DNA of 64,000 nucleotides from Gammaproteobacteria bacterium (lineage in GTDB: Bacteria; Pseudomonadota; Gammaproteobacteria; Pseudomonadales; IMCC2047). This document shows, piece after piece, positions 1-64,000 of the stretch. Each line of letters begins with the position of its first letter. Position 1 is the stretch's first letter. The notes below the pieces were generated by a model that made no database searches, was not told where the DNA came from, and saw only the letters and a program-made list of their open reading frames with translations. Made by a program: the position numbers and the translations under genes. The stretch covers positions 310,001-374,000 of the forward strand of contig JAJFKB010000002.1 of the NCBI GenBank assembly GCA_021773395.1, written 5' to 3'.

Positions 1-1107
1 GTGGATGGCAAATCAGGCTTTTTCAAGGAGCTGGCCGAGGGCGTCAACCAGCTGATCGAAGTGATTTCAGAGAGCTTCGAGGATGTTTCTGTTGTCATGG
101 ATGCCGTAGCTAAGGGCGATCTCACCCAAAGTATCAGCAAGGACTACGCAGGCACCTATGGCCACGTAAAAGATAGTATTAATTCAACCATTGGCAAATT
201 ACAGGAAGTAGTGGGTGAAATACGTGAGTCCAGTGAGTTCATTAGCAGTGCCAGCAAAGAAATTTCGGCAGGGAATAATAATCTATCGCAGCGCACTGAG
301 CAGCAAGCGGCTACGCTTGAGGAAACTGCATCCAGTATGGAGGAGTTGACCAGTACCGTTAGGAACACTGCTGCAAATTCGCAACAGGCTAATCACTTAG
401 CGACTGAGGCTTTGGATCTGGCTGTACTGGGTGGGGATGTGGTTAAGCGAGCAGTCGTCGCTATGAGTGAAATAACAAACTCAAGCAATAAAATACATCA
501 GATTATCGGTGTGATCGACGAGATCGCATTTCAGACCAACCTGCTTGCGCTCAACGCCTCAGTCGAGGCTGCCCGCGCCGGAGAGTTAGGGCGTGGTTTT
601 GCTGTCGTCGCTACTGAGGTACGCAATCTCGCCCAGCGAAGTGCTACCGCCGCCAAAGAAATTAAGGAGTTAATATCTGAAAGCGGGGCAAAAGTTGAGT
701 CCGGAGGCAAGCTGGTCAATGAGTCAGGAGACACTCTGGCGAGTATCGTTGCCAGCGTTACACAGGTTGAGAGCATTGTCTCTGAAATTGCCGTCGCATC
801 ACAGCAGCAGTCAGCTGGAATTGAGCAAGTAAGCAAAGCCATTATGCAAATGGATGAAATCACCCAGCAAAACTCAGCGTTGGCAGAACAGGCATGCGCA
901 ACCAGTGAGGCATCTCTGAATAAAACTCAGGAAATGAGCACTCTGGTTGCCTTTTTTAAGATGATGCAACCTGGTGGTTCTGAGCCTGCCAGTGCACCAA
1001 GCAGCAGCCCCTCATCCAGTGGGGTATCATCCATGGCATCAGTGAGAGCCTTGCCTCAACGCAATCGTACGTCTTCGTCAGTTGCTGAGGACTGGGATGA
1101 GTTTTAA
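1..1107 (+). CDS. Methyl-accepting chemotaxis protein, C-terminal part (cut by window edge)
   Basis: This is the cytoplasmic part of a transmembrane chemoreceptor that signals through CheA/CheW to the flagellar motor. The visible 368 residues start inside a HAMP region (about residues 20-75) and continue into a long coiled-coil signalling domain. The hairpin tip motif [20 protein letters not shown] (about 171-190) is the CheA/CheW contact. The protein ends in DWDEF, which resembles the NWETF pentapeptide that tethers CheR and CheB in high-abundance receptors. The sensor and membrane segments lie left of the window, so the GTG at position 1 is almost certainly not the true start. The ligand cannot be predicted. 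A good terminator follows. Confidence 0.95.
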
Positions 1108-1130
1108 CAGGAATTGCTTTTGACATCAGC

Positions 1131-1168
1131 AAAGAGCGCCGTCATAACTGGACGGCGCTTCTTTTTTA
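1131..1168 (+). terminator. Rho-independent terminator of the chemoreceptor gene
   Basis: A perfect GC-rich stem, AGCGCCGTC pairing with GACGGCGCT around a 7-base loop, is followed by TTCTTTTTT. It lies 24 bases after the chemoreceptor stop codon. Confidence 0.9.
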
Positions 1169-1232
1169 AGAAGCAAATAGTGCTGCAATTCAGAGATTAA
1201 AGCCTTTAAAAAATTTGCCTTTTCGTTGCGGC

Positions 1233-3323
1233 TTAATAATCAATTTTTACCGTTAACCCCGCGTAGAAATTCTGTTCTGGCGCAGGCTCGAAATATCTAC
1301 CACCAAACGCATTAATGCGGATATTGGACGCATAGTCTTCATCACCTAGATTATTCGCACCGACAAAGGGCGTCAGTTCTGCCCTGCCCAAACTCAACCT
1401 CCAACCCAAACGCAGGTTTGCCAGCGTATAGGCATCCGTTTTAACGGCATTCGCGTTGTCCGCGTAAAAACCATCTACATATGTCAATTCTGCTGCTACG
1501 AACATTCCCCGGTGATGGTAATAGGATAACGAACCATGAACCAGGTGCTCAGGTATTCCCGGGATCAAATTGCCGTTGTAACTTACTCCGTTTTCATTAT
1601 TAAACCGCTCAAATTGAAAATCTGAATAGGTGTAGGCAAGAGCGACCTTCAGGTTTTCTGTCAATCGTGCCGCCAGCGCCATTTCAATACCTTGACGGCT
1701 TGACTCCCCCGTATTCTCATAAAAAGTACGTCCGGGAGACTCTGCCAGTTCGAAGGGTGTCAGTTCATCCTCAAGATCTATCGAAAATAGTGCCAAATCA
1801 TAGCTCAACTGATAATTTTCCAGTACGCCCTTGATACCCAATTCGTAGCTGACCGCATCTTGGGGATCCAGCTTTTGATTGAAACCACCACCGGCCGGAT
1901 TTGCAAACTCGGTGGTGGTTGGAGTCTCAAAAGAACTGCCCACATTGACGTATAAATTTAACTGATCATTAACCTGCCAAAGCAGCCCAAGACTACCGCT
2001 CAACGAATCCAGATCAGTATTACCAGAGTCATCACCATCGGAGAAAAACTTGTCATCCACATCAAACTCTACTTCGTCAAAACGTAAACCCAGAGTCAAT
2101 TCCAAATAGTCAGTTATCGCGGTTTCGTTCTGCACAAACAGCCCCAGACTCGTGACCTCTTCTACCTGGTCAAATACCAGGGAACCTCGCACGCCATTGT
2201 TATTGTTAAAGCGCCGTCGATCATCCTCCTGACGATCCAGATCTACTCCCATCGTTAGCCGATTATCTAAACCCACTAGCGGTGCTGAGTTAATATACTG
2301 CACACCGCCGCCCATAAAACTCCGATCGAATTGCACAATGCCTCCATCAGTGAATGGCAGCTTATTGGCAAAATCCCTCGATAGCGTGTATGCGCGTGCG
2401 ACCACCTCCTGATATTCCCCAAAAGCTTTGCGATACTTAACGCCAAACTTCTGCTGATCAATCGTCTCACCGGTGTCAAACAACACGTTTCGATCACGCG
2501 CCTGCGAAGGGTCAGCCTTAACCGCTGAGGCATTTATACCTCCGGGGTCATCAGAAACCGGAGAATCAAAGAGATTAATAATCACTGTTAAATCTGATGT
2601 TTCATCGATTTGGATACGAAAGCGACTATTAAAGTTTTTGTTCTGCGCATGGCTTTGATCTCTGTACCCGTCCAGATCCAAATAGGAGGCACTTAACAGA
2701 TAATCCAGCTGTCCAGACTTGCCAGCTGTTTTGAGCTGCGACTTAGCATAACCGTACTCTCCAAAAGCTGTGCGCGCTTCCAGAAAAGGCTTTGCAGGCG
2801 CCTCTTCGCTAGTAATATTGATAACGCCCCCGGACGCATTTCCGTAAAGCGACGAGCTCGCTCCGCGAAGCACTTCAATTTGTCCTACTGACCCAAGATC
2901 AACACTATCGAACTGCCCCTGCCCATCCGGTAATGTATTAGGAATTCCATCGACCAGGATCCTGACACCGCGCACACCAAAGCTACCACGCGCTCCGGAA
3001 CCGCGGATCGCAACACGTAGATCCTGCGCAAAGTTATAACGATTTTGTAAAAATATTCCTGGAATACGAGAGAGTGATTCGTCCAGACCTAATTGCTGCT
3101 GCCCCAACTGCACCTGCTCTAAATTCACCACACCAATGGCTGCAGGCAAACTAAAGGCATCTTTATTCACACGGGTTGCATTGACAATCAACTCCTCGCG
3201 AGCCTGATTATCAGCAGCTATCAGCCATGAGGGACTGACAACTAATATGAAACCGGAATAAAACAGTGTTGGTTTTGTAAAGCGTTTTACAATAGTAAAA
3301 AAAGACAGCCTTCTTGCGGGCAT
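1233..3323 (-). CDS. TonB-dependent outer-membrane receptor
   Basis: This 696-residue protein is a typical TonB-dependent receptor, which imports siderophores, haem, vitamins or other large ligands using energy from TonB. A hydrophobic signal segment lies at about residues 16-36. The plug domain follows at about 45-175, with the hallmark stretches RIPGIFLQNRYNFAQDLRVA, RGVRILVDGIPNTLPDGQGQ and VLRGASSSLYGNASGGVINI. The remainder is the beta-barrel, ending in an aromatic residue (KIDY), as expected for barrel insertion. It stands alone with no exporter or siderophore genes beside it. The plug resembles FecA-like and related receptors, but the ligand is unknown. The first ATG lies downstream of AGGAAG. 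Confidence 0.93.
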   Translation of the reverse strand: MPARRLSFFTIVKRFTKPTLFYSGFILVVSPSWLIAADNQAREELIVNATRVNKDAFSLPAAIGVVNLEQVQLGQQQLGLDESLSRIPGIFLQNRYNFAQDLRVAIRGSGARGSFGVRGVRILVDGIPNTLPDGQGQFDSVDLGSVGQIEVLRGASSSLYGNASGGVINITSEEAPAKPFLEARTAFGEYGYAKSQLKTAGKSGQLDYLLSASYLDLDGYRDQSHAQNKNFNSRFRIQIDETSDLTVIINLFDSPVSDDPGGINASAVKADPSQARDRNVLFDTGETIDQQKFGVKYRKAFGEYQEVVARAYTLSRDFANKLPFTDGGIVQFDRSFMGGGVQYINSAPLVGLDNRLTMGVDLDRQEDDRRRFNNNNGVRGSLVFDQVEEVTSLGLFVQNETAITDYLELTLGLRFDEVEFDVDDKFFSDGDDSGNTDLDSLSGSLGLLWQVNDQLNLYVNVGSSFETPTTTEFANPAGGGFNQKLDPQDAVSYELGIKGVLENYQLSYDLALFSIDLEDELTPFELAESPGRTFYENTGESSRQGIEMALAARLTENLKVALAYTYSDFQFERFNNENGVSYNGNLIPGIPEHLVHGSLSYYHHRGMFVAAELTYVDGFYADNANAVKTDAYTLANLRLGWRLSLGRAELTPFVGANNLGDEDYASNIRINAFGGRYFEPAPEQNFYAGLTVKIDY

Positions 3324-3460
3324 AGAACTTCCTAAAAATCTGTGAGTAGTTCGGTGACTATTTTCAGAGCCAATCTCATGTGGTTCAGCAATTAGTCAAT
3401 CAGATCAGAAGGGCTATAATCGTTTAAATATGGATTATGGCAAATCAACTTACGCCCCGA

Positions 3461-3666
3461 TTATTTTTCTATCTTCGTCGACAAAATAATTGAAGACACC
3501 GTCTTTTCAACACCAGTGGTGTCGCCTATTTGATCCAGCACCTCGTCCAATGACGAGGTGGATTCTGCACTGATTATGGCGATCATGTCAAAAATACCAT
3601 TTACTGCATACCCCTCACTGAAACACAGGGTAAAACCGCTAATAATACCGTGGTTTTTATCCGCGC
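3461..3666 (-). pseudogene. Lrp/AsnC-family regulator remnant (C-terminal ligand-binding domain only)
   Basis: About 65 residues match the end of an Lrp/AsnC RAM domain: CFSEGYAVNGIFDMIAIIS, then LDEVLDQIGDTTGVEKTVSS, ending IILSTKIEK. The N-terminal helix-turn-helix and the start of the RAM domain are missing. An open frame continues upstream to 3736, but those extra residues are only the antisense of the neighbouring aldehyde dehydrogenase fragment, so the real sequence ends near 3666. The loss of the 5' half matches the loss in the divergent neighbour, which suggests one deletion removed both. The fragment is not expected to bind DNA. Confidence 0.8.
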
Positions 3667-3667
3667 G

Positions 3668-4003
3668 CCTATTCTCTATATCTATCCGTACAGCGATTTG
3701 CAGGAAGCGATTCGTCAGCATAACGATGTACCCCAAGGGTTAGCTTCTGCCATCTTCACCAGAGATCTTCAGGAATCGGAGCTATTCCTTGGGGCCAACG
3801 GCAGCGACTGAGGTATCGCCAATGTCAACATCGGCTCTAGCGGTGCAGAAATTGGTGGTGCTTTTGGTGGTGAAAAAGAAACTGGCGGCGGTCGCGAATC
3901 CGGTTCGGATACCTGGAAAGGCTATATGCGCCGCAGCATCAATACTATTAACTACTCCACCGAACTACCCCTGGCGCAAGCTGTCAGATTTGAACGCCAA
4001 TAA
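3668..4003 (+). pseudogene. Aldehyde dehydrogenase remnant (piperideine-6-carboxylate / aminoadipate-semialdehyde type)
   Basis: Reading from 3668 gives about 111 codons matching the C-terminus of the lysine-catabolic aldehyde dehydrogenase (AmaB/Pcd, ALDH7 class). It begins PILYIYPYSDLQEAI, continues DVPQGLASAIFT and GANVNIG-type residues, then [20 protein letters not shown] and [13 protein letters not shown]. The catalytic cysteine and NAD-binding parts are absent because about three quarters of the gene is gone. An in-frame TGA at 3809-3811 replaces the Cys usually found in the SDCGIANVN motif, a TGC to TGA change. It abuts the truncated lrp-type gene head to head. In many proteobacteria such regulators control this dehydrogenase. 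Confidence 0.85.
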
Positions 4004-4413
4004 TTATTCCCCGGCAAAGCTGGCAGTCCGTATATTTCACCAGTACGCCTAAAAAGGCTTTGAAACTCCTATGCATATAGGATTTTATCTAAAATCGCCT
4101 CGGTAACGGTTTGTCACCGGCATGTAGCTGCCCAGTTTTTCACTTGAGTTGCTGCATATTTTGAAAGAATCGATATCATCAGATGGTCTCCCTCAATTAA
4201 GCTTTTCTTCGATAATCGGGAATATAAACCACATGGTTCTTATACCCCCATCTGGCGTCATTTTAACTGTCTGGTTGCTATGGATTCTCCTTTGCGTGGA
4301 GCCTTGTGGCTCATGCGCTGAAGTTACCAAGAGACTTCTTGTCTGCCGAATCATCTATGAAGGCCACCCCAGCAGGGCTGGGGATCACCTTTTGAAAAAA
4401 TTCTAAACTCAAC
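4004..4413. other. Intergenic stretch, no supported gene
   Basis: About 410 bases separate the aldehyde dehydrogenase remnant from the lipoprotein gene. The longest frame (85 codons from 4149) lacks a ribosome site and resembles nothing I know. A short CCCCAGC/GCTGGGG hairpin at about 4367-4383 lacks a proper T-run on either strand. The stretch is probably decayed sequence. Confidence 0.5.
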
Positions 4414-4806
4414 TTATTCCATCAAGGAAGACATCTTTTTCTCAGCCTCACCCATGGCATTCTCCTTGGTTTCCTCCAGGGTCTTATCTTTTGCTTCAGA
4501 CATCAGCTTGTCCTTGGTGCCCTCAATCGTTTCATTCAGTTTTTCCTTGATGGTATCGGTAGCCGCTACCTTGGCACCTTCTACCATGTCCTGAGTTTTA
4601 TCCTTAACCGCTTCATAAGCTCCACCGGCTTTATCCTTTGCCATTTTCATCGTATCCGCAGCTGTTTTATTCATAGAGTCCATAGCTCCAGCTGCTTTTT
4701 CCGTAGCATTATCCAACTGCGATTTCGAACTGCTTGAGTCATCGCTACAGGCAGATAAACCCATCACGATAAATGTCGATAACAATATTTTAGTTACACT
4801 GGTCAT
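4414..4806 (-). CDS. Small lipoprotein with LEA-like amphipathic repeats
   Basis: The 130-residue product has a lipoprotein signal peptide with lipobox LSAC (Cys at about residue 20), so it should be lipidated and membrane-anchored. The rest is highly charged and rich in Lys, Ala, Glu and Asp. Imperfect repeats such as KDKAGGAYEAVKDKTQDMVE, and the later EGTKDKLMSEAKDKTLEETK, predict long amphipathic helices. This resembles late-embryogenesis-abundant or YtxH-like stress proteins. No enzyme motif is visible. It lies just upstream of two small heat-shock proteins and a Deg protease, so an envelope-stress role is an inference from context. A ribosome site (AGGAG) precedes the ATG. Confidence 0.75.
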   Translation of the reverse strand: MTSVTKILLSTFIVMGLSACSDDSSSSKSQLDNATEKAAGAMDSMNKTAADTMKMAKDKAGGAYEAVKDKTQDMVEGAKVAATDTIKEKLNETIEGTKDKLMSEAKDKTLEETKENAMGEAEKKMSSLME

Positions 4807-5055
4807 TTTATATCTCCTTTTGACTTAAACTTGCTCACCAACCAATGTCGGCAACACAAATTCATCCTATCACAGGGTAACCAGGCCAAATGTAAAGCCT
4901 TTGTAAAATCTAAAAACCCTTATAAAAATCGATAAAACCCTCTTGAAATACCATACAAAGCACCTAGATAGAGAATTAGCACGCCGTATCTGGAACAAGT
5001 ACGGTAGTTGCTAAGTTAAATTTTTTTAAGTATTGCTTCATATGGAGGATGTGTC

Positions 5056-5523
5056 GTGAACACGATTGATTTAACCCCACTGTATCGGAACAGTATTGGC
5101 TTTGATAGGTTTGGCACACTGCTGGACAAAGCACTAGGCAGTAAGCAAACGGCTCCAGGATACCCCCCTTACGATATAGAAGTACATGATGAAAATCAGT
5201 ATACCATCACTCTCGTGGTGGCCGGATTTGACCGGTCAGAACTGGACATACAGCTAGACAACGGGGTGCTAACCGTGCGAGGAGAAAAATGCAACGATGG
5301 TGAACAGAGTAAGTATATCTATCAGGGAATTACCAATAGAACCTTCGAGCGCAAATTCAATCTGGCAGACTACGTTGAAGTAACCAAAGCTAATCTGGAA
5401 AGAGGCCTGCTAACAATTAATCTAATGCGGGAAATTCCCGAGGAGATGAAACCAAAATCGATCACCATTGGCATCACAGACCAGGCAATCGATCAACCTC
5501 CCGAGAACCAGAAACCAGCTTAA
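5056..5523 (+). CDS. Small heat-shock protein, IbpA/Hsp20 family
   Basis: The 155-residue protein has an alpha-crystallin domain at about residues 35-135, including YDIEVHDENQYTITLVVAGF, NGVLTVRGEK and FERKFNLADYVEVTKANLERGLLTI. Such proteins are ATP-independent holdases that bind unfolding proteins and pass them to DnaK or ClpB. The N-terminus (LTPLYRNSIGFDRFGTLLD) matches class A IbpA/IbpB types. The start is GTG with GGAGG seven bases upstream. A second, more divergent Hsp20 gene and a Deg protease follow on the same strand, forming a protein quality-control cluster. Confidence 0.95.
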   Translation: MNTIDLTPLYRNSIGFDRFGTLLDKALGSKQTAPGYPPYDIEVHDENQYTITLVVAGFDRSELDIQLDNGVLTVRGEKCNDGEQSKYIYQGITNRTFERKFNLADYVEVTKANLERGLLTINLMREIPEEMKPKSITIGITDQAIDQPPENQKPA

Positions 5524-5612
5524 TTTAAAGTCATTGGGGACAAACCGGGCGGCATCATAAGCTGCCCCATTTTACAATCACTATCGCAACATAGATTGCA
5601 GGAGAACACCAC

Positions 5613-6194
5613 ATGGATCTTAATAAGCTCAATCCCTGGAACTGGTTTAAGCATGAAGAATCAACACTCAGCACAGGCAGCCAGGTGCCTGTAAAACGAG
5701 CGGCCAATGAACAGCAAATGCCGACTTCTGAGCAATCATTCTATAACCCGGTCCAGCAATTGCGTCAGCAGATTGACAGCCTGTTTGACGATACTTTCCG
5801 CGGTTTTGAGTTTCCCTCACTTCGACCCAAGCTTCCTGAATCAGGGAGCAGCTGGATAACACAAACTTTCAGACCAAACCTGAACGTATCCAGCGATAAT
5901 CGCTGTTATGAAGTGACACTGGAGGCACCGGGAATGACCGAGAACAATCTGTCCATTGAAGTCAGCGGCGATATCCTGACCATTCAGGGTGAAAAGCAAG
6001 AGGAAAAGGAAGATAAGGATCGCCACTTCTACCGTATCGAGAGGAGTTATGGAAATTTCCAGAGAACCCTGTCATTGCCTGATGACGCCAACGTCGATGA
6101 AATTGAGGCAAATATGAAGGATGGCATATTGAAATTGATGATTCCTCGGCGCGAGGTAATGGACAGCGAAGCCCGAAAAATCAGCATCAATTAA
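5613..6194 (+). CDS. Small heat-shock protein, Hsp20 family (second, longer type)
   Basis: This 193-residue holdase has an extended, polar N-terminal arm (about 1-75) and an alpha-crystallin domain at about 85-185, with RPNLNVSSDNRCYEVTLEAP, LSIEVSGDILTIQGEKQEEK and NMKDGILKLMIPR. It belongs to a different Hsp20 subgroup from the preceding IbpA-like gene, nearer the HspC/class B-like type, so the pair is not a recent duplication. AGGAG lies nine bases before the ATG. The gene sits 89 bases after the first Hsp20 gene and 68 before the protease, compatible with one operon. Confidence 0.93.
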   Translation: MDLNKLNPWNWFKHEESTLSTGSQVPVKRAANEQQMPTSEQSFYNPVQQLRQQIDSLFDDTFRGFEFPSLRPKLPESGSSWITQTFRPNLNVSSDNRCYEVTLEAPGMTENNLSIEVSGDILTIQGEKQEEKEDKDRHFYRIERSYGNFQRTLSLPDDANVDEIEANMKDGILKLMIPRREVMDSEARKISIN

Positions 6195-6262
6195 TAACAA
6201 TTCTCTTATGCACAGCAGGTTTTGACTACCTGCTGTGCGCCTCTATCAAAAGGAATCTATTA

Positions 6263-7624
6263 GTGCTTATAAGAAAATATTTTATTATTTTTCTACTTCT
6301 GTTGACTGCAATATCAGCGCAGGGTGGTTTGCCCACTGAGGATTCTAATGGCAAGCCTTTACCATCCCTTGCTCCAATGCTGAAACAGATCAACCCTGCA
6401 GTCGTAAATATCGCCACATTTTCCACCCAGCAAGCCTTTAACCCGCTATTGAATGACCCTTTCTTCAGACGCTTCTTTAACATTCCTGAACAGCGTCAGT
6501 TCCCACGGCCCACGCCCAAAAAACGCCAGCAAAGTGCTGGATCCGGCGTCATAGTAGACGCTTCAGAAGGTATCGTAATTACCAATTATCACGTTATTAA
6601 GGATGCTGATGACGTACAGGTTTCCCTAGTGGATGGCAGATCCTTCAAAGCTCAGGTTAAGGGAATCGACCCGGAGTTGGATATTGCTATTCTCCAAATC
6701 AAAGCCGATCAACTAACACAAGTGACAATGGCCAGCTCCAACACCCTTGAAGTGGGCGATTTTGTAGTCGCAATAGGTAATCCCTTCGGCTTGGGACAGA
6801 CAGTCACGACTGGTATCGTCAGTGCCCTGGGTAGAACTGGATTAGGCATTGAAGGATATGAAAACTTTATTCAGACCGACGCATCAATCAACCCGGGCAA
6901 TTCCGGCGGCGCATTAGTCAACTTACGGGGTGAATTGATCGGTATTAATACCGCCATCATCGCTCCCGCTGGGGGTAACGTGGGCATTGGTTTTGCTATT
7001 CCAATAAACATGGCGAAAGCAAGCATGTCTCAGATTAATGAATATGGCGAGGTACGGCGGGGCCAGATTGGCGTTGGGGTTCAGGATATCACTCCTGAAT
7101 TGCGGGAAGCCTTTGGATTAGCAAATGGCCAGCAGGGCGTATTGGTAACAGGAGTCAGCGAAAAATCACCTGCTGAAGAGGCAGGCATTGAAGCTGGTGA
7201 TGTTATTATCTCAATTGACGGTATCGGCACCAGATCATCCGGCCAATTACGCAGCCAGATTGCCGTTAAAGCAATCGGTGACAAGGTTAGCGTCGGACTG
7301 ATTCGTAATGGAAAAACAAAAACACTAGCCTTGAAAGTAGGAAAGCCACAGCAGCTTTCATCCGTTAATGGCAAACTACATTCTTTGCTTGAAGGCGCTC
7401 ATTTTGAAAATAATCCTGAAGGTGAAGGTGTAATAGTTACAGGACTTTCACCAAACTCCGCCGCTTCCTATAGTGGGCTTCGCACTGGCGATATAATTCT
7501 CAGTGCAAATCGACAGCGCGTGCATAATATTGGCAGTTTTAAGCGCGCACTATCACATAACCGACAATCAGCACTGCTGCATATAAACCGTAACGGCATG
7601 GCACTTTATCTAGTAATTCGGTAA
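6263..7624 (+). CDS. Periplasmic serine endoprotease, Do/DegQ family
   Basis: The 453-residue protein has an N-terminal signal sequence (about 1-20), a trypsin-like protease domain and two PDZ domains, the layout of DegP/DegQ/MucD. The catalytic triad is visible as His110 (ITNYHVI), Asp140 (DPELDIAIL) and Ser214 (PGNSGGALVN). PDZ1 spans roughly 255-345 and PDZ2 375-450. It degrades or refolds damaged envelope proteins. The start is GTG with AAAGGA upstream, because an earlier in-frame codon has no ribosome site. Its position after two Hsp20 genes suggests co-regulation under protein-folding stress. It is shorter in the second PDZ than many DegP proteins, so DegQ-like is the safer name. Confidence 0.93.
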   Translation: MLIRKYFIIFLLLLTAISAQGGLPTEDSNGKPLPSLAPMLKQINPAVVNIATFSTQQAFNPLLNDPFFRRFFNIPEQRQFPRPTPKKRQQSAGSGVIVDASEGIVITNYHVIKDADDVQVSLVDGRSFKAQVKGIDPELDIAILQIKADQLTQVTMASSNTLEVGDFVVAIGNPFGLGQTVTTGIVSALGRTGLGIEGYENFIQTDASINPGNSGGALVNLRGELIGINTAIIAPAGGNVGIGFAIPINMAKASMSQINEYGEVRRGQIGVGVQDITPELREAFGLANGQQGVLVTGVSEKSPAEEAGIEAGDVIISIDGIGTRSSGQLRSQIAVKAIGDKVSVGLIRNGKTKTLALKVGKPQQLSSVNGKLHSLLEGAHFENNPEGEGVIVTGLSPNSAASYSGLRTGDIILSANRQRVHNIGSFKRALSHNRQSALLHINRNGMALYLVIR

Positions 7625-7733
7625 AGCGAGAATTCCCCCAGCTGGATGTCGTTCCCGCCCGATATATTCCAACAGGTTTTATCATATATAAGTGCTTAAA
7701 TACTCAACCAATCTCAAAAACCAAGCAGCTTTG

Positions 7734-7892
7734 CTATTTTTTGGCGATTATCCACACAGCATGAACAATTCCAGGTATATAGCCGAGTAACGTGAGAACA
7801 ATATTGATCCAGAAATGTTTCCCGATTCCAACCTGCAGAAAGACTCCAAGTGGTGGCAATAGAATGGATATCAGTATACGTAATAGGTCCAT
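7734..7892 (-). CDS. Pmp3/YqaE-family small membrane protein
   Basis: A 52-residue frame reads MDLLRILISILLPPLGVFLQ, then VGIGKHFWINIVLTLLGYIP and GIVHAVWIIAKK. The two hydrophobic segments and the PPLGV and GYIPGIVHA motifs are diagnostic of the Pmp3/YqaE (UPF0057) family, found in bacteria, fungi and plants. In yeast it affects membrane potential and salt tolerance. AGGAG lies just upstream of the ATG. It is convergent with the Deg protease. Together with the Hsp20, Deg and LEA-like genes it makes this neighbourhood look like a stress-tolerance cluster, although nothing in the sequence links their regulation. Confidence 0.92.
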   Translation of the reverse strand: MDLLRILISILLPPLGVFLQVGIGKHFWINIVLTLLGYIPGIVHAVWIIAKK

Positions 7893-8488
7893 TTTTTCTC
7901 CTTATTCAAACTTTGCAACAGAGTGTATGAATCTGTATTGCAGGCTTGTTATCAAGATAAGTTGATAGTGTCTCCGAGATAACAGCAATCCATGGAACTA
8001 AAAATACACCTAAAATCAGGGACTACCGATTCACCAATTACCGATTGATCATACTGACGGAGGCAGCGCCTACATTTTAAAATTATAAACTATCGCACTT
8101 GAATTAAACTAGTCCGCCATCTATTTTTCTCCAACTCTTTCAACTTATGACTGACTCCCCGCCGCTCAACATTCAGTATGAGCACCAGCGTTTGAGCGCG
8201 TGTTTAAGGAATAAGGTTTACCTCAAGCCATACGAACAGATGACAGCGTACCTTTTGCTTATCCTAATATTTTTTAGGCAAAAATAGGCGGCAATAAAGA
8301 GCGCGCAGCAATTTTTATCCTGCTTGTCATCGCTTGGTGACCATATTCTTAGAGAAAATAAATGCGTCCCCATTTCTTTCCATTTCTTCGACATCCGAAT
8401 TGATTGCCGTACTTCGATTACTTAGGGTAAAGTGGCCAAGAAAAGGGCGATTGTTCTTCTTATACTCACGAGCTTAGAGGACTAAGTC
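7893..8488. other. Intergenic stretch, no supported gene
   Basis: Nearly 600 AT-rich bases contain no frame with a ribosome site or recognisable product on either strand. The last 100 bases presumably hold the promoter of the following gene. No clear repeat or hairpin terminator was seen. Confidence 0.5.
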
Positions 8489-9010
8489 ATGTCGATTCAG
8501 GAGTGGGCCGCAATTGCCGAGATAGCCGGTGCAATTGCCGTTGTTGCATCGCTAGTATATCTGGCTGTTCAGATTCGCCAGAATACGCACGGGCTATCGA
8601 TGAGCCTAAAAGCCACCGAACTTGCCGCATTTGAACGAAATGTAGAGGCTGGCAATCGCATTCGCGAGATATTTATCCTGAATCCCGAGATCTCGGAATT
8701 ATATGTACGAGGCAACAGGTCTTACTCAGATCTCGGCGGCACCGACCAAATGAGATTTGGTATGGTTCTCGGTAATGTATTTTCAGCAATGCAGGGCGCA
8801 TACATTAGGCAGCTGACGTACGGCAATGATCCAGCAAACTTCGCTGGCACCGAACGCATGCTCGACACTTTGCTCAGGCGCCGCGGCGTTCGCGAATGGC
8901 TGAGCAGCAACAATCCTGACTGGCGCCCCCAGTTCGCCGCGATGGTACAGCAGCGGATCAAATTGTATGAGGACGCGGATGAAATGGCCTCGGCCGAAGG
9001 GCAGGAATAG
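8489..9010 (+). CDS. Uncharacterised protein with one N-terminal membrane helix
   Basis: I do not recognise a named family, but the layout is familiar from many marine proteobacteria. There is a short N-terminus with one hydrophobic helix (about residues 7-27, IAEIAGAIAVVASLVYLAVQ), the motif IRQNT, and then about 140 soluble, mostly helical residues. AGAGGA lies before the ATG. The 173-residue length fits this group of conserved hypothetical proteins. It stands alone between two non-coding stretches. The soluble part probably faces the cytoplasm, and no catalytic motif is visible. Confidence 0.8.
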   Translation: MSIQEWAAIAEIAGAIAVVASLVYLAVQIRQNTHGLSMSLKATELAAFERNVEAGNRIREIFILNPEISELYVRGNRSYSDLGGTDQMRFGMVLGNVFSAMQGAYIRQLTYGNDPANFAGTERMLDTLLRRRGVREWLSSNNPDWRPQFAAMVQQRIKLYEDADEMASAEGQE

Positions 9011-9132
9011 AGTACTGAGTTTCTAGCAAAAAAGGGAATGCATCTTTTTTATCCTGCCCAGCTTCGTTTGGCGGCTATACTTATCCTCGGTAACCACCTT
9101 AGCATCGTATCGATATATATCTATTTGCTTAA

Positions 9133-9294
9133 CTCCCTGAACAAATCTCCAACCCTAAAGCTAAACGCATAGCACCAGGAATAGCCCGCGAATTGCGCGA
9201 GCACGTCGACTTTGCCGAGAAGTGGTTATTAGAAATAATTGAAGATGAGCGCGAACGGATTGAAAATACCGACCTGCTGTTGGCACAGGCATAA
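9133..9294 (+). pseudogene. Unidentified 53-codon C-terminal remnant
   Basis: An open frame with no start codon and an upstream in-frame stop encodes a protein-like, charged helical sequence: LPEQISNPKAKRIAPGIARE, then FAEKWLLEIIEDERERIENT and DLLLAQA before the stop. The composition looks like a genuine conserved C-terminus rather than chance. I cannot name the parent family. The following 200 bases carry no supported gene. Confidence 0.4.
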
Positions 9295-9493
9295 GAAAAT
9301 CCAAGTCCTGGCGTGCTGAGATTAATAGACACCCAATAAAAGATCGGCTGAGTGACACCTCTGTTTGGTTCCAATCAAGTAGCGACCTCGCTCTTGCTCC
9401 GGCGTTTACCGCACGGATACCCTCACCCTCAAGGCTATTATACGCAACCACGATATCGTGAAAATAACGTGGGACACTTTTACAAAAATAGAA

Positions 9494-9685
9494 TTAGGAT
9501 GTGGTTTTATCATCGTTAAAGACCTTTTCACGCCAATCGGTCCCCAGTTTTTCTTCTATGTAATCACGCATAAACTGCCTGATTTTCTGGGACGGCGTAA
9601 CGTCCTCCAGAGCACAAAGCTTTTCGAATGCTGCTTTTTTATTTGGGTCGACCAGAAAAGTTAGTCTAGCGGTACGTTTTTCCAT
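9494..9685 (-). CDS. Small ribbon-helix-helix-like DNA-binding protein
   Basis: The 63-residue product starts MEKRTARLTFLVDPNKKAAF and continues with CALEDVTPSQKIRQFMRDYI. The short beta-like RTARLTFLVD stretch followed by two helices, with TPSQ at the turn, is the pattern of CopG/Arc-type repressors. An open frame extends 20 codons further upstream but has a worse start context. Such proteins are often antitoxins or plasmid-type regulators. No toxin gene is adjacent, so the role is open. It is transcribed toward the end of the unidentified remnant and lies downstream of pckA on the same strand. Confidence 0.7.
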   Translation of the reverse strand: MEKRTARLTFLVDPNKKAAFEKLCALEDVTPSQKIRQFMRDYIEEKLGTDWREKVFNDDKTTS

Positions 9686-9840
9686 TATATTGGCTCGATA
9701 TTCAGTTTTTTGGCAACGCTGATAAATGGAGAATTCTATTAACATTCTATTATAATGATGCCAGGGTTTCTAGTATTCTTTCAGTCTCAATTTTTTCACG
9801 CCAGCTTGTATGAAGTTGGCTTGCGTTACCGCGTTATGAT

Positions 9841-11451
9841 TTAGATACGTGGACCAGCCTGAACCAATGCCTCACCTGCAGTGGTATCGGTAAACTGAGA
9901 GAAGTTTTTTATAAACATCTTTGCTAGCCTTGCGGCCTTGATATGCCATTCTGACGCATCCCTGTAGGTATTTCTTGGATCCAGGATGGTGCTGTTTACC
10001 TGGCTCAATGTCTCCGGGATTGCCAAGTTAAAGTAGGGGATCAGGGATGTATCCCTGGAATCCAATTCACCATCCAGAATGGCATCAATAATGGCTCGCG
10101 TATCCTTAATTGAAATTCTCTGGCCAGTGCCGTTCCAACCGGTATTGACAAGATAGGCAGTGGCATTAGCTTTCTGCATACGTCGATTTAACACTTCAGC
10201 ATATTGCGTCGGGTGAAGACTTAAAAATGCAGCGCCAAAGCAGGCAGAAAAAGTCGGCGTTGGTTCCGTAATGCCACGCTCAGTACCCGCCAATTTAGCG
10301 GTGAATCCCGATAAAAAGTAATACTCCGCTTGCTGCGGGGTCAGTTTAGAAACGGGGGGAAGGACACCAAAGGCGTCTGCGGTCAAAAAAATAACCTTTT
10401 GAGCATGCCCTGCTTTTGAGATCGGTTTAACAATATTGTTAATGTGGTAGATGGGGTAAGAAACCCTTGTATTTTCGGTTTTCGATGCGTCATTAAAATC
10501 GACATTACCATTTTCATCAATGACGACATTTTCAAGCAGTGCATCTCTCCTGATGGCATGGTAAATATCGGGTTCATGTTCTCGGCTTAGGTTAATGGTC
10601 TTGGCATAACAGCCCCCTTCGAAATTAAATATTCCGTTATCGTCCCAGCCGTGCTCATCATCCCCAATGAGCTGGCGTTTAGGATCAGTAGACAGGGTTG
10701 TTTTTCCGGTTCCTGAAAGCCCGAAAAAGATCGCGACATCACCCTCTTTACCGACATTTGCCGAACAGTGCATCGAGGCGACGCCCTGTTGGGGCAGCAA
10801 GTAGTTCATAACGGAAAACAACCCCTTCTTCATTTCTCCGCCATACCAGGTGCCCCCGATCAACTGCACTTTCTCGGTCATGTTAAAAGCCACAAAATTT
10901 TCAGAATGAAGATCACGTGATTTCCAGTCGGGGTTCGTCGCTTTTGAAGCGTTGAGCACCATGAAGTCAGGTTCAAAACTTTCCAGCTCTTCGTCAGAAG
11001 GTCTAATAAACATATTTTTGACAAAATGCGATTGCCAGGCGACCTCTGTTACAAAGCGGACACTAAGCCGGGTGTCTGGGTCAGCACCACAATATAGATC
11101 ATTAACAAAAAGGCGCTTCCCGCTCAATTGCTGTGCTACGATCTTTTTTAGGTGATGCCAGGTTTCTTGGCTAATGGGTTTGTTGTCGTTTTTTCCTTGA
11201 TCACTCCACCACACTGTATCTTTCGTTATATCGTCCTTCACAAAATATTTATCTTTGGGTGAGCGTCCGGTAAAGACACCGGTATCGACCGTTACCGCAC
11301 CTAGCGTTGTCAGCTTTCCTATATCGAAGCCCGTTCTCTCTGGACTGGTTTCTTCTTTATACAGGGTTTCGTAATTCGGGTTATAGAGCACATCGATTGA
11401 CTTAGAAATCCCATAACTCTCTAAGTTGGATATCAAACGTTCTGAACTCAT
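9841..11451 (-). CDS. pckA: Phosphoenolpyruvate carboxykinase (ATP)
   Basis: This 536-residue enzyme converts oxaloacetate and ATP to phosphoenolpyruvate, ADP and CO2, the first committed step of gluconeogenesis from C4 acids. The P-loop [14 protein letters not shown] (about 245-258) and the metal-binding [13 protein letters not shown] (about 262-274) are both intact, as is the [12 protein letters not shown] region. GAGGAG precedes the ATG. It is transcribed divergently from a DauA-like C4-dicarboxylate transporter across a 111-base gap containing TTAACA repeats. That pairing fits coordinated growth on succinate, fumarate or malate. Confidence 0.98.
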
Positions 11452-11493
11452 GCGGTGACTCCTCGTTCGTCAAATAAGAATAAATATGGAATG

Positions 11494-11532
11494 TGTTAAT
11501 ATTGTTAACATATTATTATATTTAAGTTAACA
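11494..11532. promoter_or_regulatory. TTAACA repeats in the pckA-dauA divergent promoter region
   Basis: TGTTAA-N5-TTAACA forms a perfect inverted repeat at 11494-11510, and a third TTAACA lies at 11527-11532. It sits between two divergent genes and could bind a shared regulator. No known consensus is matched with certainty, and the AT-rich context makes chance possible. Confidence 0.35.
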
Positions 11533-11562
11533 TTTGAAGCTCCTACTTAAGAGAGGTCAACT

Positions 11563-13284
11563 ATGTCCCATAGAGCGCATCTTTTTTCCTTACGTGTTGG
11601 TCACGCCTTTCGAGATTCGTGTCTGGGCAAAGATCGTTACAACCTGACACATTTGATGAAAGACGTACTGGCCGGGATTACCGTCGGAATTATAGCGATT
11701 CCACTGGCCATGGCCCTGGCCATAGCCAGTGGCGTTGCTCCGCAATATGGACTGTATACTGCGATTATCGGAGGCTTCATTATTGCCCTAACGGGAGGAA
11801 GTCGATATAGCATATCCGGCCCAACCGCTGCTTTCGTCGTCATTCTTTATCCAATCGCCCAGTTATACGGGCTTGCCGGTTTGCTGCTGGCTACTTTTTT
11901 AGCGGGCGTAATTCTAGTTGCTATGGCTTACGCTCGCGTCGGTCGTTTCATTGAATATATCCCGGAATCGGTAACGCTTGGATTCACGGGTGGGATCGCT
12001 ATTGTTATCGCTACCTTGCAATTAAAAGATTTTCTCGGGCTCTCAGTTCAGGAAATGCCAGAACACTATGTCGACAAGGTCTTATTGCTCGCAAGTTCGG
12101 TCGGTGATTTCGATGGCGCAAGTCTTTTTGTTGCTCTCGCGACATTGGTCATTATGCTATCCTGGTCTAAACTAAAAACGTCAATCCCCCCCCATTTAGC
12201 TGGCGTAATATGCGCCAGCCTATTAGGAGTAATTCTCGCAAACATAGGGTATGACGTGGACACCATCGGTTCTCGATTCTCCTACCTTTTGTCAGACGGT
12301 TCGCGGGAGATGGGTATCCCTCCTTATCTACCCGATTTTGCCTTGCCGTGGCAGCGGCCGGGCCCTGCTGGACAGCCGTTGGAATTAACCTGGGGATTGT
12401 TCGTGGCTTTGCTTCCATCAGCCTTTGCAATTGCAATGCTGGGCGCAATAGAGTCTTTGCTCTGTGCCGTGGTGTTGGACGGGATGACAGGGAAACGTCA
12501 TAGTGCTAATAGTGAACTGCTAGGGCAAGGTTTAGGTAATATCATCACACCGTTTTTTGGTGGAATTACTGCAACAGCCGCTATCGCACGCTCCGCAGTA
12601 AATGTGAAAGTCGGCGCGCAGTCTCCTGTCGCGGCAATGATCCATTCATTGATCGTTCTAATTGGCTTGGTGTTGCTGGCACCATTTTTAGCCTATCTGC
12701 CAATGCCGGCCATGGCTGCTTTGTTGATGGTCGTCGCCTGGAATATGAGTGAAGCGCCCAAATCACTGCATCTTCTAAGGCACTCGCCAATCCGTGATAT
12801 TTTCGTTTTTTTAACTTGCTTAACATTGACCGTTTTTTTAGACATGGTGATCGCTATTACAGTGGGAGTGTTGTTAGCCTGTATTTTGTTTGTCAGTGAA
12901 ATAGCCGCGATGACAAAAATTACTGACATCACTGATAACCATAAACTGATTGATGTGAAGATTCCCGAAAACTGGGCAGTGCTTAAAATTAACGGCCCGC
13001 TTTTTTTTGCCGCGGCAGACCGAATATTTGGCGAAATTCCTTCGCGAATGACAACTCTTGATGGAGTCATTCTCTATATGGATGGCGTAACGCTTCTTGA
13101 TGCAGGCGGAGTTGCCGCAATGAATAAGTTGGTGGCCTATTGTGCAAAAGAAGGTAAACAAATATTTTTTGCCGACTTGCAATTTCAACCGCTAAAAACT
13201 CTTGCACGAGCCAACATAAAACCGCTTAACGGGGTTACCTCGTTTTTTCCCACACTAAATGAAGCCATTCATTCTTTTAATTGA
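11563..13284 (+). CDS. dauA: SulP-family C4-dicarboxylate transporter, DauA-like
   Basis: The 573-residue protein has about 11-12 membrane segments (residues 35-445) and a C-terminal cytoplasmic STAS domain (about 460-565). Long stretches are near-identical to what I recall of E. coli DauA (YchM), an aerobic succinate, fumarate and aspartate transporter: LAGITVGIIAIPLAMALAI, SGPTAAFVVILYP, MLGAIESLLCAVVLDGMTG, SELLGQGLGNII and PFFGGITATAAIARSA. Other SulP members carry sulphate or bicarbonate, so the substrate is inferred. AGAGG precedes the ATG. The neighbouring divergent pckA supports a C4-acid role. Confidence 0.9.
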   Translation: MSHRAHLFSLRVGHAFRDSCLGKDRYNLTHLMKDVLAGITVGIIAIPLAMALAIASGVAPQYGLYTAIIGGFIIALTGGSRYSISGPTAAFVVILYPIAQLYGLAGLLLATFLAGVILVAMAYARVGRFIEYIPESVTLGFTGGIAIVIATLQLKDFLGLSVQEMPEHYVDKVLLLASSVGDFDGASLFVALATLVIMLSWSKLKTSIPPHLAGVICASLLGVILANIGYDVDTIGSRFSYLLSDGSREMGIPPYLPDFALPWQRPGPAGQPLELTWGLFVALLPSAFAIAMLGAIESLLCAVVLDGMTGKRHSANSELLGQGLGNIITPFFGGITATAAIARSAVNVKVGAQSPVAAMIHSLIVLIGLVLLAPFLAYLPMPAMAALLMVVAWNMSEAPKSLHLLRHSPIRDIFVFLTCLTLTVFLDMVIAITVGVLLACILFVSEIAAMTKITDITDNHKLIDVKIPENWAVLKINGPLFFAAADRIFGEIPSRMTTLDGVILYMDGVTLLDAGGVAAMNKLVAYCAKEGKQIFFADLQFQPLKTLARANIKPLNGVTSFFPTLNEAIHSFN

Positions 13285-13299
13285 TCTGGTAGTATCACG

Positions 13300-13530
13300 A
13301 TGAAAATATCACAAGCAAAGAAAAAATCAGACTCAGACTATTTTGATTTTATAGAAATCAAAAAAACTCCAGGCATGGCAAACGAATACTTTGTATCACT
13401 ATACAGTCATGATGGAAAATCATTTTTCCTTTCCAGAGAAGACGACTCTGTTTTATCCTCAGATAAAATAGATGAAATTATTTCTGTGTTACAGAAAATC
13501 GGATTCAAAAAAGCGATGTTATATTTTTAA
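13300..13530 (+). CDS. Small hypothetical protein downstream of dauA
   Basis: This 76-residue, lysine-rich soluble protein has no family I recognise. It begins 15 bases after the dauA stop codon on the same strand, so it is probably co-transcribed. The C-terminal half (SDKIDEIISVLQKIGFKKAM) looks helical. The Shine-Dalgarno sequence is weak. It may be a regulatory partner of the transporter or an unrelated gene. Confidence 0.55.
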   Translation: MKISQAKKKSDSDYFDFIEIKKTPGMANEYFVSLYSHDGKSFFLSREDDSVLSSDKIDEIISVLQKIGFKKAMLYF

Positions 13531-13778
13531 AGTGATTTCAATATCCGCACTTTTATGCAGGTTGGCACCGGTGGTTATAGTGCTACATGAGCAAAACGAA
13601 TCCGGATTCAAAAAACCGAAATTCCGGCGAAAGCTTCCCTTTTACTTGGGCCGGATTTACTAAGGCTAATATACATGCCAGGGTTGCTGTCATTCGATTA
13701 ATAATTTGGCTTGTCAGTTTTATGGGATATGATTTAGGATTCTTCGATGAAGATCAGGGCCGGGTGGAACCGGCCGCT

Positions 13779-13924
13779 AACCCATTTGTACCGAAAAAGT
13801 GTTAGCTATGTCTTCGGTATAAAGTGTAAACCATCTCTCCGGTATACACCTAATCCGTTTGTACCGGAAAAGTGTTAACTATGTCTCCGGTATAAAGTGT
13901 AAACCTTGTCCTCAGTATACACCT
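13779..13924. repeat. Tandem 73-bp direct repeat
   Basis: Two back-to-back 73-bp units (13779-13851 and 13852-13924) differ at about ten positions. Each contains TTTGTACCG, AAGTGTTA, CTATGTCT and GGTATAAAGTGTAAACC, and ends GTATACACCT. Multiple short repeats of this kind are typical of insertion-sequence ends, for example the IS21 family, but no transposase gene is adjacent. The unit stops exactly where the tRNA-tail repeat begins. Confidence 0.8.
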
Positions 13925-14139
13925 TTTGATTTTTGGTGGGCCGTGCTGGATTACTCGTGCTGCAAGCAGCACTCGCCCCTTCGGGCCGTCGTCGCTGCGC
14001 TTCGACGTTCTTCGTCTCCTCACCACTTAAAAGCGGTGAGGCTCCTCCTCGAACCCGGTTCTCTTCCTTTTTACATACCACTAAAACTAAAAAACCTCCA
14101 CGAGGGAGGTTTTTGATTTTTGGTGGGCCGTGCTGGATT
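13924..14139. repeat. tRNA-tail repeat (rtT-like) downstream of the ancestral tRNA-Lys
   Basis: The 29-bp sequence at 14111-14139 (the end of the terminator plus the last 19 bases of the tRNA-Lys gene) recurs exactly at 13924-13952, a spacing of 187 bp. Between them lies a GC-rich, hairpin-prone stretch. This matches the layout of the rtT repeats behind E. coli tyrT, in which the last 19 bp of the tRNA gene is repeated at 178-bp spacing. It lies downstream of the tRNA on the minus strand. Confidence 0.75.
14088..14115 (-). terminator. Terminator of the ancestral tRNA-Lys transcript
   Basis: AAAACCTCC and GGAGGTTTT form a perfect 9-bp stem with a 5-base loop. On the minus strand a T-run follows. 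It lies just past the tRNA-Lys 3' fragment, in the position expected for the original tRNA terminator. Confidence 0.85.
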
Positions 14140-14168
14140 CGAACCAGCGACCAATTGGTTAAAAGCCA
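14121..14168 (-). pseudogene. tRNA-Lys 3' fragment, left attachment site of the island
   Basis: On the minus strand this reads from the anticodon loop (CTTTTAA, anticodon TTT) through the variable loop, the T-arm (GCTGG/CCAGC) and the acceptor strand to CCA. The 5' half of the tRNA is missing. Positions 14148-14168 repeat exactly a 21-bp core within the intact tRNA-Lys at 36567-36587. The T-arm differs from the intact copy, as expected if the island brought its own 3' half. This is the displaced original tRNA 3' end, and the native-looking terminator still follows it. Confidence 0.92.
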
Positions 14169-14260
14169 CGACTCTAGAATAGATAACCTTTATTATCAAC
14201 AACTTAGACAGGCATCCGTTGCACACAATGCCCCACGATGACCAACAATACGCGACCTAT

Positions 14261-14282
14261 CCCCACGATTTCCCCACGGTGG
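14261..14282. other. Left arm-type integrase binding site (candidate)
   Basis: Two CCCCACG boxes arranged as CCCCACGATTT then CCCCACGGTGG. The same 22 bases, with one difference, occur at 36453-36474 near the right end, and both lie exactly 92 bp inside the core. A further CCCCACGA lies at 14231-14238. Paired repeats like this are the usual arm-binding sites of tyrosine integrases. Confidence 0.7.
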
Positions 14283-14319
14283 ATTAAAAGCTGGTATGTG
14301 TGTGGGATGTATATTAAAT

Positions 14320-14349
14320 TTGACAAGGTACGGCATAGCCGTATATTCT
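14320..14349 (+). promoter_or_regulatory. Promoter and operator of the island toxin-antitoxin operon
   Basis: A consensus -35 TTGACA (14320-14325) is followed 16-18 bases later by TATATT/TATTCT as the -10. The perfect inverted repeat TACGGC-ATA-GCCGTA (14329-14343) fills the spacer. This is an ideal place for autorepression by the antitoxin. The toxin ATG begins a few bases downstream. Confidence 0.7.
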
Positions 14350-14354
14350 AAGAT

Positions 14355-14663
14355 ATGAATACAGTGATCGAAACAAGTATCTTCAGCGCGAAAGCGGTAA
14401 AAGTTTGGACGCCCAAACAGTATGAAGATTTTGTTGTATATATCGCTAGCACCCCGAATGCAGGCGAGGTTGTGCCAGGTTCCAGCGGCGTTAGAAAAAT
14501 TCGCTGGGGAAAGGAAGGCGCAGGCAAACGAGGTGGCGTGCGAGTCATTTATTTTAACAGTGCCGATGATGAGACTTGGCTTCTTACCATGTACGCCAAA
14601 AACGAGCGCGAGAATATTCCCGCTCATGAACTGAAGAAAATTAAGGAGGCTATCAATGGCTAA
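14355..14663 (+). CDS. HigB/RelE-type mRNA interferase toxin
   Basis: The 102-residue basic protein matches type II toxins of the RelE superfamily (HigB2 group) that cut mRNA on the ribosome. Typical stretches are KIRWGKEGAGKRGGVRVIYF and ETWLLTMYAKNERENIPAHE, ending LKKIKEAING. Its last 8 bases overlap the start of the antitoxin gene, the toxin-first order characteristic of higBA. Such pairs near an island end help stabilise the element. The operator in the upstream promoter suggests repression by the complex. Confidence 0.92.
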   Translation: MNTVIETSIFSAKAVKVWTPKQYEDFVVYIASTPNAGEVVPGSSGVRKIRWGKEGAGKRGGVRVIYFNSADDETWLLTMYAKNERENIPAHELKKIKEAING

Positions 14664-14937
14664 GAAAATGAGTAAAGCTGGCCAAGCCCTGCTGGATGAT
14701 GTGCTGGCTATCAAAGCTGGAGCTCCGGCCAAAATCTGGACACCAGAACAATTGCTGGTCATTTCTGTCCGTAAGCAGCTTAAAAAATCCCAACCGGCTT
14801 TTTCCAAATTGCTGGGAGTTCCCGTGGGTACAATCAGGGACTGGGAGCAGGGACGCAAGCAGCCTGATAGCGCTGCTGTGATGCTAATCAAAGTTGCAGA
14901 AAGAAATCCCGAAGTATTAGAGGAAATTGCAGCTTAA
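14656..14937 (+). CDS. HigA/NadS-type XRE antitoxin
   Basis: The 93-residue protein has a helix-turn-helix at about 45-80 (RKQLKKSQPAFSKLLGVPVG, then TIRDWEQGRKQP), diagnostic of HigA2/NadS antitoxins. It should neutralise the upstream toxin by direct binding and repress the shared promoter. It overlaps the toxin gene by 8 bases and has its own GGAGG within the toxin 3' end. The next sequence is a truncated transposase, so the operon ends here. Confidence 0.93.
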   Translation: MAKKMSKAGQALLDDVLAIKAGAPAKIWTPEQLLVISVRKQLKKSQPAFSKLLGVPVGTIRDWEQGRKQPDSAAVMLIKVAERNPEVLEEIAA

Positions 14938-14946
14938 CCTCTATTT

Positions 14947-15417
14947 TTGAAATCAGTTACTTTTCGGGGGGATTACCGTATACGCCAATATCTATGGCGA
15001 GCGGTGGATCAAGATGGCGATGTCATCGACATCCTCGTGCAAAGCCGCAGAAACAAAGGTGCGGCGTTGCGTTTCTTCAAAAAACTTTTTAAAGGCCAGG
15101 CATCCATGCCTTGGGAAATTATCACCAATAAACTCCGAAGTTACCAAGCAGCCTTACGTGAAATCACACCGTCTCTATCCCATATCACCGACCAATACGA
15201 GAGTAACCGTGCGGAAGCTTCCCATCAACCAACCCGACAGCAGGAGCGACAAATGCGACGATTTAAGTCGCCGGGTCAAGCGCAACGCTTCCTATCGTTT
15301 CATGGCCTAGTGAACAACTTGTTCCGTCAGCAAAGACACCTGCTTTCTGCGAAGAACTATCGAGTATTGAGGGACCGAGCATTTGTTACATGGGCACAGG
15401 CGACTTGTGTCTGTTAA
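14947..15417 (+). pseudogene. IS6-family transposase, C-terminal remnant
   Basis: From about 14980 the frame matches the DDE domain of IS6/IS26/IS240-type transposases: QYLWRAVDQDGDVIDILVQS, RRNKGAALRFFKKLFKGQ, then EIITNKLRSYQAA and the R-rich Q-QERQMRRFKSPGQAQRF region. The N-terminal helix-turn-helix and first catalytic Asp are missing, and the nominal start lies in unrelated sequence, so the gene is broken. Such elements often carry catabolic genes. This remnant lies immediately left of the oxidation cluster. Confidence 0.88.
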
Positions 15418-15524
15418 TTGAGTAGATATCCACGGCTTGGGCATTCTACAGCTCGCTTTCGTTAATGTGACAATGCCTACGGCAGTGATGATCTACTTAA
15501 GAACAGGAATTTACTGTCCAATCA

Positions 15525-17720
15525 TCAATAATTACTAGCAGCCTCTTCCTGAACCGCATCATGCGCTCTTTTTAGCACATACTGACGTATATCCTCTGCA
15601 TCCTGAGCACTTAATGCACCCGCAAAAGATGCCATACCCATGGATTTGAATGCTCCACCGATGACTATTTGTTCCCACATTTCATGAATACTGGAAGAGC
15701 TGTATCGAAGGTCAGCAATAACGCCACCACTAACAACCGTATCCCCGTGACAGGCAAAACAATTGCGTTGGTACAATGTTTTACCCCGCGCAACTTGTTC
15801 TGCGGTACCGGTCAAGGGAGGAGGATTCAGGGTCTTTTCTGTCCATTGGTGCGCTGGTAATGTTTGCGAACCACCAAGCTTGAACGTAAGTATACGGCTA
15901 ACATTGTGTTTCGCTGCGTGTTTGACACCTTCACCCAGAAGCAGCGGCATCGTGCCGCCCCAACCTGCGAGGACCGCAACGTATTGTTCGCCATCGATGC
16001 TATAACTGACAGGCGGAGCCATAATGCCGTTTTGGCCGTCGAACGACCAAAGTTCACTGCCTGTCCTGGCATCATAAGCGACAAAATTACCCTCGGCATT
16101 ACCCTGAAAAACCAGGTCACTAGCGGTACTCAATAGTCCTCCATTCCAGGCGATCGGATGCTCCACTGACCAGACTTCTTTTTGTTGCTTAGGATCCCAG
16201 GCAATGAGGTGGCCTTTCAGGCTTTTCCTGATTTCTGCCCGAATCTCACTACCAAGTGGCATTGCGTGGGCATCAGGATCTATACCCAGATTCAAGCCAA
16301 CGGTCTGTGGCGTAAAATCTTTATCAATCTGGTAAGGAAATGCGGACTCCATTGCGGGCAGATAAACGAGACCGGTATTGGGACTATATGTCATCGGATG
16401 CCAATTGTGGCCACCTAATGGGCTTGGTATTGATACGAAAGGTTTATCAGCTCCATAACGAGCTTCCGGGTTCATCACCGGCCGACCCGTATCAGGATCA
16501 ACACGTGTTGCCCAATTAATCTCCACATAATTGTTAGCGGATATAAATTCTCCGTTAGTCCGGTCCAGCACATAAAAGAAACCGTTCTTAGGCGCCTGCA
16601 TGATGATTTTGCGCTGTTTGCCATTTATTTTCATGTCCGCCAAAATCATATGCTGAGTCGCCGTATAGTCCCAGCTTTCCCCCGGAGTCGTTTGGTAATG
16701 CCATACATATTCACCCGTATCAGGACGAACCGCTACGATAGAGGACAAAAATAGATTGTCGCCCCCCCCCGGGCTTCTCTGTTTTCTGCTCCATGGAGAA
16801 CCATTGCCCACTCCAACGTACAGTAAGTCTAACTCAGGGTCATAGGCCATTGAGTCCCATGCCGTGCCACCGCCACCGATCTCCCACCATTGACCGCCTT
16901 TCCAGGTCTTGATTGCCATTTCCAACGCCGGATGTTCAATCGGGTCAGCCGGGTCGCCAGGAACGGTGTAAAACCGCCAAACCAGGTCACTTGTTTTCGC
17001 ATCGTAGGCTGAGAAATACCCCCTGACACCAAATTCACCACCGCCATTGCCAATAATGACATTTCCCTTAATTATTCTAGGGGCGCCCGTAATACTGTAT
17101 GGCTTGTCTTTTGCTGTTGTTTGTATTTCCCAGGTCAGCTCGCCTGTATTAGCATTCAGCGAAATCAAACGCCCATCCAGCGTTCCGAAATAGACTTGCC
17201 CATCCCATACCGCAGCGCCTCTATTAACCGCATCACAGCAGAAATTAACGGCCCACTCACGCGGCACTGCAGGGTCATACTTCCAAATTAACTCACCGGT
17301 CCTGGCATTAAGAGCATACATTTTGCTCCAACTTCCCGTCACGAACATTATGCCGTCCACAACAATAGGGCTCGCCTCCAAACCTCGCCGCGTATCAAAA
17401 TCGTAGTGCCAATCCAATCCCAGATTATCTATATTGTCAGGGGTGATTTGTGAGAGAGGACTAAATCGCTGCTCGTCATAAGTGCGCCCATGTACCAACC
17501 AATCCCCCGGTTCTTCATCCGCTTTAATCACACGCTCTTCATCAATTTTACCAACCTTAATAGTGTGCCGTTCCGACACGCCCAGGTTCTGATCTTTTCC
17601 TCCGGATGAGCAACCTATTATTGCAATAGTGCAAATAAAGAAGATAGACATCCGGCATGCCTTGTTCTTTCTATAGCCGTATTGCCCCAGTGCCTTACAG
17701 GCATTTAATACCTTACTCAT
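15525..17720 (-). CDS. PQQ-dependent quinohaemoprotein alcohol dehydrogenase (lipoprotein)
   Basis: The 731-residue protein is a type II quinohaemoprotein alcohol dehydrogenase, which oxidises alcohols or aldehydes on the periplasmic side of the membrane and passes electrons through its own haem. The eight-bladed PQQ propeller occupies about residues 70-620 and includes the vicinal Cys161-Cys162 pair (NFCCDAVNRGA) that stacks on PQQ. A cytochrome c domain follows with CFACH at about 654-658 and a Met-rich stretch (MGMASF) for the axial ligand. A lipobox (IIGC, Cys37) predicts a lipid anchor. AGGAGGG lies correctly before the first ATG, so the long n-region is probably real. No PQQ synthesis genes are in the window. 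It is the last gene of the leftward unit behind iorAB. Confidence 0.93.
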   Translation of the reverse strand: MSKVLNACKALGQYGYRKNKACRMSIFFICTIAIIGCSSGGKDQNLGVSERHTIKVGKIDEERVIKADEEPGDWLVHGRTYDEQRFSPLSQITPDNIDNLGLDWHYDFDTRRGLEASPIVVDGIMFVTGSWSKMYALNARTGELIWKYDPAVPREWAVNFCCDAVNRGAAVWDGQVYFGTLDGRLISLNANTGELTWEIQTTAKDKPYSITGAPRIIKGNVIIGNGGGEFGVRGYFSAYDAKTSDLVWRFYTVPGDPADPIEHPALEMAIKTWKGGQWWEIGGGGTAWDSMAYDPELDLLYVGVGNGSPWSRKQRSPGGGDNLFLSSIVAVRPDTGEYVWHYQTTPGESWDYTATQHMILADMKINGKQRKIIMQAPKNGFFYVLDRTNGEFISANNYVEINWATRVDPDTGRPVMNPEARYGADKPFVSIPSPLGGHNWHPMTYSPNTGLVYLPAMESAFPYQIDKDFTPQTVGLNLGIDPDAHAMPLGSEIRAEIRKSLKGHLIAWDPKQQKEVWSVEHPIAWNGGLLSTASDLVFQGNAEGNFVAYDARTGSELWSFDGQNGIMAPPVSYSIDGEQYVAVLAGWGGTMPLLLGEGVKHAAKHNVSRILTFKLGGSQTLPAHQWTEKTLNPPPLTGTAEQVARGKTLYQRNCFACHGDTVVSGGVIADLRYSSSSIHEMWEQIVIGGAFKSMGMASFAGALSAQDAEDIRQYVLKRAHDAVQEEAASNY

Positions 17721-17792
17721 AGAATCACCCTCCTAATTATATTCCTACTCAATTGTCGGTATAGACCAGCTTGTACCTTACTGACCAATGTT

Positions 17793-19334
17793 TCAGGCGA
17801 CTTGTCTTGCGCAAAACATTTCAGCAATTGCTTGCTCTAACCTATCCGCTGAAACTTCTTGTAAAGCAACCTCAGATAATGCCATCAGCTTTTTATGCCC
17901 CTCTCCATCATTCTTTAATTCATCCAGAATATTCATAAGCAGCTTAAACTTTTTCATCCCTCTCTCGTGGGTATCGCCATAGCCCTTGATAAGGCGCTGA
18001 CATTTAACTACCTCTATAGCGACGCTATAGTGAGATTCGGCAAGCATTGTTAGCGTTTGCAGCCAACTTTCGATCTCTTGTATCTCCACGTGATAGCGAT
18101 AGGTACATCGCCTCCACGGCTTCATCATACTTACCAAGAAAAGAGCCATGAAAGGCATCAACTTGGTCGAATAATATATTTTGTCACCGGTCATTTTATT
18201 TACTAAGCGACTAAGAAATGAAGAATTGAGTATTAAATTTCCGAGTCCTTTGGGTAAAGTCCCACAAATTTCCTCAACACGGGGCCGCATGAATTCAGCT
18301 AAATGCACATGCTGTCCGGTTGCTGCCCTTACCTCTTTACGCGCTTCATCTATATGATCTCTTCCTGTTTTACGTTCTGCAACACGAATCGTATCTTCAA
18401 ATCCCATCCAAAGTGGCAAGTAACGCGCAGCTTGAAAAGTAAGTTCATAATCCAAAGCCTCGTTATCCACTTTAAGCACACCATCCATATAATCCAGATA
18501 GCTATTTACATACTTGTAATCCTGATAATCCAGTAATCTTTGAGCGCCTAAATAAAGATATTCATGGCAGCGCTGGGGGTAATTGTCGATTCGACGCAAT
18601 ATCGCCTGCGTTTCCGGACGGTTGGCTGTATCTTTAGGCAACACAAAGGTCTTTACAGAAGAACTGACATCAGTTTTGGGGAGATCGGCGTCTCCGCCAC
18701 GCAAATTTTCAACCTGTTTCCAACTTTGATTAAAGCCCTCAAGGTTACGCTCGACCGCTTTATTCGTTGCCTTAATAACACGTTCATAGGTTGAACGCTC
18801 AAAAGGCAAGATACCACTGGCCGCAATGACACCCAACAAGACCGTACTGATATGACAACCATAGTCAGCAGCCAAAGCTTCCATATCAAAATAAAGACAC
18901 TCCTTACTTTGATTCTGCACACGCTGTAAAAGCTTAGCAGCATCCACTGTACCATCACCTGGAACCATCTTTTCATGTGTTGAATACACCCGGTGGCTCG
19001 AAAATATACAGGTGGTTTTTCCATTTACATACCCCCTTTCCACAGCCCGAGTTGCTTCCATTAGCTCAGCAGCAACAACAACATCAACATTATCGGACAC
19101 CGGCACTAACGACATTACCGGAGGCAGATCAACATTTTTACCCTTAGGGAAGAACTCCAGGTAATAAACAGTCGCCCCGGTACGTTGTGCAACACCTGGT
19201 ACGGAGGTGGTTTGACCATAGTAGCCTGAAGCTTCAGCGACCTCGACTAACCATGTGCTTAACACACCACCGCCCTGCCCTCCCAATGCGGTTATAGCCA
19301 TGGTAAAAGGTAATTGTCTCGTTGCATCTATCAT
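17793..19334 (-). CDS. iorB: Indolepyruvate ferredoxin oxidoreductase, beta subunit (long form)
   Basis: Residues 1-190 form the gamma-type domain of 2-oxoacid:ferredoxin oxidoreductases (ITALGGQGGGVLSTWLVEVA, TSVPGVAQRTGATVYYLEFF). Residues 200-513 form an extra helical domain present in the long proteobacterial IorB versions. With IorA it oxidatively decarboxylates 2-oxoacids such as aryl pyruvates to acyl-CoA, CO2 and reduced ferredoxin. The ATG overlaps the iorA stop codon by 4 bases, so the two are translationally coupled. The alcohol dehydrogenase gene follows after 72 bases. Confidence 0.9.
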   Translation of the reverse strand: MIDATRQLPFTMAITALGGQGGGVLSTWLVEVAEASGYYGQTTSVPGVAQRTGATVYYLEFFPKGKNVDLPPVMSLVPVSDNVDVVVAAELMEATRAVERGYVNGKTTCIFSSHRVYSTHEKMVPGDGTVDAAKLLQRVQNQSKECLYFDMEALAADYGCHISTVLLGVIAASGILPFERSTYERVIKATNKAVERNLEGFNQSWKQVENLRGGDADLPKTDVSSSVKTFVLPKDTANRPETQAILRRIDNYPQRCHEYLYLGAQRLLDYQDYKYVNSYLDYMDGVLKVDNEALDYELTFQAARYLPLWMGFEDTIRVAERKTGRDHIDEARKEVRAATGQHVHLAEFMRPRVEEICGTLPKGLGNLILNSSFLSRLVNKMTGDKIYYSTKLMPFMALFLVSMMKPWRRCTYRYHVEIQEIESWLQTLTMLAESHYSVAIEVVKCQRLIKGYGDTHERGMKKFKLLMNILDELKNDGEGHKKLMALSEVALQEVSADRLEQAIAEMFCARQVA

Positions 19335-21460
19335 AATACATACCTGCGCTTGCTTCTTTCTGAAAAGCTTTGCAACAAACGAATAACGAAAGTGCGAACC
19401 GTGCTCAAGACCTTATCGACCAGGCTTGGGTTGAATATTAGTTCCGCCCGAAGAAATGACGGGCAAAGTACAGCGGCATGCGCAACTTCGCCACACACAC
19501 CACAACCCACACAATCATTATTAACATATGCCACAGGGTCCTCCCTCAACGGATCAGGATTTGGTTTGATTGTAAGAGAAGGGCAGCCCGACAAGCGGAC
19601 ACAGGCATGATCACCGGTACATGTCTTTGCATCGACAAAAAACCGTTTTTTAACCACTCGCTGTTGTGCTTTAATCTGCTTCTGAATCAAAGGTTTTTCA
19701 CGCCTTTGTTTATTCAGCATGCATTCCCCTTCCACAATAACAACTTTGGGTCCATCGTAATCCGTGGATAACGCATCATTCATCGTCTTTTTGACGTCTT
19801 GAATGCGGTAACTGTCGACCTTCCTTACCCAGTTAACACCAACCCCTCGAACAGCCGTTTCAATATCTGCTTTCTTAGATTTCGCCTTAAAACTGTTTTG
19901 TGAAGAAGGGATACACTGCCCCCCTGTGGCTGCGGCATAGCCATTTTCGATAACAACCGTAATATTATCACTGTCATTGTATACCGACTCTACAACGCCG
20001 CTACTCAGTCCGTTATGCCAAAAACCACCATCCCCAGTCACCGAAATAGGCCGCTTACCACTACCAGCAAACGCAGAAGCGCCTGCCACGCCCAATCCAT
20101 AGCCAACGATTGTGTTACCAACATTGAAGGGTTCAAGCGTTCCAAAGGAATTACAGCCTATATCTGCGCTAATATGCATGGGGCCATTTTCTTCAGCCAA
20201 CATTTTCATAGCAGAAAAAAATGGTCGCTCAGGGCAGCCCGTGCAAAACCCAGGGGGCCTGGGGGCCGCTATATCTTCAACTGAGCGCAGCGAGATGAGA
20301 GTAGACTTTTGCGGCACCATAACCTCTTGACCTGGTTGCCAAGCAGCCAAATACTCCCTTAACCCATGAGTGACGGCTTCACTATCGCATTCACCGTAAG
20401 CAGGCAATAGGGACTTTCCTTCAACGACGGTTTGACGACCGTTTTGCCTCAATATCGTGTTAAGTGCCTGCTCGATGTAATTTGGCTGACCTTCTTCGAC
20501 CAACAACACTGACTTTTTGCCTTCACAAAAGGCCAAAATTTCATCATCAATCAACGGGTATACAACATTCAACACATATAGGGGGATCGAGCCTACCCCA
20601 TAGGCATCCGCCAAATTGAGCATTTGCAGGCTACGGATCACCTGGTTGTACAATCCTCCTTGCGTAACAATCCCAATGGCCGACTCTCCACCATTAAATA
20701 TCTCGTTCAGTCCAGCAGCCTTAATGTGCCTCACAGCATTAGGCAACCGCTCTTCAATTTTTGCTTTTTCATGGGCAAAAATTGCTGGCGGCAAGACAAT
20801 CTTCTCTTTAGCGAACACCGGATTTTCCAGAGCCTCAGCTACAGTCGTCTTTGGCCGCTTATTGTCTAAGGCCGCAAACTCACCATATAGATGACACGCC
20901 CTGATCCGTAATTGCATCATTACCGGCGTATTACTAGCTTCGGACAGATCAAATGCTTTACGCGTCATTTCAACCATTGAGGGCAAATTCGGCCTCGGAT
21001 CCAGAAGCCACATCTGCGACTTCATCGCAAAAGCGTAACTACGCTCCTGGATAATACTTGAACCCTCCCCGTAATCTTCTCCCAAAATAACAAGCGCGCC
21101 ACCGGTAACACCCGTCGATGCTAAATTCGATAAAGCGTCAGATGCCACATTGGTTCCAACGGTGGATTTCCAGGTAACCGCGCCACGCAGAGGGTAATGA
21201 ATCGACGCTGCAAGCATCGCCGCCGCCGAGGCCTCATTTGAATTCGCCTCGAATTTAACATCGAGACTATCAAGAAGATCCTGAGCATCAGTCAGCACAT
21301 CTATTAGGTGGGAAACTGGTGCCCCCTGATACCCGCCGACATATGCTACACCGGATTCCAGTAAGGCTTTGATGACAGCGAGAATGCCCTCTCCTCGAAA
21401 AGTTGTATCTTTACCAATTTCTAAGTTCTGTATTTCCTTTTTAAAAGAACGCTCCGCCAT
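19331..21460 (-). CDS. iorA: Indolepyruvate ferredoxin oxidoreductase, alpha subunit
   Basis: The 709-residue subunit has an N-terminal pyrimidine-binding domain (GEGILAVIKALLESGVAYVG, YQGAPVSHLIDV) and a thiamine diphosphate domain at about 400-560 (FCTGCPERPFFSAMK, TGDGGFWHNG). The C-terminal ferredoxin-like part has two Cys clusters (CTGDHACVRLSGC and CVGCGVC...C) for 4Fe-4S centres. It catalyses CoA-dependent decarboxylation of 2-oxoacids. Classic substrates are indolepyruvate and phenylpyruvate, but specificity cannot be read here. It is first in the iorA-iorB-alcohol dehydrogenase unit, 98 bases behind the tetR gene on the same strand. Confidence 0.93.
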   Translation of the reverse strand: MAERSFKKEIQNLEIGKDTTFRGEGILAVIKALLESGVAYVGGYQGAPVSHLIDVLTDAQDLLDSLDVKFEANSNEASAAAMLAASIHYPLRGAVTWKSTVGTNVASDALSNLASTGVTGGALVILGEDYGEGSSIIQERSYAFAMKSQMWLLDPRPNLPSMVEMTRKAFDLSEASNTPVMMQLRIRACHLYGEFAALDNKRPKTTVAEALENPVFAKEKIVLPPAIFAHEKAKIEERLPNAVRHIKAAGLNEIFNGGESAIGIVTQGGLYNQVIRSLQMLNLADAYGVGSIPLYVLNVVYPLIDDEILAFCEGKKSVLLVEEGQPNYIEQALNTILRQNGRQTVVEGKSLLPAYGECDSEAVTHGLREYLAAWQPGQEVMVPQKSTLISLRSVEDIAAPRPPGFCTGCPERPFFSAMKMLAEENGPMHISADIGCNSFGTLEPFNVGNTIVGYGLGVAGASAFAGSGKRPISVTGDGGFWHNGLSSGVVESVYNDSDNITVVIENGYAAATGGQCIPSSQNSFKAKSKKADIETAVRGVGVNWVRKVDSYRIQDVKKTMNDALSTDYDGPKVVIVEGECMLNKQRREKPLIQKQIKAQQRVVKKRFFVDAKTCTGDHACVRLSGCPSLTIKPNPDPLREDPVAYVNNDCVGCGVCGEVAHAAVLCPSFLRAELIFNPSLVDKVLSTVRTFVIRLLQSFSERSKRRYVL

Positions 21461-21558
21461 AGATAATTACCATGTATAGATTCTGATTTTCAGGATGAAT
21501 ATCTTGTTATGAGAAGCCTCGAACATTAACGCACTAAAGTCGGGCAGGGGGGATGTGC

Positions 21559-22227
21559 TCAGCTTTTTCTTTTACTGGAGCCTTTGGTATTCCTGATTAG
21601 GTCTAGGTAACTTCGAATCGCATACTTTTTCACCTTGGGCAATGAGCTTTCCCAAGGTTTTTCGTAGCCTGCAAATACGATGATACCTTCTATCGAAGAA
21701 AGAATGAAAATAGCAAGGTCTTTAACTTCTCCTTTTGTTAATGTTTTATTCATATCTGCTATGTATTGCTCCATTATAAGCCTTGCGCGTAAATAGACAT
21801 CGAACATCAGTTTTGAAGCTACTTTGTCGTGGTTTGCCAGCGCCCAAAGCTCTGGGAAAAATTTTGTTTTATCTTCCTTATTAAAATCGGAGAATAGACA
21901 CTTCAGAAAGGAAACAAGTTTTTCATCTGACGTCTTTTTTAAATTCTTATCGATTAAATCGAACTTTATAAAAAATTTTTGAACTGCGTATTCAAGTAAT
22001 TCGTATAACAGGAAATCTTTTCGAGGGAAGTAGTGTTGAATATTTCCTACAGTTGTTCCTGATGCTTTAGCTACATTACGCATAGTGAGACTACTGTAAC
22101 CATCTCGCATAAAAATAGTTTTTGCTGCTAATATAATTTCTAAAGATCGCTCTTTGCCTTTTGGATATTTAGGGGCTTCTTTGCGCCGCGTTGATTTTGT
22201 ACGATTCATCTTTTCTAAACGCTCCAT
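21559..22227 (-). CDS. TetR-family transcriptional regulator
   Basis: The 222-residue protein has a TetR helix-turn-helix at about 30-75 (IILAAKTIFMRDGYSSLTMR, NVAKASGTTVGNIQHYFPRK) and a helical ligand-binding domain. A second ATG six codons in (MNRTKS) is an equally possible start. It is the first gene of the leftward unit. The 394-base gap to the divergent TonB receptor holds three matched palindromes, the likely operators. It probably represses the island's oxidation genes until substrate or an intermediate binds, but the effector is unknown. Confidence 0.92.
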   Translation of the reverse strand: MERLEKMNRTKSTRRKEAPKYPKGKERSLEIILAAKTIFMRDGYSSLTMRNVAKASGTTVGNIQHYFPRKDFLLYELLEYAVQKFFIKFDLIDKNLKKTSDEKLVSFLKCLFSDFNKEDKTKFFPELWALANHDKVASKLMFDVYLRARLIMEQYIADMNKTLTKGEVKDLAIFILSSIEGIIVFAGYEKPWESSLPKVKKYAIRSYLDLIRNTKGSSKRKS

Positions 22228-22450
22228 TTTTCTATATTAAGCGGCAACTCAGGTTGACGGGTAGTATTCAATGCTAACAGCCTAACAACTTCAAATTCTA
22301 GCTTTTTCAACAATGCCCCCAATAAAGATAAACTTTTTATAAGGATCCCACATATTCTCTAAACTCTATTCGAGGGTACTGTTTTGCATCCAATGATGCT
22401 TGCATCAGCTAGAATTCCAAATGATTTAAACATTGAAGTGTATTGTATTG

Positions 22451-22531
22451 GCAATACGGCCGTATTGCAATAAACAAAAATAATAATACGTACGTATTGC
22501 AATATAAATATTATTATAATACGATCATATT
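22451..22531. promoter_or_regulatory. Three spaced palindromes, probable TetR operators
   Basis: GCAATACGGCCGTATTGC (22451-22468) and AATACGTACGTATT (22485-22498) are perfect palindromes. AATACGATCATATT (22518-22531) is the same motif with one change. The shared half-site is AATACG. Centres are 32 and 33 bp apart, three helical turns, placing all on one DNA face. The third overlaps a TATAAT (22515-22520) that could be the -10 of the TonB receptor gene. Confidence 0.8.
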
Positions 22532-22621
22532 GTATTTTGGTCATATCGAAGTTAACAATAAGTTTTAATTTTAAGTGTCTTGAGTTACACACATCTAATA
22601 TATTTTATAGGGGAGTCGGTT

Positions 22622-24937
22622 ATGGGTAGCATATGGGTGCGCATGAAATATTTCGTTTTATGCTTATTTTTATTACAGCTTTCTGCAGTGGCAATTTCCG
22701 CAAGTTTGCTTGAAGAGGTTGTAGTTACAGCACAAAAGAGAGAGCAAAATATTCAAGATGTCGGTGTGTCAGTCTCCGCTTTTAGCGGCGAAGCCATGGA
22801 AAAGTTAAAATTTTCAAGTACCGCTGACGTAGTATCACAAACTCCGAATGTAGAAGCTCGCCGACATTTTATTTCACGCGGGCTAACAACTAATTTATTC
22901 ATACGTGGTGTAGGTACCACGCAATTTAATAATGCCAATGAAAGTTCTATTGCTGGTTTTGTGGACGAATTTTATCTGGTTTCACCGAGCACATTAGATT
23001 TCTTATTGTTTGACATGAGCGGCACAGAGATATTACGTGGCCCTCAGGGCACGCTATTCGGACGTAACGCAACAGGCGGTGCCTTCCAGTTCTCCACTAA
23101 AAAACCGTCCACTGAAGGCGTCGATGGAAGGGTAAAAGCGAGCGTTGGCAATTATGATGCTTACGTGGTTGAAGGCGCTATAAACGTACCGCTTGGCGAT
23201 AGCGCTGCTATACGACTGTCTGCAATTACTGACCAGCACGATCACCTGGCAAAGAATATTTTCCCAGGTAAAGGTGGCGCACTTGATCAGGATTTTTCAG
23301 CCTTCCGCGCCCAGCTTGCAGTCGATATTACAGAAAACCTCAGCTTGACAGTAAAAGCAGAAACCGGTCAGGTCGAAGGTGACTTAACGGCAGATCAGGG
23401 TGTTCCTTACGACCTGCTGGATACACTTGCTGGCGGCGGCGAAGTAGTAGAACTTCCAGCAGATGGTTTCGGTTATTCCCCCACGGCAGATGGAACCCGA
23501 AATAATCCTGACCGATTTAACGCCAATGGTAACAATGAAGGCAGTAATGAAGTTGACCACCTCTTAGCACGCTTTGATTTAGACCTTGAGAACATGACGT
23601 TTAGTTCTATTACTGGCTATATGGATCAAACGTTCAGCTTGTCAGAGGATTGTGACGGGTCACCTAATGGCTTCTGTAGCTACAACCCGGAATACGAAAG
23701 CCAGCACTTTACTCAGGAATTTCGAATAGTTGGCAACACCGAGAATCTCAACTATACCGCTGGTTTGTTTTACATGAACCAAGATTCCGAATCGGATGTT
23801 ATCGTACCTGTATTTGTAGGGCTTGGTGTTTTCCCTCCCGCAGGCGGTGGTATCGGCGGTGCCGTTCTAGACGTTGACTTCCAGCAAGAGCTGACCTCAA
23901 TGGCAGCATATGCTCAATTCGAGTACAGCTTAAGCGAAGAGTTGATTCTGATTGGCGGCGTTCGTATAAACAGAGACGAAAAAGAATTTAACCAGAACCT
24001 GTTCTTTCCGATTGTTGAATACCCCGGTAGAACCGATTCGAACTTTGCCAGCATCGCTGAAATGCGAGCTTATGTTGAAACAGGCGGAAGTCTTGCACCT
24101 GCCAATATTTTTAACAAAGCAACTGCCGGCAGTCTCACAGAGATCAACGACACCAACTATGGTGTGACTCTGCAAGTCAACTATACCCCTAACGAAGATA
24201 CCCTTATGTATGCATCATTCCGCCGGGGACTGAAAGGCGGTGGTTTTAATAACGAGGTTATGCCTGCCGGTCTTCCTGCCAACCTGATACCCTTTGATCA
24301 AGAAGTTATCCACGCCTACGAACTAGGTTGGAAGCAAACGTTGGCTAACGGGTTAGGTCGCATCAATGGTGCGGTTTTCTACTACGACTACCAGGACTAT
24401 CAAGCAACCTCTTTCCAGAACTTCGGTAACTTTATTACTAACAATGACGCCAGCCTTTCTGGTGCAGAGATTGAACTTTTTCTGACACCAACCGAAGGTT
24501 TAAGCATTATTGTCGGCGCATCGTACCTGGATTCCAATGTTGACGATGTTGTCATGCCTGGCGGCTTGGTTCAAGACAGGGAAATGGGTGAAGCACCGGA
24601 ATTTGGCTTCAATGCCCTTGTGAACTATGAATGGGGCGTTGATGCTCTTAATGGTTCACTTTCTGTGCAGCTTGACGGCAATTATGTTGGCGAACGATTT
24701 GCTGACGTACTTAACCAGAAAGGACTCGAACTTGATAGCCACACCATCTTTAATAGTGTTCTCGCCTATTCCCATGATAGCGGCAAATGGGGTGTTGATT
24801 TGTGGATAAAGAACCTGACTGACGAACGTGTCGAGCTGTTCAAACTTGAAATTGACAACTTGGCTGGCACACTTAACGGTCAAGTTAACTGGAATGCTCC
24901 CCGAACCTATGGAGCATCCGTATTCTATAACTTTTAA
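22622..24937 (+). CDS. TonB-dependent receptor of the island's uptake system
   Basis: From the ATG at 22622, which follows GGGGAG, the protein is 771 residues. An upstream in-frame codon at 22580 lacks a ribosome site. After a signal peptide (about 1-30) comes the TonB box and plug start (LLEEVVVTAQKREQNIQDVG) and then LRGPQGTLFGRNATGGAFQF. The beta-barrel ends in a terminal Phe (VFYNF). This class is abundant in sphingomonads and marine gammaproteobacteria and often carries non-iron substrates into catabolic pathways. Its place opposite the TetR regulator suggests it imports the pathway's substrate. It is followed by a strong terminator. Confidence 0.93.
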   Translation: MGSIWVRMKYFVLCLFLLQLSAVAISASLLEEVVVTAQKREQNIQDVGVSVSAFSGEAMEKLKFSSTADVVSQTPNVEARRHFISRGLTTNLFIRGVGTTQFNNANESSIAGFVDEFYLVSPSTLDFLLFDMSGTEILRGPQGTLFGRNATGGAFQFSTKKPSTEGVDGRVKASVGNYDAYVVEGAINVPLGDSAAIRLSAITDQHDHLAKNIFPGKGGALDQDFSAFRAQLAVDITENLSLTVKAETGQVEGDLTADQGVPYDLLDTLAGGGEVVELPADGFGYSPTADGTRNNPDRFNANGNNEGSNEVDHLLARFDLDLENMTFSSITGYMDQTFSLSEDCDGSPNGFCSYNPEYESQHFTQEFRIVGNTENLNYTAGLFYMNQDSESDVIVPVFVGLGVFPPAGGGIGGAVLDVDFQQELTSMAAYAQFEYSLSEELILIGGVRINRDEKEFNQNLFFPIVEYPGRTDSNFASIAEMRAYVETGGSLAPANIFNKATAGSLTEINDTNYGVTLQVNYTPNEDTLMYASFRRGLKGGGFNNEVMPAGLPANLIPFDQEVIHAYELGWKQTLANGLGRINGAVFYYDYQDYQATSFQNFGNFITNNDASLSGAEIELFLTPTEGLSIIVGASYLDSNVDDVVMPGGLVQDREMGEAPEFGFNALVNYEWGVDALNGSLSVQLDGNYVGERFADVLNQKGLELDSHTIFNSVLAYSHDSGKWGVDLWIKNLTDERVELFKLEIDNLAGTLNGQVNWNAPRTYGASVFYNF

Positions 24938-24999
24938 GCAAAACAAGACGCAGAGGAAAAGGGCAGTCCGTTACCCGTTACCTCTGTGGTAAAACCCCA

Positions 25000-25042
25000 A
25001 ATAACCCATATTCTTAAAGACAACAGAATATGGGTTATTTTT
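25000..25042 (+). terminator. Strong terminator after the TonB receptor
   Basis: AATAACCCATATTCT pairs perfectly over 15 bp with AGAATATGGGTTATT across a 10-base loop and runs into TTTT. It separates the receptor from the dehydrogenase genes that start 26 bases later, so those need readthrough or their own promoter. Confidence 0.9.
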
Positions 25043-25067
25043 CCCTCATATAGAAAAGCACTACACA

Positions 25068-26222
25068 ATGAACAAACCTCTAAACACCCCTATGGATCTA
25101 TTCTCTGCTGAACAAAAGATGCTAAAAAGTACGCCCTATGCATTCTTTTCCCCTCACCGGTATATTCAAGGACCTGGTGTAATGGACCGGATAGGCAGTT
25201 ATGTAACAATGCTCGGTAACACGCCAGCCATTCTTATCTCGTCAAGTGGCCGCAAGAGATTCGGTCAAAAACTGGAGCACAGCCTTGAGTCAGCAGGAAT
25301 GGAACCGCGATTCACCGAATTTGGTGGTGAATGCTCTCATGAAGAAATTGATCGGCAAGTCGCTGCTCTGAAGCACTTATCGATTGATTGTTTGATTGCA
25401 GTGGGTGGCGGAAAATGCATTGATGCATGCAAGTGTATTGCTGCAAGGTTACAGATACCCGTTGTTAATTGCCCCACACTCGCCTCCACCGACGCGCCAT
25501 GCTCCGCCGTTTCAGTTATCTATACTGCTTCTGGCCGCTTTAAGGACGTGGAATTCTTTTCCAGCAACCCGGCATTGGTTGTAATCGATACCGAGGTTAT
25601 TGCACGAGCTCCGTTACGCTATCTGCTTGCAGGGATGGCAGATACCTTGGCAACAGGTTACGAAGCGACCACCTGTTTCAACAATAGCAATGCACGATCA
25701 ATGTTGGGGGGGAAAATAACTTTGGCAGCGGCAGCAATAGCAAAACTGAGCACTGATACTATTTATAACCATGCCACCAAGGCGATAGAGTCAGTGAAAT
25801 GCTCAAGCGTGAATCAATCCTTGGAGCATATTGTTGAAGCAAATACCCTGCTTAGTGGTATCGGCTTTGAGAGCGGCGGCCTTGCTGCTGCTCACGCCAT
25901 CGCCACTGCACTGACCACTATCCCTCATGTGGATGAAAATTTTCTTCACGGCGAAATGGTAGCCCTTGGATTACTGACGCAGCTAGTCCTCGAAAGTAAT
26001 ACAGCTGAATATGACCGGGTGAGCGAGCTTTTCATACAGCTTGGACTACCAATTACCTTTAGCCAGTTATCACTAAGTTTAGATAACACAAGCGATTTAG
26101 AGCAAATCGCAAATGTTGCTTGCAGCTTAGATTTCATGGCCAATGAACCCTTTTCCATTAACCCCGAAAAAATCTCTAACGCCATGCTTGAAGTTGAACG
26201 CTTAGGCAGAAATCCAGCATAG
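25068..26222 (+). CDS. Iron/zinc-containing alcohol dehydrogenase, glycerol dehydrogenase (GldA) type
   Basis: The 384-residue enzyme closely follows GldA: YIQGPGVMDRIGSYV, FGGECSHEEIDR, the NAD-binding AVGGGKCIDACKCIA, LASTDAPCSAVSVIYT, and the metal-site region ESGGLAAAHAIATALTTIPH with LHGEMVALG. GldA oxidises glycerol or 1,2-diols at the secondary alcohol, using NAD and Zn. The N-terminus is about 15 residues longer than GldA. It starts the aldehyde dehydrogenase-hydroxyacid dehydrogenase gene row. A diol or hydroxyketone intermediate is suggested, but the exact substrate is not known. Confidence 0.9.
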   Translation: MNKPLNTPMDLFSAEQKMLKSTPYAFFSPHRYIQGPGVMDRIGSYVTMLGNTPAILISSSGRKRFGQKLEHSLESAGMEPRFTEFGGECSHEEIDRQVAALKHLSIDCLIAVGGGKCIDACKCIAARLQIPVVNCPTLASTDAPCSAVSVIYTASGRFKDVEFFSSNPALVVIDTEVIARAPLRYLLAGMADTLATGYEATTCFNNSNARSMLGGKITLAAAAIAKLSTDTIYNHATKAIESVKCSSVNQSLEHIVEANTLLSGIGFESGGLAAAHAIATALTTIPHVDENFLHGEMVALGLLTQLVLESNTAEYDRVSELFIQLGLPITFSQLSLSLDNTSDLEQIANVACSLDFMANEPFSINPEKISNAMLEVERLGRNPA

Positions 26223-26245
26223 CCACTTTTTAACAGGAACATCAC

Positions 26246-27655
26246 ATGACTGAATACAAACTCATCATCAACAACCAGCTCATTAGTAAAGAAGAAACAT
26301 TCGATGTCTTCAACCCTTCTGACGACTCCTTAGTAGGGCGTGCGCCCAAAGCCAATGAAAGCGACCTTGATAACGCTATTGAAGCCGCAAAAAATGCTTA
26401 TAAAAAATGGTCCAAAACGAGCCATCAAGAACGACAGCAAGCGATTAATGCGATTGCTGACTTGCTCGAAGAACACAGTGATGAGCTGGCAAAATTGCTG
26501 ACCCTTGAACAAGGAAAACCCCTTAAAGGTATAGGCTCTGAGTTCGAGCTTCAAGCCTGCATAATTTGGGCTAGAGCCTGTGCAACACTTGAACTTCCTG
26601 TTGAAATACTAGAAGAGACAGAAACAACACGTATCGAGCAACACCGAAAGCCCTTAGGGGTCGTCGCTTCAATCACGCCCTGGAACTGGCCCTTAGCCAT
26701 TGGTTCCTGGCAAATTCTCCCTGCTATTCTGGCGGGGAATACCGTTGTAATGAAGCCGTCAATGTTTACGCCATTGAGCACACTAAGGATGGCTGAGATT
26801 ATATGCCAGGCACTACCTGCTGGCGTACTCAATGTTGTCGCTAGCAGTGACTCGGGGGTGGGTAAGCGGATGACTTCGCATCCGGATATTGCAAAAATCA
26901 CCTTTACCGGTTCAACGGACACAGGCAGAAAAATCGTCAGTAGTTCCGCCAATACGTTAAAAAGACTAACGCTGGAACTTGGTGGCAATGATGCCGGCAT
27001 TGTTCTTCCCGATGTATCTCCAGAAAAAATTGCTGAAGGGCTGTTTTGGTCGGCATTTATTAACAACGGACAAACTTGCGCAGCGTTAAAGCGCTTGTAT
27101 GTACACGAATCCATTTACGATGAAGTCTGCGATCAGCTCGTGGCATACGCCAAGACGGTGCCGGTTGGTGATGGCATGGATGAGAGTAATTTACTTGGCC
27201 CGGTACAGAATACGGAGCAGTTTGAAAAAATCTGCGAGCTTGTGGAAAGCGCCAAACAAGCCGGGGGACGTATTCTTTGCGGTGGGCAGGCTCCCAGCGG
27301 CAAGGGCTATTTCTACCCCATTACCTTGGTCGCAGATATCGATGATAGTTGCCCGCTAGTCAACCAGGAACAGTTTGGCCCTGTACTTCCAATCATCAAA
27401 TATACTGATATCGAAGACGCTTTATCAGCTGCTAATGCCAATGAGAATGGGCTAGGCGGTTCAATTTGGTCAGCTGATATAGAAAGAGCAAGCACATTGG
27501 CAGGAAGACTGGAATGCGGTACAGCCTGGGTCAACAAGCATGCTGAAATACGCCCCGATATTCCTTTTGGTGGTGCAAAGACCTCTGGCTGCGGCGTATC
27601 CTTTGGTAAGCTTGGTTTGGAGGAATTTACGCAGCTTCAGGTTATCAGTGTTTAA
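26246..27655 (+). CDS. NAD(P)-dependent aldehyde dehydrogenase
   Basis: This 469-residue enzyme of the ALDH superfamily oxidises aldehydes to acids. The key residues are visible: Asn147 in TPWNWP, the NAD loop FTGSTDTGRKI, general base Glu244 in LELGGNDA, and nucleophile Cys278 in NNGQTCAALKR. Its PWNWPL, NNGQTCAA and KTSGCGVSFGKLGLEEFTQL features resemble the succinate-semialdehyde, lactaldehyde and aromatic aldehyde group. AGGAAC lies upstream. It starts 23 bases after the gldA-like gene, indicating an operon. It probably acts on the aldehyde made by the alcohol dehydrogenases here. Confidence 0.93.
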   Translation: MTEYKLIINNQLISKEETFDVFNPSDDSLVGRAPKANESDLDNAIEAAKNAYKKWSKTSHQERQQAINAIADLLEEHSDELAKLLTLEQGKPLKGIGSEFELQACIIWARACATLELPVEILEETETTRIEQHRKPLGVVASITPWNWPLAIGSWQILPAILAGNTVVMKPSMFTPLSTLRMAEIICQALPAGVLNVVASSDSGVGKRMTSHPDIAKITFTGSTDTGRKIVSSSANTLKRLTLELGGNDAGIVLPDVSPEKIAEGLFWSAFINNGQTCAALKRLYVHESIYDEVCDQLVAYAKTVPVGDGMDESNLLGPVQNTEQFEKICELVESAKQAGGRILCGGQAPSGKGYFYPITLVADIDDSCPLVNQEQFGPVLPIIKYTDIEDALSAANANENGLGGSIWSADIERASTLAGRLECGTAWVNKHAEIRPDIPFGGAKTSGCGVSFGKLGLEEFTQLQVISV

Positions 27656-27917
27656 CAACAAGCATTGCCCTTCATAGAGAATATCAACAGTGAAAATTCT
27701 TTCTCTAAAAGTTGTACCCATTAATTTGCAATTATCTACTTCACTGCCAACCAATAGCGGAGCGCTAGAAAGTTTTCCTATCGATATTTAGGCCTAGTCA
27801 TCATTCAACTGGTTACACCACAAACCAGTACAACAGCCCATATCAAGTGAAAAATAGGTAAAAATATATTTACGACCAACTAAAGTTTTTAAACCACCAC
27901 AAACATAGAGGATAAAG

Positions 27918-29315
27918 TTGATGACCAGCGATGCAGAAAACTCTTTAAGCAAAGCTATTTCTGAAATAAAGTCTATTTTGCAAGAGCGTTTAACTACTGC
28001 TCGCCCGGTATTGGAACAACATGGTAAAGACGAATCTTTTCACACGCCATCTCGCTATCCTGATGCCGTTGCTTACGTCAGAAGCACAGAAGAAGTTTCT
28101 CAAGTTGTTTCAATTTGCTCGAAATATAAAATCCCCGTGATCCCCTTTGGCGCTGGCAGTTCTCTGGAAGGACACTTGATGGCTGTCAATGGCGGCATCA
28201 GTGTCGACCTTAACGAAATGAAGAGTATTATCTCTGTTAATGACGAGGATATGGACACCACCGTTCAACCCGGCGTTACACGTGAAGAGTTAAGCCAACA
28301 CCTCAGGCATAGCGGCTTATTTTTTCCTGTTGACCCAGGAGCCGAAGCAAGCTTAGGCGGCATGGTAGCCACAAAAGCATCTGGCACTAATGCAGTTCGA
28401 TACGGCACCATGGCAGAAAACACCCTGTCACTCACTGTTGTTTTGGCTAATGGCAAAATCATTAAAACCGGAACCCGCTCTCGAAAAAGCGCAGCAGGTT
28501 ATGATTTGACTCGGCTTTTCGTTGGATCAGAGGGAACATTAGGTATTGTTACTGAAATCACCTTGCGATTATATGGCCTTCCTGAAGGCCTTTCAGCCGC
28601 ATTCTGCCAGTTTGATCAAATCGGTGATGCAGTAAACACAGTGATAGAAACCATGCAGCTTGGGATCCCTGTAGCCCGAATAGAATTACTCGATGACCTG
28701 CAAATAAAAGCTATCAACGGCTACAGTAAAACTGACTTCCCGGAAAAGAACTCATTATTCCTTGAGTTTCATGGTACACCAGACAGCACAAAAGAAAACG
28801 CATGCCAGGTGGGCGAGCTCGTCGAACACAATAACGGCAGCGACTTCCAGTGGGCCAGCAACGAAGAAGAGCGCAACAAACTTTGGGCCGCACGTCATAG
28901 CGCAGGCTACGCGGCCAAATCACTGCGTCCAGGTTGTGAGATGTGGCCAACCGACGTATGCGTACCTATTTCCAAGCTTGCAGACTGCATTGTTGAGACA
29001 AAACAAGACCTGAAAGATTCTTTTTTGATAGCCCCCATTGTTGGCCATGTTGGCGATGGCAATTTTCACCTAGTACTTCTAATAAACCCCGAAGACCCCC
29101 GTGAAATTGAGGAAGCCGAACGTATTAACGACAGGCTAATCGAAAGAGCATTATCGATGGAAGGCACCTGTACGGGGGAGCACGGCATAGGACTCGGAAA
29201 AATGTCTGCCCTCAAAAAAGAGCTGGGGGCAGACTGCATTGAACTAATGCGCTCAATCAAACTAGCCGTTGACCCTGACAATATTATGAATCCAGGTAAG
29301 ATATTTTATGGCTAA
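27918..29315 (+). CDS. FAD-linked D-2-hydroxyacid dehydrogenase (D-lactate dehydrogenase/GlcD type)
   Basis: The 465-residue protein has a PCMH-type FAD domain (IPFGAGSSLEGHLMAVNGGI, PGAEASLGGMVATKASGTNA, VGSEGTLGIVTEITLRL). A C-terminal domain ends in GHVGDGNFHLVLL, TGEHGIGLGK and PDNIMNPGKIF, as in cytochrome-linked D-lactate dehydrogenases and GlcD. It oxidises D-2-hydroxyacids to 2-oxoacids, passing electrons to a quinone or cytochrome. A 262-base gap separates it from the aldehyde dehydrogenase, so it may have its own promoter. Its product would be a substrate for IorAB, linking the two divergent units. Confidence 0.92.
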   Translation: MMTSDAENSLSKAISEIKSILQERLTTARPVLEQHGKDESFHTPSRYPDAVAYVRSTEEVSQVVSICSKYKIPVIPFGAGSSLEGHLMAVNGGISVDLNEMKSIISVNDEDMDTTVQPGVTREELSQHLRHSGLFFPVDPGAEASLGGMVATKASGTNAVRYGTMAENTLSLTVVLANGKIIKTGTRSRKSAAGYDLTRLFVGSEGTLGIVTEITLRLYGLPEGLSAAFCQFDQIGDAVNTVIETMQLGIPVARIELLDDLQIKAINGYSKTDFPEKNSLFLEFHGTPDSTKENACQVGELVEHNNGSDFQWASNEEERNKLWAARHSAGYAAKSLRPGCEMWPTDVCVPISKLADCIVETKQDLKDSFLIAPIVGHVGDGNFHLVLLINPEDPREIEEAERINDRLIERALSMEGTCTGEHGIGLGKMSALKKELGADCIELMRSIKLAVDPDNIMNPGKIFYG

Positions 29316-29974
29316 CATTTGAAATTAGATGATATGTATTGTTTAAAGGCATGCCCTCACAGATATAGCCATGACTACCCTTGACGAGGAAGCATTGCCC
29401 CTCCCATAAATTAGATCGTATTGAATTTCTTGACATTTTTGGAAGTTAAATGGAGGATGATCGGCATGCCGACAGTTATCCTTTTCTTCAATTTTTTATT
29501 ATTGCTGGTTTAATATTTAGCTATTGGGAATATGGCTTTAAAACAACAAGTGACTAGCCCTTCGGCCGCCTCGGTACATCTTATATATAGTAAAATTTAT
29601 TTACCCCCCGCGACTTCCACTTACCAATATTGATCAACGAGCCATTTTAACTTACTGAAAGAACTCGTGAATTTGGTAATTAATGGTCAATCACCATCAA
29701 CCTATATCAATCCCTAAAACGCCCTCCTAAGGGGTAAGTCACAGGTTCTGATTCTAGAGCTTGTTGTACCAAAGTTTGATTGACCTTTTCCCCAAATTAG
29801 CACCCTCGCTTGGATGAGATTTTTCATTTTTTGAGGGGACTCTCAAGCTTGCTTTAACGATAATTCTTTATGCGTCCAGGTGCTTTGGGTTGGGCTTGCC
29901 CGGCTAAAAGCGGCTGGAAATCTCTTTACCAGGGTTGAGTTTTTCACACAGAGTATCAATATTCTCGGTACTGA
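29316..29974. other. Intergenic stretch with one possible 35-codon membrane peptide
   Basis: About 660 bases separate the catabolic cluster from the recombinase module. The only plausible frame is 29450-29557 on the plus strand (MEDDRHADSYPFLQFFIIAG, then LIFSYWEYGFKTTSD), a single-helix peptide preceded by GGAAG. Codon evidence is too short to be sure. Nothing else is supported. Confidence 0.35.
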
Positions 29975-30313
29975 TTATTGCCCTTCAATGACTGAAGGCC
30001 TCTGCCAGAGGCCTTCCAGTTGCTGACGCCACGCCACCCAGCGGTTCAATCCTTTAACAATGATCCGAATCGTTAACCAATGCCGGTATTGGCTCGCTGG
30101 TGTTAAGGGTTGGGTGTGGGTACTGAGATACCACAATATGTGGCTTAGGCGATATTGGTAAGGACCTACCTGAAAGTGTTGGTAGAGCGTGTCGGCGATT
30201 TGTAGCGCTCTCTTTCTGTGTTCTTTGACCTTAGTAGCACGGCGACCAGGGATTTTTTTACCGAGTAGTTTCTTCATTTGCTGTTGTGCTTGTAATGTAT
30301 TGGCAGGACGCAT
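29975..30313 (-). CDS. Small basic protein coupled to the recombinase gene
   Basis: The 112-residue, strongly basic protein is of no family I can name. Its ATG lies one base after the stop codon of the upstream integrase-type recombinase (TAG-C-ATG), so translation must be coupled. It is rich in Arg, His, Gln and Trp (HILWYLSTHTQPLTPASQYR) and ends WRQQLEGLWQRPSVIEGQ, suggesting nucleic-acid contact. It is probably an accessory or directionality factor of the recombinase, by position only. Confidence 0.65.
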   Translation of the reverse strand: MRPANTLQAQQQMKKLLGKKIPGRRATKVKEHRKRALQIADTLYQHFQVGPYQYRLSHILWYLSTHTQPLTPASQYRHWLTIRIIVKGLNRWVAWRQQLEGLWQRPSVIEGQ

Positions 30314-30314
30314 G

Positions 30315-31268
30315 CTATTTGGCCGATCCGATGTAGGCGACCAGCACGTTGATGCGGTTGTGACCTAGCTCCAAGGCGATAATGGAGCGTGCTTTGTGAT
30401 CCAGTGCTTTTGGGGCGGCTCTCCTTCCGTTGATGACCGGTGCCGAGCTGCCGGTGATCTGCTGGTAGCGTTCACAGGCATAGGCAGCCCTAAGATCGTG
30501 AAAGCCTCTGATATCGGTTTCTACAGTGGCTATTCTCCATTGGCTGTAGGCGTGATTTCTCCATTGGATATAATTAAGTAGTTCAGGGATCAGGTTCTTA
30601 TGGTTACCGAGTTCTTTGTGTATTTGTTTTAGTAGCTTTAAGCCCTGTAGCGTGACCGGTATCCAGCGATCCGCGTGTTTGCCTCTACCGCCTTTAGTAC
30701 CAACCGTAATATTGATACGTCCGTCTGTTCTGGACTGTTTCAGTGCCCTGGGAACGTTTAGTAACGATGCCTCTTTAAAGCGTAATCCAAACTCCCGGCA
30801 CAGGGCTGCTATTAATAGGACGTATCTCTCGTTTTTTGATGCCAGTATCTGGAGTGCTTTTGATAGCTGAGTGTGCTCGACTGTTCTGGGACTGTATTCC
30901 CGTACGACAGTCCGTTTTCCGACTATCTGGGACGGTGAAACCGTCAGTTGGTTATCACTACGTAAAATGGAGAGCACCACATTGACGGATGAGAGAAGAT
31001 TCTGGGCATAGGCTACTTTCATCGTACCGGCCTTTACTTGCTGTTTGAGGTAATACCCATAGTGTGCGATATGTTCTTTTTCGATATCCCGTGCATCTTT
31101 GATGTCACACTTCCCTTTCAGGAAATTGACAAAGCATTTCCAGCGCTCCATATGGGCGGCCACCGTTCCGTAATGGCCTTCACCATAACGATCCTTCAGG
31201 GCATTCTTACCTGCCCAGGCCAAGGCTTTACCATACCCATAGTTTCTTCCACCACCGACTTTGCTCAT
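30315..31268 (-). CDS. Tyrosine recombinase (Integrase_1-like family)
   Basis: Starting at the ATG at 31268 (MSKVGGGRNYGYGKALAWAG), the product is 317 residues and matches the short integrases with a Phage_int_SAM-type N-terminus found in marine gammaproteobacteria. Catalytic residues are recognisable: Arg in EFGLRFKEAS, Lys in TKGGRGK, His-x-x-Arg in HDLRAAYA and the Tyr in GHNRINVLVAYIG. The open frame extends 47 codons upstream without a ribosome site or homology. It is unrelated to the terminal integrase at 35346, so it is a second recombination function or the relic of another element. Confidence 0.85.
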   Translation of the reverse strand: MSKVGGGRNYGYGKALAWAGKNALKDRYGEGHYGTVAAHMERWKCFVNFLKGKCDIKDARDIEKEHIAHYGYYLKQQVKAGTMKVAYAQNLLSSVNVVLSILRSDNQLTVSPSQIVGKRTVVREYSPRTVEHTQLSKALQILASKNERYVLLIAALCREFGLRFKEASLLNVPRALKQSRTDGRINITVGTKGGRGKHADRWIPVTLQGLKLLKQIHKELGNHKNLIPELLNYIQWRNHAYSQWRIATVETDIRGFHDLRAAYACERYQQITGSSAPVINGRRAAPKALDHKARSIIALELGHNRINVLVAYIGSAK

Positions 31269-31840
31269 CCTGAAACCCTTAAAACGGTTAGTATTAAAGT
31301 CGAATAGAGCGTCGACCGCGCTTGACGAGTTCGTCCCGTCCGACGGCTCCCGGAATATAAGGAGCTGAGCAAAATCACTGTTTGTACCCTGCACTTCTGA
31401 ACTGGCCATTCGCCAGCGGGTTAAGTGCGTTCAATCAATCTGATAAAACATCTTTTTGATCGAACCGTACCGACAGTTTGTCGCGGTTTGCAGCAGCGAA
31501 TCCAACCGTAAAGGCTTGGCGGGATTGGCTTTCGTCCTGGCTGCGGGCTCGCGTCTCTGTGTAGCTTGCGCTAAGACAGAGACACGAACCTTTCCTTCCT
31601 CTTGCTATTTTTGGGTGGCATCACCTCCTATTTTTACGTTGTACTGCTGGATTAATGTTGTGGCTGTGCCTGGACCTATTAGGGGTCCCGGCGCAGCCGC
31701 TATTTAAGTGCTTCGTCATTGCAATGACTCCACACTTCTTCCTTTATCGGTATTGCATAAAGGGCCTTACGGTTGCGACTAGGTCTGCAGTCGCCACAGA
31801 GATTGCGGCCACTACATCACAACAAATAAACCCGCACGAC

Positions 31841-31874
31841 AAAAAACCAATGCAAGTGCTGCAGTGGTTTTTTT
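31841..31874. terminator. Bidirectional terminator
   Basis: AAAAAACCA pairs with TGGTTTTTT, and an inner TGCA/TGCA extends the stem after one mismatch. T-runs occur on both strands. It lies between two minus-strand genes in the recombinase region. Confidence 0.75.
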
Positions 31875-31916
31875 ATTGCATTTTTTATTCGATCAGGTTA
31901 TGGCGTGGTTTTATTT

Positions 31917-31980
31917 TGGGGTGCTGACAGTGTCAGCACTTTGATAGCGCGACGCTGGAGTCGTACTTTCGAGGTATTTA
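31917..31980. repeat. Two-hairpin repeat, copy 1
   Basis: Begins TGGGGTGCTGACAG and contains the perfect 19-base inverted repeat GTGCTGACAGTGTCAGCAC (31921-31939). ACTTTGATAGCGCGAC and a decayed second hairpin follow. It is about three-quarters identical to 34342-34402, in the same orientation. Confidence 0.8.
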
Positions 31981-32056
31981 ACGGGAAATGTTGGCACGCA
32001 TTTTAACGGAAGGTATTTCCTACATCTGCGTAGAAACACAGTGACCCAGAGGATTT

Positions 32057-32398
32057 CTAGTCAATAATGTTATCTTCCGCATCTTCACGCTTTGATTCAG
32101 GTATTTTGTTGTTTTCTCCGTCACTGTTGAAGCCTAGAGAATCGGTGGCAAATCTTATGGAATCAGTGACAGTCCTAACTAATTGGCGGTATGCCCAGGC
32201 AGCACCTGGCGACAATCCGCCTTCACGGTGAAAACGCTGATCTTCATCGTCCACGACGATGTAGCCCATTAGCTCCACAAAGTTTGCCGACCTTTTAAGC
32301 ATATCGATACAAGAGGCAAAGCAGTCCCCATCATGATTGGAATAAAAAATGGGATGTTCGGGTTTTCGGGGCGTTGAGGTAGCGTTGCTGTCAGTCAT
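32057..32398 (-). CDS. Hypothetical acidic protein
   Basis: I do not recognise this 113-residue protein. The N-terminus (PEHPIFYSNHDGDCFASCID, MLKRSANFVELMGYIVVDDE) looks folded, and the C-terminal 40 residues are acidic and polar. A TolA-like or secretion motif is absent. It lies between the two-hairpin repeat and the LuxR-type gene on the same strand as the latter and may share its transcript. The codon pattern looks genuine. Confidence 0.6.
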   Translation of the reverse strand: MTDSNATSTPRKPEHPIFYSNHDGDCFASCIDMLKRSANFVELMGYIVVDDEDQRFHREGGLSPGAAWAYRQLVRTVTDSIRFATDSLGFNSDGENNKIPESKREDAEDNIID

Positions 32399-32534
32399 AA
32401 TCGCTACTCTAAATGGTTAGGGGAGCACCAAATGAAGAAGTGCTTTATGACGCTCTGATACTGCTCAACCGTACGTTTCATGGATCGGCCTCTAATTTTT
32501 ATTAGTTAGGATTGTTGACATGGGGTGAAGAGGA

Positions 32535-33389
32535 TTAACTAAAATCAATCAAGCCCTGCTTGAGCGCCAGGTAAACGGCATTGGCCTGGGAGCGGGTGCC
32601 GAGCGCCTTTTTGGCCAGGGAGATATGTTTATTTGCGGTGTCGACACCAATACATAAATGATCTGCTGCCTGGCTGAGCGTCAGGTCATGTTTCGCTATG
32701 GTGGTCAGCAACCGCATGGGCTTCGGATTGATCACTGGCTTAGGTTTACCATCGCCAAACTTGGTGTTGTAAATACGAATAACCGCATCACCCAATAAGC
32801 GTAATATGGCACCGCACTTTTCTGTCATCTTCACAAACTCTTCCTGATTAACTCCCCTTGCCAGTACAGAGAACAGCAAGCCCTCCTCATCTCCTTTACC
32901 TCCCGAGTGAATTTGAATTGGAATCACGTAAGCATCACTAAATTCAAACTGCTGGTATAACGCAAGTATTTCCAGGTTCTGCGCAAAGGTATGGGTTAGG
33001 AAGGAGGCATTTTCAATTGCCCGCTGGATTGTTGAATAATGAAGAGGAATGGGATTTCCTGTTTTCAGGTAATCCAACACCATATCGTGCTGGTAAAGCC
33101 TTTGTTTCCGGTAGTCATCCAGTAGTTCTTTGGGCAGGGAGGTTAAAAAGAAGTTGGATGCCTGGCTGAGAGAACAACGCATCAGAGCAAAATCGGAAAA
33201 CCCAAACCGATTGAGTACCGATATAAGGCGCTGGCTTAGATCGTCAGGGTTCTGGGATACCGTTAACTCTCGAATGAACTCAATTTGATTAATGAGCACA
33301 TCCAGTGTGATGTCTTGATCGGCTCCGGCAATATGAGGCGTTTGGTTTGCACCGTCTGAACTGATATTTCCTTGGTGTTCCTGCTGCAT
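32535..33389 (-). CDS. LuxR-family regulator with autoinducer-binding-type domain
   Basis: The start at 33389 is chosen because GGAGG lies five bases upstream. The longer frame to 33488 has none. The 284-residue protein has an autoinducer-binding-like domain (about 25-190, with DDYRKQRLYQHDMVLDYL in the ligand-pocket region) and a C-terminal LuxR helix-turn-helix (LTLSQAADHLCIGVDTANKH, then ISLAKKALGTRSQANAVYLA). The Asp of the usual DP motif is kept but Pro is replaced. No luxI gene is present, so it is a solo receptor. It is divergent from an XRE gene across a perfect 20-bp palindrome. Confidence 0.85.
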   Translation of the reverse strand: MQQEHQGNISSDGANQTPHIAGADQDITLDVLINQIEFIRELTVSQNPDDLSQRLISVLNRFGFSDFALMRCSLSQASNFFLTSLPKELLDDYRKQRLYQHDMVLDYLKTGNPIPLHYSTIQRAIENASFLTHTFAQNLEILALYQQFEFSDAYVIPIQIHSGGKGDEEGLLFSVLARGVNQEEFVKMTEKCGAILRLLGDAVIRIYNTKFGDGKPKPVINPKPMRLLTTIAKHDLTLSQAADHLCIGVDTANKHISLAKKALGTRSQANAVYLALKQGLIDFS

Positions 33390-33446
33390 TTTCCCTCCGT
33401 TGAATGCATTGACTCCTCTACTTTCTAAGAGTGGTTCTTTTTCATA

Positions 33447-33466
33447 ATACGCGCTATAGCGCGTAT
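33447..33466. promoter_or_regulatory. 20-bp perfect palindrome between luxR-type and XRE genes
   Basis: ATACGCGCTATAGCGCGTAT is fully self-complementary and sits 57 bp upstream of the LuxR-type start and 54 bp upstream of the XRE start. A near copy lies before the second XRE gene. It is the likely operator of one of these regulators. Confidence 0.75.
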
Positions 33467-33520
33467 ATGTCAATCCATAAGAGTGCAAACTTACTTGCCT
33501 AACTTGTAGCAGGTGAGATT

Positions 33521-33793
33521 ATGATAAAGAAAGAGTTTGGTGTGACGCTTTCTGAACTTTGTAAAGCATCAAGCAAATCCAGAAAAGAGATTTCCTTAGA
33601 AAGTGGCGTTTCCTATCGTTTTATAGAAGAACTTATTAAGGGAGAGAAGCAACCTTCAATTAAGACCCTGTTTAATCTCGCCGCAGCGCTTGATGTCACA
33701 GCATGCGACCTTGTTTCACCGACTTGGGAAAAATGGTGTGACGCAGGGCAACCAGAAGAACCCGAGATACAGGAAAATGAAGAAACGCTATAA
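33521..33793 (+). CDS. XRE-family regulator 1
   Basis: The 90-residue protein has a Cro/C1-type helix-turn-helix at about 5-65 (SKSRKEISLESGVSYRFIEE, LIKGEKQPSIKTLFNLAAAL) and the tail WEKWCDAGQPEEPE. It is a paralogue of the gene at 33939. The two share the tail W-KW-DAGQP-E and similar upstream DNA. AGGTGAG precedes the ATG. The protein probably acts as a dimeric repressor of the island's regulatory region, controlling itself and the divergent LuxR-type gene. Confidence 0.85.
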   Translation: MIKKEFGVTLSELCKASSKSRKEISLESGVSYRFIEELIKGEKQPSIKTLFNLAAALDVTACDLVSPTWEKWCDAGQPEEPEIQENEETL

Positions 33794-33865
33794 CGTTCTG
33801 ATGCCAACCGTATATCCAATAGAGACTTTTGACAATTTCTCAGTCTAATAAAAAGAGTAATCATT

Positions 33866-33883
33866 TGCGTGCTATAGCGCGCA
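33866..33883. promoter_or_regulatory. Near-palindrome upstream of XRE regulator 2
   Basis: TGCGTGCTATAGCGCGCA is palindromic except for one pair and shares the GCTATAGCGCG core with 33447-33466. The following 45 bases are also alike at both sites (CAAACTTAC/CAGACTTAC, then GCCTAAC), so promoter and operator were duplicated together with the gene. Confidence 0.7.
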
Positions 33884-33938
33884 TATTCAAATAACTTAGG
33901 GTGCAGACTTACCAGCCTAACAACAGGCTGGTAAGGAT

Positions 33939-34181
33939 ATGATCAAAGAAGAATTTGCAACAGTCGTTTTACGTTTAAGGAAAAAGTGTAAAAAAACCCA
34001 GAAACAGATATCGCTTGAGAGCGGCTTATCGATGCGCTTCGTTCAGGAAATAGAAGCCGGTCAAAAACAACCTACCATCACTTCACTCTTTTATTTAGCG
34101 GCCGCACTGGATACGACACCGGACAAACTGGTCTTATCTGTTTGGAAAAACTGGGTGGATGCTGGCCAACCTGATGAATAA
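33939..34181 (+). CDS. XRE-family regulator 2 (paralogue of 33521)
   Basis: The 80-residue protein has a helix-turn-helix (RLRKKCKKTQKQISLESGLS, MRFVQEIEAGQKQPTITSLF) and ends VWKNWVDAGQPDE, mirroring its neighbour. TAAGGAT precedes the ATG. The duplicated gene plus duplicated palindrome looks like a tandem duplication followed by divergence, possibly giving two repressors with overlapping operators. Confidence 0.85.
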   Translation: MIKEEFATVVLRLRKKCKKTQKQISLESGLSMRFVQEIEAGQKQPTITSLFYLAAALDTTPDKLVLSVWKNWVDAGQPDE

Positions 34182-34601
34182 CTATCATCGGATAAGAATA
34201 CATAGCCGCCTTTAGTGGTTCTTTATCGCATTCGACACCATCATCACTGCCGAGTACAGCGGGTAGTGTCGAGACGACCGTGCCGGTAACCACTCTGTAT
34301 AGCGCTCAAATTGGTAATGCTGTGGATAAGTTTTCGTTACTTGGGGTGTTGCCACTGACAACACTTTGAAAGCGCGACTCTGGCTTCGCGCTTTCGCCCT
34401 ATTAAAATCTAAATTAAGCCTTTTCAGGTCCCAAACCGGTAAATAAAAAGCACAACCGTAATGGCTTCGATTTTTGGTTGAGAGTGAAATTTCATCATAC
34501 CGGTAATATCGACAACGTTCTTCATCCATCAGTGTTGATAGTGGCAATTGGCGTCATCGACTTTTTACTGAATGCTGGAATGATATTCTATTAGGACCTC
34601 A
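34182..34601. other. Non-coding stretch with two-hairpin repeat copy 2
   Basis: The 420 bases hold the second two-hairpin repeat. A 111-codon minus-strand frame crosses the repeat and resembles nothing, so it is not called a gene. Confidence 0.5.
34342..34402. repeat. Two-hairpin repeat, copy 2
   Basis: The first hairpin, GTGTTGCCACTGACAACAC (34346-34364), has one mismatch. The second is a perfect 10-bp stem, GAAAGCGCGA (34368-34377) and TCGCGCTTTC (34386-34395), with an 8-base loop. Order and spacing match copy 1, 2.4 kb to the left. Confidence 0.8.
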
Positions 34602-34883
34602 CTAACGCGATAACCGAAAGATATCGACCTTCCAGCTTGTTTGATTGCCGCCCTCTTCTCCTTCCGGATCATCAAGCCGATCAATTTCAGTGGCAATAAT
34701 GCTGAGGAAATCTTCCAAGTGAAGCTTACGGTCTGGTTCTATGTCGTATTCATCCATGACCCCACCCCCATTGTCTACATGCACCGTGCAGAGCCAGTGC
34801 TGTTTAGACTGTAAGTATTGCTGAGGAAGCGGTTTGGACGCAGAGATTTCGCTGCTGATGGTACGGATCAGTTTTCGTTTCAC
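34602..34883 (-). CDS. Hypothetical protein
   Basis: This 93-residue protein is of no family I recognise. It opens MKRKLIRTISSEISASKPLP and contains HWLCTVHVDNGGGVMDEYDI followed by an acidic helix. The composition is consistent with a real small protein in the island's regulatory zone, oriented toward the XRE genes. A weak GTG..AAAC context precedes the start. A function cannot be inferred. Confidence 0.5.
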   Translation of the reverse strand: MKRKLIRTISSEISASKPLPQQYLQSKQHWLCTVHVDNGGGVMDEYDIEPDRKLHLEDFLSIIATEIDRLDDPEGEEGGNQTSWKVDIFRLSR

Positions 34884-35097
34884 AAGGTGATGGTAATCAA
34901 TTAAAAAGAATGGCGCTTAATAAACCAGGGTTTGGAGTAATCGTCAAACTTGTGGGGGTAAATTAGAGTGTCAACGAGTAATTGGGTTTATCTTCGATGC
35001 CGTTTCCTTATTCCGGGAAATAGGGCTTTAAAACTTCTTCCGGGGATGAAGGGTTTTACCCTTGTTAATGCCGCTTCACGGCATAGCATATCAAGCT

Positions 35098-35490
35098 ATG
35101 CAAAAACCGGATAAGGACATTATATCTAATCTTCCTTTTCAAGCCCGTGTGATTCGCTTTAAAGATGCGCCGCGTTATTTGGGTATGAGCCGCTCTGTGT
35201 TTAACAAAACCGTACGCCCTTACGTGACTGTGTTTCCGATAGGGACCCAGGGAATTGGCTTTGATCGGCTTGAATTAGACCGCTGGTTGGAGGATCATAT
35301 GCAGCGCAACGGATGTCCTGCCGTCAACATGATGGGAGCGACATTATGCCCAAGAGAAGAATACCAGGACTCTACCTTAAGGAAGGGATCTGGCAGATCG
35401 ACAAGTATTACAAGTACTTTAATGGAAGACGACTTCGACAAAGCACTGGCTATGGCGAAGCGGATCTCGACAAGGCGCAAGCGTTCTTGA
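35098..35490 (+). CDS. AlpA/excisionase-like helix-turn-helix protein
   Basis: Starting at the ATG at 35098 the product is 130 residues. RVIRFKDAPRYLGMSRSVFN, KTVRPYVTVFPIGTQGIGFD and RLELDRWLEDHMQRNG give a MerR/AlpA-type winged helix used by excisionases and integrase regulators. It precedes the integrase and overlaps it by 145 bases in another frame. The overlapping C-terminus (STSITSTLMEDDFDKALAMA) resembles the Ser/Thr-rich tail seen in relatives, so the overlap is probably real. Two mutually exclusive hairpins cover its start codon. Confidence 0.8.
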   Translation: MQKPDKDIISNLPFQARVIRFKDAPRYLGMSRSVFNKTVRPYVTVFPIGTQGIGFDRLELDRWLEDHMQRNGCPAVNMMGATLCPREEYQDSTLRKGSGRSTSITSTLMEDDFDKALAMAKRISTRRKRS

Positions 35491-36515
35491 TGAGAGAGAT
35501 GGAGAATGCCAGGAAGGCAGTAGAAGACGGGGTTAGGCCGGTGCATACCTTCAAGCAGGCCGCAACAAAATACCTGCAGGAAAATACGCACAAGGCCAGT
35601 ATCGGGATTGATGCCTGGCACTTGGAGTGGTTGGTCAGCTTTATTGGTGATCTACCCCTATCCCAGGTTCACAACGATACTTTGAGACCCTTTATTCAGG
35701 CAAGGCGAAAAGCGGGCGTTAAGAAGAAGAGCATTAATAATGGGCTGCAGGTGGTGAGGCGGATTTTGAACCTGGCAGCACGTTCCTGGCGGCACAATCT
35801 TGCCAATGGTCAGAGTATGACCTGGTTGGAAACCTCCCCCTTGATTACAATGCTCAAAGTGAATGACGCTGCTAAACCCTACCCCTTGAGTTGGCAGGAG
35901 CAGACAGAGTTATTTCGCTGCTTGCATCGGGATTTGGCTGACATGTGTTTGTTTATGGTGAACACAGGAACACGTCAGCAGGAAATCTGCCAATTGGAGT
36001 GGCAATGGGAAGTGCCGATACCTGAGTTGGAAACATCGGTCTTTCTTGTCCCTGCCTGGGTGTGGCGGGATGATGAGCAAGAACCCGATGGGGTGGTCAA
36101 GAACCGTGAGGATCGTTTGGTAGTACTTAACCGGACGGCACAGGCGGTAATTGAGTGCCGGCGCGGTATTCATGAGGAGAATGTGTTTTCCTATCGGGGC
36201 AAGCCCATTATCAATATGAATAATACCGCCTGGCAAAGTGCCTGGCGAAAAACAGAACTACCGGTATGCAATGAATTCTTGCGAGGTGTGCATAATTTGA
36301 AGCATACATTTGGGCGGAGATTAGAGGGAGCGGACGTACCGTATCATTTGCGACAGGTACTGCTCGGTCACAAAACGAAGGACGTGACAGAGCACTACTC
36401 AGCGGTGCAAATTAAGCGGTTATTGGATGCGGCAAACAGTATCCTGGACAATCCCCACGATTCCCCCACGGTGGCCTTGGTAAAAAGCCGGGGGATTAGG
36501 AAGCAGAGGAACTAA
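35346..36515 (+). CDS. Tyrosine integrase of the tRNA-Lys island
   Basis: The start at 35346 has GGGAG upstream and begins MPKRRIPGLYLKEGIWQIDK. The earlier codon at 35313 does not. The 389-residue enzyme has an arm-binding N-terminus, a core-binding domain (TFKQAATKYLQENTHKASIG) and a catalytic domain. Catalytic residues are Arg in NTGTRQQEICQLEW, His and Arg in HNLKHTFGRRLEG, His in LLGHKTKDVTEHYS and the Tyr that closes it. It should recombine the 21-bp core in tRNA-Lys. Its 3' end contains the right arm-type site, and it stops 24 bases from the tRNA. Confidence 0.95.
   Translation: MPKRRIPGLYLKEGIWQIDKYYKYFNGRRLRQSTGYGEADLDKAQAFLMREMENARKAVEDGVRPVHTFKQAATKYLQENTHKASIGIDAWHLEWLVSFIGDLPLSQVHNDTLRPFIQARRKAGVKKKSINNGLQVVRRILNLAARSWRHNLANGQSMTWLETSPLITMLKVNDAAKPYPLSWQEQTELFRCLHRDLADMCLFMVNTGTRQQEICQLEWQWEVPIPELETSVFLVPAWVWRDDEQEPDGVVKNREDRLVVLNRTAQAVIECRRGIHEENVFSYRGKPIINMNNTAWQSAWRKTELPVCNEFLRGVHNLKHTFGRRLEGADVPYHLRQVLLGHKTKDVTEHYSAVQIKRLLDAANSILDNPHDSPTVALVKSRGIRKQRN
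36453..36474. other. Right arm-type integrase binding site (candidate)
   Basis: CCCCACGATTC then CCCCACGGTGG lies inside the integrase 3' coding end and matches 14261-14282 at 21 of 22 positions in the same orientation. It ends 92 bp before the core at 36567. The codons (PHDSPT) are thus also recombination DNA. Confidence 0.7.
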
Positions 36516-36539
36516 CTGGTTGATATTCATGAGGAAAAA

Positions 36540-36615
36540 TGGTGGGCCGTGTGCGACTTGAACGCACGACCAATTGGTTAAAAGCCAACTGCTCTACCAA
36601 CTGAGCTAACGGCCC
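36540..36615 (-). tRNA. tRNA-Lys (anticodon TTT), right attachment site
   Basis: The 76-base minus-strand gene has a complete cloverleaf: acceptor GGGCCGT/ACGGCCC, D-arm GCTC/GAGC, anticodon arm GTTGG-CTTTTAA-CCAAT, T-arm GTGCG/CGCAC with loop TTCAAGT, and an encoded CCA. The 3' half must have come from the island, because the original 3' half lies at 14121-14168 with a different T-arm. It is adjacent to queC, as in pseudomonads. Confidence 0.97.
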
Positions 36616-36706
36616 CCACGAGGCGGCATATAATACTGATTTACAGATTTATCACAAGCCTTTTTTTCCGACTTTCCAAGATAATTGTTACAGGCCAATA
36701 AGTGGC

Positions 36707-37381
36707 TTACAAATAACGCGTTGGATCATCGAGACCAGCATCCAAAAAGCCTTTGCTGCGCAGCCGACAGCTGTCGCACTTACCGCAGGCGCGGCCCTCA
36801 TCATCTGCCTGATAACAGGAGGTAGTTAGTTCGTAGTCGACCCCCAACTGCACCCCCTGTCGAATGATTTCTGCTTTGGTCAAATGGATTAATGGCGTTT
36901 CTATCTTTATCGGACGGCCTTCGACAGCGACTTTGGTAGCAAGGTTCGCCATCCGTTCAAATGCTGCTATGTACTCGGGTCGGCAATCCGGATAGCCTGA
37001 ATAATCGACTACATTTACACCAATATAGATGTGATTGGCTCCCAGCACCTCCGCCCAGCCCAACGCATATGAAAGGAAGATGGTGTTACGCGCTGGCACG
37101 TAGGTGACGGGTATACCATCTGATTCCTGCTCCGGCACTTCAATATCATTGTCCGTTAAGGCTGAGCCTGAAAAAGCTGTAGAATCCAGTTTGATTATTT
37201 TGTGTTCTGCAACACGCATTTTTTTGGCGATGCGCTGAGCCGCCTTTAGCTCAGCTTTATGCCTTTGGTTATAATCAAAACTCAGCGCGTAGCAGCTGAG
37301 CCCTCTTTGCTGCGCCATTGCTAATCCTGTGACCGAATCCAAGCCTCCTGATAGCAGTACAACGCTCTTCTCTTGTTTCAT
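36707..37381 (-). CDS. queC: 7-cyano-7-deazaguanine synthase
   Basis: QueC makes preQ0 from 7-carboxy-7-deazaguanine with ATP and ammonia, for queuosine in tRNA. The start MKQEKS at 37381 gives 224 residues, the family's normal size. The longer frame upstream runs toward queE without homology. The PP-loop [17 protein letters not shown] and the zinc ligands [18 protein letters not shown] are intact. It follows queE by 34 bases on the same strand. The tRNA-Lys lies downstream, so the conserved backbone resumes here. Confidence 0.97.
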
Positions 37382-37415
37382 ACCTATATCCAAATCGAAC
37401 CAGCTTACCGCCCAA

Positions 37416-38066
37416 CTAACGGCCCTGCGCATCGTCCCATAAAAGTTTATGCAGCTGTAGCTGCAACCTGACATTTAGACCGTCATCCAAAATCCACTGC
37501 GCCAGTTCACGCGCTTCAATTTGCCCATGGCTGGGGGAAAATAGAATTTCATCGACTCGGTCGCCTAATGCCAACTCAGTTATCTTGAACTTTGTCCACT
37601 CGTAATCTGTTCTGTCGCATATAACGAACTTCACCTGGTCCTTGCTATCGAGATATTGGACATTTTCATAATAGTTTTTTTGGCTCTCGTTTGAACCGGG
37701 CGTTTTCAAGTCCAGTACTTTGACCACCCTGGGGTCCACCTGATCCACTGGCAGCACCCCACTGGTTTCCAATGACACTTCGTAGCCTCGATCACAGAGC
37801 GCTTCTAACAGCCGATGTACCTCTTTCTGTGCTAACGGCTCCCCACCTGTTACTGTGACGTAGGAGCTGCCATGAGCCGCAACCTGATCCAGTATTTCAT
37901 CGATACTTAGCATACTCCCACCACTAAAGGCATACGCCGTGTCACAGTAGCTACAACGCAACGGACAGCCGGTAAGACGCACAAATACTGTGGGCAACCC
38001 AACGGTCCGCGTTTCACCCTGTAATGAGTAAAATATCTCAGTAATTCTAAGCTGAGGTGTGGGCAT
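37416..38066 (-). CDS. queE: 7-carboxy-7-deazaguanine synthase
   Basis: The 216-residue radical SAM enzyme converts 6-carboxytetrahydropterin to 7-carboxy-7-deazaguanine. Cys34, Cys38 and Cys41 ([16 protein letters not shown]) bind the 4Fe-4S cluster in the CxxxCxxC spacing. [19 protein letters not shown] and [11 protein letters not shown] are also typical. It lies between cpoB and queC, the pseudomonad order, and with queC forms the queuosine part of the operon. Confidence 0.97.
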
Positions 38067-38098
38067 ATTAGAACGTGAAAGGAATAAAGGTGTTTGAC

Positions 38099-38878
38099 TT
38101 AAAGGCGTGCGTTACGCAATTCGGCTTCTGCCAGCTTCGCTGCTGTGGTTCCAGCATGATTCTCTATGACTTCCTTGAGTAGCCGTTCCGATTTGGCTGA
38201 ATCACCAAGCTCACGGTACACTTTACCGAGCTTATACTTAGCATCCGCAACTTTTCGGTGCTGAGGATATTTATTAAGCAGTGACGCGAAGGCCTGTAGC
38301 GCATCCTGATAGCTAGCTTTAACTATCTGAACCTCTCCCAGCCAGTAGAAGGCATTGCCTGTGTATTCACCATTAGGGAAATCTGCAACAAACCGGGACA
38401 GGGCGTTAATCGCATCGTCATAACGCTTATTACGAATCAATTCAAAAGCAGCCTGGTATGCTGACTTCTCATCCACTAAGGCCGATGCTGCCGGCTGTGA
38501 ATCGGCGGCGTTTGAATCGTCAGACTTAATCTGAGAGCCACTTGAAACGCCCGATTGAGTAACGAGTGAGACGCGTCGATCGAGATCAAGATATCTGTCA
38601 CGCTGCTCTTCGCGCATCTGGGTTATCTGGTACTGCTGTTGCTCAACAATGCCCCTTAGCTCCTGAACTTCCTGTTGCAGCAATTGCAGCTTATATATCA
38701 GTGTTGCTGAACTTGAGCCCCCTGCCACGCTACCGCTCGAGGCGCCAGCCGATGTCTGCCTGTAACCTGACTCACCTGCAGTAGCATCAACGACCGGAAC
38801 GGTAGCCGCTTGCAAACCAAAGCCGGGGACAAGTGTCCCCAGCATTAGCACGAATAATATTCTAAGTGTTAAATTCAT
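38099..38878 (-). CDS. cpoB: Cell division coordinator CpoB (YbgF)
   Basis: CpoB couples Tol-Pal constriction with peptidoglycan synthesis in the periplasm. The ATG at 38878 (MNLTLRILFVLMLGTLVPGF) gives a clean signal peptide after AGGCAG. An in-frame codon further up overlaps pal. A coiled-coil segment (about 60-105, KLQLLQQEVQELRGIVEQQQ) drives trimerisation. Three TPR repeats at the C-terminus (YQAAFELIRNKRYDDAINAL, NAFYWLGEVQIVKASYQDAL, AKYKLGKVYRELGDSAKSER) bind TolA. Length 259 residues, normal. Confidence 0.95.
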   Translation of the reverse strand: MNLTLRILFVLMLGTLVPGFGLQAATVPVVDATAGESGYRQTSAGASSGSVAGGSSSATLIYKLQLLQQEVQELRGIVEQQQYQITQMREEQRDRYLDLDRRVSLVTQSGVSSGSQIKSDDSNAADSQPAASALVDEKSAYQAAFELIRNKRYDDAINALSRFVADFPNGEYTGNAFYWLGEVQIVKASYQDALQAFASLLNKYPQHRKVADAKYKLGKVYRELGDSAKSERLLKEVIENHAGTTAAKLAEAELRNARL

Positions 38879-38885
38879 TAACTGC

Positions 38886-39437
38886 CTAGTTACCATACCT
38901 CAATTCAACTCGGCGGTTTAAACTCCAGGAAGAATCATCATGACCTCTGCTGGCGGGACGCTCTTCTCCATAGCTAACGGTTTCAATCTGCTGACTGGAA
39001 ACGCCTAATACTGTCAGATATTGAGAAATTGCTTCTGCACGACGCTCACCCAGCGCCAGGTTATATTCCCGGGTACCACGCTCATCAGCATGGCCTTCTA
39101 AAACAACATTCCCACCACTCGCAACCAGGTTCTTGGCATGAGCTTCCAGTGCCGCCTGTGCTTCCGGCTTCACTACAGACTGATCAAAGTCAAAGTAGAA
39201 GGTAGTAATGCTTACCAAACGCTCCTGCTCTTCTGCAGCCGCTCTCTCAGCATCCATCGATTGCGCAGCCAGTTCAGCTTCACGCTGCGCTTTATATGCT
39301 TCAGCCTGCGCAGCTTCGCTCTCTGCCGCACTCTGTTGGTCAGTATCTTTTGCACCCCCACCAGTTGAGCTACAACCGCTCACCCATACCAAAACTAATC
39401 CAAGCAGTAACACCTTCATAATATTCATAAATTGCAT
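38886..39437 (-). CDS. pal: Peptidoglycan-associated lipoprotein
   Basis: This 183-residue outer-membrane lipoprotein has lipobox VSGC (Cys about 22) and a C-terminal OmpA-like peptidoglycan-binding domain ([50 protein letters not shown]). A charged Gln/Glu/Ala-rich linker joins them. It tethers the outer membrane to the wall and interacts with TolB and TolA. GGAG precedes the ATG. It follows tolB after 47 bases. Confidence 0.97.
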
Positions 39438-39484
39438 TTTAGACTCCTACTAAAAAGACCCAATAATAAACCAAAAAATTTTAC

Positions 39485-40783
39485 TTAAAAAGGTGACCAG
39501 GCCGGCTCCCGGACCTCACCAAACTTGGACGGCAGTCTGAATTTCACCCGACCGTCAACTGAAACAGCTGCCAAAATACCCTTATTCTGATAATTGGTTG
39601 CATAAATTACCATACTTCCGTTCGGTGCGATACTAGGAGATTCATCTAATTTGGTTTCAGTTAAAATATGTAAATCACCTCTTTTTAAATCCTGCACAGC
39701 GATATGAAATACGCCATTACGCCGATGCACCATTACCAGAAACCTTCCATCCTTGCTGAGTCGCCCTCGAGCATTATAGTCGCCCTCAAAAGTCAAACGT
39801 TGCACTTTGCCTGTTGCCAGCGTGAGTCGATAAATTTGAGGTTTGCCGCCACGGCTGGAAGTAAAGACCAGCGATTTGCCGTCCGGCGCCCAACTTGGTT
39901 CAGTATCGATACCAAAATGGTTGGTCAACCTGGTTAATGCTTTAGTAGCCAAATCAACCGTATAAAGTTCTGCGTTACCATCTCGTGAAAGTACCATCGC
40001 GAGTTTTTTGCCATTTGGAGCCCAGGAAGGCGCACTGTTCAAACCACGGTAAGTTGGCAGTTTCTCGCGCTGGCCCGTGACCAAATCCTGTATATAAACA
40101 GCCGGGCGCCTCGATTCAAATGAAACATATGCTACCTTTTTGCCATCGGGCGACCAGTCTGGCGAAAGTATCGGCTCCTTTGACTCCAGAATAGTTTGTG
40201 CACGATATCCATCGGCATCGGCCATTTGCAACCTGAACAGATCATGACCATCCACCTGACGATTGACCGTCACATAAACAATCCGTGTTGAAAAGGAACC
40301 TTCAACTCCAGTAATTTCTTTGTAAACTTTATCGCTAATCCGGTGCGCCACGTCCCGCAAGGTATTAAGCCCGCCGGTGACAATTTCACCCAACACCCGT
40401 GTCTGCTTATAAACGTCATAGAGTTCGTATTGGATACGATAGCCTCCGTTGACTGAAGGACTCACTGAGCCCACCAGCAGGTATTCCTGCTTCACTACTC
40501 GCCAGTCTCGAAAAAATACTTCTTTACGCTGCTGCGGCAAGCTGAGCATATCACCCCGATCTAGCGCAACAAATTGACCGCTGCGCAACAGGTCAGCAGA
40601 GACAATCTGTGCAATATCCTCTGGCAAACCACCCAACCCCTTCCAACCAAAAGGCACCACCGCTATGCGCGTGGGATTATCAACGCCCTTGGCTATCTCA
40701 ATGGTTAGCTCGGCTGCTGCTTGCTGACCGAATATGATAGACCCCAATAGTATCAAAACGATACCCACACCCTTTCTTATCAC
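39485..40783 (-). CDS. tolB: Tol-Pal system periplasmic protein TolB
   Basis: The 432-residue protein has a signal peptide, an N-terminal alpha/beta domain (about 25-160) and a six-bladed beta-propeller (about 165-430) with repeated [31 protein letters not shown] and [19 protein letters not shown] units. TolB docks Pal and TolA during envelope constriction. It overlaps tolA by 4 bases, so expression is coupled. Confidence 0.97.
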
Positions 40784-41598
40784 CGAATCAAATCCTCTGG
40801 TTTAAACAGCATTTTAAACTGCCTGAAATTGGCATCAAACTGACGAGGGGACAATTTTTGTAACTCTTCAAATTTATCCGCACGTTGCACCGCTTGCACC
40901 GCAGAACGGTCAAACGCCGCATTGCCGCTACCCTTCAAAACATAAACATTATTTACCTCACCCGTAGGCACCAGGTGAATCATTAATAATACCTGCATAC
41001 CATTGCGTGCGCTAAGTGGCCGATGCCAGTTTTTAATCACCCTCGATTGAATCAAGGCTACGTAGGACATTACCGCACCCATATCGGATTGCGATTCGAG
41101 AAACTGAGATTCCTCGTCCAAAGAGCGTGCCATCTCCAACTCCTGCTCACGCTGAAATTGTTCCGCCAGCTGCTTTTCTCGTTGCTGTTTTTCCTTTAGC
41201 CGTTTAGCCTGTTCCTGCTTGCGCTGCTGTTCAGCCTTTTTCTTTTTCGCCTCTACAAGCTTTCTCTCAGCCAGTTTCTTATGCTCGGCTTTTCGTTTCG
41301 CTTCTGCCTTTTTGCGTTTTTCCTGCTCTTTTTTCTGCTTTGTCTGTACAGCTTTTTTCTTTTCAGCCGCTCTTTTTGCTGCAGCCTTTCTTTCTGCTTC
41401 TTCCTTTTTCTTACGGGCGGCTATCGGATCCTCCATCGTAAGGACCCGGGCCTTTACGATATTTGGCAACGGCTTTACATCATTGTTGCTCTTAGCCTCC
41501 CATCCGGACAAAAAAAGCAGCAATACCAGCAGGTGCAACAGCAATGCCTGAACTGCCGGCACTAAATAAATTTTTAAACCTTTACCCGTCAATCTCAC
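40780..41598 (-). CDS. tolA: Tol-Pal system protein TolA
   Basis: TolA spans the periplasm from an N-terminal membrane helix (about 10-30, [20 protein letters not shown]) through a long Lys/Ala/Glu/Arg helix (about 55-160) to a globular C-terminal TonB-like domain (about 175-272). It transmits inner-membrane proton energy from TolQR to Pal. The central helix is short compared with many homologues. It abuts tolR, sharing one base. Confidence 0.95.
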
Positions 41599-42026
41599 TA
41601 TCTCTTGGGTGGTTCTGAAACCAAACCAACACTTGGTACTCCGGAGGTTTGCAGTACCGTCATCAACTGAACAACAGCACCGTAATTAACTTCCTTATCA
41701 CCACGAACCAACACTGGAGTAGCAGGACTGACCCGCATAATTTTACCGACCCTCTCGGCTATAGATTCCAGACTAGCCGCCTCACCCTGGGTTTCACCAA
41801 GGTCAATATAGTAGGTGCCATCAGCTTTGACTGAAACAATAATGGTTTCCTGGTTTTCTTTGACCTTAATCGGCTCCGATGGCGCCTCTGGAAGCTCCAC
41901 CGACACGCCCTGAGTCAGCAACGGTGCGGTCACCATAAAAACAACCAGCAACACCAGCATCACGTCGATATAGGGAACAACATTGATCTCTGATACCGGT
42001 TTACGACGATTTCGACGACGTCCCAT
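41598..42026 (-). CDS. tolR: Tol-Pal system protein TolR
   Basis: The 142-residue ExbD/TolR protein has one membrane helix (about 15-38, VVPYIDVMLVLLVVFMVTAP) with the conserved proton-path Asp, followed by a periplasmic domain. With TolQ it forms the proton-driven motor for TolA. RRNRRKPVSEINVVPYID is the family signature. Spacing to tolQ is 3 bases. Confidence 0.97.
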   Translation of the reverse strand: MGRRRNRRKPVSEINVVPYIDVMLVLLVVFMVTAPLLTQGVSVELPEAPSEPIKVKENQETIIVSVKADGTYYIDLGETQGEAASLESIAERVGKIMRVSPATPVLVRGDKEVNYGAVVQLMTVLQTSGVPSVGLVSEPPKR

Positions 42027-42029
42027 GAA

Positions 42030-42725
42030 TTAGTCCGCTACTTTATTGGCTGGTTTTGCTTCCGTAGTATGTACCTTGCGGTGCAGGATACTGGAAAACT
42101 CATCCGCAAAGGCTTCATAACGGTTTGCCAGTGCATCGACTTTAGAGGAATAACGGTTATAGGCAACCACCGCTGGAATGGCCGCGAAAAGACCCATTGC
42201 CGTAGCAACAAGCGCTTCCGAAATACCCGGTGCCACCGTTGCCAGCGTTGCCTGATGGACATTTGCCAGACCACGAAAGGAATTCATAATGCCCCATACC
42301 GTTCCAAATAATCCGACATAAGGACTTATCGACCCTACGGTAGCCAAAAAGGATAGGTGTGTTTCCAACTTTTCCTCTTCACGCGCCAGCGCCACACGCA
42401 TCACACGCTGTACGCCTTCCATAATCGCATCAGGATCCGGACCAATACGCTGTCTCAGCCGGGTAAACTCCTTAATACCGACACAGAATATATTTTCGAC
42501 ACCGCTATTGGCGTGGAGTTTGGCCTTCAAATCCACGTACAACTGGCTCAGGTCGATGCCCGACCAAAACTGCTCTTCAAAATGATTAAGCGTTCGCTGC
42601 GCATGCTTAAGAAATTTAGCACGCTGAAAAATCATGACCCAGGAAACTACCGATGCTGCCAATAGCAGTAACATAACCATCTGCACAAGAAAACTGGCGT
42701 TAGCTACCAGACTCCAAAGCGACAT
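42030..42725 (-). CDS. tolQ: Tol-Pal system protein TolQ
   Basis: This MotA/TolQ/ExbB-type proton channel subunit has three membrane helices (about residues 5-30, 130-155, 165-190 from MSLWSLVANASFLVQMVMLL). FLATVGSISPYVGLFGTVWG and the GLFAAIPAVVAYN helix are characteristic. The ATG at 42725 matches family N-termini. GGAG lies a little far upstream, so a TTG four codons earlier is an alternative. The open frame reaching 42770 would overlap ybgC. Confidence 0.95.
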   Translation of the reverse strand: MSLWSLVANASFLVQMVMLLLLAASVVSWVMIFQRAKFLKHAQRTLNHFEEQFWSGIDLSQLYVDLKAKLHANSGVENIFCVGIKEFTRLRQRIGPDPDAIMEGVQRVMRVALAREEEKLETHLSFLATVGSISPYVGLFGTVWGIMNSFRGLANVHQATLATVAPGISEALVATAMGLFAAIPAVVAYNRYSSKVDALANRYEAFADEFSSILHRKVHTTEAKPANKVAD

Positions 42726-42738
42726 TTTTTCAACCAAT

Positions 42739-43152
42739 TCAACTGTCTCCTTTATAGGCCTGCAACGCACTCACTATGTTCGGCGGAATACTACAGGGCT
42801 TCATTGATTCTTTTATTACACAAACTCCTTTAATGGACGCTTCAGTTAACATTCGACCACTACAAAAAATTTGCTGTTGAAAACACACATAAGTCCTTTT
42901 TATTTTCTCTATGACAACCGTCACCTCCAACTCATCGTCCAGATAGGCTGGCTCTTGATACTTAATATCCGCGGAGTGTATAACAAACATGGCTCCCTGA
43001 CGTATCATTTCAGCATGATCAGCGCCAAGATGGCGCAGAAACTCAGTTCTCGCGCGCTCCATATACTTCAGGTAATTAACGTAATAAACGATACCCCCCG
43101 CATCCGTATCCTCGATGTAGACCCTTACTGGCCATTTAAATTCCATTGCCAA
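42739..43152 (-). CDS. ybgC: Tol-Pal system-associated acyl-CoA thioesterase
   Basis: The 137-residue hot-dog thioesterase hydrolyses short acyl-CoA or acyl-ACP near the inner membrane. The active-site motif YIEDTDAGGIVYYVNYLKYM and the ERARTEFLR helix are intact. It heads the tol operon, as in E. coli and Pseudomonas. The start at 43152 follows the ruvB end by 43 bases. Confidence 0.95.
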   Translation of the reverse strand: MAMEFKWPVRVYIEDTDAGGIVYYVNYLKYMERARTEFLRHLGADHAEMIRQGAMFVIHSADIKYQEPAYLDDELEVTVVIEKIKRTYVCFQQQIFCSGRMLTEASIKGVCVIKESMKPCSIPPNIVSALQAYKGDS

Positions 43153-43195
43153 ATATTCTCATTTTCTGTTTTATCAAGACTATTTTTTATTAAGG

Positions 43196-44245
43196 CTATA
43201 AGGGTAAATTTTCCTGCTCGTTTTTACTGATATTCCGATTTTCATTGGGTACGGTCAAACCAAAATGCAAGTAGGCGTGCTGAGTCACCATTCGACCACG
43301 GGGCGTACGCAAAATATAACCCTGCTGAATCAGATAAGGCTCCAGCACATCCTCAATGGTGTCACGTTCTTCACTGATTGCCGCCGCCAGGCTATCGACA
43401 CCCACGGGCCCGCCATCAAATTTTTCAATCATAGCTAACAGCAAACGTCGATCCATATTATCAAAGCCCTGCTGATCGACGTTTAGCATATCCAATGCGG
43501 CATCCGCTGTTTTTTGAGCCACCAGCCCATCTCCTTTCACCTCGGCGTAATCTCTAACGCGTCTTAACAGGCGATTGGCAATTCTCGGTGTCCCTCTGGA
43601 TCGTCGGGCAATTTCTGAAGCGCCCGCCTCTTCTATGGGAACCCCCAGCAGGTTTGCTGATCGAGAAACAATATGCGTAAGATCTTCTACATTATAAAAT
43701 TCAAGGCGCTGCACGATTCCAAACCGGTCTCTCAGTGGTGAAGTCAACAGCCCAGCCCGGGTGGTTGCACCTACTAAAGTGAATTTCGGAAGATCCAGTT
43801 TAATGCTGCGGGCAGCGGGTCCCTCGCCAATCATAATATCCAGCTGATAATCCTCCATCGCTGGGTAGAGCACCTCTTCCACTGCAGGACTCAGGCGATG
43901 TATTTCATCGATAAACAGCACGTCTCCTGGTTCGAGGTTAGTCAATAATGCGGCGACATCACCGGCCTTTTCCAGCACTGGCCCAGAAGTCGACTTGATA
44001 GACACACCCATTTCATGCGCAATAATTATCGCCAAAGTGGTTTTGCCCAGGCCCGGCGGTCCAAAGATAAGTGTATGATCCAGCGCCTCGGCCCGCGCCC
44101 GTGCAGCGCTGATAAAAATATCCATCTGTTCACGAACAGATGGTTGACCTATGTATTCTTCCAGAGAATTTGGACGTATAGCATAGTCTTGCCTTTCTTC
44201 TGTTGCAGTGGTCTGAGGCGCTATAAGGCGATCTGATTCAATCAT
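43196..44245 (-). CDS. ruvB: Holliday junction branch migration ATPase RuvB
   Basis: The 349-residue AAA+ motor drives branch migration with RuvA. Walker A is [11 protein letters not shown], Walker [12 protein letters not shown], sensor [20 protein letters not shown], and a C-terminal winged helix follows. It is third in ruvC-ruvA-ruvB, 42 bases after ruvA. Confidence 0.98.
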
Positions 44246-44287
44246 GGTTTCCGCTCGAAATTGGTGAGCCAGAGCTTAATCTCAAAA

Positions 44288-44893
44288 CTAGACTTTGACC
44301 ATAACTTTAAGTGCCTGTCGAATCAACTCCTGGTTCGACATACCGGGACTGCTAACCCTCTTCACCGCCTGCACGGCTTCTTTTGGTTTGTATCCCAGTG
44401 CAACTAAAGCACTCTCTGCTTCTGCGATTGCATTACCCAGTGCCGGCGACTGCATACCTCCCCCGCTTCCGCCATCATTCTCTGACTGCCAGTCATCCAG
44501 CTTATCGCGCATCTCAATTACCAGTCGCTCCGCTGTCTTCTTTCCGATACCCGGCAAACTGACCAGTGAGGTAACATCGTTATTCCTCACCACCCGCACA
44601 AAGTCAGCGGCTTCTATGCCGGAGAGAATTGTCAGTCCGAGTTTCGGCCCTACCCCGTTTATTTTTATCAGGGCACGAAACAAAGCACGCTCCTTTTGGT
44701 TGCAGAAGCCATATAGCAATTGTGCATCTTCCCTGACTACAAAGTGCGTATAGAGAACCACCGTTTCATTGACCTCAGGCAGCTGATAAAAAGTATTCAT
44801 CGGCACCTGCACCTCATAACCGACGCCACTCACATCGATCAGAATGTCGGGGGGGGTCTTCTCTAACAAAATTCCTTTGATTCGTCCTATCAT
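44288..44893 (-). CDS. ruvA: Holliday junction DNA helicase subunit RuvA
   Basis: The 201-residue protein forms tetramers that hold four-way junctions. The OB fold (about 1-64), tandem helix-hairpin-helix region ([40 protein letters not shown]) and RuvB-binding C-terminal domain ([20 protein letters not shown]) are all present. It lies between ruvC and ruvB. Confidence 0.98.
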
Positions 44894-44915
44894 GACAAAA
44901 AGCTTTTACTGTTTA

Positions 44916-45440
44916 TTATTTATGAAGTAAACGACCGCGACGCACGGAACCGACGCCAGCCATTCGAATAAGACTTTGCTGGGTATGGGCATGGCACAGC
45001 GCAATCGCCAATGCATCCGCAGCGTCTGCCTGCGGCGACTTATTGAGCTTGAGCAAAGTACAGACCATATGCTGCACCTGCTTTTTATCTGCCGCTCCCT
45101 TGCCAACCACCGCCTGTTTAACCTGGCGCGCTGAGTATTCTGCTACCGGCAAGCCCTGATTGACCCCCGCCACTATCGCCACGCCCCGGGCTTGACCAAG
45201 CTTCAAGGCAGAATCTGGATTACGCGCCATAAAGACCTTTTCAATCGCCATTTCCTGTGGACTGTAACTGACGATGAGTCGGTCTATCCCCTGATAAATC
45301 TGATACAATCGATCCTGTAACTCTTCCGCCTTTAATCTGATACAGCCACTGTCAACATACTCACACTGACTGCCCGACCAATTTACAATGCCATAACCGG
45401 TAATCCTTGAACCAGGATCAATACCGATAATTAATGCCAT
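44916..45440 (-). CDS. ruvC: Crossover junction endodeoxyribonuclease RuvC
   Basis: The 174-residue resolvase cuts Holliday junctions. The RNase H-like active site begins with Asp7 ([16 protein letters not shown]), with [20 protein letters not shown] and [15 protein letters not shown] supplying the other acidic residues. It follows yebC by 12 bases, the usual order. Confidence 0.98.
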
Positions 45441-45452
45441 TGCGACGTCTCG

Positions 45453-46187
45453 CTAACCTAATACAGATTCAGGGAAATCTGCATTACAAAATACGTTTTG
45501 CACGTCATCCAACTCTTCGAGCATATCGATCAGCTTCATCACATTTTCCCCGGTTTCCTCATCCAGCTCTACAGTGGTGGCTGGAATCATCGCCACTTCC
45601 GCGTTAACCGGCTCCAGACCGACCGCCTCCAGGGCCTCTTTGACCTGGGCGAAATCCTCAGGCTCGGTCAGCACATCGATTGAGCCGTCATCATTAGTCA
45701 CCACGTCCTCGGCACCTGCTTCCAATGCCGCTTCCATTATCTGCTCTTCATCGGTTTCCGGCTCGAAGGTTACCTGACCTTTCTTGGAAAACAGATACGC
45801 AACCGAGCCATCCGTCCCCAGGTTACCACCAAATTTACTAAACGCATGCCGTACTTCTGCAACCGTACGATTACGGTTATCCGTCATGGTTTCAACCAAT
45901 ACAGCAACACCAGCCTGACCATAACCTTCATAGGTGATTTCTTCGAGATTCTCGCCTTCACCCCCCACGCCACGATCAATAGCGCGCTGCATGGTATCCT
46001 TGGGCATATTTGAATTCTTTGCAGTCGCTACAGCCAAACGCAACCGTGGATTATCTTCTACGTCACCACCGCCCATGCGAGCAGCTACTGTTAGTTCACG
46101 GATTAAACGGGTAAAAATCTTACCACGTTGCGCATCTACCTTGGCCTTTTTGTGTTTAATATTGGCCCATTTACTATGTCCAGCCAT
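45453..46187 (-). CDS. yebC: YebC/PmpR-family DNA-binding or translation regulator
   Basis: The 244-residue protein begins [20 protein letters not shown] and carries [20 protein letters not shown], the full family signature. YebC proteins were described as DNA-binding regulators and more recently as helpers of translation through proline runs. It sits between aspS and ruvC as in most gammaproteobacteria. Confidence 0.97.
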
Positions 46188-46246
46188 TTATCTATTTACT
46201 CCGAATATTGGAAGCGTGCTGAACGCTTCTCCGGGTTCCTATATCG

Positions 46247-48022
46247 CTAATTCTCTTCAGCAACCGGCTTGCGTATTCTGATACTCAATTCACGTAACTG
46301 CTCATTATTCACTTCACCCGGTGCATCCGTCATCACGCAGGCGGCACTTTGGGTTTTGGGGAAAGCGATCACTTCACGAATCGAACTGGCACCGGTCATC
46401 AACATCACCAAACGGTCCAAACCAAACGCCAGACCACCATGAGGCGGGCAACCAAATTGCAGCGCATCCAGCAAAAAGCCAAATTTTTCCTGCGCTTCTG
46501 CTTCATCAATACCTAATACGCGAAACACCTGCTGTTGCATATCCTGGTCATGTATGCGGATCGAACCACCGCCTAATTCAGTGCCGTTAAGCACCATATC
46601 GTAGGCCCTGGACAGTGCATTTTGCGGATCAGCCTGAAGCTCCTCTACGGAACAGGATGGTGCGGTGAACGGGTGATGCAAAGGCGTCAACCCACCGCCA
46701 TCGAGTGTTTCAAACATGGGAAAATCCACTACCCAACAGGGCGCCCATTCGCGCTCCATCATTTGCAGGTCTTCACCCAGTTTTACCCGCAGTGCGCCCA
46801 GTGCTTCATTGACCACTTTTTCTTTGTCAGCGCCAAAGAACAGAATATCCCCATCTTCAGCTCCCAGTCTTTCAACCAGCTGCTGCACCACATCATCCGG
46901 CATAAATTTAATAATGGGGGACTGCAGTCCTTCCAGCCCGGCAGCGAGGTCATTCACCTTAATCCAGGCCAGACCTTTGGCTCCATAGATACTCACAAAC
47001 GCGGTATATGCGTCTATTTGCTTACGACTAATCTGAGCACCACCGGGTACGCGCAGGGCTGCCACTCTTCCTTTCGGATCATTGGCGGGACCACTGAACA
47101 CCTTAAAATCCACCTTTTGCATCAAATCCTTGATATCGACCAATTCCATAGGAATGCGTAAATCGGGACGATCGCTGCCAAATCTCGACATTGCTTCAGC
47201 ATAGGTGATATGCGGAAATTCTCCCAGATCAACACCTAATAGATCCCTAAACAAGTTAGTGACCATGCGCTGGGTAATACCAATAATATCCTGCTCTTCA
47301 AGGAAAGCAGTTTCTATATCTATCTGAGTAAATTCCGGCTGCCGATCTGCACGCAGATCTTCATCACGAAAACACTTGGCGATCTGGTAGTACCTATCCA
47401 TCCCCGCGACCATCAGCAATTGCTTAAACAACTGTGGCGACTGGGGTAGCGCAAAAAATTGTCCTGGATGGGTGCGGCTGGGCACCAGATAATCACGGGC
47501 ACCTTCCGGGGTTGCCCGGGTCAAGATCGGTGTTTCAATATCCAGAAAACCTTCGGCATCCAGGAAATTACGTATATTGCTGGTCACCTTGGATCGAAAC
47601 CGCAGTTTTTCTAACATTTCGGGACGGCGTAAATCTACATAGCGATATTTAAGCCGGACCTCTTCTCCCACGTTGGTGTATTCGTCGAGCTGGAATGGTG
47701 ACGTTTCCGAGCGATTCAAAATGGTCAGTTCTTTGCCAAGCACCTCAACAGCACCTGTTTTCATCTCAGCATTAACAGTCCCCTCCGGCCGATTTCTGAC
47801 CCGACCCTTGATGCGCAAGACAAATTCACCTCTCACCTTTTCCGCTTCGGCAAAGCTCTCTTCAGTATCCGGATCAAAAACGACCTGCGCTATACCTTCA
47901 CGATCGCGCATATCCAGAAAAATGACCCCGCCGTGATCTCTACGTCGATGAACCCAGCCGCAAAGCTCTACTTCCTGATCTATGTGTGTTTCATTTAATT
48001 CGCCGCAATAATGACTGCGCAT
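46247..48022 (-). CDS. aspS: Aspartyl-tRNA synthetase
   Basis: The 591-residue class II synthetase has an N-terminal OB domain ([20 protein letters not shown]), a catalytic core with motif 2 ([20 protein letters not shown]), the bacterial GAD insertion (about 290-420) and motif 3 ([15 protein letters not shown]). It charges tRNA-Asp. Whether it discriminates Asn cannot be told here. It lies at the head of the conserved row, 30 bases after the zinc-ribbon gene. Confidence 0.98.
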
Positions 48023-48052
48023 AACGATTACTTCCGCTCCTAATATTAAAAT

Positions 48053-48355
48053 TTATGCTGATTTTGTGCTTTTTCCTGCACCTTTATCTGTACTGCTGGA
48101 CGCAGTACTAGCGCCACCCTCTTTCTTTGCATCCTTCGCCGCAGCCTTATTTCCGGCCAGATTTTTCTGAGAACCGGTTTTAAAATCGGTTTCATACCAT
48201 CCGCCACCCTTCAGCCTAAATCCGGCCGCGGAAATCTTTTTCCTTAGCTCCGCTTCGCTGCAGGACGGGCAGTCCACCAAGGGTGCATCATGCATTTTTT
48301 GTAGCTTTTCCAATTCGTGCCCACAGGCTTCGCATTGATACTCATAAATTGGCAT
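48053..48355 (-). CDS. FmdB-family zinc-ribbon protein
   Basis: The 100-residue protein begins MPIYEYQCEACGHELEKLQK with CxxC pairs (CEAC and CPSC) forming a small zinc ribbon. The C-terminal half is a Lys/Ala/Ser-rich, probably disordered tail. The family is widespread upstream of aspS and has no settled function. GGAG-like sequence precedes the ATG. Confidence 0.93.
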   Translation of the reverse strand: MPIYEYQCEACGHELEKLQKMHDAPLVDCPSCSEAELRKKISAAGFRLKGGGWYETDFKTGSQKNLAGNKAAAKDAKKEGGASTASSSTDKGAGKSTKSA

Positions 48356-48566
48356 TACTTAACTCCGATACAAACTGGTTCAAACATGATAGATATTACT
48401 TGACCACTGAAAATCAAAAGGGCGTAATTGTAACTTATTTTGCGGCACTGCGGTAATGGGAATTTATATCCCGCGTACACTCGCAAATCCCATATTGCAG
48501 TAGCTTGCACCAAGCTGGTTAAAGTTGTTTTTCCGATTAAATCAATTGCTCGCTAAAGGTAAAGTC

Positions 48567-49238
48567 ATGCCGAAAATCACTATTACCCACTTTTCTGATA
48601 TTCTTTGTGTTTGGGCCTACATATCAGAGATTCGTATCGATCAGCTTGAAGCAGAATTTGGTAACCAAATTGAACTGGAATTTCGACTGTTACCTGTATT
48701 TGGCAATGTTGAGGGCAAAATGGCCGTGCAGTGGCACAACAAAGGCGGAATCACTGCATACCAAGAGCATGTTTTGGAGGTGGCTGGTCACTTTAATCAC
48801 TTATCCATCAATCCCCGTGTATGGCTGGACAACACCCCCAGCTCCTCTCTGCCCGGACATCTTTATCTCAGCGCGATCAGATTAGTAGAAAAAGAGGGGT
48901 TAGCCACAAAGGGGGCCTTCGCCAAATTTAAAAAAACACTGCGACATGCTTTTTTTAGCGAGCTTCAGGATATCTCCAAAACATCGGTGATCGAAATATT
49001 AATGCGCCAAAGCAAACTTCCCGTCACAGACATTCAGAAAAAAATCAACGAAGGCGAAGCCTACGCGCAACTGATGGAAGATATGCAGTTAGCCCAGGAG
49101 TTGTCGGTCAAATCAAGTCCAACATTGATTTTTAATGAAGACCGACAGCGCCTATCGGGCAACGTCGGTTACCGGATCATTGAAGCTAATGTACGCGAAC
49201 TACTGGACCACCCAGAAAACGAACAGTCCTGGTGCTAA
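48567..49238 (+). CDS. DsbA/FrnE-family thioredoxin-fold protein
   Basis: The start at 48567 (MPKITITHFSDILCVWAYIS) has AAAGG upstream. The 14 extra codons before it do not look coding. The 223-residue protein has the DsbA-like fold with a helical insertion (about 65-165) and the cis-Pro loop VKSSPTLIFN. The active site reads C-V-W-A, so the second Cys of CxxC is absent and it is unlikely to be a normal disulphide oxidase. Relatives include 2-hydroxychromene-2-carboxylate isomerases. It stands alone. Confidence 0.85.
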   Translation: MPKITITHFSDILCVWAYISEIRIDQLEAEFGNQIELEFRLLPVFGNVEGKMAVQWHNKGGITAYQEHVLEVAGHFNHLSINPRVWLDNTPSSSLPGHLYLSAIRLVEKEGLATKGAFAKFKKTLRHAFFSELQDISKTSVIEILMRQSKLPVTDIQKKINEGEAYAQLMEDMQLAQELSVKSSPTLIFNEDRQRLSGNVGYRIIEANVRELLDHPENEQSWC

Positions 49239-49264
49239 TACCCCACTGAATATCTCTATACCCA

Positions 49265-50344
49265 TTAATCCGATTTTCGCGGCATCTCTTTAATATAAAC
49301 ATCCTGCTTGGCATAGGGTATTTCCACCCCTTTCTCCCTGAATCCTTTATAAATCGCACAATTGAGGCGATCCAGAATACGCCCCTGCAACACCGGCTGA
49401 TTCACCCAGCACAGCAGTTCAAAATCCAGACTGGAAGGCCCGAATTGTCTTAATCGTACACGCGGCTCCGGATCGCGGCAGACATCCTCATCGGCCATGG
49501 CGATAACGAGCAAAATGTCCCGCACCTTATCTATATCACTGCCATAGGCCACTCCGACTTTGACCCGAATACGGTACTTCTGATGAGGTCCACCGGATTC
49601 ATTAATAATCTTGGTATTCCCCATCACCGAGTTAGGCACCGTTACTTCAACATCATCACGCGTCAGCAAGCGCGTACTGCGCAACCCGATTTTAGTGATT
49701 TCACCCCGCTCTCCACCATCGAGCACCACGAAATCACCTATTTTATAGGGTGCATCGGCTAAAATGAAAACCCCTGAAAACAAATTCGCAAGCGTATCCT
49801 TGGCGGCGAATCCCACGGCAATACCGACGATTCCAGCAGATGCCAGCCAAGCGGTCATATCCACATCCCAAGCAGAGAAGATGTAGTACACCGAGAGCAC
49901 CACGATACCCATATAGGCAAGATTTTCGAAAAGAGGAAGGGTTTGAAAATGCAGCCAGGTATAGCTAGTTCGGTTTGCCGCCATTTTTCTCAGCAATAAT
50001 CGAACAAACCTTAATAGGCAAGAGGTCCAGATCATCAGCGCCACAGTGACCAATAGCGAAAAAAGCAGCTGCTGCCATCGCTCTTGCAGGCCTAAAACCA
50101 TAATAGCAATTGCTGCACCAATGAGAATTAGACTGACAAATAGCGGGCGTCGAACAACCTCCAGCATTTGCAAATCGAGCGATGAACTGATTTTATGAAT
50201 GACCCGAATACCTGCCTGAATTAAAACACGGTCAATCACCCACGCCACTAGCAGGCTAACAAGCAGAATAACCAGCGCCTGCAAAACCGGCTGTTGCCCT
50301 ACATACCCCAGATATGGCGTGATAAACGCCTGAATATTTTCCAT
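49265..50344 (-). CDS. MscS-family mechanosensitive ion channel
   Basis: The 359-residue protein has about four membrane helices, then the pore-lining segment (IVGIAVGFAAKDTLANLFSG, VFILADAPYKIGDFVVLDG) and a cytoplasmic cage domain ending EIPYAKQDVYIKE. Such channels release solutes during hypo-osmotic shock. Length fits YnaI/MscM-like short forms. It lies 13 bases after a CDF transporter gene on the same strand. Confidence 0.93.
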   Translation of the reverse strand: MENIQAFITPYLGYVGQQPVLQALVILLVSLLVAWVIDRVLIQAGIRVIHKISSSLDLQMLEVVRRPLFVSLILIGAAIAIMVLGLQERWQQLLFSLLVTVALMIWTSCLLRFVRLLLRKMAANRTSYTWLHFQTLPLFENLAYMGIVVLSVYYIFSAWDVDMTAWLASAGIVGIAVGFAAKDTLANLFSGVFILADAPYKIGDFVVLDGGERGEITKIGLRSTRLLTRDDVEVTVPNSVMGNTKIINESGGPHQKYRIRVKVGVAYGSDIDKVRDILLVIAMADEDVCRDPEPRVRLRQFGPSSLDFELLCWVNQPVLQGRILDRLNCAIYKGFREKGVEIPYAKQDVYIKEMPRKSD

Positions 50345-50357
50345 TTATCAAAGCCTC

Positions 50358-51263
50358 TTAAATTGACTTTTCAGCCTCTATAAATACTCTGCGTACTTTG
50401 GGAAACCGTAATTTAATCTGCTTGTCCAGCTCAGAGGCCGTTAACTCAACCCGGCCGACTGGGATTTCTCGACGAAAATGAACACTGATATTAACGAGGA
50501 TATATTCCGGCCCCATATGCATGGTCAGCACCTCATTAACACTTTCTATTTCGTTGAAGTCCTGCGACATCTCTCTGATCCCGCGAACCACTTTTGGATC
50601 AGCACTTTCGCCTATCAAAAGCCCTTTGGTTTCATAGGCCAGCCAAATGGCCGTTCCTCCGAGAATCAAACCGATAACCACAGATGCTAAGCCATCCCAG
50701 TAGAGCACACCTGTCACCTGCGCCATCAATACTCCCAGGAAAGCGACCACCAAACCCAGCATCGCTGCGGAATCTTCAAATAACACCACAAACAGGGTTG
50801 GGTCTTTTGCAGCCCTTATGGCGCCAAAAAACCCTCTATTGCCTTTGGTTTTATTAAATTCAGTAAATGCGAAATACCAGGCAAACCCCTCAAACAGCAT
50901 TGCCAGCCCCAGCACAATATAGTTAATCATCGGGTTCGATATGACTTGCGGGTGCAAAATATGTTGCACACCTTCGTAAATGGAGATCCCCGCGCCTAAC
51001 GCAAAGATCAGCAGCGCAACCACAAAACTCCAGAAATATATCTCTTTGCCATGTCCAAAGGGAAAATCTTTGCTGGCTGGTTGCTTCGCCCGCCTCATGC
51101 CATGCAGCAGCAGCACCTGATTGCCGGTATCAACCAATGAGTGGATACCTTCAGACAGCATCGCTGAGCTGCCTGTCACCGAGGCGGCGATAAACTTGGT
51201 AATTGCGATTAATCCATTTCCGGCTAGCGCCGCGTAAATCACTTTTTTTGAAGAACCCGCCAT
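50358..51263 (-). CDS. Cation diffusion facilitator (CDF) family transporter
   Basis: The start at 51263 (MAGSSKKVIYAALAGNGLIA) is preferred over a codon five residues upstream. The 301-residue protein has six membrane helices with metal-site motifs SEGIHSLVDTGNQ and FPFGHGKEIYFWSF and a C-terminal cytoplasmic domain. CDF proteins export Zn, Fe, Mn or similar ions with protons. The metal cannot be assigned. It is probably co-transcribed with the MscS gene. Confidence 0.92.
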   Translation of the reverse strand: MAGSSKKVIYAALAGNGLIAITKFIAASVTGSSAMLSEGIHSLVDTGNQVLLLHGMRRAKQPASKDFPFGHGKEIYFWSFVVALLIFALGAGISIYEGVQHILHPQVISNPMINYIVLGLAMLFEGFAWYFAFTEFNKTKGNRGFFGAIRAAKDPTLFVVLFEDSAAMLGLVVAFLGVLMAQVTGVLYWDGLASVVIGLILGGTAIWLAYETKGLLIGESADPKVVRGIREMSQDFNEIESVNEVLTMHMGPEYILVNISVHFRREIPVGRVELTASELDKQIKLRFPKVRRVFIEAEKSI

Positions 51264-51311
51264 TGATAGTTTTCCCAATACTTCCTAGTTACCAGAGTGA
51301 AAACGCACTGC

Positions 51312-51734
51312 TTATTCGACCGCTTTATACTGTTCGGTTAACAACAACCGGATTCTTTGATGCATATTAGCTATCTCTGAATTGGTATAAGACAGCATCG
51401 TCACCTTGCCCCAAACCGGCCCTGGCCATGCTGGATCGTTTTGATAGCGCACGATATGGTGCAAGTGTAGCTGAGGCACCTGATTTCCCAATGCTGCAAC
51501 ATTCATTTTATCCGCGCCAAATCCCTGATTGAGTTTTCGTGACAGGTAGCTGGATTCCCAGAGTAACTGCTGCTGATCCGTCTCCGGCAACTCAAATATC
51601 TCGCGCACACCTTCACGCCTGGGCACCAGGATAAACCAGGGATAATTTGAATCATTACACAGAAGCAAACGCGACAGGGGAAAGTCTCCCAGACAGATAG
51701 AATCTTTTGTAAGCTGCGAAGCGACCTCAAACAT
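51312..51734 (-). CDS. HIT-domain nucleotide hydrolase
   Basis: The 140-residue protein carries the histidine-triad signature in VPQLHLHHIVRYQND followed by PAWPGPVWG, typical of a proteobacterial HIT subgroup. These enzymes hydrolyse nucleotide phosphoramidates or dinucleotides. LLLCNDSNYPWFILVPRREG is also characteristic. AGGAG precedes the ATG. It is divergent from an acetyltransferase-like gene. Confidence 0.93.
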   Translation of the reverse strand: MFEVASQLTKDSICLGDFPLSRLLLCNDSNYPWFILVPRREGVREIFELPETDQQQLLWESSYLSRKLNQGFGADKMNVAALGNQVPQLHLHHIVRYQNDPAWPGPVWGKVTMLSYTNSEIANMHQRIRLLLTEQYKAVE

Positions 51735-51791
51735 AGTTAACTCCTCAAATACGCGATTCGTTGAAAAACTATTCCTTCATATTCCTGAGCA

Positions 51792-52970
51792 ATGTACCAT
51801 CACCTACAGATGAATACCAAGAGCAGTACAACAAAATTCATGGTCGCGTATTTATCCGGGATAGATCAGATCAGCGGTGTCGAATGGAATAGCATTACCG
51901 GCACAGGCTACCCCTTCATGCGTCACGAATTTCTTTACGCACTGGAAAGCTCCGACAGTGTTTGTCCCGAAACTGGCTGGCAGCCACATCATCTGGTGGT
52001 CTATCAGGCAGAACAACTGGTGGCGGTCATGCCGCTGTATGTAAAAACTCATTCCTATGGGGAGTTTGTGTTCGACTGGGCTTGGGCTGATGCTTTTCAG
52101 CGCCACGGGTTTGAGTATTATCCAAAGCTGCTAACCGCTATTCCCTTTACACCTGCAACCGGACCGCGCCTTTGCGTAATCGATGAGACGCAACGCGACA
52201 TCATCACTCAACTGGTCATAAACGACATAAAACAGCTACTAGACAATGAAGACTATTCTTCATGGCACCTGCTGTTTCCTGAGACAAAAGAGCTCGAGCA
52301 ATACTCAGCGTTTAAATTATCAAAGCGAACCGGCTGCCAATACCATTGGATAAACCAGGACTACCAAGAGTTCGATGATTTTCTGGCAAGACTCAGTTCT
52401 CGCAAGCGCAAAAATATTAAGCGAGAAAGGCGACGCGTAACAGAACAGGGCATCCAGTTGAAAAGAATTACCGGCATTAATATCACGTCACAACAGCTTT
52501 TTGATTTTTACACCTTTTACCAGGCAACCTATTACAAGCGTGCCAGGCGTGGCTACCTTACCTTCGAATTTTTCGAACAGATACATAAACAGATGCCCGA
52601 ACAATTGATGCTGGTTATGGCCTATGTCGAACAACAGCCGATCGCCGCCGCACTTTGCTTTCAGGGGAATGATACACTTTATGGTCGCTACTGGGGTTGC
52701 CTGGAGGAATTCGAATGCCTGCATTTCGAAGCCTGTTATTACCAGGGCATTGAGTATTGCATTGAGCAAAAAATTCGTAAATTTGATCCGGGCGCGCAGG
52801 GCGAACACAAAATTTCGCGAGGGTTTGAACCCACTAACACCTATTCACTGCATTGGATCGCGCACTCCGGGTTTAGGGCGGCGATTGACGACTTTCTACT
52901 GCGAGAAACCCAGGGCGTTGATGACTACATTGAGCAAGCAACCCAACTACTGCCCTTTAAAAAACAATAG
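51792..52970 (+). CDS. FemAB/GNAT-like acyltransferase (PF04339-type)
   Basis: The 392-residue protein matches the DUF482 group of GNAT-fold proteins: GTGYPFMRHEFLYALESSDS, ETGWQPHHLVVYQ, FVFDWAWADAFQRHG, FLARLSSRKRKNIKRERRRV and PGAQGEHKISRGFEPTNTYS. The fold suggests peptidyl or acyl transfer, but the substrate is unknown. A second Met at residue 7 is an alternative start. A perfect hairpin follows. Confidence 0.9.
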   Translation: MYHHLQMNTKSSTTKFMVAYLSGIDQISGVEWNSITGTGYPFMRHEFLYALESSDSVCPETGWQPHHLVVYQAEQLVAVMPLYVKTHSYGEFVFDWAWADAFQRHGFEYYPKLLTAIPFTPATGPRLCVIDETQRDIITQLVINDIKQLLDNEDYSSWHLLFPETKELEQYSAFKLSKRTGCQYHWINQDYQEFDDFLARLSSRKRKNIKRERRRVTEQGIQLKRITGINITSQQLFDFYTFYQATYYKRARRGYLTFEFFEQIHKQMPEQLMLVMAYVEQQPIAAALCFQGNDTLYGRYWGCLEEFECLHFEACYYQGIEYCIEQKIRKFDPGAQGEHKISRGFEPTNTYSLHWIAHSGFRAAIDDFLLRETQGVDDYIEQATQLLPFKKQ

Positions 52971-53018
52971 TAGGGGCTGCAGCTGAAAGCGGCAATATTG
53001 CTCTACCCAGGTAAAAAT

Positions 53019-53042
53019 ACACTGTTTTTAAAAAAACAGTGT
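53019..53042. terminator. Hairpin terminator between the acyltransferase and OsmC-type genes
   Basis: ACACTGTTTTT and AAAAACAGTGT form a perfect 11-bp stem with a two-base spacer. The A/T-rich inner part lowers stability, but the position between two plus-strand genes fits a terminator. Confidence 0.6.
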
Positions 53043-53070
53043 CGCTAAATAACACTCACGAGGACTGCAT

Positions 53071-53514
53071 ATGAAAAGTTACCCACATCATTACAAGGTT
53101 AAAGGAACAGCCTCAAGCAATACCGATATTCGTCTAACGGCCGAGGGGCTACCGGCATTGGATTCCGCGCCACCCTTGGAGTTTGATGGGCCGGGAGACA
53201 AGTGGTCTCCAGAATCTTTATTGACCGCAGCGGTGGCTGACTGTTTTATTTTGACTTTCAAAGCAATTGCTCGTGCCTCAAAGTTCGAGTGGATTTCGCT
53301 ACAATGCGAAGTCGAGGCGACCCTTGATATAGCGGAGAAGGTGACAAAATTCACAGATTTCCATATACAGGCAAAACTGAATATCGCTCAGCGGGAAAAA
53401 CAGGAAATGGCAAAACGTTTACTTGAGAAAGCAGAGAGTGCCTGCTTAATTACAAACTCTCTCTGCGGCGAGACGCATTTGAAAATAGAAGTTGAAACTG
53501 GTCTGTCTGGCTAA
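53071..53514 (+). CDS. OsmC-family peroxide-resistance-like protein
   Basis: The 147-residue protein has the two conserved redox cysteines of OsmC/Ohr proteins, in AAVADCFILTFKAIARASKF and in ESACLITNSLCGET. The family reduces organic hydroperoxides using thiols. PGDKWSPESLLTAAVADC fits the OsmC-like subgroup rather than Ohr. GAGGAC lies upstream. It is convergent with tadA. Confidence 0.92.
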   Translation: MKSYPHHYKVKGTASSNTDIRLTAEGLPALDSAPPLEFDGPGDKWSPESLLTAAVADCFILTFKAIARASKFEWISLQCEVEATLDIAEKVTKFTDFHIQAKLNIAQREKQEMAKRLLEKAESACLITNSLCGETHLKIEVETGLSG

Positions 53515-53547
53515 AGCCGGACTGACCCGTCAAACGGTACAAAAAAG

Positions 53548-54045
53548 TCAGTCTTGTTCGCAGGGATGACGCTTTGCCAGGCGTCGCTGGCTAAAAAACT
53601 TACTGATCATAGTCGAACACTCAGTCTCCAGCACTGCGCCAATTTCCTCAATCCGATGATTGAGGAATTCAGACTGAAGAAGCTGGGCGTTACTATCAAT
53701 CACTCCCGATTTGGGCTCCTTTGCTCCGTAAACCAGCCGCTTGATACGAGCATGGACCATGGCCCCTGCACACATGGTGCAAGGCTCTATAGTGACATAA
53801 AGGGTACAGCCTACCAGCCGGTAATTTTGAAGGCGCTGCGCGGCATCGCGCATCGCTACAATTTCTGCGTGGGCGGAAGGATCCGACGAGGAGATTGGCC
53901 GATTATAACCTCGACCGACAATTTCATTGTCTTTCACTACAACTGCGCCCACCGGTACTTCATCGTGCTCCTCAGCCTGGCGCGCCAACTGCAGTGCTTC
54001 ACGCATCCAAAATTCGTGGTTCGTCTCTTCAGATTCTTGCTTCAT
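53548..54045 (-). CDS. tadA: tRNA-specific adenosine deaminase
   Basis: TadA converts A34 to inosine in tRNA-Arg. The 165-residue protein has the zinc and proton-shuttle motif SAHAEIVAMRDA and PCTMCAGAMVHARIKRLVYGA, both intact, and the N-terminal FWMREALQLARQAEEHDEVP. In pseudomonads tadA lies close to guaA. Here a guaA-like 3' tail lies 70 bases upstream, followed by accessory DNA instead of guaA. Confidence 0.97.
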   Translation of the reverse strand: MKQESEETNHEFWMREALQLARQAEEHDEVPVGAVVVKDNEIVGRGYNRPISSSDPSAHAEIVAMRDAAQRLQNYRLVGCTLYVTIEPCTMCAGAMVHARIKRLVYGAKEPKSGVIDSNAQLLQSEFLNHRIEEIGAVLETECSTMISKFFSQRRLAKRHPCEQD

Positions 54046-54115
54046 GTTTTATTTTCACGCCAGACACCCAAATCAACGGGCTACACCAACCGAATCTCTA
54101 GGTATGCTGGGCCTT

Positions 54116-54213
54116 TTACTCCCACTCGACAGCAAATAAACGATAATTTTACTTTAAATTCAGTTGATTACGATTACACATCGGACCTAATATCATAAAA
54201 AATACCACGCTCA
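54116..54213 (-). other. guaA 3' tail and attachment-like module, site A
   Basis: On the minus strand 54133-54116 reads GCTGTCGAGTGGGAGTAA, encoding AVEWE-stop, the usual GuaA C-terminus. The rest of guaA is missing. To its right begins a roughly 80-bp segment (AAATAA, then TTAAATTCA, then AATATCATAAAAAATACCACG) that recurs at 58141 and 60322 with the same spacing. It is the proposed left end of an insertion into guaA. Confidence 0.75.
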
Positions 54214-54224
54214 ATAATTTCATA

Positions 54225-54411
54225 GAGACCTTTGCATAATGTAGCGAGCGACGGTAAGACAAGGCAAAAATCGGCGGAAAAGCGGACGACTGCATGGATG
54301 CAGGAGTTAGAGTGACGCAGGAAGCCAAAGCCGAGTTTATACTTATAAATGAGCATTTTGAGCCGGTTTTCAACACAGTATTACCTAGCGTAGTAGTTAT
54401 GCAAAGGTCTC
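54225..54411. mobile_element. 187-bp MITE with 16-bp inverted ends
   Basis: GAGACCTTTGCATAAT at the left and GTTATGCAAAGGTCTC at the right are inverted repeats with one mismatch. TCATA is duplicated immediately outside both ends (54220-54224 and 54412-54416), the target-site duplication. There is no coding capacity. The ends resemble IS5-family or similar transposons, which would mobilise it in trans. Confidence 0.88.
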
Positions 54412-54465
54412 TCATAAAAATTTTAATTATCAGCTGAATAGGCGTACTGACCACTTTCTAAGACT

Positions 54466-54768
54466 TTAAGCTGCAATTGGCTTGGCCTTCTCAATTCGAG
54501 CTCGTCGCTTTGGTGTATTCCATGCCTTCCAAAGCTCGTTGCGCTGCTGCAGGTTCAACCAGAAATCAACGGTATTAGCGATAACCGTGGCCAGCATTAA
54601 TGCGGTATCCGCCGTGATGGTGCGACGATTAGTACACAACTCATTGACGGTTTTTCGACTCACACCCATCGCTTCCGCCAGCTTCACCTGGGTCAGACCC
54701 ATGGGCACAAGGAATTCTTCGGTAATCATTTCACCCGCACTAACCGGTTGTCGTTTCATCATACTCAT
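54466..54768 (-). CDS. higA: HigA-family antitoxin (partner toxin broken)
   Basis: The 100-residue protein has the HigA signature: PVSAGEMITEEFLVPMGLTQ, VKLAEAMGVSRKTVNELCTN, RRTITADTALMLATVIANTV and FWLNLQQRNELWKA. It represses its operon and binds HigB. The start could also be the Met three residues in. The upstream higB overlaps its start but carries a stop and a frameshift, so this antitoxin is probably an orphan, possibly protecting against related toxins elsewhere. Confidence 0.92.
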   Translation of the reverse strand: MSMMKRQPVSAGEMITEEFLVPMGLTQVKLAEAMGVSRKTVNELCTNRRTITADTALMLATVIANTVDFWLNLQQRNELWKAWNTPKRRARIEKAKPIAA

Positions 54769-55001
54769 AGCTCACCTCACCGTGCTCATCAGACCAAATA
54801 AACACTAGCCGCCACTGTTTATTGACACGAATAGAGTACTTCCCGGACAAACGACCTCTCAACTTTTCAAAAGGAATACTCGGCGGGTGACCGTAAGTCT
54901 AGATCACAGGTCGCGTCATCGATTTCAGCATGTGTCTTATTATCGGCCTTATCTTACAGATAAAAATCCAACAGCCAGCGATCCCTATAACTCTTGATCA
55001 A
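54740..55001 (-). pseudogene. HigB toxin pseudogene
   Basis: Reading from about 55001, the sequence gives LIKSYRDRWLLDFYL and then an in-frame TAA. It continues EIDDATCDLDLRSP, shifts frame by one base near 54886, and resumes PSIPFEKLRGRLSGKYSIRV, NKQWRLVFIWSDEHGE, ending just inside higA. This follows HigB/RelE toxins closely, so the toxin has been inactivated by two lesions while the antitoxin remains intact. Confidence 0.8.
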
Positions 55002-55054
55002 AAACAATCTCCCTATGCCTGCATCAATGCAACGTACCTGGTTACTTATTACCA

Positions 55055-55231
55055 CTATAACAACTGAACAATCGTCAGCAAAATACATTTTGATATCTGG
55101 CTTATAAGATAATCCCTGAAGATCACCAAATCGACGACTAGGCCAGTCCGCATGCGTTGCATCGGAGTAGCTTCATAAAACAGCGGATCGTCATTAGGCT
55201 TATTTAACCAAGCATCGGCTATTTCTTTCCG
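55055..55231 (-). pseudogene. DUF2384 (Xre/MbcA/ParS toxin-binding) antitoxin remnant
   Basis: The frame reads EIADAWLNKPNDDPLFYEAT, then MQRMRTGLVVDLVIFRDYL, close to the C-terminal domain of DUF2384 antitoxins that pair with RES toxins. It has no start. The preceding codons contain a stop, and an upstream frame (MMQRQVIQKPQATIAQYKVL) may be another piece. It lies directly behind the higB pseudogene. Confidence 0.55.
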
Positions 55232-55701
55232 AGGGAACAGGAATAGGATCTACAATACTTTGTATTGTGCGATGGTTGCTTGAGGTTTCTGTATGACTTG
55301 ACGCTGCATCATGCCTCGCATATTGGGAGTTTAAGTTCTGATTTTTAAGGTATTCATGGTGCCAAAGCCTGTTTCTGTGTCGAGCTAGAGAACTCTCAGG
55401 TCGCCTCTCGGATTGTTGCCTGTTGTTGTCTATCAGTGAGAGTGTTGTCCGGCACCAGCGCCAGTCAGCCTTTATCCCTTAGTCCTTAGTTTTTGGGGAA
55501 GAGGCGTAGGATTATGGACATTTGCACGGGGAAGGTATTTCATTCTACACGGGTTCCAACCGTTCAAGCCGGATTCTATCGCTGCGCATCGAAAGAGTAA
55601 TGTATACTATCCCTGATAGAGTTTTGAGCACCTTCATCTTCCTTACCTGCCACATTCAATTGGCAGGACAATGCAATAAGAAATATAGGAGAAGCAACCT
55701 T
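55232..55701. other. Intergenic stretch before the von Willebrand A gene
   Basis: About 470 bases show only the decayed end of the DUF2384 fragment and presumably the promoter of the next gene. Frames crossing the start of the next gene, from 55522, lack a ribosome site. Confidence 0.45.
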
Positions 55702-57873
55702 TTGAAAATTATCGCCGCCCTTATCACCGCGTTTTTCATCACTTCTTCTTTTGCTGCAGAAACGACTCTGGACGTACCTGATGAAGTAGGAATCAGGGGC
55801 TCCATTGAAGTTATCTGGAGCAGCCCCGAAACCTCCGGCGCAACCATACGCGTTTATAAACCGGATGATTCGGTAGTCGGCAGTTCCGGAGTTGGCTACC
55901 CGAATAGCGCGAAAGGAAATTCCGCGTATATGTTGGCACCGGAAGAACCGGGTGAGTATGTCATAAAGTTTCAGGCCAACGGTGAAACGCTGGCAAGTGA
56001 TACGATCACGGTTGTCATGGTCGAGGCATCGGTTGACGCGCCGGAATCGGTTCCAGCGGGCGCCAGTTTCGACATCATCTGGAATGGACCAAATAACCGG
56101 GGCGACTATGTAGGCGTAGCTGAACCCGGTGCCAACAAGCTCCTCAAAGGAGGGGCATACGCATACACAGGCAACTCCAAGGATGGCAGAGCTTCTCTCA
56201 CTGCTCCCGAAGAGTCAGGCAGCTACGATATCATTTATAAAACCGGCTCCACTATTCTGGCGCGCGACTCATTGCAGGTCACAGGCGTAAGCGCAAGCCT
56301 GGAAGGTCCAAAGGAGGGTTCAGCAGGCAGCGCCGTCACAATTACCTGGCAAGGGCCTGACAACAGTGGCGACTACATCACCCTCGCCAAGCGCGACGGC
56401 GATCGCATCCCCAAAACACACTATGCCTATACGGGGAACTCCAAAAATAACCAGGTCAATATCAACTTGCCTGAACAGGCAGGCGAGCTGGATATTATCT
56501 ATGTTACTCGCAGCGGCAATATTCTGGGGAGAATGCCGATCGCGATTACAGACACTAGCGCAACGATCAATGCAAAACCGGAAGCCGGAGCTGGCGCTGA
56601 CCTGGTCGTCACCTGGAGCGGCCCGAACAATAGCGGCGACTATATCGCTCTCGCAGCCCGTGATGGCGATCTCATTAAAGGCAGTAGCTATGCCTATACC
56701 GGGAATTCAATCGACAACGTAGTCACCCTGATCATGCCAGAGAAAACCGGCAACTATGACCTAGTGTACACCACCAAGAGCAGACGTATTCTGGCTCGCT
56801 CACCAGTAATGGTCAAGGAAGTGACGGCGACACTTGACGCCCCTGAACAGGTTCAGGGAAAACTGGAGTTTGAGGTTGAATGGGAGGGACCGGGGAATCA
56901 TGGCGACTGGATAGGCGTTATGGATCCAGGAGTAGCAAAACCACTGGCCTATCGCTATATCGATCCGTTGAAAGATCACGTACAAATAGTCGCACCGGAA
57001 ACACCGGGAGATTATCAACTGGTTTACCGCACGCGTGGTAAACGTGAACTCGCCACCAGGGCGATTACTATCACCCCAGCGGCCAGGGAACCTGGATACG
57101 TGCAGGTTACCCGGGACATTTCCAAGGGCTTTGGTGACGGCGCTGCAGTTGAAGTCATACTGGATGCATCCGGCAGTATGTTGCAAAAGCAGGGCAACAA
57201 ACGGCGTATCGAAATCGCGAAGTTGACCTTAACCCAGCTGATCCGCGATACTATCCCGGCAGATACAGGCTTCGCCATGAGAGTATTTGGTCACAGGGAA
57301 AGTGGCAGTTGTCGTACCGACCTGGAAATTCCCCTTGCCCCTCTCGACCCGCAAGCCGCCATCGCGGTCATTGGGAACATCCAGGCCATGAATCTGGCCA
57401 AAACACCTATCGGAAACTCCCTGGCACTCGTCGCACAGGATCTTGGCAACGTCACCGGTGAGCGAATAGTCATCCTGGTCACCGATGGCGAAGAGACCTG
57501 CGAAGGCGATCCAGCGCTGGCGATTAAGCAACTGCGCGACAAGGGTTGGGACATAAGAGTTAATATCGTAGGCTATGCCATTGATGATGACGCGCTAAGA
57601 GAGACTTTCAAGAGCTGGGCAGCACTGGGCCAGGGCCAATATCTGAATGCATCCAATGCGGATGAGCTGGCGACAGCAATCAGGCAGATGGTGGAAACCG
57701 TGTTCCAGATAATTGACAGTGAAGGCTCGACTGTGGCACGCGGCATGACAAACGACGCAGCATTGGAGTTGCCACCCGGTAATTTTACAGTGAAGTATTC
57801 TCTCGGCGGAAAAGTCCATGAAGCGATGGCCGAGATAAAGTCCGGAGAAACTGCGATAGTCGAATTGCCTTGA
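55702..57873 (+). CDS. Secreted protein with five Ig-like repeats and a von Willebrand A domain
   Basis: I choose TTG at 55702: AGGAG lies ten bases upstream and a signal peptide follows at once (LKIIAALITAFFITSSFAAE). The in-frame ATG at 55522 has neither. The 723-residue product has five repeats of about 84 residues with the consensus ITW-GP-NSGDY, AYTGNS and PE-AG-YDIIY-T. A vWFA domain follows (EVILDASGSMLQKQGNKRRI, IVILVTDGEETCEGDPALAI) with intact DxSxS metal site, then a short beta domain. Such proteins bind partners through Mg. It is exported to the periplasm or surface. No partner gene is obvious. Confidence 0.88.
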   Translation: MKIIAALITAFFITSSFAAETTLDVPDEVGIRGSIEVIWSSPETSGATIRVYKPDDSVVGSSGVGYPNSAKGNSAYMLAPEEPGEYVIKFQANGETLASDTITVVMVEASVDAPESVPAGASFDIIWNGPNNRGDYVGVAEPGANKLLKGGAYAYTGNSKDGRASLTAPEESGSYDIIYKTGSTILARDSLQVTGVSASLEGPKEGSAGSAVTITWQGPDNSGDYITLAKRDGDRIPKTHYAYTGNSKNNQVNINLPEQAGELDIIYVTRSGNILGRMPIAITDTSATINAKPEAGAGADLVVTWSGPNNSGDYIALAARDGDLIKGSSYAYTGNSIDNVVTLIMPEKTGNYDLVYTTKSRRILARSPVMVKEVTATLDAPEQVQGKLEFEVEWEGPGNHGDWIGVMDPGVAKPLAYRYIDPLKDHVQIVAPETPGDYQLVYRTRGKRELATRAITITPAAREPGYVQVTRDISKGFGDGAAVEVILDASGSMLQKQGNKRRIEIAKLTLTQLIRDTIPADTGFAMRVFGHRESGSCRTDLEIPLAPLDPQAAIAVIGNIQAMNLAKTPIGNSLALVAQDLGNVTGERIVILVTDGEETCEGDPALAIKQLRDKGWDIRVNIVGYAIDDDALRETFKSWAALGQGQYLNASNADELATAIRQMVETVFQIIDSEGSTVARGMTNDAALELPPGNFTVKYSLGGKVHEAMAEIKSGETAIVELP

Positions 57874-58308
57874 TGCTACCATAAGAGCAAAACGCAACCA
57901 CAAATGCCCTGACCATACCTCCACGCGCCCTCTTCCAAAAGGGCAAGGGCTGTGCTGTTTTTCGCGGTCCAGAATAAAGAGGCCCGGCTTAGGCGCGTCG
58001 AAGTAGTGCAGAGGCTATCCGGCCGCAGCCGGGCGACATAGTTGTGCTCTATCCCACCTCGCCGCTCACCGAAGGGAAGCCAATTGAACAGCGACAGATT
58101 CAATAATCATCACCATCACCGCGCTAGCAGTAAACTCCAGTCACTCCCACTCTATTGTAAATAAGGCTTTTTTGTCTTTTATATTCAATGGCTTATTTTC
58201 CTGCTAAACGGTAATACCATGAAAAATACCATGCTCAGAAAATCCTTCAAAATGTTCGATAAAATTGCCGATTGAACGCTGCCAAACCGCTCCCCGGGAT
58301 GATGTCGC
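57874..58308. other. Non-coding stretch containing site B
   Basis: No supported gene. The last part holds the guaA-tail attachment-like module at 58141-58238. The first 260 bases are moderately GC-rich with a few short hairpins of uncertain meaning. Confidence 0.5.
58141..58238 (-). other. guaA 3' tail and attachment-like module, site B
   Basis: On the minus strand 58158-58141 reads ACAATAGAGTGGGAGTGA, encoding TIEWE-stop, the standard GuaA ending. AAATAAGGC, TTATATTCAATGGCTTATTT and the doubled AATACCATG (12-bp period) follow to the right, at the same distances as in sites A and C. Confidence 0.75.
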
Positions 58309-59334
58309 TTACCCAGCATTCAGCCGGTTCTGGAAATCAGCGACTTCCTCCAGAATCTCCTCAAATGTTGGCACATCACCATAGAACATTTCCTGCTGCA
58401 TACTTTCATAATCGGCCTGCCACGCGGGGAGATCGGCGGCTGAGGGTGTCAGCTGCAGTTCCTGCGGATTTAGCGTCGAATAGTCGACCCACGTATAGCG
58501 GAAGAACACCTGACGATGCATGGCAATCCGATGGAATAGTCCGAGATCCCGGACAGATTCGTCACCCACTCCGGCCTGAATCATCCTGTAGATGTCATAG
58601 TAATGGCGGGCCATCGATCGTCGCTGCTTTTTCCTGGCCTCTGGACGAAATGTCTCCTCATGCAGCAGCATTACCTTTTCCAGGAATGTGCGCTCTGGCC
58701 GTACTGCTCTCACATCTGAACCTGGCTCGGTCAGTAATTCCGGGAAGGCTTCTCTGATATAGGGCGTGATCTCGACGGATGCAACAGGCTCTGTATCTGA
58801 CCGGGCGCCCATCTCAATCTTTACGGCACGGCGGAGATAGGCGGCCTGCTCCGGGAAGGCCGTTGGATACAACAACAGCAAGGTCTGTTCATCGGAATCG
58901 TCGGGATCAGGCTCAAGCGACCATTCGAGTGTGTCCGGTAGATCTAATGAGATCGATTCGAAGAGTGTCGGTTGAATCTGATCACTGATACATTGCTGGC
59001 AGGCTTCTTTCAGCGCCTTGAGACGCTTGGTCATCTGTTTCCTGCTGGGTGCTTGTTCCGGGGCATTTTCTCCACCAAAACCCAAGGCTTCCCTGTCGAT
59101 AACGATATCGATATCTTCGGAAAAACGTTCGATGAGATTCCAGCACTTGGATAACGACGTACCACCCTTAAACGTCAGATGTTTGCCCCATTCGGGCAGA
59201 CTGAACAATTTGCCCAGCGTCCAACAAACCCAGAAATCCTTTTCGACGGCAATCTCGAACAGATTCAGTTGCGCGCCCGTCTCCGTACAGACGAGCCGGC
59301 GACGTTCTTCCGACATCTCAATAAATTCTTTCAT
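58309..59334 (-). CDS. AbiEii/AbiGii-type nucleotidyltransferase toxin
   Basis: The 341-residue protein is the toxin of an AbiE (type IV) system, acting against phage by blocking cell growth when activated. Nucleotidyltransferase residues are visible in [20 protein letters not shown] (GGTS at 57-60) and SEDIDIVID (acidic pair at 74-76). [20 protein letters not shown] is the family's basic helix. Its start overlaps the upstream antitoxin gene by 4 bases. It fills most of unit 2 of the insertion array. Confidence 0.92.
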
Positions 59335-59954
59335 GCTGCGCTTTCCCGATCGGCCAGTGAACGAAAGATATCGGCGATCCAGGCCGGGGCATATCGAATA
59401 TCCTTTACCAGTTGCTTGCGTGCATCGTCATCGAGCCGACGATCGAGCTGTGTGATGACTTGCTGATCGACGTTCTTCCGGCCCAGGTGGCGCAGTGCCT
59501 GGATCACCAACCCACTGATCTTTCCCGCAGTGGCCATATTGCGGGGAGTCGTGTGCTTCAGGATGATCTGGCGCTTGCCAACCTGGACAGTCCGCGAGCG
59601 ACCATCCGTTAAATAAACGACCCTCATGGGGACTTGCGTGGAGAGTCCAAGCAAATTGGCCGCGTAGGCCCCGGAGGGTTGAAGCCGGGTAGCGTCGCGA
59701 CCTGCAAGTGCGCTCGCGATATCATCCGTCGATGGTTGCAACGGACCCAACTGGGGATCAATTCTCGGGTAATCGTACAGTCCCCGGGCCAGCTGGCGGA
59801 TAAGGCCGCTGTCCCGATGCCGCATCAGTGCAAGATCGACAGCCCCGCGGGTACCAAGATCCGTAAAACTGTCGGGCGTAAAGACCCAGCCCCGCTTGCG
59901 GCCCTGAATCCGGCGGAAGATCTTGCTGTCGGTACTGTCTGCGTGCTTGCCCAT
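59331..59954 (-). CDS. AbiEi-type antitoxin/regulator (DUF6088)
   Basis: Starting at the ATG at 59954 ([20 protein letters not shown]) the product is 207 residues. An upstream TTG at 59990 would begin inside the operator. The N-terminal winged helix ([40 protein letters not shown]) binds DNA and the rest counters the toxin. A perfect 13-bp inverted repeat lies 2 bases before the start, the expected autorepression site. The toxin gene follows with a 4-base overlap. Confidence 0.9.
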
Positions 59955-59956
59955 AT

Positions 59957-59992
59957 TTTTGAAAGAAAAGTGTATATCTTTTTCTTTCAAAA
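59957..59992. promoter_or_regulatory. Operator of the AbiE operon
   Basis: TTTTGAAAGAAAA (59957-59969) and TTTTCTTTCAAAA (59980-59992) are perfect 13-bp inverted arms with a 10-bp spacer, ending 2 bases before the antitoxin start. AbiEi proteins are known to repress their promoters through inverted repeats. Confidence 0.8.
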
Positions 59993-60464
59993 TAAAAGCG
60001 CTATTCAGGCCCTCTGCGTCTGTATGAGTGAGCGCGGGGTAAGGTCGGGCAGTGCCTGAATGGTTTCTGAACTTTTGCAGGCCGAAGGATAGGTCTCGAT
60101 AGTGGTCAGATTACTGCTGTCACTCCAGACGCCGCACTCCGGTATCTTCGGCGCAAAACAAGCAAGGACGCGCATCCCCTTCGTGGTCTGGGAGCCGATC
60201 ATGTCTTTAATGGCCGAAAGCAGGCTGAGGCCTTGCTCGACAGGTAATGCTCAGTCCGGCTGATACCATGCCAACATCAATCTACCCCTCATAGTATCAC
60301 TGGTTTTTACATTACAGTGCGCAGGAAAACGCCAATTGTAAACAGGCCATTTTCCAGCATTATTTTCAATTGTTTATTTATTGGTGCAGGTGAGAATACC
60401 ATGCAAAATACCATGTTCAGCATTTACTGCTAATCGATACGGTAATCACCAATTCACACGTGCA
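59993..60464. other. Non-coding stretch containing site C
   Basis: A 65-codon minus-strand frame (60005-60202) resembles nothing I know and lacks a ribosome site. The right part is the third attachment-like module at 60322-60420. Confidence 0.45.
60322..60420 (-). other. Attachment-like module, site C (guaA tail lost)
   Basis: AATTGTAAACAGGCC, TTATTTTCAATTGTTTATTT and AATACCATGCAAAATACCATG match site B in sequence and spacing. The 18 bases where the guaA tail should be (60322-60339) are different, so only the inner part is conserved. Confidence 0.65.
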
Positions 60465-60887
60465 TCAACCACTTTTGCGTTCAACCATGCGGCCGGCGAA
60501 CTCCTGCCTCTCAAAGACCAGATGTTTGAAAGCGCCGAACACATGCAGAACCACCGCAACCAGAACGGCCTTCGCGGCGACCACATGAACCACTTCAAGT
60601 GCCTCGTGCAGGGACTCCATTTTACCGGTCGGGCTCGGTATCGAAAACCAGGTTAAAACCTCGATGGCCCGATCACCGGTCCACACTGCCAGCGGGCCGG
60701 TGACGATAAGCACGCTGATACCCAGTAACAGGACGACGTGCACAAACTGCGTCAGACGTTGCATCGCCACGGGTTGCTTGAAGGCCGCAGGGCCGTCGCT
60801 GAACATCCTCCACAGCACGCGAAACGCAAGCGGTGCGAACACCAGCGCGCCGATGGCTATATGCAGTTTCGGGAATTCCAGGGACAC
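60465..60887 (-). pseudogene. Cytochrome b561 fragment lacking its first helix
   Basis: The 140-codon frame, starting GTG, gives LHIAIGALVFAPLAFRVLWR, VHVVLLLGISVLIVTGPLAV and EVVHVVAAKAVLVAVVLHVF, i.e. helices 2-4 of a cytochrome b561 with some haem His residues. The N-terminal helix and its His are absent. The upstream sequence is unrelated, so the gene was truncated near 60888. It could have been an electron carrier for a periplasmic or membrane reductase. Confidence 0.7.
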
Positions 60888-60953
60888 CCTACATAATCAG
60901 GGACAATCAGGATGGCAGAAATATTGATGTATGGTATTCACATGGCTTTACAG

Positions 60954-62288
60954 TTATCGCATCTCGAAAAACTCGCGATGAAAGTTTGCCGCCGGTAGTC
61001 CGTTGGCCAGAAAATCCTCACGCAGGGCATCACCGAAAGCCGCGGGCCCGCAGAACCAGACACCCGTCGAACGCCATTCCGGTACTAATTTACGGATTCG
61101 CTCACCCGTCAGGCGGCCATCCTTTGGTGTAACGAACAGATGCAGTTTTACGTTAGCCGCTTCAGCATCGGCCGTAAGCTTGTCAATCGCCGTCTGGTCA
61201 AAATCCGTCGTCGCATGGAACAGATCGATCTCCTGCTCGCCCAGCGTGTGGGCCAGATGCTTCATTCACGCAATAAACGGTGTAATGCCAATGCCACCCC
61301 CAATCCAGATCTGCCGTGATCGACCGTCATTGAAATCGAAACAACCGTAAGGGCCTTCCACGGAAACCGGCATACCCACTTTTAGTCTGTCGCGCAACCG
61401 ACTCGTCCAGTCACCCAACCCCTTGGTTATAAACGTCATCCTGTGCTCTTCCGGATTCCACGCAGAGGCAATGGTGTAAGGGTGGGCACCCTCACGTTTG
61501 TTGGATGTGACAAATGCGAACTGCCCCGGTACATGCCCCTGCCATCCGTTGCCCACATCGAGAGTGCCTTCTATGACGTTCAGTCCTGGATAGTAAGTCA
61601 CTGACTCGATGACACCTTCCGCTTTGCGTCTGGCACCCACTTGGCCAGTCAGTACCAGCAAAGCCGACATGGTTCCCCCCAGCATCAGGATCGCCAATAC
61701 CCAGCCGACAGGTTGCGACCAGTAGCTAAACTGGGTAAGAACAACGGTGTGAAACACCACCGCCAGGTAAGCAATCGCAAGCCAGTTATGGGTTTTTCTA
61801 AACAGGTGATACGGAAATTTCTTTATCAGTGCAAGAACAATGAGAATCGCCACGATATAGAACACCCATTCACCAACAGATTCGGCCAGACCGCGCTGGC
61901 TCCGCAGCAATTCTTCAGGTGCTGAGAGCATCTGCTCAATGACTGGTTTGCGCTCGGGTTTTGTCAGCCAGCCCCAGCCGACCATCCACTTGGTACCCTT
62001 CGCCCACCACCAGTGAACCGTTGCAACAACCAAGGCCGTGACGCCAAGCCATTTGTGCAGACGGTACATCTTGTCTAGCCCGTTCAATGGACGCTCGATC
62101 AGTTTTGGCCGTAGCGCAAGCAGCATTGCCGCGCTCATGACACCGATGGCGACCACCCCGGTGTACTGGACAAATACACCACGAAACGAAAAATAGTTGA
62201 ATGGTTCTGGTATTAATGTGTCGGCGAACAGCCACAGCGCACTTAGTGCCAGCAACAGTCCCCAAAAACTGAGTTTGATCTTGCTCAT
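60954..62288 (-). pseudogene. Ferric reductase-like transmembrane flavoprotein, split by one stop codon
   Basis: The 445-codon frame encodes a ferredoxin-reductase-like protein with six membrane helices (about 5-215). FAD- and NAD-binding domains follow (AHPYTIASAWNPEEHRMTF, VSVEGPYGCFDF, IWIGGGIGITPFIA). A TGA at 61266-61268 falls where Arg is expected (GITPFIAR-MKHLA), then reading continues in the same frame to STGVWFCGPAAFGDALREDF. This looks like a single CGA-to-TGA change. The protein would otherwise move electrons from NAD(P)H to haem and iron. Confidence 0.85.
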
Positions 62289-62302
62289 AGTGAAATATGA
62301 TC

Positions 62303-62655
62303 CTATGCGTTTGCTATCCTCAGAATCGGCTTGATGGTTTTTCCGGTTTTTGAGTCTTCGAACGCCTGGTCGATGTCCTCAAAATCGTAAATACCCACTA
62401 ACCTGTCGAAAGGTAACAGGCCTTTTTTATGATAATTCACCAGTTCGGGAAGTATCATCTGTGGCACGGTGTCGCCTTCAATAACGCCTATCAATGCCTT
62501 GCCTTCGGCCATAATTTCTTGCTGAATGTTTGAACGTCACTTCACCGGTAAAACCAACAATGGCACATTGACCCAGTGGGCGCAGACCTTGAACAGCCTG
62601 CTTGACCACCGGCGCAACGCCCGTTGTATCGATTGCATAATGCCGAGCATGAAGA
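62303..62655 (-). pseudogene. Zinc-type alcohol dehydrogenase remnant with frameshift
   Basis: The minus strand reads AIDTTGVAPVVKQAVQGLRP, LGQCAIVGFTGEVTF, and then one extra A near 62529-62531 shifts the frame. It continues QQEIMAEGKALIGVIEGDTV, PQMILPELVNYHKKGLLPFD and ends IKPILRIANA. This is the C-terminal third of an MDR alcohol dehydrogenase of the aryl-alcohol type. The zinc-binding N-terminal half is absent. The gene is dead. Confidence 0.8.
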
Positions 62656-62813
62656 GTACCAGTGCCGCGACAGTGATTCAACCTGAAGATCAAACCGTAG
62701 CAATCCAGCGTGTCGCGCAACGACACATCGTTAGCGCGAGGGTTTAACGGAGGATTCATTGTGTTCGATTCAGAAGTCATGGTGTTTCTCCTTGTCATCG
62801 CGTGCATTGGAAA

Positions 62814-64000
62814 CTAGCGAGCGACCGCAATCGCATCAGGCGCGCTGTCGGCCTCCTGCCAACCGCCCCCGAGCACTTTGTAGAGGGTCACAAGATTGGT
62901 CGACCGTGAAAGTTGGGTAGCGATCAGGTTTTTCTGGGCACTGTAGAGCGCGCGTTGCGCGTCGAGCACGTTGAGATAGCTGTCGATGCCGCCGCGGTAG
63001 CGTACCTCGGACAGTTGGTAGGTCACTGCGGTGGCATCCGTCAGCGAACGCTGCGCAGCGAGTTGATTGTCAATGTTGCTACGCAAAGCAAGCGCATCGG
63101 CCACCTCGCGGAAAGCGGTCTGGATGCTCTTCTCATACTGCGCCACCAGCATGTCGCGCTCGACCTCGGCGACGCGCAGATGGGCGCGGTTGCTGCCAGC
63201 GTTGAAGATCGGCAGCGTCACCTGCGGCAGGAAGCTCCAGGTGCCGGAACCGGAGGCGAACAAGCCCGACAGACTGTCGCTGGCAGTGCCCGCGCTGGCG
63301 GTGAGCGTGATGCTCGGGAAGAACGCGGCACGCGCCGCGCCGATGTTTGCATTGGCGGCGCGCAGGCTGTGTTCGCTCTCACGCACATCCGGACGGCGCA
63401 GCAACACCTCGCCGGGTATGCCTGGCGTCAGCTCCGGCATCGCGGTGTGCAGCATATCCAGTGTTGCGGGAAGCAAGTCACCGGGAACAGAAGTGCCCAG
63501 CAGCAAGGTGAGCGCGTTGCGATCCTGCGCGACTTGGGCGGTGTATACCGCAACGTCCACGCGCGCGGCATCGACACTGGTCTGCGCCTGGCGCATGTCC
63601 AGCTCGGAGGCCACGCCCACGTCGAAACTGCGCTGCGTGAGTGCGTAGGATTCATCCTGACTGCTCAGTGTTTCCTGCGCCAGGCGCAGGCGTTGCGCGT
63701 CCGCGCTCCAAGTCAGATAGGCGGTTGCAACTTCGGCGATCAAACTGATATGGGTGCTGCGGGTGGCCTGTTCGCTGGCCAGGTATTGTTCCAGCGCCTG
63801 GTCCTTGAGACTGCGCACGCGACCGAACAGATCCAGTTCCCAGGAAGAGAAACCGAGATCGACGTCATACTGACTACTGGTGTACAGAGCGCCGGATTGG
63901 GTAGACAGCGCGCGTGAGGCGCTGCGGCCAGCACTGGCCTCGACGGACGGCAACAGGTCGGCGCGTTGGATACGATACTGCGCGCGCGCCTTTTCAATGT
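62814..64000 (-). CDS. Outer-membrane efflux channel, NodT/OprM family (cut by window edge)
   Basis: The frame is open to the right window edge, so the N-terminus is missing. The visible part begins [20 protein letters not shown] and continues through two coiled-coil/barrel repeats ([60 protein letters not shown]) to [20 protein letters not shown]. It is the TolC-like channel of an RND or similar pump. The sequence is much richer in G and C, with strong GC3 bias compared with the rest of the window, indicating recent transfer. Confidence 0.92.

Follow-up and report, generated by a model that had tools for sequence, protein, structure and literature searches.

The stretch of DNA analysed here, referred to as the window (64,000 nucleotides), contains what is very probably, at roughly 0.8, the left-hand part of an array of five units that is seated in the guaA 3' end and bordered by tadA on its other side. 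With much the same confidence, the array would be a GIsul2-type cassette system at guaA. The stepwise addition of integrase-less units by an integrase acting in trans, as proposed in an earlier note on this DNA, is supported, such units being widespread and often carrying the cargo types that the note named. The proposal needs amending in that the integrase lies in the same array; GIsul2 with its CR2-sul2 unit provides a precedent (PMC9376610).

Attachment modules between tadA and guaA

The attachment module consists of an 8-bp core, TCCCACTC, approximately 60 bp that include an IHF-like site, and a doubled arm site, AATACCATG. On its left side the array is bordered by chromosomal tadA, an ORF on the minus strand (53548..54045) whose start lies 75 bp from the core of module A. 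Module A (54116..54209, plus strand) comprises the guaA tail, the core TCCCACTC at 54120 and a degenerate doubled arm with 3 mismatches, and at 38 bits is the weakest module of the array, as compared with 106 bits for module B (58141..58233, plus strand), which has its core at 58145-58152, an IHF-like segment and the doubled arm AATACCATGAAAAATACCATG. Module B is also the left end of a block shared with Sedimenticola selenatireducens. Module C (60326..60415, plus strand) has an intact doubled arm and has lost the core, the profile match beginning where the core would end. Modules D and E lie outside the window on the same contig, at 69370-69462 and 95135-95224 in the numbering of the window, and a separate arm cluster adjoins the integrase. 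The source genome is a draft, in which assembly error at repeated modules is possible. Of the three modules described in the earlier note, the order of motifs stands for all, with 55, 54 and 55 bases in A, B and C when counted from the first base of AAATAA (in C, AAACAG) up to the doubled motif, and the 18-base guaA tails of A and B, translated from the minus strand, do read AVEWE-stop and TIEWE-stop; what does not stand is C as a full module.

Base composition would predict 1.8 copies of AATACCATG across 195 kb and both strands; there are 11, of which 10 are inside modules or between the integrase and guaA. Core plus arm was found in 20 of 370 genomes, the source genome included, and its reversed-pattern control in none of the 370; given both results, the modules were rejected as chance repeats. 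The order of the array was also considered as an age clock and dropped, there being no steady trend in module score along eight arrays. The scores show no steady fall away from guaA and so do not support end-wise growth.

Integrase, cargo and the shared block

The intact guaA that was expected to the right was found 134 kb away on the same contig (188572-190149 in the window frame, minus strand), and beside it, approximately 0.3 kb from the guaA stop and 127 kb to the right of site C, lies the integrase that was likewise expected. This tyrosine integrase (187046-188263, minus strand) is in the right-most unit next to an AlpA-type factor (186805-187083; Pfam Phage_AlpA, E 2.8e-12), and the earlier statement that no integrase is local is correct for the 4.0- and 2.2-kb units. 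The integrase has an Arm-DNA-bind_3 domain (Pfam E 7.2e-20), unlike the IntI type, which is not known to have an arm-binding domain.

Unit A-B measures 4.0 kb, B-C 2.2 kb, D-E 25.8 kb and the unit from E to guaA 93 kb. Four units are without an integrase (A-B, B-C, C-D and D-E, with C coreless), and P (integrase-side) arm sites are absent from all four, which would therefore depend on core-plus-P' reactions. Unit A-B encodes a HigA-type antitoxin (54466..54768, minus strand; Pfam HTH_3, E 9.7e-9), the DNA of which is 78.6-81.4% identical to array-unit stretches in three other genomes (four contigs). Its toxin partner looks broken, the frame translations giving an interrupted HigB-type remnant at 54769..54960 (minus strand, bounds approximate). 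The unit further encodes a protein with a C-terminal VWA domain (55522..57873, plus strand, start uncertain; Pfam VWA, E 4.1e-6, residues 545-716). A MITE-like element is also present. Unit B-C encodes the nucleotidyltransferase toxin AbiEii (58309..59334, minus strand; Pfam AbiEii, E 4e-41) and the AbiEi antitoxin (59331..59990, minus strand; Pfam DUF6088, E 3.4e-52; PADLOC AbiEi, E 4.9e-71). The start of unit C-D (60465..63953, minus strand), which runs on to module D at 69370 in the window frame, holds cytochrome b561, ferric-reductase-like and outer-membrane efflux genes (Pfam, three ORFs).

The 11.2-kb block from B to D has a counterpart of 99.7% identity in S. selenatireducens, which belongs to another order; the identity begins five bases before one core and ends at the end of the other. 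There is no break in this identity at site C, whose counterpart in S. selenatireducens has the same doubled arm and spacing. Site C is, judging from its sequence, a dead junction, its core being lost, and units B-C and C-D would consequently be inherited as one block. Given that the 134 kb have an integrase and AlpA at one end, they could be one composite island that moves only as a whole, excised between module A and guaA, with the internal modules as by-products of nesting. This scenario is highly improbable for two reasons: first, S. selenatireducens shares B-D and not the whole; second, arrays without any integrase exist, such as that of OFTM226 (tadA-1018 bp-1325 bp-guaA). A further alternative is that RecA-dependent recombination between modules of about 100 bp shuffles the units and that the integrase served only for the first insertion. 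The modules are repeated and similar, perhaps sufficiently for homologous recombination, yet the shared block has each of its boundaries at the octamer and neither within the remainder of the module, and GIsul2 units moved in recA- cells (PMC9376610), making this the least probable of the alternatives considered.

The module in other genomes

Copies of the module also bound tandem units at guaA in members of the Gamma-, Beta- and Alphaproteobacteria, and the predicted tie of the module to guaA held elsewhere: guaA was to the right and antisense in all 19 testable records, and tadA, on the same strand, was to the left in 13 of 13. Among 29 further loci from the order, 8 have a tadA match that begins 17-117 bp from the guaA end, a short spacing that is likely the empty arrangement. 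The core was found within 110 bp of 25 of 32 arm sites and at exactly 68 bp in 22 of the 32 (20 stretches, picked by arm and not by core); the same 68-bp spacing in 24 aligned modules is a product of selection, the unselected count being that of the 32 arm sites. The doubled arm alone, with up to 2 mismatches, matched 59 of 294 genomes and its reversed control 9 of 294, and part of the 59 is therefore due to chance; after this control, core plus arm or a profile was used. At least 116 stretches matched in the contig scan and 80 loci were read. Before units were counted, 17 short loci that duplicate larger stretches were set aside and one of them was restored. IHF-like sites were counted over 142 modules, near-identical ones of the CR2-sul2 type included.

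Subtracting 12 units of the CR2-sul2 type from 95 closed units leaves 83, of which 81 lack an integrase to the profile used and 2 have one; 13 closed units are on a single contig of Sedimenticola BM503. Among the families listed (the best 25 of 97, 93 and 254), those that units of at most 5.6 kb commonly carry include ParDE, VapBC, HigA, AbiE, Fic and DUF4143. The family searches covered 137 ORFs (144, less 8 that were overlapping, doubtful or not locatable, plus the HigA ORF), called by a mechanical longest-ORF rule that includes spurious ones and counts related units repeatedly.

A third alternative is that the units are former full islands, each with an integrase and both arm regions, inserted serially, that have lost their integrase by deletion and no longer move on their own. 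Many units do have one arm region only, modules A, C and E score low, and unit A-B contains an interrupted toxin along with its MITE-like element. Nevertheless, this explanation is unlikely, if less so than the two above. In 27 of the 83 units, 20 of them below 5 kb, the integrase-side doubled arm is at its usual place and the integrase is absent, and apart from the source genome's own integrase no integrase N-terminal remnants were found in units beyond chance-level matches; decay older than detectable remnants is possible. Furthermore, similar units occur in unrelated neighbourhoods: in 24 pairs of shared units across records, left flanks were unrelated in 18 of 21 testable cases and right flanks in 21 of 22, these pairs being non-independent (about eight cargo types, with five VapBC-type units yielding ten pairs). 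Of 20 arrayed draft genomes checked, 16 yielded no close integrase, and movement there would need a lost or visiting helper, or be over.

Relation to GIsul2 and to other systems

The integrase is 82.5% identical over 395 aa to that of the GIsul2 gene set on pAB3, where the same modules flank both ends of the transposase-sul2 part. Both systems use the guaA 3' site and the octamer GAGTGGGA (reverse complement TCCCACTC), and both have an AlpA-type factor and arm sites adjoining the integrase. They differ in that GIsul2 has one integrase-less unit (ISCR2-type transposase plus sul2) and the present array four, with cargo that includes toxin-antitoxin and defence genes here and among the 13 closed units of Sedimenticola BM503. 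The backbone of GIsul2 comprises repA/repC and trbJKL. The GIsul2 integrase was shown to excise and integrate an integrase-less unit, the CR2-sul2 circle arising from attLR x attR and integrating into attB, and a guaA island of Aeromonas caviae is cited as having two CR2-sul2 units (PMC9376610). The same paper reports that the attL x attLR circle was undetected, indicating that not all site pairs work, that circles required nested PCR and that deletion of alpA made no significant difference (PMC9376610).

In the favoured explanation, each unit starts with a module that combines a core, the guaA-tail octamer, with an IHF-type bend site, at which IHF would bind, and two integrase arm sites, resembling a BOP' site of lambda. 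Were the system to work in this host, the octamer would be cut and rejoined by the GIsul2-family integrase, which has an arm-binding domain and is encoded, together with an excision factor of the AlpA type, in the unit nearest guaA. Any unit flanked by two modules would leave as a circle carrying one module, and the circle would recombine with the guaA tail (attB), placing the unit beside guaA and rebuilding the guaA stop. Since addition would proceed through a circle and attB, an integrase within the unit itself would be unnecessary, provided that a helper island was there when the unit moved.

Cassette arrays of integrons are also tandem series of small units, often of one gene or a toxin-antitoxin pair, with one site per unit, and arrays without an integrase exist there too; IntI, however, is not known to have an arm-binding domain and recombines folded attC sites, whereas the recombinase here is arm-binding, the sites are core-plus-arm and the target is guaA. 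CIMEs, deletion derivatives of ICEs that have att sites and no integrase, accumulate in tandem at one site and are moved by helpers. They share with the present units two att ends and the lack of an integrase and differ in that many units here are cassette-sized and one module is conserved across classes. In Dehalococcoides, many islands likewise share one gene end and 16 of 31 are reported to have the integration module, in another host phylum and at another target gene, ssrA (PMC3146451).

The expectation that the module belongs to guaA held only in part outside these loci: among 72,556 plasmid records, 3,921 match module B (at 90-95% identity in 3,902 cases), and in one of the latter that was examined the match adjoins sul2, a widespread sulfonamide-resistance gene, as in the CR2-sul2 unit. 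One recombinase family may thus move guaA units and sul2 alike. Among the papers listed from the open-licence PMC literature, none concerned by its title toxin-antitoxin arrays at guaA or the module as a family, and for toxin-antitoxin cassettes at guaA the GIsul2 paper alone looked relevant by title and start of abstract. Other guaA papers exist (e.g. PMC7775301, PMC13418153).

The conserved module makes unit ends predictable, such that a pattern search could list the units of any genome. The array suggests how small defence and toxin-antitoxin operons gather at one chromosomal spot and how, lacking their own integrase, they may spread from one order to another. It also gives a broader context to the mobility of sul2. 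It is possible, at about even odds, that Proteobacteria have a second, non-integron cassette system, in which a family of guaA-specific arm-binding integrases would build long arrays out of units with no more than an attachment module and, often, a single toxin-antitoxin or defence operon. Such arrays would outlast the integrase, as do integron cassette arrays that lack one, and sul2 would be a unit of this environmental system that escaped to plasmids.

Attachment modules and the guaA locus

The earlier note had described three attachment modules in the window, A (54116-54209), B (58141-58233) and C (60326-60415), and both their reality and their layout are borne out; two more lie to the right, D at 69370 and E at 95135 (window-frame positions, which run on past the right end of the window). 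From left to right, the order is the 8-bp core TCCCACTC, about 60 bp, a doubled arm motif AATACCATG and frequently then CTCAGAAA, and the reverse complement of the core, GAGTGGGA, is the guaA tail. Scanning with the general IHF consensus places an IHF-like site (no more than one mismatch) in the spacer of 115 of 142 modules against about 10% in shuffles, a count that takes in near-identical modules of the CR2-sul2 type, named after the integrase-less unit of the guaA island GIsul2. In 20 stretches picked for the arm, not for the core, there are 32 doubled-arm sites; a core lies within 110 bp of 25 of these, exactly 68 bp upstream in 22 cases. The integrase is adjoined by a second type of end, where arm motifs occur singly, inverted and doubled to the left of the guaA core. 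Given that 10 of the 11 occurrences of AATACCATG in 195 kb fall within the modules or this integrase-side end, the integrase probably uses this motif as its arm site. About 180 bp past the doubled arm are also alike (79-85%) between CR2-sul2-type units and some others, the sharers of this ~280-bp head being L049 (G180), L190 and L187 (Sedimenticola sp. BM503), L194/L195 (a Ctena symbiont) and L199 (MAG OFTM226); owing to this similarity, the common head may extend beyond the module as defined.

The source assembly, in which the window covers C2:310001-374000, is a 3.80 Mb draft of 26 contigs (completeness 98.89%) with a single genome-wide match to the guaA C-terminal family. Extension to the right, as the earlier note had proposed, reaches an intact guaA (188572-190149, minus strand) at a distance of 134 kb from site A, with an integrase about 0.3 kb from its stop. 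On the left, 75 bp separate core A from the start of tadA (54045, minus strand). Among 29 other loci of the order, 8 have a tadA match that starts 17-117 bp from the guaA end, so the stretch from A to guaA reads as an insertion; in the remaining 21, with at most 1.5 kb examined per locus, tadA was not seen near the guaA end, and in two of these an integrase match takes its place.

The integrase and the units that lack one

The integrase is a 405-aa tyrosine recombinase (187046-188263, minus strand) with Arm-DNA-bind_3 and Phage_integrase domains, adjoined by an AlpA-family gene. Its top identity to plasmid matches is 82.5%, and the top-match plasmid examined, pAB3 of Acinetobacter baumannii, carries integrase, AlpA, repA/repC, trbJKL, ars genes, an IS91-like transposase and sul2, a set taken to be GIsul2. 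There, the module profile finds two modules (40 and 96 bits) flanking the transposase and sul2, and arm-like motifs adjoin the integrase. A second tyrosine recombinase domain, within the window at 35940-36410 (plus strand; C2:345940-346410; open frame of 413 aa), has no apparent link to the array.

Units, the DNA between consecutive modules or from the last module to guaA, number 95 when closed, 12 being of the CR2-sul2 type. The remaining 83 range in size from 228 bp to 93 kb, with a median of 3.1 kb, and two of them hold an integrase by profile, the right-most unit of the source genome and one in G222, both adjoining guaA. Of the 83, 27 also have an integrase-side doubled arm, about 94 or 90 bp ahead of the following core or guaA end; 20 of the 27 have the inverted site too, and 20 are below 5 kb. 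Among 20 arrayed draft genomes searched, four have a close integrase (82-85% identity), 11 gave distant or fragmentary matches, mostly at 23-36% (G307, 42% over 110 aa; G305, 64% over 42 aa), and nothing matched in five.

Arrays in other genomes and signs of movement

A search of other genomes for the module, with a listing of the DNA between copies, had also been proposed, and it found guaA-linked arrays of integrase-less units. Of 370 genomes of the class, 20 contain the exact core-plus-arm pattern, source genome counted, and none contains the reversed control. The exact pattern also occurs in at least 116 stretches among the genome contigs searched, its carriers among the matches listed being Gamma-, Beta- and Alphaproteobacteria as well as a single MAG with the label Phycisphaerae. 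A module scoring above 40 bits is present in 85 records, and the stretch analysed includes guaA or tadA sequence in 33 of them; guaA lies right of the module and antisense in all 19 records where this can be judged, and tadA is on the left, on the same strand, in all 13. Sedimenticola sp. BM503 has 13 closed units on a single contig, S. selenatireducens DSM 17993 a seven-unit array terminating at guaA, and OFTM226 a minimal array of tadA, 1018 bp, 1325 bp and guaA. Extra fragments of the guaA 3' part (~70-130 codons) lie within or past arrays in three genomes (L048 11754-12011, L061 11731-11943, L051 19287-19687), as if some units carried the donor's guaA end.

The block from B to D (58141-69381) has its counterpart on contig 6 of S. 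selenatireducens, where 4,292 bp align at 99.65% identity and 7,060 bp at 99.72%; the guaA proteins of the two genomes share 73.7% amino-acid identity, and Sedimenticola is placed in Chromatiales. Identity starts at GTCAC ahead of the left octamer and ends on the last base of the right one, and site C, its core lost, is not used as a block boundary between the two. A 1.07-kb S. selenatireducens segment (L184 12675-13744), absent from the window, splits the otherwise 99.7%-identical unit C-D and is possibly an insertion element. In a comparison of 24 unit pairs from different records, with at least 75% coverage of both units, the left flanks are unrelated in 18 of 21 testable pairs, and the same holds on the right for 21 of 22. 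The B-D block, through its two halves, accounts for two of the four exceptions. The CR2-sul2-type unit (3,288-3,292 bp) recurs in 11 records, with an identity to the E. cloacae copy of 99.8% or more in every case. Module B is matched in 3,921 of 72,556 plasmid records, 3,902 of them at 90-95% identity, and lies 205 bp upstream of sul2 in one record examined.

Cargo and the GIsul2 precedent

Family searches covered 137 ORFs from units of up to 5.6 kb. The first 25 of 97 Pfam families include DUF4143 and AAA_14 (9 each), Fic, PIN and DUF4172 (7 each), AbiEii and ParE (6 each), ParD and DUF6088 (AbiEi; 5 each), SEC-C and HTH_3 (4 each) and MazE (3), as well as LysR-type regulators (3) and glycosyltransferases (2). 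Among the matches listed, PADLOC gives PDC-S01 (9), SoFic (7) and AbiEii (6), and NCBIfam VapC (7), ParD (5) and HigA (3). By eye, many ~1-kb units are one toxin-antitoxin pair plus the module. Source-genome cargo was identified in A-B, B-C and the first part of C-D. In unit A-B, the HigB-type partner of a HigA antitoxin (54769-54960) is seemingly interrupted, which would make the antitoxin an orphan. Directly to the right of module A lies a 189-bp MITE-like element (54224-54412) whose terminal inverted repeats, AGAGACCTTTGCATAA, are perfect over 16 bp; this element has nine near-full copies (87-97% identity) and further partial ones elsewhere in the genome.

For GIsul2, Zhang et al. (PMC9376610) describe excision of the CR2-sul2 unit by attLR x attR and, in recA- cells, insertion of this unit into attB, a movement that needs the integrase and att sites; from the donor plasmid, attR x attB was the main route. 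They found that nested PCR was necessary to detect circles and observed no attL x attLR circle; alpA deletion made no significant difference, and over-expression made movement more readily seen. By analogy, the same logic would explain the array: a one-module circle would recombine with the guaA tail, leaving module, unit and tail, and recurrence of such insertions would therefore give tandem modules, with integrase-side arms present only in the island that brought them. We infer that such movement occurs in the source host.

The proposal that small integrase-less units were added by an integrase acting in trans is largely right, with GIsul2 as its precedent. The array amounts to a large relative of GIsul2 that carries a different load, and not to a new principle. 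Specialists would be surprised by how widely the module is spread, by the ~1-kb toxin-antitoxin units, by the integrase-free arrays, and by the inclusion of sul2 as one member.
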